This document shows positions 1-33,131 of a DNA stretch of 33,131 bases, piece after piece. The stretch's first letter is position 1. Each line of letters opens with the position of its first letter. The translations under genes and the position numbers were made by a program. The notes under the pieces are model-generated. The model made no database searches, was not told the DNA's origin, and saw nothing but the letters and a program-made list of their open reading frames with translations. The stretch comes from Clostridiales bacterium (GTDB lineage Bacteria > Bacillota > Clostridia > Christensenellales > Aristaeellaceae), in the NCBI GenBank assembly GCA_017577285.1, contig PITV01000005.1, positions 1 through 33,131 of the forward strand, written 5' to 3'.

Positions 1-813
1 GGTGTGCAGAGCGGGGATATGATGCGGGATGCCATGCTCACGGCAAGGCGCCTGGGCAAGGTGATCGCCGCCCACTGCGAGGATAACAGCCTGCTGAAAG
101 GCGGATATATTCATGACGGCGCCTACGCGAAGGCGCACGGTCACCGGGGCATCTGCTCCGAAAGCGAGTGGGGCCCCATCGCCCGGGATATTGAACTGGC
201 GAAAGAGACCGGTTGCGCCTACCATGTGTGCCACATCTCCACAAAGGAAAGCGTGGAACTGATCCGCCGGGCGAAAGCGGAGGGCGTGGATATCACTTGC
301 GAAACGGCGCCCCATTACCTGCTGATGGATGAGACCTTCCTCAGGGAGGATGGCAGATTCAAGATGAACCCGCCCCTGCGCTCCCCGGAAGACAGGCTGG
401 CGCTTATAGAGGGGCTGAAAGACGGCACTATCGATATGATCAGCACCGATCACGCACCTCATTCCGCGGAGGAAAAGAACCGGGGACTGGAAAAGAGCGC
501 CATGGGTATTGTGGGCATCGAAACTGCCTTCCCGCTGCTCTATACATACCTGGTAAAGACCGGCGTCATCACGCTGGAGAAACTTGTCGAACTGATGCAC
601 ACCACTCCCTGCAGCCGTTTCGGCATCGATACGGAAAATGACTTCACGGTGTTCGACCTGAACGCGTCATACGGCATCGATCCCGCGGACTTCCTTTCTA
701 TGGGAAAGGCAACGCCCTTTGAGGGGTGGAAGGTGTACGGGAAATGCATGCTGACGGTGTGCGGAGGGAAGATCGCCTACTTGGATAAAGAAATTTCGGA
801 GGAACAGGCATGA
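1..813 (+). CDS. pyrC: Dihydroorotase, C-terminal part (5' end outside window)
   Basis: Zinc-dependent dihydroorotase, which interconverts N-carbamoyl-aspartate and dihydroorotate in pyrimidine synthesis. The frame is open from base 1, so the start and the N-terminal HxH metal motif lie upstream. Visible amidohydrolase motifs are AHCED (metal-binding His), CHIST (metal-binding His), the substrate-side segment ETAPHYL, and STDHAPHS, whose Asp is the catalytic base of the family. This fits type I dihydroorotases of about 420-430 aa, of which roughly 270 residues are present. The stop overlaps the pyrK start as ATGA, and a GGAGGA ribosome binding site for pyrK lies inside this gene. The GTG at position 4 is not the real start, because the protein would lack its first metal ligands. 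Confidence 0.95.
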   Translation, partial: GVQSGDMMRDAMLTARRLGKVIAAHCEDNSLLKGGYIHDGAYAKAHGHRGICSESEWGPIARDIELAKETGCAYHVCHISTKESVELIRRAKAEGVDITCETAPHYLLMDETFLREDGRFKMNPPLRSPEDRLALIEGLKDGTIDMISTDHAPHSAEEKNRGLEKSAMGIVGIETAFPLLYTYLVKTGVITLEKLVELMHTTPCSRFGIDTENDFTVFDLNASYGIDPADFLSMGKATPFEGWKVYGKCMLTVCGGKIAYLDKEISEEQA

Positions 814-1547
814 AGCAGAGCCTTTTCGAGATCATGGAAAACACGCCCCTCACACGGGATGTGTACCGCATGAAACTGCGGGGCGACACGGGCGATATCA
901 CCCGCCCCGGGCAGTTCGTCAACATCCGCATTGCCGGGCTGTACCTGCGCCGTCCCGTTTCGGTGTGCGATGTTGAGGGCGATATCCTCACCCTGATCTA
1001 TAAAGCGGTGGGTGAGGGCACCCGGAAAATGAGCGGTATGACGGCCGGCGAAACGCTGGATCTTCTCACGGGGCTCGGCAACGGCTACGATCTTTCCCGC
1101 GCGGGAGACGCCCCTCTGCTGCTGGGAGGCGGCGTGGGTGTGCCGCCCCTGTACCTGCTGGCGAAGGAACTGATCAGGGCCGGGAAAACGCCCCGGGTCA
1201 TCCTGGGCTTCAATACAGAAAGCGAAGTATTTTATGAAAATGAGTTTCGTGCCCTGGGCTGCGATGTGATGGTCACCACGGTGGACGGAACTTACGGAAC
1301 AAAAGGGTTCGTGACAGGCACTATAAACGACAAGCCATATACCTTCTTCTACACCTGCGGCCCGGAGCCCATGCTGAAAGCGGTGTATAAAACATCAAAG
1401 ACTTCAGGTCAGATGAGCTTTGAACGCAGGATGGGCTGCGGTTTCGGTGCCTGCATGGGCTGCTCCTGCAAAACGATCACCGGCAGCAAGCGCATCTGCA
1501 GGGAAGGCCCTGTGATGGACAAGGAGGATATCCTATGGGAAGACTGA
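810..1547 (+). CDS. pyrK: Dihydroorotate dehydrogenase B, electron transfer subunit
   Basis: PyrK (245 aa) carries FAD and a [2Fe-2S] cluster and passes electrons from dihydroorotate, via PyrD, to NAD+. Seen: the FAD-binding motif RPVS (residues 48-51), a glycine-rich nucleotide motif GGGVGVPPL (about 106-114), the CGPEPM motif of ferredoxin-reductase-like proteins (about 183-188), and a C-terminal cluster motif C210-x4-C215-x2-C218 with C230 as the likely fourth ligand. Length is normal for the family. It starts at an ATGA overlap with pyrC behind a GGAGGA site and overlaps pyrD by 13 nt. Subunit adjacency with pyrD supports a heterotetrameric class 1B enzyme. Confidence 0.96.
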   Translation: MKQSLFEIMENTPLTRDVYRMKLRGDTGDITRPGQFVNIRIAGLYLRRPVSVCDVEGDILTLIYKAVGEGTRKMSGMTAGETLDLLTGLGNGYDLSRAGDAPLLLGGGVGVPPLYLLAKELIRAGKTPRVILGFNTESEVFYENEFRALGCDVMVTTVDGTYGTKGFVTGTINDKPYTFFYTCGPEPMLKAVYKTSKTSGQMSFERRMGCGFGACMGCSCKTITGSKRICREGPVMDKEDILWED

Positions 1548-2449
1548 GCGTGGATCTGTGCGGCATCGGGCTGGATAATCCAATCATCCCCGCTTCCGGC
1601 ACTTTCGGATACGGATATGAGTTTGCCGAACTTTACGATATCAATATGCTGGGCACCTTCTCCTTCAAGGGCACCACACGGGAGCCCCGCTTCGGGAACG
1701 CTCAGCCCCGCATCGCGGAAACGCCGGGCGGTATGCTGAACGCGGTGGGGCTGCAGAACCCCGGTGTTCAGCAGGTCATAAGCCACGAACTGCCGCTGCT
1801 GAAAAAATGCTTTCACAAGCCGGTCATGGCGAATGTCAGCGGCTTTTCCATCGATGAGTACACAGATGTGTGCGCCATGCTGGATAAGGAAGAGCAGGTG
1901 GGCTGGCTGGAGGTCAACATTTCCTGCCCCAATGTGCATGGCGGCGGCATGAGCTTCGGCACCGATCCCGCTCAGGCGGCGGAGGTGACAAAGGCGGTCA
2001 AGGCGGTCACAACGAAGCCTGTCATCATGAAGCTTTCGCCCAATGTGACGGACATCGTTTCCATCGCGAAGGCCTGTGAGGACGCGGGGGCGGACGGGAT
2101 CAGCCTGATCAACACCCTGCTGTGCATGCGCATCGATCTGAAAAAGCGGGCGCCGCTGCTGGCCAACGGCACCGGCGGGTTGTCGGGGAGCGCCATCTTC
2201 CCGCTGGCGATACGCATGGTGTATCAGGTGGCGAAAAATGTGAAGATCCCTGTTATTGGCCTCGGCGGCATATCGAGCGCCGAAAACGTGCTGGAAATGA
2301 TGATGGCAGGCGCCGCCTGCGTTGAGATCGGCGCCGCGAACCTTACGGATCCCTTCATCTGCCGGGATATCATCCGTGATTTGCCGGCGGTGATGGATAA
2401 ATACAGCATTCAGAACATCAAAGACATTACGGGAGGCGCGCTGAAATGA
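1535..2449 (+). CDS. pyrD: Dihydroorotate dehydrogenase B, catalytic subunit (class 1B)
   Basis: FMN-dependent enzyme (304 aa) oxidising dihydroorotate to orotate. Seen: an N-terminal PIIPASGTFGYG segment, the active-site motif VNISCPN with Cys131, the known catalytic base of class 1 enzymes (class 2 uses Ser), then GGGMSFGTDP, a KLSPNVTD segment and GLGGI near the FMN phosphate site. The FGTDP segment and the adjacent pyrK point to class 1B (NAD-linked) rather than class 1A (fumarate-linked). The start follows a strong AAGGAGGA site placed inside the pyrK 3' end, and the stop overlaps pyrF as ATGA. Confidence 0.97.
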   Translation: MGRLSVDLCGIGLDNPIIPASGTFGYGYEFAELYDINMLGTFSFKGTTREPRFGNAQPRIAETPGGMLNAVGLQNPGVQQVISHELPLLKKCFHKPVMANVSGFSIDEYTDVCAMLDKEEQVGWLEVNISCPNVHGGGMSFGTDPAQAAEVTKAVKAVTTKPVIMKLSPNVTDIVSIAKACEDAGADGISLINTLLCMRIDLKKRAPLLANGTGGLSGSAIFPLAIRMVYQVAKNVKIPVIGLGGISSAENVLEMMMAGAACVEIGAANLTDPFICRDIIRDLPAVMDKYSIQNIKDITGGALK

Positions 2450-3150
2450 AAAGAGAAGTGATCGTAGCCTGCGATTTCGCGGGTAAGGAAGCGACACTGA
2501 CATTCCTGGACAGATTTGCGGGAGTGAGCGAAAAGCCCTTTGTGAAGATCGGTATGGAACTGTTCTACGCCGCCGGCCCCGATATCGTGCGGGAGATCAA
2601 GGCGAGAGGACATAAGATCTTTCTGGATCTGAAACTGCATGACATCCCCAACACTGTGAAAAAAGCCATGAGCGTGCTTTCCTCTTTGGATGTGGATATC
2701 TGCAATCTGCACGCGGCCGGCGGTATCGATATGATGAAAGCGGCGGTGGAAGGGCTCACCCGGCCTGACGGAACGCGCCCTCTGCTGATTGCTGTTACCG
2801 TGCTCACCTCCATTGACCAGAGTCGCATGGAGAATGAACTGAAGATCGAAAAGCCCCTGCCCGAAGTGGTCATGCAGTACGCCCTGAATGCCAAAGCAGC
2901 CGGCCTTGACGGCGTGGTGTGCTCGCCCCTCGAGGCGCAGAAGGTGCACGACACCTGCGGAGCATCCTTCCTGACCGTCACGCCCGGCATCCGTTTTGCC
3001 GAGGGCGCGCAGGGAGACCAGCAACGCGTTACCACCCCCGCGAAGGCAAAGGAGATCGGCTCTGATTACATCGTGGTCGGGCGCCCCGTTACCGCGGCGG
3101 AGGATCCTGTTGCCGCCTACCTGAAATGTGTGAAAGAGTTCGCTGAATAA
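2446..3150 (+). CDS. pyrF: Orotidine 5'-phosphate decarboxylase
   Basis: OMP decarboxylase (234 aa), a cytosolic TIM-barrel enzyme that makes UMP in the last step of the pathway. The catalytic D-x-K-x-x-D array is visible as LDLKLHDIPNT (D61, K63, D66), with the further active-site residues D10 and K34 upstream. TPGIR and VVGRPV near the C-terminus form the phosphate-binding elements of the family. Length is typical of the short bacterial type (about 230-240 aa) rather than the longer 270-aa actinobacterial type. ATGA overlap with pyrD; a 50-nt gap without a terminator follows before pyrE. Confidence 0.97.
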   Translation: MKREVIVACDFAGKEATLTFLDRFAGVSEKPFVKIGMELFYAAGPDIVREIKARGHKIFLDLKLHDIPNTVKKAMSVLSSLDVDICNLHAAGGIDMMKAAVEGLTRPDGTRPLLIAVTVLTSIDQSRMENELKIEKPLPEVVMQYALNAKAAGLDGVVCSPLEAQKVHDTCGASFLTVTPGIRFAEGAQGDQQRVTTPAKAKEIGSDYIVVGRPVTAAEDPVAAYLKCVKEFAE

Positions 3151-3200
3151 AAAATCAACGACAATCATTCTTTACAAATATAGCAACGGAGGATCGTAAT

Positions 3201-3839
3201 ATGAAAGAAATCGTCGCGAAGGATCTGCTCTCCATCGGCGCCGTGTTTTTCCGCCCCGATCAGCCCTTTACCTGGGCCAGCGGCATCAAGAGCCCCGTGT
3301 ACTGTGACAACCGCCTTACCCTCACCGCCCCCGCCGCCCGCAGGGATGTGGAGAACGGGCTGGCAAAACTGATCGAAGAAAACTACCCGGACGCGGAAGT
3401 GCTGATGGGCACTTCCACCGCCGGCATCGCCCACGCCGCCATCACGGCGCACCTGCTGAACCTGCCCATGGGGTATGTGCGCTCCGGCGCCAAGGATCAC
3501 GGCCGCCAGAACCAGATAGAAGGCAAACTGGAAGCCGGTCAGAAGGTGGTCGTGGTGGAGGATCTCATTTCCACCGGCGGCAGTGTGCTGGAAGTGGTGA
3601 ATGTGCTGCGGGAAGCGGGCGCGGAAGTCCTCGGCATCGTCAGCATCTTCACCTACGGCATGAAAAAGGGCATCGAGCGCCTCGCCGAAGCGAATGTGAA
3701 GAATATCTCCCTGACCGATTTCGACACCATCGCGGAGGTCGCCGCGAAGGAAGGGTATATCAGGAAAGCGGACATCGAGCGCCTGAAGAAGTTCCGCGAT
3801 AACCCCTCCGATGAAAGCTGGATCGGAGGCGGAAACTGA
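3201..3839 (+). CDS. pyrE: Orotate phosphoribosyltransferase
   Basis: Transfers phosphoribosyl from PRPP to orotate, giving OMP. The type I PRTase PRPP loop is seen as [13 protein letters not shown], with E120, D121 and the TGG at residues 125-127. The N-terminal [16 protein letters not shown] is the usual orotate-side signature, and [17 protein letters not shown] (about 93-109) is the flexible catalytic loop. At 212 aa it is a normal length. The start follows CGGAGGA at good spacing. The stop and the pyrB start share TGATG. Confidence 0.97.
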
Positions 3840-4765
3840 TGAAAGAAACCAGAAATCTGATCGACATCATGGATCTTTCGGTGGAGGAGATCGATGAACT
3901 GCTGGATACGGCATCGGATATCATTGCTGATCCGGATAAGTACGCCGAATGCTGCAAAAGGAAAAAGCTTGCCACCCTGTTCTTCGAGCCTTCCACCCGC
4001 ACCCGCCTGAGCTTTGAGGCGGCGATGTACGAACTGGGCGGCAATGTGATCGGCTTTTCGGAGTCCAATTCCTCCTCCGCCGCCAAGGGCGAGAGCGTGG
4101 CGGACACAGTGCGCACCGTGGGCTGCTATGCCGATATCATCGCCATGCGTCACCCCAAGGAGGGCGCGCCCCTGGTGGCCACCCGAACCGCCGGTGTGCC
4201 GGTGATCAACGCGGGGGACGGGGGACACAACCACCCCACTCAGACCCTGGCTGATCTGCTGACCATCAGGCGGGAAAAGGGCAGACTGACAGACCTTACC
4301 GTCGGCCTTTGCGGAGACTTGAAATTCGGCCGCACCGTGCATTCCCTCATCAGCGCCATGAGCCGCTACAGCGGCATCCGCTTCGTGCTGATCTCTCCCG
4401 AGGAACTGCGCCTGCCGGAGTATGTCGTAAACGGCGTTATTGAAAAGAAGGGCATCCCTTATACAGAAACCACCGATCTGGAGGGCGCCATTCCCGGACT
4501 GGACATCCTGTACATGACCCGTGTGCAGCGGGAGCGCTTCTTCAATGAGCAGGACTACCTGCGCCTGAAGGACAGCTATATCCTGACGCCTGAAAAACTG
4601 GTGAACGCCCGCGCCGATCTTTCCGTCATGCATCCGCTGCCCCGCGTGAACGAGATCTCCGTGGCGGTGGATGACGATTCCAGGGCGTGCTACTTCAAGC
4701 AGGTGCTGAACGGAAAATACATCCGCATGGCGCTGATCCTGAAACTGCTGGGGGTGAGAGTATGA
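3839..4765 (+). CDS. pyrB: Aspartate carbamoyltransferase, catalytic chain
   Basis: ATCase catalytic chain (308 aa), condensing carbamoyl phosphate with aspartate. Seen: the carbamoyl-phosphate motif FFEPSTRTR (S52-R56), the loop segment SSSAAKGES (about 78-86) and the C-terminal HPLPR (H265-R269). Length matches E. coli PyrB (about 310 aa). Directly followed, with an ATGA overlap, by a pyrI regulatory chain, so the holoenzyme is probably the allosteric PyrB6-PyrI6 type rather than the unregulated trimer of Bacillus. Confidence 0.97.
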
Positions 4766-5190
4766 TCATAGGACAGATCAAGGACGGTATCGTGCTGGAC
4801 CACATTACCGCCGGTGAAAGCATTCATATCTACGATGTGCTGGGGCTGGGCAAACTGGATTGCACCGTTGCCATGATCAAGAATGCCGAAAGCAAGAAGA
4901 TGGGCAAGAAGGATATCATCAAGATCGGTCAGATCATTGATCTGGATTTCGCGGTACTGGGCTATCTGGATCCCGGCATCACGGTGAATATCATCCGTGA
5001 CGGCAAGCTGGACAAGCGGGAGCATCTCTCCCTGCCGGAGCGGGTGAAGGGCATCATCAGATGCAAGAATCCCCGCTGCATCACTTCCTGCGAGCAGGAA
5101 CTGGAGCATGAATTCAAGCTGACCGACCGTGAAAACAAGGTCTACCGTTGCGTATACTGCGAGAGCAAGGCTCCCGAACAGACAAAATAA
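4762..5190 (+). CDS. pyrI: Aspartate carbamoyltransferase, regulatory chain
   Basis: PyrI (142 aa) binds nucleotides as allosteric effectors and bridges the catalytic trimers. Seen: an N-terminal nucleotide-binding region beginning [13 protein letters not shown], then a C-terminal zinc domain with four cysteines, C101-x4-C106 and C130-x2-C133, the arrangement that contacts PyrB in E. coli. I chose ATG 4762 because it overlaps the pyrB stop (ATGA), follows GGGGTGAGAG, and gives the normal family start; an upstream in-frame ATG at 4687 would add 25 residues translated out of pyrB sequence. A 12-nt gap with AAGGAG leads to carB. Confidence 0.95.
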
Positions 5191-5202
5191 GGAGAGCGTA
5201 CC

Positions 5203-8200
5203 ATGAAGCGGACGGATATCAAAAAGATCCTCATTATCGGCTCGGGCCCCATCGTGATCGGTCAGGCCGCCGAGTTCGACTATGCCGGCACCCAGGCGTG
5301 TCTTGCCCTGCGCGAGGAGGGCTATGAGGTGATCCTGGTCAACTCCAACCCCGCCACCATCATGACCGATACCACCATTGCCGACAAGGTGTACATGGAG
5401 CCGCTCACGCTGGAATATGTGTGCAAGATCATCCGCTATGAGCGCCCCGATGCCATCGTTCCCGGCATCGGCGGGCAGACGGGCCTGAACCTTGCCATGC
5501 AGCTGGAAAAGAAGGGCGTGCTGAAGGAATGCAATGTGAAACTGCTCGGCACCGAAAGCGACAGCATCGAGCGTGCCGAGGACCGCGAGCGCTTCAAGGA
5601 GATGTGCCAGTCCATCGGCGAACCCGTCATTCCCTCCGAGATCACCTATTCTCCGGAGGAGGCCCTGAAGGCCGCACAGGATATCGGGTACCCCGTGGTG
5701 CTGCGCCCCGCCTTCACGCTGGGCGGCACCGGCGGCGGATTTGCCAACAACGAGCAGGAACTGATGGACCTGGCGCCCAATGCCTTCGCCCTGTCTCCCG
5801 TGCACCAGGTGCTCATTGAAAAGAGCGTCAAGGGATACAAGGAGATCGAGTTTGAGGTCATGCGCGACGGTACCGACCGCGCCATCACCATCTGCGGCAT
5901 GGAAAATGTGGATCCCGTGGGCGTGCACACCGGCGACTCGGTGGTGGTCGCGCCCATCCTGTCCCTTTCCGATGAGGATAAAAAGCGCCTCAATGACAGT
6001 GCCATCAAGATCATCCGTGAACTCAGGATCTGCGGCGGCTGCAATGTACAGTTCGCCCTCGACCCCGTGACGAGCGAATATTTCCTCATCGAGGTCAATC
6101 CCCGCGTTTCCCGCTCCTCGGCGCTGGCCTCCAAGGCATCCGGCTATCCCATCGCCCGCGTCACCGCCAAGGTGGCTGTGGGTATGACGCTGGATGAGAT
6201 CCCTGTGGCGGGCGGTTTCGCCTCCACCGAGCCCGATCTGGACTACATCGTGGCGAAATTCCCGCGCTTCCCCTTTGATAAGTTCTATTCCGTTCCCAAT
6301 GTGCTGGGCACCCAGATGAAGGCTACCGGCGAGGTCATGGGCATCGGCTCCACGCTGGAGGAATGCTTCCTGAAGTCCGTCCGTTCACTGGAGACCGGTG
6401 TCTGTCACTTCCGCATGAAGAAGTTTGACGGAAAGACCGCGAATGAACTGCTCGGCTATCTCGCAGATTTCCATGATGACAACCTGTTCGCAGTTGCCGA
6501 GGCGCTGCGCCTGGGCGTGACGGTGGATGAGCTGCACCGGGTCACCATGATCACGGAGCTTTTCCTGGAGAGCCTCAAGGGCATCGTTGCCATGGAAAAG
6601 AAGTTGGCGGATCATAAAGAAAATATCGAAATCCTCCGCGCCGCCAAGGTCATGGGCTTCGGTGACAAGTACATCGCCTCCCTGTGGAACATGAAGGAGA
6701 CCGATGTGTACGCTCTGCGGAAGCAGAACGGCATCATTCCCGTCTTCCGCATGGTGGACACCCTGCACACCGGCGCCTATATCGCCTACCTTTACTCCTC
6801 CTATACCGGGGAGAACCAGTCCCGCCACACCGGTAAAAAGAAGATCGTGGTGCTGGGCGCCGGCCCCATCCGCATCGGTCAGGGCGTGGAATTCGATTAC
6901 TCCACCGTCCATGCCGTTCAGACCATCCGCCGCGCGGGCTATGAGGCCATCATCATCAACAACAATCCCGAAACAGTATCCACCGATTACACCACCGCCG
7001 ACAAGCTCTACTTTGAGCCCCTGACCCCCGAGGATGTCATGGCCATCGTGGATTACGAGCAGCCGGACGGCGTCATCGCGTCCCTCGGCGGACAGACCGC
7101 CATCAATCTGGCGCAGCCGCTCTTCGACCGGGGCGTCAGGATCATCGGCACCGATTGCGAGGCCATCGACCGCGCCGAAAACCGCAAGAGCTTCGAGCGC
7201 ATCCTGCAGGAACTGAACATCCCCCAGCCCCAGGGCAGAGCTGTCACCGATATCGAGGAAGGCATCCGCGCCGCCAATGAGGTGGGCTATCCCGTGCTGG
7301 TGCGCCCCTCCTTTGTGCTGGGCGGCCGCGCCATGGAGATCGTCGCAAATGATGAAATGCTGCGGCATTACCTGAAGACCGCCGTGGAGATCGACAGCGA
7401 CAAGCCCGTGCTTGTGGATCATTACATCCAGGGCAAGGAAGTGGAAGTGGACGCCATCTGTGACGGCAACGATGTGTTCGTGCCCGGCATCATGGAACTG
7501 GTGGAGCGCACCGGCGTGCACTCCGGCGATTCCATCAGCGTGTATCCTTCCTACTCGGTGTCCAACAAGGTGAAGGGCATCATCCTGCAGTATGCAAAAA
7601 AACTGGGTCTGGGCATCGGTATCAGGGGCCTGTTCAACATCCAGTTCATCGTGGACAAGAAGGATGATGTGTACATCATCGAGGTCAATCCCCGCTCCTC
7701 CCGTACCGTTCCCTTCCTCTCCAAGGCAACCGGATACTCTCTGGCGGATATCGCCACGGAAGTCATCCTGGGCAAAACCCTCAAGGAGCAGGGCATCTTC
7801 TGCATCTATCCCGAGGAAAAGAAACGCTACTATGTGAAGGTGCCTGTGTTCTCCTCCCACAAGATCAAGGGACTGGATGCCTACCTTTCTCCTGAAATGA
7901 AATCCACCGGCGAAGCCATCGGCTATGACCGCTCCCTGTCCCGCGCCATGTACAAGGCGCTGCAGGCTTCCGGCATGAAGCTGCAGAACTACGGCACCGT
8001 GGTGGTGACGCTGGCGGATGAGGACAAGGAGGAGGCGCTTCCCATGGTGCGCGCTTTCTATGACATGGGCTTCAACATCGCCGCCACCGAAGGCACTGCC
8101 GCCTTCCTCAAGCAGCGGGGCATCCGCACCCACAAACTGGGCAAGATCAGCGAGGGCAGCAATGAGATCATCGATCTCATCCGCTCCGGTTTTGTCAGTT

Positions 8201-8376
8201 ATGTCATCAACACCCGCGCCGTTTCCTCCGGCGTGCATTACCGGGACGGCGCTGTCATCCGCCGCTGCGCTACCGAGAACGGCGTCACCATCTTCACCTC
8301 TCTGGACACCGCTCGCATCGTTACCGAGGTGCTGAAGGAAATGACCATTCCCGTTTCCACCATCGACGCGGAGTAA
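5203..8376 (+). CDS. carB: Carbamoyl phosphate synthase, large subunit
   Basis: CarB (1057 aa; E. coli 1073) makes carbamoyl phosphate from bicarbonate, ammonia and two ATP. The two homologous ATP-grasp halves are plain: IGQAAEFDYAGTQAC near residue 20 is echoed by IGQGVEFDYSTVHAV near residue 560, and IEVNPRVSRSS by IEVNPRSSRTV. The C-terminal 130 residues (from about 929) form the MGS-like allosteric domain, with the NIAATEGTAAFL segment. The glutaminase subunit CarA is not in the window; it may lie upstream of pyrC. Last gene of the visible pyr operon; the coding sequence ends at an abrupt drop in G+C. Confidence 0.97.
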   Translation: MKRTDIKKILIIGSGPIVIGQAAEFDYAGTQACLALREEGYEVILVNSNPATIMTDTTIADKVYMEPLTLEYVCKIIRYERPDAIVPGIGGQTGLNLAMQLEKKGVLKECNVKLLGTESDSIERAEDRERFKEMCQSIGEPVIPSEITYSPEEALKAAQDIGYPVVLRPAFTLGGTGGGFANNEQELMDLAPNAFALSPVHQVLIEKSVKGYKEIEFEVMRDGTDRAITICGMENVDPVGVHTGDSVVVAPILSLSDEDKKRLNDSAIKIIRELRICGGCNVQFALDPVTSEYFLIEVNPRVSRSSALASKASGYPIARVTAKVAVGMTLDEIPVAGGFASTEPDLDYIVAKFPRFPFDKFYSVPNVLGTQMKATGEVMGIGSTLEECFLKSVRSLETGVCHFRMKKFDGKTANELLGYLADFHDDNLFAVAEALRLGVTVDELHRVTMITELFLESLKGIVAMEKKLADHKENIEILRAAKVMGFGDKYIASLWNMKETDVYALRKQNGIIPVFRMVDTLHTGAYIAYLYSSYTGENQSRHTGKKKIVVLGAGPIRIGQGVEFDYSTVHAVQTIRRAGYEAIIINNNPETVSTDYTTADKLYFEPLTPEDVMAIVDYEQPDGVIASLGGQTAINLAQPLFDRGVRIIGTDCEAIDRAENRKSFERILQELNIPQPQGRAVTDIEEGIRAANEVGYPVLVRPSFVLGGRAMEIVANDEMLRHYLKTAVEIDSDKPVLVDHYIQGKEVEVDAICDGNDVFVPGIMELVERTGVHSGDSISVYPSYSVSNKVKGIILQYAKKLGLGIGIRGLFNIQFIVDKKDDVYIIEVNPRSSRTVPFLSKATGYSLADIATEVILGKTLKEQGIFCIYPEEKKRYYVKVPVFSSHKIKGLDAYLSPEMKSTGEAIGYDRSLSRAMYKALQASGMKLQNYGTVVVTLADEDKEEALPMVRAFYDMGFNIAATEGTAAFLKQRGIRTHKLGKISEGSNEIIDLIRSGFVSYVINTRAVSSGVHYRDGAVIRRCATENGVTIFTSLDTARIVTEVLKEMTIPVSTIDAE

Positions 8377-8377
8377 A

Positions 8378-8623
8378 GGATCCATTACAGAAAAATACGG
8401 TTCAAAAGCGTTAATTACATTAGGGGATTACCGTATTGGTGCAATATATCGAAGGGAGGAAAATGTTGATGGCATTTTGCAAGATCGGTGGGATTTCATT
8501 TTTACAACCGATCCGGAATTCCTTTCTGACGGTTATCGTGTGCAAATTTACAAAAGCATAGAAAACAATTCTACTGATGAGGTTATTGTGCATGTTGAAT
8601 ATGCCACCATAGAAAATGGTTAA
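8378..8623 (+). pseudogene. Unrecognised ORF remnant without start codon
   Basis: Immediately after carB, one frame stays open for about 80 codons and ends at TAA 8621-8623. The translated stretch looks protein-like (for example LGDYRIGAIYRREENVDG and WDFIFTTDPEFLSDGYRVQI), with alternating hydrophobic and charged residues, but contains no ATG or GTG in a useful position and no ribosome binding site in phase. Base composition is clearly A+T-richer than the flanking operons. I read it as the 3' end of a lost gene. I do not recognise the family. It could instead be a chance open frame, since 80 codons in this composition is only moderately improbable. Confidence 0.4.
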
Positions 8624-8684
8624 CCTAATAACTTGATATCAGCTTATTGATTCTGATCGAAAGTGATGATATCTGATTTTAAGT

Positions 8685-8714
8685 CCCGGAGCCTGAACAA
8701 CTCCGGGCACTTTT
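8685..8714 (+). terminator. Probable intrinsic terminator downstream of carB
   Basis: A perfect 7-bp stem CCCGGAG (8685-8691) / CTCCGGG (8701-8707) with a 9-nt loop is followed after CAC by TTTT (8711-8714). It lies about 310 nt past the carB stop, and no better terminator is nearer, so it may end the pyr transcript. The short, interrupted U-tract makes strength uncertain. Confidence 0.55.
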
Positions 8715-8860
8715 ATATTCCTCTGTATCACAGATTGCCTACTACCTGCTATATTTATTTGGCCGATTATGATCTTGCACAAGACGCAATGCAAGATACG
8801 TTTATGAAAGCATCTGAATGTATCTTAGCCGCTGGCTTTCAAAAAAAGAAAGGAAATTAA
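8711..8860 (+). pseudogene. Fragment resembling ECF sigma factor region 2
   Basis: The frame ending at TAA 8858-8860 encodes about 49 residues. Within it, YLADYDLAQDAMQDTFMKAS (about 8756-8815) closely matches the region 2.1-2.2 consensus of ECF sigma-70 factors (YLxDxxxAEDxxQExFLKA). The upstream residues LYHRLPTTCYIY also fit region 2.1. The similarity stops after the motif: the expected region 2.3-2.4, the linker and all of region 4 are missing. The preceding terminator hairpin overlaps its 5' edge and no ribosome binding site is apparent. I infer a decayed sigma factor gene. The match is by eye and short. Confidence 0.5.
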
Positions 8861-9116
8861 GTTAAAATGAAAAGAACACATGTATTTTGTATGAACCGGT
8901 TCGTATCGCGGTTTTTGTATGATTTTATATGAGTTTTCTCTTTCTTTTCATTGCCGTATGACAATAGAGTGCACTTTCAGTATGACTCCTGCAAGGATTA
9001 TTTCCTCGCGGGAGTTTATGCTTACGGTGTTTTTTTGACGGCTGTTTTCATACGCGCGGGACCATTGTCTGCTCCTTTATTCACATTTTTGTTACAATAT
9101 ATTTGTAGAAAAACAC
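8861..9116. other. A+T-rich intergenic stretch with no supportable gene
   Basis: About 250 nt with no convincing coding sequence. Short imperfect hairpins are present (CTCCTGC 8986-8992 with GCGGGAG 9008-9014), too weak to call. A 60-codon frame at 8951-9133 lacks a ribosome binding site and has no recognisable content. Composition resembles the decayed stretch before it rather than the flanking operons. Confidence 0.6.
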
Positions 9117-9145
9117 TTGTTTTTTTCTTTTGAGTGTGATAATAC
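9117..9145 (+). promoter_or_regulatory. Possible sigma-A promoter for the rbgA operon
   Basis: TTGTTT (9117-9122) and TAATAC (9140-9145) are separated by 17 nt; an overlapping reading with an extended -10, TGT-GATAAT (9135-9143), is also possible. It lies about 125 nt before rbgA, and no closer candidate is better. The A+T-rich context produces such matches by chance, so confidence is limited. Confidence 0.35.
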
Positions 9146-9270
9146 TTTATATGAAACTCGTTCTCATATCAAACAGGAAAAAAATGGAAATTGATGGAAG
9201 ACGCGGGTTTGCACGGAGAACTGCTCCGAAAATGACTTTCAATAACGATCAAATCATATAAGGATCATAT

Positions 9271-10218
9271 ATGGGAAACGAGAATAAGATCAACTGGTAC
9301 CCGGGTCACATGGCCCGGGCTAAAAGGCTGCTCGGGGATCAGCTGAGCAGGGTGGATGTCATCATAGAACTGTGCGACGCGCGTCTGCCTTTCTCCAGCC
9401 GCAATCCAGATCTGATCAAAATGGGCAGGAACAAGCAGCGCATCCTTCTTCTGGGGAAAGCGGACTTGGCAGACCCCGCCGAGACGGCGAAGTGGGTGAA
9501 CCACTTCAAGAGTGAGGGCCTGCTCGCCTGTGCCGCCATCGATACCCGCCAGAAGGCGAAGACCGTGCTGCAGTTGATCGATAAAGCGGCGCAGCAGGCG
9601 GTGGAGCGGGCGGCGGACAGAGGCATCCGTAAAACAGTGCGCGCCATGGTGGTGGGTGTGCCCAATGTGGGCAAAAGCACCCTTACCAACCGTCTTCACG
9701 GCGCACCCATCGCCAAAGTGGGGGATATGCCCGGCGTTACCCGTGCCAACCAGTGGGTGAAGATCACGCCCTATCTGGAACTGATGGACAGCCCGGGTCT
9801 TCTGTGGCCCCGTCTGGATGATCCCCTGGCGGCACGGCGCCTTGCCTATATCGCCGCCATCAGGGATGAAGTACTGGATACTGACGCCCTCGCCATCCAG
9901 CTGCTGGAGGATATGTGCGAGGCGGCGCCCGCGGCGCTGAATGACCGCTTCAAGATCAAGGATCCCTCTCTTCGCGGAGTGGAGCTGCTGGATGCCGTCT
10001 GCAAAGGCAGGGGCTTCCTGATGAAGGGCGGCGTGTGTGATTACGACCGCGCCTGTGCTGTGGTGCTGGACGAATTCCGCGGGGGAAAACTGGGCCGCAT
10101 CACGCTGGAAAAATATCACCCCCGCGCTGAAAGGTCTGAAGCCGGTAGAGATATCCCTGCAGGACCGGAAACACCTGAAACAGCAGACAGCACGGAAGAA
10201 AACGATCCGGAGGAATAA
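9271..10218 (+). CDS. rbgA: Ribosome biogenesis GTPase RbgA (YlqF)
   Basis: Circularly permuted GTPase (315 aa) needed in Bacillus for late assembly of the 50S subunit. The N-terminal INWYPGHMARAK is the family hallmark. The permuted motif order is seen: G4 position LLGKADLAD (62-65), then G1 GVPNVGKST (129-137), G2 PGVTRA (154-159) and G3 DSPG (173-176). The C-terminal helical ANTAR-like RNA-binding region follows. Odd: the G4 motif, NKxD in B. subtilis RbgA, reads GKAD here, losing the Asn that contacts guanine. The last 30 residues are acidic and low complexity. Starts after AAGGA-like sequence; rnhB follows after 3 nt. Confidence 0.93.
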   Translation: MGNENKINWYPGHMARAKRLLGDQLSRVDVIIELCDARLPFSSRNPDLIKMGRNKQRILLLGKADLADPAETAKWVNHFKSEGLLACAAIDTRQKAKTVLQLIDKAAQQAVERAADRGIRKTVRAMVVGVPNVGKSTLTNRLHGAPIAKVGDMPGVTRANQWVKITPYLELMDSPGLLWPRLDDPLAARRLAYIAAIRDEVLDTDALAIQLLEDMCEAAPAALNDRFKIKDPSLRGVELLDAVCKGRGFLMKGGVCDYDRACAVVLDEFRGGKLGRITLEKYHPRAERSEAGRDIPAGPETPETADSTEENDPEE

Positions 10219-10221
10219 ACG

Positions 10222-10842
10222 ATGCGTCAATCCAGACAGGAAAGAATTTCCCAGCTGATGCTCACTGACGGCCCCCTGTATGATCAGGGTATCATCTTCG
10301 CCGGTATGGATGAGGCGGGAAGGGGCCCGCTGGCGGGAAATGTGTATGCCGCCTGTGTGGTCATGCCCCGGGAACCCCTCCTTGAGTGGGTGGATGACAG
10401 CAAAAAGCTGAGTGCCGTCCGCCGGGATCAGGTGTTTGATCAGATCATGAACACCGCTCTCTATGTGGGCATCGGCAAGGCCGATCCGGAGGAGATCGAT
10501 ACCATCAATATACTGGAGGCTACCAAGAACGCCATGCGCCGCGCGGCGGCGGACGCTCCCGCGGAGTTGTTTCTGATCGACGCGCTGGAAGGATTGGGGC
10601 TGAAGGGAAAAGAGAAAGGCATCATTCACGGGGATGCCATGTGCTATGCCATCGCGGCGGCCAGCATCATCGCCAAGGTGTCCCGTGACCGGGAAATGAT
10701 GGAAATGGACGTCCTGTACCCCGAGTACGGCTTCGCGAAGCACAAGGGCTACGGCACAGCCGAGCATATCGCGGCGCTCAAAAAGTACGGCCCCTGTCCC
10801 ATCCACCGCAGGTCTTTCATCGGGCATTTCGTTGAGTTATGA
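10222..10842 (+). CDS. rnhB: Ribonuclease HII
   Basis: Cleaves RNA in RNA-DNA hybrids and incises at single misincorporated ribonucleotides. Seen in order: GMDEAGRGPLAG with catalytic D30 and E31, VDDSKKLS, LIDAL with D120, HGDAMCYAIAAASIIAKVSRD with D138, YGFAKHKGYGT, and CPIHRRSF. All four acidic catalytic positions are intact. Length (206 aa) is usual. ATG 10222 follows CGGAGG at the end of rbgA. The stop overlaps yraN as ATGA. rbgA-rnhB adjacency is the classic Bacillota arrangement. Confidence 0.97.
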   Translation: MRQSRQERISQLMLTDGPLYDQGIIFAGMDEAGRGPLAGNVYAACVVMPREPLLEWVDDSKKLSAVRRDQVFDQIMNTALYVGIGKADPEEIDTINILEATKNAMRRAAADAPAELFLIDALEGLGLKGKEKGIIHGDAMCYAIAAASIIAKVSRDREMMEMDVLYPEYGFAKHKGYGTAEHIAALKKYGPCPIHRRSFIGHFVEL

Positions 10843-11171
10843 GCGAGTATCTGAAGGGGCTGCGGGGCGAGGCGCTGGCGGCGAAATATCTGAAAAAGCA
10901 GGGACTGAAGATCCTGGAAAAGCGTTTCCGTTACGGCGCGGGGGAGATCGATATCATCGCGCTGGACGGGGATACCGTGTGCTTTGAGGAAGTGAAGTAC
11001 CGCCCTGACGGCACGCTGGGAAGCGGAAAGCTGGCAGTTGATCAGAACAAGCGCCGCCGTATGCGCAGCGCCGCGGAGGGGTATCTGAAGACGCATCCCG
11101 CTGAGAAAGTGCGCTATGATATCGTGGAGATCATGGCGGCGGGAATCTCCTGGTATAAAAAAGCATTCTGA
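10839..11171 (+). CDS. yraN: YraN/UPF0102 family endonuclease-like protein
   Basis: Small protein (110 aa) of the UPF0102 family, with a predicted restriction-endonuclease-like fold. The nuclease-core residues are visible in GAGEIDIIALDGDTVCFEEVK: E36, D38, then E51-V52-K53. The family consensus is GEIDLIAxDGxxxVFVEVKxR, so this is a close match. The N-terminal GLRGEALAAKYLKKQG helix is also typical. Its role is not firmly established; it usually sits between rnhB and comM/dprA in Clostridia, as here. Starts at an ATGA overlap with rnhB. Confidence 0.9.
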   Translation: MSEYLKGLRGEALAAKYLKKQGLKILEKRFRYGAGEIDIIALDGDTVCFEEVKYRPDGTLGSGKLAVDQNKRRRMRSAAEGYLKTHPAEKVRYDIVEIMAAGISWYKKAF

Positions 11172-11219
11172 AACTGTGAAAAATATATGGTTGGGATATC
11201 AGTATAAGGAAAACCGGAT

Positions 11220-14200
11220 ATGAGAACGGATAAAAAAGAACAGAAAAAAACGCTTTTTACGAAACCGAAACGGAAGATATGGCTGATCGCCGCCGCTGTG
11301 CTGCTGACGGTCATCTGCCTGCTGGTCATTCTGCTTCCCAGGAACAGCACGGACAGGGCCGGGATCCTTGAGAACGGCGATTTTTCCCGTACAGACACGT
11401 GGGGCATCCCCGAGGGCTGGTATACCGAAGCCTGGTATGAAAGCGCCGATGTAACGGAGTTCTGCACCCGGGAGATCGATGGGAAGCCCTGCTTCTGCAT
11501 TACCAACTTTTCTGAGAATGACGCGCGTCTGGCGCAGTATGTGCAGGTGGAGCCGGACAGCATCTACTGTCTGCACGGCTATATCTGTGCCGAGGCGGAA
11601 GGCGGACGCGGAGCCAATTTCTCCATTGAGGGGCTGTACTGCTTTTCCGAACAGGTGTATTCCACCGGCGGAGAATGGAAGGAGATCACCTACTGGGGCA
11701 GGACCGGCGCTTCACAGACCGGGCTTACGGTTTTCCTGCGTCTGGGCGGGTACAGCGGAGAAGCTACCGGATCCGCTTGTTTCCGGGATGTGACGCTTAC
11801 GAAGGAAGACAGCCTTCCGGACGGCGTATTTGCTGATGAATGGTTTTCCTGGGAGGAATCCCAGGCTTATGAGGAGGAGACGGAGGCAGGCGGGAGCACC
11901 GCGCTGTCATCCATCATCACCATCCTTTTTTCAGCGATCCTGTATATCGTCTTTGCCGATATCCTTCTGGTATGGGCCCGCTATGACAGAAAGGATCTGA
12001 CCGCGTCCCGCTCTCCCGCGGGATATATCGCTGCGGCGCTGGTGCTGATCGCCGCTTTTGTCATACGCATGATCGTTGCTGTGCGCGTGACGGGCTATGA
12101 TATCGATGTGAATGACTTCACGGCCTGGGCCGGGGATATCCGCGGCACCGGAACGACCCGATTCTATACCACGGAGAGCTTCTGCGATTATCCGCCGGGA
12201 TATATGCTGGTGCTCTGGCTGACTTCCATATTCGGGAACGGCTCTCTGCTCAGCATCAAAATGCCCTCCATCCTGTGCGATTTTGCTCTGGCCGCCGCGA
12301 TCTGTCTGGCCGGCCTGAAGTATACCTCCAGGCGCAGGGCGCTGGTCATGAGCCTCATCTATATCCTTTGCCCGGTCACGGTATGCACCGGCGCCGCGTG
12401 GGGACAGTCTGATGCGGTCATGGCCCTGTTCCTGGGCATCAGCGTGATCCTCGCGATCCGGCACAACTGGGCATGCGCACTGCCTGTGTATACGGTTTCC
12501 GTGCTGATGAAGCCTCAGGCGCTCATGTTCGGTCCGCTGGGAGTTGCCGCGCTGATCCTGGATATCATCCTTGCCTTTGCTGAGAACAGAAAGAGTGATA
12601 AAACTGCTGACGGAAGCACCGGGAATGCCCCCTCTGTTCTGAAAAAGCGCCTGATCAGTACAGGCGCCGGTTTTGCGGCGTCCGCTCTGGTGCTGGGCAT
12701 CATTTTCCTGCTCTTTACCGATATGACCGCCCTGAAGCAGGGCGTGGGCATCAGCGCGCCGGAGCAGGATCCCGCCCGGACGGAGATATCCTATACCTTT
12801 GAATGCGATCAGGTACAGGTCTTTTATCACAACAGCGATGAGGTGGAGGAAGCCGATCCTTCCGGCGCCGCCGTATACTGCTGTTCGGACGGAAGCGTCC
12901 GCATGATGAACGGGGATGAACTGATCAGCTCCGGTTCCTGGCGCGTTTCCGGGAATACGGTGTATATCACGCTGGGAGAGGCTGTTTTCCAGACGACCGA
13001 TGACTTTGGCGCGGAGGAGAATCACTACCGTTCCCGCTACCGGCTCACCTGCTCGGTCGATACGGGCGAGGCCTCCTGCCTGTATACCTTCTCCTGCCGC
13101 GGACAGAGGGCTGACTGGCTGATCTGCCTGTACGGAGCCACCCTGTCCTCCTATAACTGCTGCAGTGTGAACGGCTGCAATCTGTTCTTCCTGCTGGGAG
13201 AGAACTGGAAGGACGCGGAGACCACTCCGGTCAGCACCATGATGGTGATCCTGTGCGCGCTGACCTTCATTCTGCCCTTTGCTTTTTGCTTTACCAGAGG
13301 CGGATATAAGCGCACCGCCCTGCAGTTGGGCGTCCTTGTGCTCGTACTGGGCGGATGCCTGGTTTATCTGCTCCTTTCCGCTTCCGGGAGCGGCATCATG
13401 TCTGATGACTGGGGCATGCTGATGATCATCCTCAGCGTGGGTCTGTCCCTGTGGCTGCTGGCGGGGGGACGGGATCTGCGCCATCTGCCGCTGGCGGGCG
13501 CTGTTCTGCTGCTGCTGCTTTTCAATACCGCCACCAAAATGCATGAACGCTATCTGTTCCCGGCCCTGATGCTGCTGGTGATCGCCTTTATCGTGGAAAA
13601 GGACCGCCGCATCATTTGGCTGCTGCTGGGCGTGAGCGCCTTCAGCCTGATGAACGTGGGCTGCGTGCTGGAGCGCAATATGCGCATCGGCGGCGTGGAC
13701 GGGCATCTGAGCGCGCCGGCTTTCGATATCGGAAGCGATACGGCATTTCTGGAATACATGTCTGCCGCAGGCAATTTCGTGTGCGCCATGCTGGGTGTAT
13801 GGATCGGCGCGGATCTGTGCCTGACAGGCGGGAGCCCGTGGGAGCTTTCTCCCTATACCCGCGGCAGGAAACAGCATCGGCTGCGCGATTCCCTGACCGG
13901 CTCTGAGGGCGGCAGCGGAAAACAGGAAAAGACCGGGCGCATGACCGGACGGGACTGGCTGATCATGGGCGTGGCAACAGTGCTGTATGCCGTGCTGGCG
14001 CTGACAAATCTGGGCTCGATGAAAGCGCCGCAGACAGAGTATACATACCGCGACTGTGCTGTTTTCGATCTGGGCGAGAGCCGCGATTTCATTCTGAAAT
14101 TCTATACCGATCCCGGCCGCGCCTCCGGCAAGCTGATGATCTCCACCGGGGAGGACGGTCAGAACTGGGAACTGTGTGCCGACAGGTATATCGACAATAT

Positions 14201-16304
14201 GGACGGCCTGGGCTGGAAAGCGTTTTCCGGCACCGCCTTCAGGGGAAGATATCTGAAGGTGGATTTCACCAAGTGCTATGACGCGAACATCGGTGAGTTC
14301 CTGTGCTATGACGCTGAGACCGGTGAGCAGATCCCCCTTGTTCTCGCATCGGGATTTGAGGGACACGCCGCCCTTTGCGATGAACAGGATGTGCTGGATC
14401 AGGCCGGAAGCGGACTGCTGGCCCGCACCCTGGCGGAGGATAACAGCGCTTTCCTGCCGGTTCCCGAAAGCTATTATGATCCCGCCTTTGATGAGAATGT
14501 CCTTGTCTTCGATCTGGGCAGTCACCGGAATTTCAAGGCGCTGTACTATTCCGGCATCCAGTGGGTGGAGAACTATACATTCAACCTTGTCACGGCGGAT
14601 TCTCCGGACGGCACCGGGCAGACCTATCTGTGCGAGAGCGCTGACGGCGACTGTTTCGGCTGGAAGTATGTCTGCGGCGGCTATGTGCTTTCCGGAAGGT
14701 ATCTCAGGGTATGTCTGGCGGGCTGCAGCGACATGAGCCTGTTCGAGTTCCTGTGCCGGGACGCGTTCACGGATGAGGTCATTCCCCTCACCCTGGTCTC
14801 CGGTCCGCGGGAGGCCGCGGTTCTCTGCGATGAGCCTGATACGCTGGAGGGAGAGCCCTCATGGTGGAACAGCACATATTTTGACGAGATCTATCATGCC
14901 CGCACGGCCTATGAGCATCTGCACGGCCTGAGGGTGTACGAGACCACCCATCCGCCCCTCGGAAAGGTCATCATAAGCTGGAGCGTGGGCATCTTCGGCA
15001 TGTGCCCGTTCGGGTGGAGACTGCCGGGCGCGCTCTGCGGCGTGTTCATGCTTCCCGCCATCTATATGATCGCGAGACTGCTGCTGAAGCGCCGGCGCTA
15101 CGCCGTGGGCGCCATCCTGATCCTGGCGCTGGACTGCATGCATTTCACACAGACGCGCATCGCCACCATTGACAGCTATGTGGTGCTGTTCATCCTCTGG
15201 AGCGTGTACTTTATGTTCTACTGGATGAAACAAAATTATTTCGGCACAAAATACTGGAAGACCTTTGTGCCGCTGCTGGCTTCCGGCGTCTTCATGGGAC
15301 TTTCCGTGGCAAGCAAATGGACCGGCTGCTATAACGGCATCGGCCTTGCCATCCTGTTCTTTGTTACCTGGATCTGGCGCTGCCTGCAGGTGAGAAAGGC
15401 ACGCAGGATGGTGCGGGAGGACGATTTTGATGATTGCGGCGATGAGCAGAGAGAGAAGATCCGCCGCACGGTCTCGTCCGGGCATCTGAAACTGTTCGGG
15501 ACGCTCCTTTCCTGCATCGTTTTCTTCATCCTCATCCCGCTTGTGATCTATTACATGTCCTATATCCCGTATTTCGCGTATGACGGCGGCGTTACTGTGG
15601 AAAAGGTGATTGTGGCCGCGGTGGGCAGGTATTTCACTACCGGTGAGGTGGGCGGAATGCTGGGCTATCACTCCACGCCGGGGCTGGGAATGGATCATTA
15701 CTTCTATTCCCCCTGGTATGAATGGCCCATCGATGCCAGACCTATGTGGTTCTATCAGGGCGTTTACGCCGATGGCAGCGATGTGGGCTCCACCATCATG
15801 ACCATGGGCAATCCCGCCGTGTGGTGGGGAGGCCTGCTGGCCATGCTCATCATGATCGTGCTGATCTATGTGTACTGCAGACGGCAGTGGTCCCTGAGGG
15901 GGAGCGACGCGCCGGCGGCGCTGAAGGACAGTCACAGCATGCAGTGGCTGCTGGTGGTCTTCGCGGTACAGTTCCTGCCCTGGACATTCGTGCCCAGAGG
16001 CACCTATATCTATCACTATTTCGCCTGCGTGCCTGTGATCATTCTGGCGGCCATGACCGTGCTGAGCACTTTTGAGGATATGTTCACGGCGCGGAGAGCC
16101 CGCATCGCGGCACCGGTATGCGCCGGAGTTCCGGAAGGGGCGGAAAAGCGGCCGGGATCGCCTGTTTTCCTCTGTATACTGATCGCCTATATCGTGCTTT
16201 GTCTTGTGATGTTTATCGCGTTCTTCCCCTATGCCAGCGGCATAGAAGTGAGCACCGGCTGGCTGGAGGGGATGCGCTGGTTCGATAACTGGCTGTGGTA
16301 CTGA
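11220..16304 (+). CDS. Giant multidomain membrane glycosyltransferase (Gpi18-like GT-C fused to PMT/GT39-like GT-C)
   Basis: A 1694-aa multi-pass membrane protein. Layout by residue: TM1 about 19-39; extracytoplasmic beta-rich domain about 45-200, carbohydrate-binding-like (NGDFSRTDTWGIPEGW); a first GT-C unit about 228-860 with D294/D296/D299, DYPPGYM (323), WGQSDAV (394), a KPQA segment (about 430) and KMHERYLFP (773), all typical of Gpi18-like mannosyltransferases, and interrupted by a soluble insertion about 512-640; two tandem beta-rich repeats 945-1060 and 1094-1210; a second GT-C unit from about 1215 to the end with FDEIYHA (D1222, E1223) and THPPLGK (H1244), the PMT/GT39 catalytic-loop motifs. 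It probably uses polyprenyl-phosphate sugar donors to glycosylate an extracytoplasmic acceptor; substrate unknown. Starts after AAGGAAAACC. It interrupts a conserved housekeeping block. Confidence 0.85.
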   Translation: MRTDKKEQKKTLFTKPKRKIWLIAAAVLLTVICLLVILLPRNSTDRAGILENGDFSRTDTWGIPEGWYTEAWYESADVTEFCTREIDGKPCFCITNFSENDARLAQYVQVEPDSIYCLHGYICAEAEGGRGANFSIEGLYCFSEQVYSTGGEWKEITYWGRTGASQTGLTVFLRLGGYSGEATGSACFRDVTLTKEDSLPDGVFADEWFSWEESQAYEEETEAGGSTALSSIITILFSAILYIVFADILLVWARYDRKDLTASRSPAGYIAAALVLIAAFVIRMIVAVRVTGYDIDVNDFTAWAGDIRGTGTTRFYTTESFCDYPPGYMLVLWLTSIFGNGSLLSIKMPSILCDFALAAAICLAGLKYTSRRRALVMSLIYILCPVTVCTGAAWGQSDAVMALFLGISVILAIRHNWACALPVYTVSVLMKPQALMFGPLGVAALILDIILAFAENRKSDKTADGSTGNAPSVLKKRLISTGAGFAASALVLGIIFLLFTDMTALKQGVGISAPEQDPARTEISYTFECDQVQVFYHNSDEVEEADPSGAAVYCCSDGSVRMMNGDELISSGSWRVSGNTVYITLGEAVFQTTDDFGAEENHYRSRYRLTCSVDTGEASCLYTFSCRGQRADWLICLYGATLSSYNCCSVNGCNLFFLLGENWKDAETTPVSTMMVILCALTFILPFAFCFTRGGYKRTALQLGVLVLVLGGCLVYLLLSASGSGIMSDDWGMLMIILSVGLSLWLLAGGRDLRHLPLAGAVLLLLLFNTATKMHERYLFPALMLLVIAFIVEKDRRIIWLLLGVSAFSLMNVGCVLERNMRIGGVDGHLSAPAFDIGSDTAFLEYMSAAGNFVCAMLGVWIGADLCLTGGSPWELSPYTRGRKQHRLRDSLTGSEGGSGKQEKTGRMTGRDWLIMGVATVLYAVLALTNLGSMKAPQTEYTYRDCAVFDLGESRDFILKFYTDPGRASGKLMISTGEDGQNWELCADRYIDNMDGLGWKAFSGTAFRGRYLKVDFTKCYDANIGEFLCYDAETGEQIPLVLASGFEGHAALCDEQDVLDQAGSGLLARTLAEDNSAFLPVPESYYDPAFDENVLVFDLGSHRNFKALYYSGIQWVENYTFNLVTADSPDGTGQTYLCESADGDCFGWKYVCGGYVLSGRYLRVCLAGCSDMSLFEFLCRDAFTDEVIPLTLVSGPREAAVLCDEPDTLEGEPSWWNSTYFDEIYHARTAYEHLHGLRVYETTHPPLGKVIISWSVGIFGMCPFGWRLPGALCGVFMLPAIYMIARLLLKRRRYAVGAILILALDCMHFTQTRIATIDSYVVLFILWSVYFMFYWMKQNYFGTKYWKTFVPLLASGVFMGLSVASKWTGCYNGIGLAILFFVTWIWRCLQVRKARRMVREDDFDDCGDEQREKIRRTVSSGHLKLFGTLLSCIVFFILIPLVIYYMSYIPYFAYDGGVTVEKVIVAAVGRYFTTGEVGGMLGYHSTPGLGMDHYFYSPWYEWPIDARPMWFYQGVYADGSDVGSTIMTMGNPAVWWGGLLAMLIMIVLIYVYCRRQWSLRGSDAPAALKDSHSMQWLLVVFAVQFLPWTFVPRGTYIYHYFACVPVIILAAMTVLSTFEDMFTARRARIAAPVCAGVPEGAEKRPGSPVFLCILIAYIVLCLVMFIAFFPYASGIEVSTGWLEGMRWFDNWLWY
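14052..14848 (+). repeat. Two tandem ~115-residue repeats inside the giant glycosyltransferase
   Basis: Copy 1 spans about 14052-14400 and copy 2 about 14499-14848. Both run VFDLG-x2-R-x-F, then GWK, GRYLxV, EFLCxDAxTxExIPLxLxSG, ALCDE or VLCDE, and D-x-L at the end. The pattern suggests a duplicated discoidin/jelly-roll-like extracytoplasmic module placed between the two catalytic membrane units. Similarity is at the protein level by eye; DNA identity is not high enough for a recent duplication. Confidence 0.7.
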
Positions 16305-16363
16305 TATGAAAAAGGGTACCGGAGCAGCCTTTGAAGAAACTTTGACCCGGAAGGAGGGATACC

Positions 16364-17899
16364 ATGCTGGCACGCGCGCTGTGTTATGCCCTGCAGGGCA
16401 TTGACGGCTGTCCTGTAACAGTCGAAACGGATATTGCCCCCGGCGGTTTCAGCTTTGCCATGGTGGGGCTGCCGGACGCCGCCGTGAGGGAGAGCCGTGA
16501 CAGGGTGTTTTCCGCCCTGCGCAACAGCGGCTACGCCTGTCCCGAAAGCCATGTGACCATCAATCTGGCTCCTGGTGATCTGAAAAAGGAGGGCGCGGCC
16601 TTTGATCTGCCCATCGCGCTGAGCATGATCTCCGCCAGCCGTCAGGCTGCACTGCCAGATCTCCTTAAGACCCTCACCCTGGGCGAGCTGGGGCTGGACG
16701 GCACCCTTGTTCCGGTGCGCGGCGTTCTGTCCATGGTGATCGCCGCCCGGGAGCAGGGCGTGGACAGCGTCATCCTTCCCGCGGGCAACGCGGCGGAGGT
16801 GCAGGCGGTGGAGGGCATGTATGTGTACCCCGCCTATACGCTGAAGGAGGTTGTGGATCATCTGAGCGGGAAAGCCCTTCTTGTGGCCCAGTGCCAGCGT
16901 TCCTACAGTGAATGCCTGACGGAGCGGACCGAAGCCTTTGACCTGTCTCAGGTCAGGGGGCAGCAGGGCGCCCGCAGAGCGCTGGAGATCGCCGCGGCAG
17001 GCGGTCACAATATGCTGATGATCGGCGTGCCCGGCAGCGGAAAGACCATGCTGGCCCGGTGTCTGCCGGGGATCCTGCCCGATATGACCGTGGAGGAAGC
17101 CTTTGAGGTCACCCGTATCCATTCCATTGCCGGGATGATCGCGCCGGGACAGGGCCTGATCACGAACCGCCCCTTCCGTACACCCCATCATTCGGCCTCC
17201 CTGCCTTCTCTGGTAGGGGGCGGCATGGACGCGAGGCCCGGCGAGATATCTCTGGCGCACAACGGAGTGCTGTTTCTGGATGAACTGCCGGAATACCCCC
17301 GCAGCGTGCTGGAATCCCTGCGTCAGCCCCTGGAGGACGGTTTTGTCACTGTTTCACGCGCCAGGGCGCACACGCGGTATCAGTGCCGCACCATGCTGGT
17401 GGCGGGCATGAACCCCTGCCCCTGCGGATATTACGGAAGCCGTACCCGTCAGTGTCACTGCTCCGATCACGAGATCCGAAAATATCTGGACCGGGTATCC
17501 GGACCCATGCTGGACCGTATCGATCTGCAGCTGGAGGTGGATGCCGTTCCCGTCAGCGAGATACAGACATCCGCTCCCTCCGAGTGCAGCGCAGCCGTGA
17601 GAGCGCGGGTGCAGGCCGCCCGGGAGATGCAGCGCGGACGCCTGAAGGACAGGGAGATGTTCGCCAACGCCCAGATGGACAACAAGGCGATAGAAGAATT
17701 CTGCGCGCTGGACAGCGCGGGACAGAAAATGCTGGAAACGGCTGTGGACAGGATGCATCTGAGCATGCGCGGCTATCAGCGGGTGCTGAAGGTGGCCCGC
17801 ACCATCGCCGATCTGGCGGGAGAGGAACAGATACGTTTGCCTCATATCGCCGAGGCCATCCAGTACCGCACCGCGGATAACAAATACTGGGGAAGGTAA
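16364..17899 (+). CDS. comM: YifB/ComM-family Mg-chelatase-like AAA+ ATPase
   Basis: AAA+ ATPase of 511 aa. N-terminal Lon-like S5 fold domain (FSFAMVGLPDAAVRESRDRV, then NLAPGDLKKEG), then the AAA+ core with Walker A GVPGSGKT (K227), Walker B VLFLDELPE (D306, E307), the family signature MNPCPCGYYGS followed by CHCS, and a C-terminal Mg_chelatase_C helical domain ending YQRVLKVARTIADL. ComM in Vibrio and Haemophilus is a helicase that aids branch migration in natural transformation; the role in Bacillota is less clear. Adjacent dprA supports a DNA-uptake or recombination role. Starts behind AAGGAGGG. Confidence 0.93.
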   Translation: MLARALCYALQGIDGCPVTVETDIAPGGFSFAMVGLPDAAVRESRDRVFSALRNSGYACPESHVTINLAPGDLKKEGAAFDLPIALSMISASRQAALPDLLKTLTLGELGLDGTLVPVRGVLSMVIAAREQGVDSVILPAGNAAEVQAVEGMYVYPAYTLKEVVDHLSGKALLVAQCQRSYSECLTERTEAFDLSQVRGQQGARRALEIAAAGGHNMLMIGVPGSGKTMLARCLPGILPDMTVEEAFEVTRIHSIAGMIAPGQGLITNRPFRTPHHSASLPSLVGGGMDARPGEISLAHNGVLFLDELPEYPRSVLESLRQPLEDGFVTVSRARAHTRYQCRTMLVAGMNPCPCGYYGSRTRQCHCSDHEIRKYLDRVSGPMLDRIDLQLEVDAVPVSEIQTSAPSECSAAVRARVQAAREMQRGRLKDREMFANAQMDNKAIEEFCALDSAGQKMLETAVDRMHLSMRGYQRVLKVARTIADLAGEEQIRLPHIAEAIQYRTADNKYWGR

Positions 17900-17933
17900 G
17901 GATCCCGGACATGTCTGATACGGGAGAATGTTT

Positions 17934-18866
17934 ATGAAAGAAACCGGTATATCTGAAAAGGCGCTTTCGCCGGAGGAGATCAGAGCGGCCATGAGCGAAA
18001 GCGGCATGTGGACGGTATCCATCGGGGATGACGCCTACCCGGAGCTGCTCAGGCACATTACAGACCCGCCCGGGACGCTGTATGTGCGGGGCGCGCTGCC
18101 TTCGGGAAAATGCGTATCCATCGTCGGAAGCCGCCGCGATACCCGCTACGGGCGTCAGCAGGCCTTTGCCATCGCGAAGGAACTGGCGAGGAACGGCGTG
18201 ACCGTCATCAGCGGCATGGCCCGGGGCATCGATACGGCGGCGCATGAGGGCGCCCTGGCCGGCGGCGGGAAAACGGTGGCCGTGCTGGGCTGCGGAGCGG
18301 ATGTGTGCTATCCGCCGGAAAACAGGGTGCTGATGGAAAATATCCTTTATGCCGGAGGGGCTGTCATCAGCGAGTATCCGCCGGGATCACAGCCGCTGGC
18401 GTATCATTTTCCGCTGCGGAACCGCATCATCTCGGGCCTTTCCCAGGCGCTGCTCCTGATCGAGGCGCGGCTGAAAAGCGGCACCAATTCCACTGTGAAT
18501 TACGCGCTGGAACAGGGCAGGGAGGTGTTCGCCCTGCCGGGCAATGTGGACGCGCCCGGCAGCGAGCTGCCCCTGAAACTGCTGAAGGAAGGGGCTGCGA
18601 TGTGCACCTGCGCGGAGGACATCCTGGAAGGGCTCGGCTGGAAGACAAGCGATGATGAGCCGGATGACGCGGGCGAGCAGCTGTCCTTCACGGAAAGCGA
18701 TGATCCCGTGCTGCGTGCTCTGGCGCTGGAGGAAAAGACCTTTGAGGAACTGGCGGAGGAGACGGGCATGCCGCCCGGAGACCTGAGCGCCGCCCTTACC
18801 CTGCTGGAGATAGAGGATATCATCGAAAAGCGTGCGGGAAGGGCCTATGCCCTGAAAAGAAAATGA
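17934..18866 (+). CDS. dprA: DNA processing protein DprA
   Basis: DprA (310 aa) binds incoming single-stranded DNA and loads RecA during transformation. The Rossmann-like core shows GSRRDTRYG, ISGMARGIDTAAHEGAL, CGADVCYPPEN, EYPPGSQP, FPLRNRIISGLS and the nucleotide-site segment EARLKSGT. The C-terminal DprA winged helix (about 240-310) is present: FEELAEETGMPPGDL to LLEIEDIIEK. The N-terminal SAM-type region is short. I chose ATG 17934 over in-frame ATG 17928 because the GGGAG site ends 7 nt before 17934 but only 1 nt before 17928. comM-dprA-topA is a conserved order. Confidence 0.95.
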   Translation: MKETGISEKALSPEEIRAAMSESGMWTVSIGDDAYPELLRHITDPPGTLYVRGALPSGKCVSIVGSRRDTRYGRQQAFAIAKELARNGVTVISGMARGIDTAAHEGALAGGGKTVAVLGCGADVCYPPENRVLMENILYAGGAVISEYPPGSQPLAYHFPLRNRIISGLSQALLLIEARLKSGTNSTVNYALEQGREVFALPGNVDAPGSELPLKLLKEGAAMCTCAEDILEGLGWKTSDDEPDDAGEQLSFTESDDPVLRALALEEKTFEELAEETGMPPGDLSAALTLLEIEDIIEKRAGRAYALKRK

Positions 18867-18939
18867 AAACAGCGGACTGCTGACAATGTGTTCATAATAA
18901 AAACGAAAAAATCCGTAAGAGGGATCGGAGGAAATCAAT

Positions 18940-21057
18940 ATGGCAATCAGCAACAAACTGGTCATCGTGGAATCTCCCGCCAAGGCCGGTACCATCAGCA
19001 AATATCTGGGAAAAGGCTACAAGGTGGAGGCATCCCAGGGACATATCCGGGATCTGCCCAAGTCTCAGCTGGGCGTGGATGTGGATGACGATTTCGAGAT
19101 GAAGTATATCACCATTCACGGCCGCGGAAAGATCCTGTCCAAGATCCGCAAGGAAGCGAAGAACGCCTCCACCGTGTATCTCGCAACCGACCCTGACCGC
19201 GAGGGAGAAGCTATTTCCTGGCATCTGGCGCAGACTCTGGGCATCGATCCCGAGTCCGCCTGCCGCATCGAATTCCATGAGGTCACGCCCAAGGCGGTGA
19301 AAGCGGCTCTTCAGAATCCCCGCAAGATCAATATGGATCTGGTGGACTCCCAGCAGGCCCGCCGCGCGCTGGACCGACTGGTGGGCTATAAGATCAGCCC
19401 GCTGCTGTGGGCTAAGGTGAAAAAGGGACTGTCCGCGGGCCGCGTGCAGTCTGTGGCTACCCGCATGGTGGTGGAGCGCGAGAAGGAGATCGAGGCCTTC
19501 ATCCCCGATGAGTTCTGGGATGTTGATGTCGTGGCGACTCTGCCCGTGCCCCGCGGCCGCAAGACCAGCTTCAGGATGCGTCTTGCGACCATTGACGGCG
19601 AAAAGGCCGAATTGACCAACGGCACGGATGCAAACGCCGCGGCGCAGCGGATCCGCGAAAATGATTTTGCCGTATACGCCATCCGCATGGGTGAGCGCAG
19701 AAAGCAGCCCGCGCCTCCCTTCACCACCTCTTCTCTGCAGCAGGAGGCGGGCCGCAAGCTGAACTTTACCACCCTCAAGACCATGCAGATCGTACAGCAG
19801 CTGTACGAAGGCGTCGATCTGGCCTCCGGCGGCACGCAGGGTCTGGTCACCTATATCCGTACCGACAGCGTCCGCATCTCCGATGATGCCATGAACGCTG
19901 TGCGCGCCTATATTCCCGTGGTGTACGGCAAGGATTACCTGCCCGAGGAGCCCATCATGTACAAGGGGAACCGGGATGCCCAGGACGCCCACGAAGCCAT
20001 CCGTCCCACCGATATCTCCAGAACGCCCGAGTCTGTGGCTTCCTCCCTGACCCACGACCAGTACAAACTGTACCGCCTGATCTATTACCGTTTCCTGGCC
20101 AGCCAGATGAAGAACGCCGTTTATGATACCATGACCATGGATGTGAACGGCGGCGGCATGGGCCTGCGCTTCTATGGCGAGCACAAGCGCTTTGCCGGTT
20201 TCACCTGCGTGTACGAGGAAGGCACCGATGAACAGCAGACCGAAACGGCTGAAAGCATGCTGCCCGATTTCAAGGAGGGCGATCCTGTCCGCATCGAGGA
20301 CGTGACGGCGGAACAGCATTTCACCCAGCCCCCTGCCCGCTATACGGAAGCCACGCTGGTGCGCACCATGGAGGAAAAGGGCATCGGCCGTCCCTCCACC
20401 TACGCGCCTACCATTTCCACCATCATTTCCCGCGGCTATGTGGCCCGCGAGAGCAAGCGGCTGTATCCCACCGAACTGGGCTGCATGATCACCGATATGA
20501 TGTGCGATTACTTCGGGGAGATCGTGGATACCGAGTTCACCGCGTCTCTGGAGACCCAGCTGGATGAGGTGGAGGAGGGAAAGACCGAGTGGAAGAAAGT
20601 GATACGCCAGTTCTATCCTGAATTCAACGAGATGCTTCAGAAGGCGGAGAGCGCCATCGAGAAGGTGGAGATCAAGGCTGAGGAAAGCGATGTGATCTGC
20701 GACAAATGCGGCGCCCGGATGGTGTACCGTGTGGGCCGTTTCGGCAAATTCCTCGCCTGCCCCAATTTCCCCGACTGCCGCAACACCCAGCCCATCCTCA
20801 ACTATATCGAAGCCTCCTGTCCCAAGTGCGGCGGCAGGCTGCTGGAAAAGATCAGCAAGAAGAACCGCCGCTTCTACGGCTGTGAACACTATCCGGAGTG
20901 CGATTTCGTATCCTGGGAGAAACCCGTGGAGGAAAAATGCCCCAAGTGCGGCAGCTACATGACCGAGAAACTGAACAACAAGGGCGAGACCTGGCACCTG
21001 TGTGCCAATGAGACCTGCAGATATCGCGTGCAGGTGCAGAAAGAGGAGCAGGAATGA
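18940..21057 (+). CDS. topA: DNA topoisomerase I (type IA)
   Basis: Relaxes negative supercoils by single-strand passage. [21 protein letters not shown] at the N-terminus and [10 protein letters not shown] with D84, D86, E88. Catalytic tyrosine Y305 lies in LVTYIRTDS, and DAHEAIRPT and [12 protein letters not shown] follow. The C-terminus carries three four-cysteine zinc ribbons (about 587-705), each starting CxxCG, that bind single-stranded DNA; the last uses CANETC. Length of 705 aa is usual for Bacillota TopA. Starts behind CGGAGGA. Its last bases overlap the trmFO start (ATGA). Confidence 0.97.
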
Positions 21058-22403
21058 CAGATACGCGGGTAAAGGTCATCGGCGCGGGCCTGGCGGGCTG
21101 CGAGGCCGCGTGGCAGCTGGTGAAACGGGGCGTTCCCGTGGATCTGTATGAGATGAAGCCCCGGCGCATGTCGCCCGCCCATCACAGTGCCGGTTTCGCG
21201 GAACTGGTCTGTTCCAATTCCCTGCGTTCCGACAGGCTCTCCAACGCGGTGGGCCTGCTGAAGGAAGAGATGCGGCGCATGGGTTCCATCATTATGACGG
21301 CAGCGGAAAAGGCAAAGGTGCCCGCCGGCGGCGCGCTGGCTGTGGACCGGCATATCTTCTCGGGCTTTATCACGGACACGCTGAAAAGCCATCCGCTGGT
21401 GACGCTCCATGAGGAAGAGGTGACCGGGATCCCGGAAGCGCCGGCCATCATCGCCACGGGCCCCCTGACTTCTGAGGCGCTCAGCGAGGCCATCGCCGGC
21501 ATGGAGGAGATATCCACTCTCAATTTTTATGATGCCGCGGCGCCTATCGTGACGGCGGATTCTCTGGATATGAACAAGGTGTTCCGGGCTTCCCGCTACG
21601 GCAGAGGCGATGACTATCTCAACTGCCCCATGAGCAGGGAGGAATATGACGCCTTTGTGCTGGCGCTGCAGAGCGCGGAATGCGCCCCTGTTCACGGCTT
21701 CGAGGAAAAGAAGGTGTTTGACGGGTGCATGCCTGTTGAAAGCATGGCGAAGCGTGGGCACATGGTGCTGGCGTTCGGGCCGCTGAAGCCCGTAGGTCTG
21801 CCCGATCCCCGTACGGGAAAGGAACCCTATGCCGTGGTGCAGCTGCGGCAGGATGACGCTGCCGCCACGCTGTACAACCTGGTGGGCTTTCAGACAAGGC
21901 TGAAATTCCCCGAGCAGAAGCGGGTATTCGGCATGATCCCCGGCCTTGAGAACGCGGAATTCGCGCGCTACGGCGTTATGCACAGGAACACCTTCCTGAA
22001 CAGCCCGGGCGTTCTGAACGAGCATTACATGATGATAAAGCGTCCCGGTCTGTACTTCGCCGGACAGATGACCGGTGTGGAGGGCTATGTGGAGAGTGCC
22101 GCCTCCGGCATGGTGGCAGGCATCGATATGGCGTGCCGCTGCCGGGGTGAGGAAAGCATCGATTTCACCAGATCGACGGCGCTGGGTTCTCTGGGCTATT
22201 ATGTCAGCAGTCCCAACGGTTCCTTCCAGCCCATGAATGTCACCTTCGGCATCATCCGGACGCCCTCCGGGCGCTTCCATTCCAAACAGCAGAAGTATGA
22301 GATGATGGCGGACGGGGCGCTTGAGATCATTGATCAGATCAGCGGATACGTTCCGGAAACAACTGAAACCGATACAGATAATAAGGATTCTTCGGAGGAA
22401 TGA
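21054..22403 (+). CDS. trmFO: Folate- and FAD-dependent tRNA (uracil-54-C5)-methyltransferase
   Basis: TrmFO (449 aa) makes ribothymidine at U54 of the tRNA T-loop, using methylenetetrahydrofolate and FAD instead of SAM. Seen: the FAD dinucleotide motif [12 protein letters not shown] at the N-terminus, YEMKP, the catalytic-pair cysteines C53 ([10 protein letters not shown]) and C225 (FDGCMPVE), corresponding to C53 and C226 of B. subtilis TrmFO, then [12 protein letters not shown] and a C-terminal folate/tRNA-binding region. Start overlaps topA as ATGA, a coupling kept in Bacillus (topA-gid). The CGGAGGA for hslV lies at its 3' end. Confidence 0.97.
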
Positions 22404-22405
22404 AC

Positions 22406-22939
22406 ATGAAAATGATGGGAACAACGATCTGCGCCGTGCTGCGGGATGGAAAATGCGCCGTAGCCGGTGACGGACAGGTGACGATGGGGGAATCCACTAT
22501 CTTCAAGAGCACGGCTCACAAGGTGCGCCGCATCTATAACGATACGGTCGTTACCGGCTTTGCCGGTTCTGTGGCGGACGCTTTCTCCCTGTGCGAGCGC
22601 CTGGAGGACAAGCTGAACCAGTGCGGCGGCAATCTGGAGCGCGCCTGCGTGCAGCTGGCACAGGACTGGCGGGGCGACAAGGGTCTTCGCCAGCTGGAAG
22701 CCATGCTGATCGCCGCGGACAAGACGGGCATGCTCATCGTGAGCGGCACCGGCGAAGTCATGTCTCCCGATGACGGTGTGGCTGCCATCGGAAGCGGCGG
22801 GAATTACGCCCTGAGCGCCGCGCGCGCACTCGTGCAGAATACAGACCTCTCCGCCCGGGAGATCGCCGAGAAGGCGCTGCATATCGCCGCGGGCATCTGC
22901 GTTTATACCAACGACAATATCATCGTGGAGGAGGTGTAA
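22406..22939 (+). CDS. hslV: HslV (ClpQ) protease subunit
   Basis: Proteasome-like N-terminal-nucleophile protease (177 aa), forming double hexamers capped by HslU. The mature enzyme should begin at T6 in GTTICAV, after removal of a short MKMMG leader. Relative to that Thr, the catalytic Asp is residue 17 (AGDGQ), as in E. coli, and the Lys (HKVRR) is shifted by one. [14 protein letters not shown] and [13 protein letters not shown] are strongly family-like. I prefer ATG 22406, since CGGAGGA ends 6 nt before it; in-frame ATG 22400 would touch the site directly. hslU follows after 3 nt. Confidence 0.95.
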
Positions 22940-22942
22940 CGG

Positions 22943-24310
22943 ATGTACAAGGAAATGACGCCCCGTGAGGTCGTGCGGGAACTGGACCGCTACATCGTAG
23001 GTCAGGATGAGGCCAAGCGCGCCGTGGCGATCGCCCTGCGCAACCGTTACCGCAGAAGCTGCCTGGATGAAAAGATGCGGGAGGAAGTATTCCCCAAGAA
23101 CATCCTCATGATCGGCCCCACCGGTGTGGGTAAGACCGAGATCGCCCGCCGTCTGGCAAAGCTGGTGAAGGCGCCCTTCATCAAGGTGGAAGCCACCAAG
23201 TTCACCGAGGTGGGCTATGTGGGCCGTGATGTGGAGAGCATCATCCGCGATCTGACCGAGAACGCCGTGCGCATGGTGAAGGATGAGTTTGCCGAGAAGG
23301 TGCGCACCCGCGCCGAAGTGATGGCGGAGGAACGTCTGCTGACACTGCTTGCCGATCCGCCCAAACCGCAGAAAAGCGCCAATCCTCTGGATGTGCTGCT
23401 GGGAAAAGCCCGGGAGCCTGAAAAATCCGATGAGGAAAAGAACGCCATCGCGCTGCGCAGGAGCGATCTTCGCGAACAGCTGCGCCGCGGCGAGCTGGAG
23501 GACAGGGAACTGGAGATCGAGGTGGAGGAGAGCGCTCCCCAGCTGGAAGTGGACGGCGCGCCCATCGCCATCGGCAATATCATGGGCGATATGCTACCCA
23601 AGCGCACCAAGATCCGCCGGGTGAAGGTGAAGGAAGCCCGCAAGATCCTTGTCGCGGAGGAAAGTTCCAAGCTGATCGATCAGGATGCCGTGAAAGAGGA
23701 AGCGGTCCGCCGCACCGAGCAGAGCGGCATCGTGTTCCTGGACGAGATCGACAAGATCGCCGGAAAAGGCAGCTCCAACGGCCCTGATGTGAGCCGCGAG
23801 GGAGTGCAGCGGGATATCCTGCCCATCGTGGAAGGCTCCACCGTCAACACCAAGTACGGCCCCGTGAAGACCGATTTCATGCTGTTCATTGGCGCCGGCG
23901 CTTTCCATGTGGCCAAGGTGAGCGACCTGATCCCCGAACTACAGGGACGCTTCCCGGTTCATGTAAACCTGAAATCCCTCACGCAGGAGGATTTCATCAA
24001 GATCCTCACCCAGCCCGACAATGCCCTTACCCGTCAGTATGCCGCCATGCTGGAAGTGGACAAGGTGCACCTGACCTTTGATGATGACGCCCTCAGCGAG
24101 ATCGCCCGCATTGCCATGCTGGCCAATGAAGTGGGCGAGGATATCGGCGCCCGCCGTCTGCATGCCGTGTTCGAGGAACTGCTGGAGGATGTGTCCTTCA
24201 ACGCCGGCGGAGACGAGATGCCGGATGTGTATCTGAACATCACGCCCGCCTATGTCAACGAGCATCTGAAGACCGCCCGTCAGGTGGATATGAGAAAATA
24301 TATCCTGTAA
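22943..24310 (+). CDS. hslU: HslU (ClpY) ATPase subunit
   Basis: AAA+ unfoldase (455 aa) that recognises, unfolds and feeds substrates to HslV. Seen: N-terminal [19 protein letters not shown], Walker A GPTGVGKT (58-65), pore loop GYVGRD (93-98), Walker [10 protein letters not shown] (D267, E268), the sensor region [20 protein letters not shown], and the C-terminal RKYIL tail that docks into HslV. The I-domain lies between the Walker motifs (about 110-240) and is rich in charged residues. A normal-length, intact subunit. Ends the region 3 operon, with a terminator directly after. Confidence 0.97.
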
Positions 24311-24323
24311 CAGCGGCAGAGAA

Positions 24324-24352
24324 AGATCCCCTTTCCGGGGGATTTTTCTTTT
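24324..24352 (+). terminator. Intrinsic terminator after hslU
   Basis: Stem ATCCCC (24326-24331) / GGGGAT (24338-24343), loop TTTCCG, extendable at its base by a G-U and an A-U pair, followed by TTTTT and CTTTT. It starts 14 nt past the hslU stop, as expected for the end of a long transcript. Confidence 0.88.
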
Positions 24353-24377
24353 GCCTCCGGATGCCTTTTTTGTGGAA

Positions 24378-24401
24378 ATCCGTGCCGGTCTGTGGTATAA
24401 T
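24378..24401 (+). promoter_or_regulatory. Extended -10 promoter for pcrA-ligA
   Basis: A perfect TATAAT (24396-24401) preceded by TG-G gives an extended -10. The -35 is poor (TGGAAA-like at 17 nt), as is often tolerated with extended -10 elements. Predicted transcription start is about 30 nt before the pcrA start and just after the hslU terminator. Confidence 0.7.
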
Positions 24402-24441
24402 ATCAGTGAGAAAAGAGCAGTTGACCGAAAGAGGAAAAATG

Positions 24442-26706
24442 ATGGATCTTAATGACCTGAACCCTATGCAGCGCAAGGCGGCCACCACACTGGAGGGCCC
24501 GGTACTGATCCTTGCGGGCGCCGGAAGCGGCAAGACCCGCACCATCACCTACCGTATCGCCAATCTCATACAGCAGGGCGTAAAGCCCTGGAAGATCCTG
24601 GCGCTGACCTTTACCAACAAAGCGGCAAGGGAGATGCAGAGCCGCGTGGAAAGGCTGGTGGGCGGTGAAGCAACGGATATGTGGCTGGGCACCTTCCATT
24701 CTGTCTGCGTGCGCATCCTGCGCCGGGATATTGAAAAACTCGGTTATAAGCGTTCCTTCACCATTTATGATGATGATGATCAGGAGCGGGTCATCAAGGG
24801 CGCCCTGAAAGCCCTGAATATCGATGAAAAGGAACTGCCTGTCAGGAGCGTTTCCTGGGCGATCTCCGATGCGAAGAACAAACTGCTCACCCCCGATGAG
24901 TGGTTTGCCCAGAGTGCCCGGGATTACCGCTGCGGGCAGATCCACGATGTGTTCATTTCCTATGAGGAGCGTCTGCGCAGCGCCAACGCGCTGGATTTTG
25001 ACGACCTCATCATGAAGACGCTGCAGCTGTTTGCCGATCATCCGCCGGTCCTTGACTATTACCGCGACCGGTTCGAGTATGTGCATGTGGATGAGTATCA
25101 GGATACCAACATGGCGCAGTACGAGTTTGTGCGCCTGCTGACCGCCGGCAGCCGCAACCTGTGCGTGGTGGGCGATGATGATCAGGCGATCTACGGCTGG
25201 CGCGGCGCCGATATCCGCAACATTCTGGATTTTGAAAAAGATTTTCCCGATGCCACGGTCATCAAGCTGGAGCAGAACTACCGCTCCACCGCCAATATTC
25301 TGGATGCCGCCAATCAGGTGATCGCCCACAATACCGGACGCAAGGAAAAGACATTGTGGACCGATGACGAGGCGGGGGATCTGATCCGCCTGTACAGCGC
25401 GGGAGATGAGCGGGAGGAGGCGGCCTGGATCTGTGAGCAGATCCGCCGTCAGAGCAAGGTGACTCCCTACAGCGAAATGGCGGTGCTTTACCGCACCCAT
25501 GCGCAGAGCCGCGTTATCGAAGAAATGCTGATGCGATCGGGCATCCCCTATAAAGTGTTCGGCGGCACCCGCTTCTATGACCGCAGAGAAGTGCGTGACG
25601 CGCTGGCGTATCTGCGCCTGATCGTCAACCCGGCCGATGATATCTCACTGAAGCGCATTATCAATGTTCCCAAGCGCTCCATCGGTGATTCCACTGTGGC
25701 GGCGCTGGATGAGGAGGCCCGCCGGGAGGGCGTACCTGTCTTTTCCGTGCTGTCCTGCCTGCCGGATACGCTCGGCAGTCGTCCCAGAAAGTGCGTGGGT
25801 GAATTCACGAACCTGATCTTTGAACTGATGTCCCGGAAGGATCAGATGAAACTGAGCGAGTATGTGGATTTTGTCATCACGAAAGCCGGTCTGAAGGAGC
25901 AGTTTGAGAATGAGGAAGGGGAAGAGGCGGAGGCCCGCCTTCAGAACCTGAACGAGTTCATCGGCTCCGCCACCGAGTTTGAGAAGCAGAGCGATGACAA
26001 GTCTCTGGAGGCGTTTCTGGAGAATGTGGCTCTGGTCAGCGATCTGGACCGGGAAGCTGAGGCGCCCCGGTATGTGACGCTGATGACGCTGCATACCGCC
26101 AAGGGCCTGGAATATGAAACGGTCTTCATGGCGGGCATGGAGGAGGGGATCTTCCCGTCCGCCCGCTCCCTGCAGGAGGAGAACCGCATGGAGGAGGAGC
26201 GCAGACTGTGCTATGTGGGCATGACGCGGGCGAAGAAAAACCTGTTCCTTTCCTGCGCGAGGCGCCGCCTTCTCTACAATCAGATCACTCACAACGCTCC
26301 CTCCGTGTTTCTCAGGGAGATCCCTTCAAGGCTTCTGAAGGATGATTTCGCAGGTGCGCAGCGTGCCGGTGCCGGTTACGGCACGCCGGTATACAGTTCG
26401 TATCCGCAACCGCCTGTCAGGAACGCATATCCCGTCCGCGCGCAGACGCCGTCCGCCCCCGCCGTGAAGGGCGGAGGGCTCAATATCCCGGGTGTGACAA
26501 AGGGCTTCGGCGGCGCGGCAGTCTCTGATTCCATGCTTGCCATGTACAAGCCCGGCGACCGGGTGCTGCATAAGAAATTCGGTGTCGGAACGGTGCAGAG
26601 CGTTACCGGAAAGGGTGCCGCGGCACGCATCACCATCGCCTTCCCCGTCTACGGAGTGCGGGAATTCAGCCTGGCCATCGCTCCTATCGCAAAACTGGAA
26701 GGGTAA
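24442..26706 (+). CDS. pcrA: ATP-dependent DNA helicase PcrA/UvrD
   Basis: Superfamily 1A 3'-5' helicase (754 aa) for repair, rolling-circle replication and removal of RecA. Helicase motifs in order: GAGSGKTRT (K31), LTFTNKAAREM, GTFHSVCVRILRR, VDEYQDTN, VVGDDDQAIYGWRGAD, LEQNYRST, LMTLHTAKGLEYETVFMAG, and EERRLCYVGMTRAKKNL. A C-terminal Tudor-like domain (GDRVLHKKFGVGTVQSV, last 55 residues) fits RNA polymerase binding in PcrA. Open frame extends back to 24361, but the promoter at 24396 puts the start at ATG 24439 or 24442; GAGGA spacing favours 24442. ligA follows after 54 nt, the usual pcrA-ligA pair. Confidence 0.96.
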   Translation: MDLNDLNPMQRKAATTLEGPVLILAGAGSGKTRTITYRIANLIQQGVKPWKILALTFTNKAAREMQSRVERLVGGEATDMWLGTFHSVCVRILRRDIEKLGYKRSFTIYDDDDQERVIKGALKALNIDEKELPVRSVSWAISDAKNKLLTPDEWFAQSARDYRCGQIHDVFISYEERLRSANALDFDDLIMKTLQLFADHPPVLDYYRDRFEYVHVDEYQDTNMAQYEFVRLLTAGSRNLCVVGDDDQAIYGWRGADIRNILDFEKDFPDATVIKLEQNYRSTANILDAANQVIAHNTGRKEKTLWTDDEAGDLIRLYSAGDEREEAAWICEQIRRQSKVTPYSEMAVLYRTHAQSRVIEEMLMRSGIPYKVFGGTRFYDRREVRDALAYLRLIVNPADDISLKRIINVPKRSIGDSTVAALDEEARREGVPVFSVLSCLPDTLGSRPRKCVGEFTNLIFELMSRKDQMKLSEYVDFVITKAGLKEQFENEEGEEAEARLQNLNEFIGSATEFEKQSDDKSLEAFLENVALVSDLDREAEAPRYVTLMTLHTAKGLEYETVFMAGMEEGIFPSARSLQEENRMEEERRLCYVGMTRAKKNLFLSCARRRLLYNQITHNAPSVFLREIPSRLLKDDFAGAQRAGAGYGTPVYSSYPQPPVRNAYPVRAQTPSAPAVKGGGLNIPGVTKGFGGAAVSDSMLAMYKPGDRVLHKKFGVGTVQSVTGKGAAARITIAFPVYGVREFSLAIAPIAKLEG

Positions 26707-26760
26707 GATCCGGCCGCTCTTTGATATGATTTGACAGGTGTACGCAAAGGAGAAAAAAGC

Positions 26761-28773
26761 ATGACCTATCAGGAATATCTTTCCCTGAAGGATACCATCA
26801 ATGTGCATATGGACGCCTACTACAACCAGGACGCGCCCACCATATCGGATTTTGAGTATGATCAGCTCATGCAGCAGCTGAAGGCGGCGGAAAGGGAGCA
26901 TCCGGAATGGATCACACCCGATTCGCCCTCCCAGAAGATCGGCGGCGTGGCGAAGCGCACCGCGGGCGTGAAGGTCACCCATAATGTGCCCATGCTGAGC
27001 ATAGAGGATGTGTTCAGCAAGGGGGATGTAACCGCCTGGGTGGAAAAGGTGCACATTTTGCACCCCGGCTGCGCCTTTTCGGTGGAGACCAAGATCGACG
27101 GTCTTTCCATGACGCTGCGCTATGAACGCAGGGAGGACGGGAAACTGCATCTGGTGCTGGCGGAAACCCGCGGAGACGGCCTTACCGGTGAGGATGTGAC
27201 CGCCAACGCGCTGGTGATCCCCGATGTGAAGCAGGAGCTGGACGCCCCCTGGGATTCTCTGGAGATCCGCGGCGAGGTCTATATGTCTCACGAGGATTTC
27301 GAGCGCTATAATGCCCTGCAGGAGGAAAACGGAAAGAAGACCGCCGCCAATCCACGCAATCTGGCGGCAGGAACCCTGCGCCAGCTGGATCCGTCCATCA
27401 CGAAGGAGCGCGGGCTGCGCATGTTCATCTTCAATGTGCAGCAGGGGGATAGCGAACTGACCGCCAGCCATATCGGCGGTATGGAAAAACTGAAGGCCCT
27501 CGGCGTGCCTGTCACCTGGCATAAACTGTGCAGGACGGCGGACGAGGTCATTTCTGCCATCGATGAGATCGGCGAGATGAGGAGCGAGCTCTCCTATGAT
27601 ATCGACGGCGCGGTGGTCAAGATCGATGAGACCGCCCTGCGCGCCGATTTCCACGCCGGCAGCAAGTATTCCGCCGGTCACATCGCCTACAAGTATCCCC
27701 CCGAGGAGCGGGTGGTGGTGATGGATGAGATCGAGGTGGATGTGGGAAGAACGGGCAAGCTGACCTTCACCGGCATCTTCCATGACCGGGAGACCGGCAA
27801 GCCGGCACGCCTGTGCGGCACATCGGTATCCCGCGCCACGCTTCACAATCAGGATTATATCCGGGATATGCAGGTGGGCATCGGCGGCGCCTACAAGCTG
27901 TTCAAATCAGGCGAGATCATTCCCAAACTGAACGGCTGCGTTACACCGCCTGAGAAAGTGTTCACCGCTCCCGAACTGTGCCCCGTGTGCAGGGAAAAGT
28001 TGATCAGGGAAGAGGATACGGCGGATATCCGCTGTGTCAATCCCGCCTGTCCCGCACAGCTGAGCCGAACGGTGGCGTATTTCACCTCTCTGGACTGCAT
28101 GAATATCATGGGTCTGGGCGAAAAGCAGGTGGACGCACTGGTGAAGCAGGGATATCTGAAGGATTACGGCGATATCTACACCCTGAAGGATCACCGCGAT
28201 GAACTGATCGCCAGCGGCATCATCGGCAAGGAAAAGAATACCGATAAGATCCTGGCTGCCATTGAAGAGAGCAAAGCCAGCCATCCTGCGCGGCTGCTGG
28301 CGGCCCTCGCCATCCGCAATGTGGGACGCAATACCGCGAGGGATATCATGAAACATTTCGCCTCTCTGGAGGATCTGATCTCCGCCTCGCGGGAGCAGCT
28401 CACCGGCATTGATGATGTGGGCGAGACCACCGCGGACTGCATCCTGGATTTCTTCGCACGCGCGGAAAACCGGGCGGTAATGGATAAGCTCCGCGCCGCC
28501 GGGGTGAACATGATCATGCCCGCGGAGCAGGCGGCATCCTCCGCTCTCGCCGGCATGACGCTGGTGGTCACAGGCACCCTGCCCACACTCGGCCGCAAGG
28601 AAGTGACCGAACTGATCGAAAAGAACGGCGGGAAGTGCGCCGGTTCCGTCAGCAGGAAAACCGATCTGGTGGTGGCGGGCGAGGCCACCGGCAGCAAGCT
28701 GACAAGGGCGCAGGAACTGGGCATCCGGGTGATCGATGAGGCGGAACTGCTGAGGATGATCGGACAGGAATGA
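26761..28773 (+). CDS. ligA: NAD-dependent DNA ligase
   Basis: Seals nicks during replication and repair using NAD+ (670 aa). Seen: N-terminal domain Ia with the DAYYNQDAPTISDFEYD segment, the nucleotidyl lysine K111 in ETKIDGLSM, ISxEVY-like RGEVYMS, NPRNLAAGTLRQLD, an OB fold, the four-cysteine zinc finger C407-x2-C410-x14-C425-x4-C430, helix-hairpin-helix repeats (about 440-580), and a C-terminal BRCT domain (MTLVVTGTLPTLGRKEVTE). I chose ATG 26761 behind AAAGGAG; an upstream TTG in frame at 26731 has no better site. Confidence 0.97.
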   Translation: MTYQEYLSLKDTINVHMDAYYNQDAPTISDFEYDQLMQQLKAAEREHPEWITPDSPSQKIGGVAKRTAGVKVTHNVPMLSIEDVFSKGDVTAWVEKVHILHPGCAFSVETKIDGLSMTLRYERREDGKLHLVLAETRGDGLTGEDVTANALVIPDVKQELDAPWDSLEIRGEVYMSHEDFERYNALQEENGKKTAANPRNLAAGTLRQLDPSITKERGLRMFIFNVQQGDSELTASHIGGMEKLKALGVPVTWHKLCRTADEVISAIDEIGEMRSELSYDIDGAVVKIDETALRADFHAGSKYSAGHIAYKYPPEERVVVMDEIEVDVGRTGKLTFTGIFHDRETGKPARLCGTSVSRATLHNQDYIRDMQVGIGGAYKLFKSGEIIPKLNGCVTPPEKVFTAPELCPVCREKLIREEDTADIRCVNPACPAQLSRTVAYFTSLDCMNIMGLGEKQVDALVKQGYLKDYGDIYTLKDHRDELIASGIIGKEKNTDKILAAIEESKASHPARLLAALAIRNVGRNTARDIMKHFASLEDLISASREQLTGIDDVGETTADCILDFFARAENRAVMDKLRAAGVNMIMPAEQAASSALAGMTLVVTGTLPTLGRKEVTELIEKNGGKCAGSVSRKTDLVVAGEATGSKLTRAQELGIRVIDEAELLRMIGQE

Positions 28774-28815
28774 GCTCCGGAGCAGTCAGAGAAAAGGCAA
28801 AAAAGCCGTGCCTGC

Positions 28816-28843
28816 TTGCTTTATTTGGAAAGTGGTATATAAT
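28816..28843 (+). promoter_or_regulatory. Sigma-A promoter for mrp
   Basis: TTGCTT (28816-28821), 16-nt spacer, TATAAT (28838-28843). The sequence just before the -10 is GTGGTA. It lies 54 nt before the mrp start, in a 124-nt gap after ligA. Confidence 0.65.
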
Positions 28844-28897
28844 AGCATGCGGTGAGTGTGACAAGCGTTCACCGGACACAGAAAAGAGGAATTTGTT

Positions 28898-29716
28898 ATG
28901 AGCGAATGTACCCACGATTGCAGCACCTGCGGCCAGAACTGTTCTTCCCGCAAGCCTGAGAGTTTACTGGAAAAGCCCCATGAGGGCACTGACATCAAGA
29001 AAGTGATCGCCGTGGTCAGCGGCAAGGGCGGCGTCGGCAAGAGCATGGTCACGGCTATGCTTTCCGTTATGGCGCGCCGCGAAGGCCTGGAAGTGGGCGT
29101 TATGGATGCCGATATCACCGGCCCCTCCATTCCCCGCGCCTTCGGTATCCATGATCCCGCCATGGGAACAGAGGACGCCATCCTGCCCGTGAAGACCAAA
29201 ACCGGCATCGATATCATGAGCCTGAACCTGCTGGTGGAAGAGGAGACCACGCCTGTCGTATGGCGCGGCCCCGTTATCGCCGGCACGGTGAAACAGTTCT
29301 GGACTGATGTGCTCTGGGGACGCAAGGATATCATGTTCATCGATATGCCTCCCGGAACGGGCGATGTTCCCCTCACCGTGTTCCAGTCCATTCCTGTGGA
29401 CGGCATCATCGTGGTCACCACGCCTCAGGAACTGGTGGGTATGATCGTGGAGAAAGCCCTGAACATGGCGGATATGATGAATATTCCCGTCCTGGGCATC
29501 GTGGAGAACATGAGCTACGCCGTGTGCCCCGATTGCGGAAAGCATGTGAACGTGTTCGGCGAGGGCCATGCCGGGGAAGTGGCGGAGCGCCACAATCTGA
29601 AGGTGCTGGGCAAACTGCCCATCGACACCAAACTGGCGGGTGCCTGCGACCAGGGCCTGATCGAACTCTTCGACGGAAACTGGCTGGATGACGCCCTGAA
29701 AATGATCACAAAGTGA
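28898..29716 (+). CDS. mrp: Mrp/ApbC-family Fe-S cluster carrier ATPase
   Basis: P-loop protein of the Mrp/NBP35 branch of the MinD family (272 aa), thought to bind and transfer [4Fe-4S] clusters to target enzymes. Seen: an N-terminal four-cysteine motif C4-x3-C8-x2-C11-x3-C15, the deviant Walker A SGKGGVGKS (41-49), DADITGPSIPR (switch I region), DMPPGTGD (Walker B side), and C210-x2-C213, the paired cysteines that hold a cluster at the dimer interface. The N-terminal cysteine arm is common in anaerobic Bacillota. Own promoter upstream and terminator downstream, so it is probably monocistronic. Starts behind AGAGGA. Confidence 0.93.
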   Translation: MSECTHDCSTCGQNCSSRKPESLLEKPHEGTDIKKVIAVVSGKGGVGKSMVTAMLSVMARREGLEVGVMDADITGPSIPRAFGIHDPAMGTEDAILPVKTKTGIDIMSLNLLVEEETTPVVWRGPVIAGTVKQFWTDVLWGRKDIMFIDMPPGTGDVPLTVFQSIPVDGIIVVTTPQELVGMIVEKALNMADMMNIPVLGIVENMSYAVCPDCGKHVNVFGEGHAGEVAERHNLKVLGKLPIDTKLAGACDQGLIELFDGNWLDDALKMITK

Positions 29717-29775
29717 ACCGGCGCGGTTCCTTCCGGGTATTCCGGACGGAACGGAATGCAGACCGGTATCAGGAG

Positions 29776-29815
29776 ACCCCGTTGGCTGCCCCGGCAGCGG
29801 CGGGGTTTTCTTTTT
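29776..29815 (+). terminator. Intrinsic terminator after mrp
   Basis: Outer stem ACCCCG (29776-29781) / CGGGGT (29801-29806) encloses a GC-rich inner hairpin (GCTGCC / GGCAGC), followed by TTTTCTTTTT. Located about 60 nt after the mrp stop; strong by inspection. Confidence 0.88.
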
Positions 29816-29873
29816 GCTTTTCCGGAGAGGGTATCCGGCACAACGTATGCTCATCCGGGCGCACCGCCCCCCC

Positions 29874-29901
29874 TTGATAATATCCGCCAAAATGGTATAA
29901 T
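29874..29901 (+). promoter_or_regulatory. Strong sigma-A promoter for the phosphatase-STAS-NRPS genes
   Basis: TTGATA (29874-29879), 16-nt spacer, TATAAT (29896-29901), with TG-G directly before the -10 giving an extended element. It lies 89 nt before the GTG start of the next gene, leaving a leader of about 80 nt. Confidence 0.75.
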
Positions 29902-29990
29902 GATATCTGAACGAGTCGAACGTACCCATATGCCGCGCGCATGCGAAATACCGGATCCCGCGGCAGAACATCCGGGGAGGAAATACAGGC

Positions 29991-32069
29991 GTGAAAAACG
30001 CGAAAAAAATAAAGATCAATGTGCACAGTCTGCGCTCCAGGATCAGGATCGTCATCCTGCTTCTTTCTGTGCTGCTGATCGCCACTGTCGAAATCACCAT
30101 GACCCGATCCATACGCAATATGGCGGAGCAGGCCATGCTGAGCCGTATGGAGGGCGATATCAACTATATCAAGGATCTGATCTGGCAGGCGGATCATGAC
30201 CGCAAGACATATTCCGGGAATCAGGACAAACCGGTCGCGGAGGACGGGGACTGGAGCATTCAGGACGGCGCGCTGTTTTACGGCACGATCCTGATCGGTG
30301 ACGGCACGGAGGAAAACGCCTACCTGGAACCTTTTCAGCTCATGAAGGGCAGGACAGGGTCTTTCTCCTATACCTTTGTCCGTTGTCCGGATGAGGGACT
30401 GACCTGGGCGGGAGACGGGAAGGGCGGTTATCAGCAGGGCCATTATCTTCGTGTAGCCGGCAGCACCCTTGATTCAGAGGGAAATACCATCATCGGCACC
30501 TATATCGACAAGAAGGTTGCCGATATCATTGAGGCGACCGGTATTTACTGCGGCTACGCGAATGTGGTGGGTGAGCAGGTCTTCTGCATGTACAGCCCGC
30601 TGACAGATCAGAACGGGAACAGGGTGGGCGTGATCGTTGTGGGAAGGAGCGTTGAGGTCATCGAGGCTCAGACCCGCAAGACCGCCGGGCTCCTTTTCTG
30701 GCTGATCGTCGTATCCGTCCTGCTGGTGGATATCGTGCTGAACGCGTTCGCCACCCGCTGGATCGCAAAACTGGATATCGCGAATCATTATCTGATGGAT
30801 ATCTCCACCGGCGCCTTCCCGCGCAAACCGCTGGACCTGCATACGCGGGATGAACTGTATGTGACCGCTCAGTGTATCAATGAGATGACCGATGCCCTGA
30901 AGGAGAAGGAGCGCATCAGCGGCGAACTGGAAGCGGCGGCCAATATCCAGCGGTACATGCTGCCCCGTGAATTCGCTGAAAATGAAGCCTTCGGTGTGAA
31001 CGCGTTCATGTATCCGGCCAAAGAGGTCGGCGGGGACTTTTATGATTTCTTTATGACCGATGAGGATCATCTGGCGGTGGTCATCGCCGATGTTTCCGGC
31101 AAGGGCGTTCCCGCCGCCATGTTCATGGCCATCGCAAAGATGCTGATCAAGAATCACGCGCAGATGGGCCTGAAACCCTGCGAGGTGTTCAACCGGGCGA
31201 ATGCCCTGCTGTGTGAGGGCAACGAGACCAGTATTTTCGTGACGGCGTGGATGGGCGTTCTGGATCTGCGTTCCGGAAAACTGACCTATGTCAACGCCGG
31301 ACATAATCCGCCCCTGATCCGCCTGAAAGACGGCGGCTTCGACTGGCTGAAATCGAAACCCGGGATGGTGCTGGCTGCCTTTGATACTGTGAAGTATGAG
31401 CAGAACGAACTGATCATGTCGCCCGGTGACCGGCTGTTCCTGTACACGGATGGTGTGACGGAGGCCATGGATGCGGAAAACAGCCTTTACGGTTCCAAAC
31501 GTCTGAAGGATCATCTGGATGTACACGGGGCGGAAGCGCCCGCGCAGGTGCTGAACGGCCTGAAGGCGGATATCGATTCCTTTGCCGGCGGTCAGGAACA
31601 GTTTGACGATATCACCATGCTGATGCTGGATTACCGCGAAAAAGCCGGAGAGGGCGGAAACTGTGAGACAGCGGAGCGGGATTTCCCGGCAGCGGAGGCC
31701 GCTCTTCAGGATGCCATCGGCTTCGCGGAGGAAACGCTGGCGGCAAGGCAGATCCCGGCCAGGATCCTTTCCAGAATGCTGATGGCGGTGGAGGAGATCT
31801 TCACCAATATCGCGAAGTTCGCTTATCCCGGCGGGGAGGGCACTGTGAGCCTTGGGATCTGCACGGAGGATAAGACGGTGCGGATGCGGTTCACCGATCA
31901 GGGCGTGCCCTTTGATCCAACACAGGCGGAGGATCCCGATATCGATCTGCCCCTTGAGCAGCGCGAGACGGGCGGACTGGGGATCTATCTGGTGAAAGAG
32001 ATCATGGATGAAGTGACATACAGCAGGGAAAACGGACGGAATATCCTGCAGATGACCAGAAAATACTGA
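29991..32069 (+). CDS. Membrane sensor with PP2C (SpoIIE/RsbU) phosphatase and RsbW-type kinase domains
   Basis: 692 aa. TM1 at about 21-37, an extracytoplasmic sensor region about 40-230 (Cache-like by position, not proven), TM2 about 233-255, HAMP about 255-308, then the PP2C/SpoIIE domain: EAAANIQRYMLP, GGDFYDFF (D349), ADVSGKGVPAAMFM (D367), YTDGVTEAMD (D487) and FDDITML (D539, D540), all metal-site aspartates intact. The last 140 residues are a HATPase_c_2 domain: VEEIFTNIAKFAYP (N606 of the N box), FTDQGVPFDP and GGLGIYLVKEIMDEV. Such phosphatases dephosphorylate a STAS protein, while RsbW-type domains phosphorylate it; a STAS gene follows at once. GTG start behind GGGGAGG, 10-nt spacing. 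No sigma factor gene is adjacent, so the output is unknown. Confidence 0.9.
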   Translation: MKNAKKIKINVHSLRSRIRIVILLLSVLLIATVEITMTRSIRNMAEQAMLSRMEGDINYIKDLIWQADHDRKTYSGNQDKPVAEDGDWSIQDGALFYGTILIGDGTEENAYLEPFQLMKGRTGSFSYTFVRCPDEGLTWAGDGKGGYQQGHYLRVAGSTLDSEGNTIIGTYIDKKVADIIEATGIYCGYANVVGEQVFCMYSPLTDQNGNRVGVIVVGRSVEVIEAQTRKTAGLLFWLIVVSVLLVDIVLNAFATRWIAKLDIANHYLMDISTGAFPRKPLDLHTRDELYVTAQCINEMTDALKEKERISGELEAAANIQRYMLPREFAENEAFGVNAFMYPAKEVGGDFYDFFMTDEDHLAVVIADVSGKGVPAAMFMAIAKMLIKNHAQMGLKPCEVFNRANALLCEGNETSIFVTAWMGVLDLRSGKLTYVNAGHNPPLIRLKDGGFDWLKSKPGMVLAAFDTVKYEQNELIMSPGDRLFLYTDGVTEAMDAENSLYGSKRLKDHLDVHGAEAPAQVLNGLKADIDSFAGGQEQFDDITMLMLDYREKAGEGGNCETAERDFPAAEAALQDAIGFAEETLAARQIPARILSRMLMAVEEIFTNIAKFAYPGGEGTVSLGICTEDKTVRMRFTDQGVPFDPTQAEDPDIDLPLEQRETGGLGIYLVKEIMDEVTYSRENGRNILQMTRKY

Positions 32070-32090
32070 TTGGTTCCGGGGGAGACTGCC

Positions 32091-32390
32091 ATGGAGATCA
32101 GAAAAGAAACAGACGGGACGGTACTGAGGTTCACGCTTTCGGGCAGACTGGATACGCTTTCGGCGCCTGAACTGGAGAAGGAATTGAATGATCCGCTCAT
32201 CCGGACACAGGAACTGGTGTTTGACATGGCCGGGGTGGATTATATTTCCTCTGCCGGGCTGAGGATTTTTCTGTGTACACAGAAGGCGGTCAGCGGAAGC
32301 GGGAGCATGAAACTGATCCGCGTGAATCCCGATGTGAAGGAAATATTTGATATCACCGGCTTTTCCGGTATCATGGATATTGAACAGTAA
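32091..32390 (+). CDS. STAS-domain anti-sigma factor antagonist-like protein
   Basis: A single STAS domain (99 aa) of the SpoIIAA/RsbV type. The phospho-acceptor loop is DYISSAGLRIF, with Ser53/Ser54 at the position phosphorylated in SpoIIAA and RsbV. The preceding LSGRLDTLSAPELEKEL strand-helix is the usual family N-terminus. It probably cycles between phosphorylated and unphosphorylated forms through the kinase and phosphatase domains of the upstream protein. I chose ATG 32091 behind GGGGGAG; the frame extends 7 codons further up without a better site. The partner that it releases or binds is not in view. Confidence 0.92.
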   Translation: MEIRKETDGTVLRFTLSGRLDTLSAPELEKELNDPLIRTQELVFDMAGVDYISSAGLRIFLCTQKAVSGSGSMKLIRVNPDVKEIFDITGFSGIMDIEQ

Positions 32391-32470
32391 GCAAGATGAC
32401 ACGGGAGCGGAGGACAACAGAGCACTCTGAAGACCACACCCGGAAATATGGACTGGAGCACAGGATCGAT

Positions 32471-33131
32471 ATGGATACAGTACAGAAAGAGATATACACA
32501 GGCAGAGTTTTTCCGCTGACCGATGTTCAGCGGGGGATCTATTTCGAATGCATGGAAAGACCGGAAACCACGGGGTACAATATCGCGTTTGCCCTGGATC
32601 TGCCGCCATCCGCCGATACGGAACGTTTTGCCCGGGCTGTTGAGAAGGTTGCCGCGCTCCATCCTGCCCTGTTCGTCACGATCGGCACGGAAGACGGGAC
32701 GCCTGTGATGCGCGGAGGCGAAAATCATGTTCAGATCGCCCGCACTCGCGCCGGGAGCGTGAAAGAGGTAAAGGCGGGTTTTGTAAAGCCCTTTGACTTG
32801 AAAAAGGATGCTCTTTACCGGTTTGAACTGTGCGAAACGCCGGAGGGCACAGTATTCCTCATGGATGTGCATCACCTGATCTTTGACGGCACATCGCTTT
32901 ATGTGTTCCTTTCCCAGATCGCCGCGGCTTATGACGGCGCGCAGGTGGAAGCAGAGGGAAAGAGTTTCTTTGAAGCTGCCGCGGAGACGGAACAGATCCG
33001 GAACGGCGCGGGTGAGAAGCACCGGGAGGCGCAGGCTTTCTTCCGCGAGCAGCTGGAGGGAAAAGAATGGGACGCGGGCCTTCTTCCGGATGCGGGAGGC
33101 AGAGAGACTGACGATCTGGAAGGCATTGAAG
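32471..33131 (+). CDS. Nonribosomal peptide synthetase, N-terminal condensation domain (3' end outside window)
   Basis: Open frame of 220 codons running off the window end. It opens with a condensation (C) domain: RVFPLTDVQRGIYFE near residue 12 (C1-like motif) and the catalytic HHLIFDG (H134-G140), the HHxxxDG active site with the second His H135. C domains form peptide bonds between carrier-bound acyl groups, or in starter position acylate the first residue. No adenylation or carrier domain is visible yet, so a stand-alone acyltransferase relative is possible. Start uncertain: ATG 32471 has AGGA 5 nt upstream and puts the domain near the N-terminus; in-frame ATG 32396 would add 25 charged residues without a good site. 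Confidence 0.85.
   Translation, partial: MDTVQKEIYTGRVFPLTDVQRGIYFECMERPETTGYNIAFALDLPPSADTERFARAVEKVAALHPALFVTIGTEDGTPVMRGGENHVQIARTRAGSVKEVKAGFVKPFDLKKDALYRFELCETPEGTVFLMDVHHLIFDGTSLYVFLSQIAAAYDGAQVEAEGKSFFEAAAETEQIRNGAGEKHREAQAFFREQLEGKEWDAGLLPDAGGRETDDLEGIE

Follow-up and report, generated by a model that had tools for sequence, protein, structure and literature searches.

Genes of a partner switch built from a sensor phosphatase/kinase and STAS proteins are associated with NRPS genes that end in a reductase domain, and the association is well documented across genomes of several families. Our best reading is that the output of this switch is the NRPS/exporter itself and not a sigma factor. 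The starting point was a 33,131-nucleotide stretch of DNA from a gut-type bacterium, hereafter called the window, which is the whole of contig C298 of a metagenome-type genome (G000, 2.6 Mb, 75% complete). The contig ends at 33131, inside the NRPS gene. With the continuation found on another G000 contig, C286, four genes can be arranged as a single operon (sensor phosphatase/kinase, STAS 1, reductase-ended NRPS and STAS 2), an arrangement which forms part of the explanation that we consider probable as a whole. The features are as follows.

29788–29806, plus strand: terminator-like hairpin (consensus match), 3′ of an upstream Mrp/ParA-family gene (28898–29716).
29874–29901, plus strand: sigma-70-type promoter-like site, TTGATA-16-TATAAT with TG extension (11/12, consensus match).
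29991–32069, plus strand: membrane protein of 692 aa with an extracytoplasmic single Cache sensor, a PP2C (SpoIIE-type) domain and an RsbW-type HATPase_c_2 kinase domain (Pfam and motifs).
32070–32390, plus strand: STAS 1, SpoIIAA/RsbV-like (Pfam STAS, E 8e-15, 32070–32387).
32250–32252, plus strand: TCT codon of the STAS 1 phospho-acceptor serine (Ser61 from the TTG start, Ser54 from ATG 32091).
32396–33131, plus strand: 5′ part of the NRPS gene, N-terminal half of the starter condensation domain, truncated where the contig stops.
33123–33131, plus strand: join to C286, GCATTGAAG, equal to the first 9 bases of reverse-complemented C286, in frame.
L099 (C286) 13742–7087, minus strand: remainder of the NRPS gene, A-T-C-A-T-reductase, with STAS 2 next.
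L099 (C286) 7083–6775, minus strand: STAS 2, 7 bp behind the NRPS gene, serine intact.

The hairpin at 29788–29806 sets the Mrp/ParA-family gene apart from the switch-NRPS operon. The initial annotation had proposed one transcript from a promoter at 29874; the 11/12 site was indeed seen, and consensus matching of the region revealed no terminator-like site between the STAS 1 and NRPS genes. These terminator and promoter calls are consensus matches only, with three promoter-like sites found in the region against 1.9 expected. No sigma factor gene was found in or near the operon, in agreement with the earlier remark that none lies between the switch genes and the NRPS.

The first gene product was described correctly as a PP2C phosphatase and an RsbW-type kinase in one protein behind an extracytoplasmic sensor. 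Pfam domains encoded by 29991–32066 are sCache_3_3 (residues 153–230), SpoIIE/PP2C (357–548, E 9e-51) and HATPase_c_2 (565–689, E 2e-24), and the kinase domain also matches RsbW 6m36. Two hydrophobic stretches, at about 13–39 and 230–256, flank the Cache region, which therefore lies outside the cytoplasm. The PP2C metal/catalytic motifs (GGDFYD, DVSGKG, DGVTEA, DDIT) and the kinase motifs (N-box E-x3-N, EIFTN, and D-x-G, DQG) are intact. Pfam detected no receiver (REC) domain in the 692-aa protein, which has the Cache domain and two membrane stretches instead. A whole-genome search of the G000 assembly revealed two PP2C genes, one of them that of the window.

STAS 1 can start at TTG 32070 or at ATG 32091, which has GGGGGAG ahead of it and is the likelier start. 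Its serine aligns with Ser58 of SpoIIAA, and the second gene thus codes, as had been noted, for a STAS protein with an intact phospho-acceptor serine. In the whole G000 assembly only two STAS genes were found, both in this operon, on either side of the NRPS.

The third gene had been called an NRPS condensation domain. This holds for the part present in the window, where the Pfam Condensation match at 32396–33130 covers profile positions 4–214 of 456, the first half of the domain; ATG 32471 is an alternative start. The reverse complement of C286 opens with the second half of a condensation domain. The joined NRPS is 2460 aa long, and its starter C domain aligns without gaps across the join with that of a relative (L101). 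A condensation-domain search found no such domain on G000 contigs other than the window and C286, which makes C286 the unique partner of the window. From the sequence match we strongly infer that C286 continues the NRPS of the window. An extension beyond 33131 had been proposed earlier, and C286 supplies it: the remaining modules, a terminal reductase and STAS 2. Given this join, the NRPS is organized as C-A-T-C-A-T-R (reductase NAD_binding_4, E 1e-35), and has the two modules and terminal thioester reductase domain of dipeptide-aldehyde NRPSs. Its predicted product is an N-acyl dipeptide aldehyde, the N-acylation being suggested by the extra N-terminal C domain.

The search for condensation domains covered the family (308 genomes), the order (396) and the phylum (398); NRPS loci were picked regardless of their neighbors and scanned with profiles built here from the same data set. 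In family and order together, 41 loci with a reductase-ended NRPS were obtained. A STAS gene lies within 5 kb in 19 of them (0.47 expected) and a PP2C gene in 16 (0.64 expected), where the expectations were derived from how densely such genes occur genome-wide in eight of these genomes and are conservative, since the density was taken from positive genomes. Any switch element, MATE-HATPase included, is found near 26 of the 41 loci; about 15 have none within 5 kb, some of these with incomplete flanks. The corresponding counts for 48 non-reductase NRPS loci are 3 (STAS), 2 (PP2C) and 4 (any element). All 37 STAS/PP2C genes in the examined loci are within 5 kb of the NRPS, 34 of them on its strand, and many overlap or sit within 30 bp. 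Of about 22 genera from five families, 11 have both STAS and PP2C genes by hand count (genus-level p about 4e-15 for 11/24; locus-level p-values ignore kinship). The gene order varies, with the switch upstream of the NRPS in the window, L102, L200 and L209, downstream in L101, L159, L208 and L218, and on both sides in L204 and, counting STAS 2, in the window. The search for co-occurrence across genomes that the initial annotation had put forward thus gave a positive answer. It had also held that the link would be coincidental if the phosphatase-STAS pair occurred in unrelated contexts and the NRPS elsewhere. Half of this applies, as the pair does occur alone (in L019 and L020, for example), yet the NRPS link is about 25–40 times above chance, and a verdict of coincidence is therefore not warranted. 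Recurrence, co-orientation, domain fusions and STAS 2 at the 3′ end strongly support a functional tie between the switch and the NRPS.

Two kinds of fusion were found. MATE exporters with a C-terminal RsbW-like HATPase_c_2 domain occur in many loci (by Pfam in L152, L207, L237 and others), including the surroundings of 14 of the 41 reductase-NRPS loci. Some of the fused domains retain the catalytic Glu/Asn while others are devoid of the Asn or of the glycine-rich loop, so that they may bind STAS and not phosphorylate it. The MATE fusion is not confined to NRPS loci, since STAS, MATE-HATPase and PP2C sets with no NRPS in the stretch examined were seen in Flavonifractor sp. An306 (L081:4985–11177) and in L067, L086, L093 and L041. 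The second kind joins STAS to a condensation domain in one protein (L227, L228, L237 and L242, all in family f71 of the phylum, probably Selenomonadaceae judging from RND pumps and gene content). Each such fusion is near or followed by a MATE or MATE-HATPase gene, a sensor PP2C precedes it in L228 and L237, and the phospho-serine is retained in the three fusions aligned. No adenylation domain is found beside the fusion in L227, L228 and L242, where it consequently need not serve a standard NRPS. A plasmid search gave C-domain matches only and no STAS-condensation fusion. Among the sequence evidence, the fusions give the strongest hint that STAS acts on these proteins.

PP2C-HATPase/STAS pairs are widespread, often without an NRPS, and represent a generic module. 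In a phosphatase tree built by a quick method, the NRPS-linked copies form two dedicated clades plus scattered singles, with about 7 label changes, at least 2 of them forced; on this quick tree, monophyly of the NRPS-linked phosphatases was rejected, and the pattern can be read as repeated recruitment of the switch module to NRPSs. The window phosphatase is nearest to those of L019 and L020, two loci where no NRPS lies close to the PP2C-STAS pair, and the link in G000 therefore rests on the operon structure. Over 15 loci, the distances of the PP2C, STAS and reductase domains are correlated with one another (Mantel r 0.38–0.74, 0 of 5000 permutations), partly through shared descent.

Control of peptide synthesis by the switch had been suggested earlier, either through a distant sigma factor or by binding of a biosynthetic protein. 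The connection with the NRPS stands, while the two routes fared differently. On the first, STAS would bind the kinase/anti-sigma protein and free a distant sigma factor that transcribes the NRPS operon, as in a canonical partner switch. The three classical enzyme/antagonist components are all there, partial sigma/ECF-like matches were found in all genomes examined, and ECF or other sigma factors are possible outputs. No SigB/F/G-type sigma factor, however, scored over the cut-off in G000, G008, G209, G283 or G291, the best matches being RpoD-sized (completeness of the first four is 75%, 97%, 95% and 91%). Sporulating relatives and most order-level positives do carry SigF/G-type factors, so that the missing-sigma argument covers only part of the set. 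In one such relative (G050), the sporulation STAS and kinase genes adjoin SigF on contig C20, apart from the NRPS-linked STAS on C1. The promoter-like site of the operon is of the plain sigma-70 type, and fusions of the switch domains to condensation domains and MATE exporters are not expected with a sigma output. We therefore regard the sigma route as unlikely; the fusions favor a biosynthetic or transport protein as the partner bound. A solitary RsbW-like protein encoded on another G000 contig (C302, L240) was also considered and rejected; its neighbors look metabolic or iron-sulphur-related, with none recognized as a STAS, PP2C or sigma gene.

It is likewise improbable that the switch governs only export or self-protection, acting on MATE through the RsbW-like domain, with the NRPS a neighbor of the exporter and not a target. 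MATE-HATPase genes accompany about a third of the reductase-NRPS loci and stand beside PP2C/STAS genes without an NRPS, as in Flavonifractor; but no MATE gene was found in the operon of the window, seven loci with STAS, PP2C and a reductase NRPS (L101, L102, L200, L208, L209, L213, L218) are MATE-free within 5 kb, and the STAS-condensation fusions point to the synthetase side. Chance adjacency of a common signaling module and a common NRPS type could draw on the abundance of NRPS-free pairs and on the grouping of the window PP2C with unlinked copies. We rejected it as highly improbable in view of the enrichment (41 versus 48 loci) and the co-orientation of 34 of 37 genes; linkage is moreover kept despite varied gene order and what appear to be several recruitments, the fusions exist, and both STAS genes of the G000 assembly bracket one NRPS.

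Under the preferred reading, post-translational control of the NRPS/exporter, a signal at the extracytoplasmic Cache domain would decide whether the PP2C phosphatase or the RsbW-type kinase prevails, and with it whether the STAS serine is dephosphorylated or phosphorylated. One STAS form would then bind the synthetase, probably at its condensation domain, and, in relatives, also the RsbW-like part of the MATE exporter fusion, so that peptide synthesis and export would be turned on or off. That the sensor protein sets the phosphorylation of two STAS proteins which control the NRPS/exporter is in our judgment the probable state of affairs; the phosphorylation cycle is deduced from the protein families, and we infer the protein bound and the direction of the switch. 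Direct STAS-NRPS binding, judged from sequence, is a tentative proposal. Slightly less tentatively, we suggest a class of NRPSs under partner-switch control, in which STAS would dock on the condensation domain and on the exporter RsbW-like domain, the STAS-condensation fusions being a covalent form of this contact.

Known switches resemble the window system in part. As in RsbU/RsbW/RsbV and SpoIIE/SpoIIAB/SpoIIAA, a PP2C, a HATPase_c_2 kinase and a STAS with conserved serine are all present; in contrast to them, the kinase is fused to the phosphatase, an NRPS is in the operon and a sigma factor is not. Since no SigB/F/G-type factor was found, the window does not code for a classical sigma switch. 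The earlier statement that known partner switches have a sigma factor as output is incorrect: in HsbA-HsbD, BgrV-BgrR and SiaC-SiaD, a STAS or STAS-like protein binds a diguanylate cyclase directly and controls it according to its own phosphorylation state (PMC8457831), and SypA of Vibrio fischeri has a non-sigma target (PMC10120452). By analogy, the STAS phosphorylation state may control an enzyme in the window too, though this would be an NRPS and not a diguanylate cyclase, and SiaA/SiaB are a separate phosphatase and kinase. SypE, like the window protein, combines an RsbW-like serine kinase and a PP2C, with the single STAS SypA as downstream output (PMC10120452), a single-domain STAS being likewise the neighbor in the window. 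SypE differs in its central receiver domain (PMC12826045) and biofilm output, against a Cache sensor, two membrane stretches and an NRPS here; devoid of a receiver, the window protein is not a SypE member. In Vogesella indigofera, the RsbW-like domain protein of TciK/TciR is genetically tied to indigoidine, an NRPS product, but this is a two-component system with a REC-RsbW protein and no RsbV homologue (PMC12826045), not an operon of the window kind. AusA of Staphylococcus aureus and gut dipeptide-aldehyde NRPSs such as that of ruminopeptin are bimodular, with a terminal reductase that releases the aldehyde, and the AusA locus is described as ausAB, without a switch (PMC12153313, PMC12327764). 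AusA is the best NCBIfam match of the C286 NRPS, at 946.9 bits far below the 2500-bit equivalog cut-off; two modules and a terminal reductase are shared, while the window NRPS has an extra N-terminal C domain. In the literature searched, mostly outside subscription journals, nothing was found on STAS with a condensation domain, on STAS control of an NRPS or on a partner switch with NRPS/exporter output.

NRPSs are generally thought to be regulated by transcription and substrate supply, and peptide aldehydes of gut-type Clostridia have been described as protease inhibitors. If the preferred reading is true, an operon-built phospho-switch would be a new layer of control over how these bacteria make peptide aldehydes. 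Orphan PP2C/STAS modules abound in genomes that have no matching sigma factor; these modules would gain a testable target, and the switch genes could guide genome mining for reductase-type NRPS clusters and serve to switch such clusters on.

Several further arrangements were observed. A single run in L055 (1581–11335) contains two STAS genes, a 431-aa condensation-like protein (called with a profile built here, with no Pfam match), an APH-like protein (by eye), MATE-HATPase and PP2C-HATPase. In L058:3200–4124 and L046:6052–6739, a STAS gene is directly followed by an AMP-binding (adenylation) gene, which is short or truncated at the contig edge. Fusions of STAS to an APH-type phosphotransferase (L019:2765–3967, L029:11190–12356, L204:11936–13117, L046:3324–5156, L051:2506–4251), some preceded by HD_4, are found repeatedly next to PP2C-HATPase genes in MAGs of gut Firmicutes. 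Sodium:dicarboxylate symporters (SDF) with about 130 extra N-terminal residues (L022:1002–4170, L024:1758–4959, L025:11561–14741, L049:4705–6345) directly adjoin STAS and PP2C-HATPase genes, also in Phascolarctobacterium, and are possibly another transporter output of the switch; the idea that their extensions are HATPase remnants came from by-eye likeness, found no Pfam support and was dropped. Elsewhere in the window, about 0.9 kb (8377–9264) has no long ORF and no Rfam match, with a G+C of 0.45 (8001–9000) versus 0.58, and a 1694-aa ORF (11220–16304) is protein-O-mannosyltransferase-like only in its last third (residues 1244–1691).
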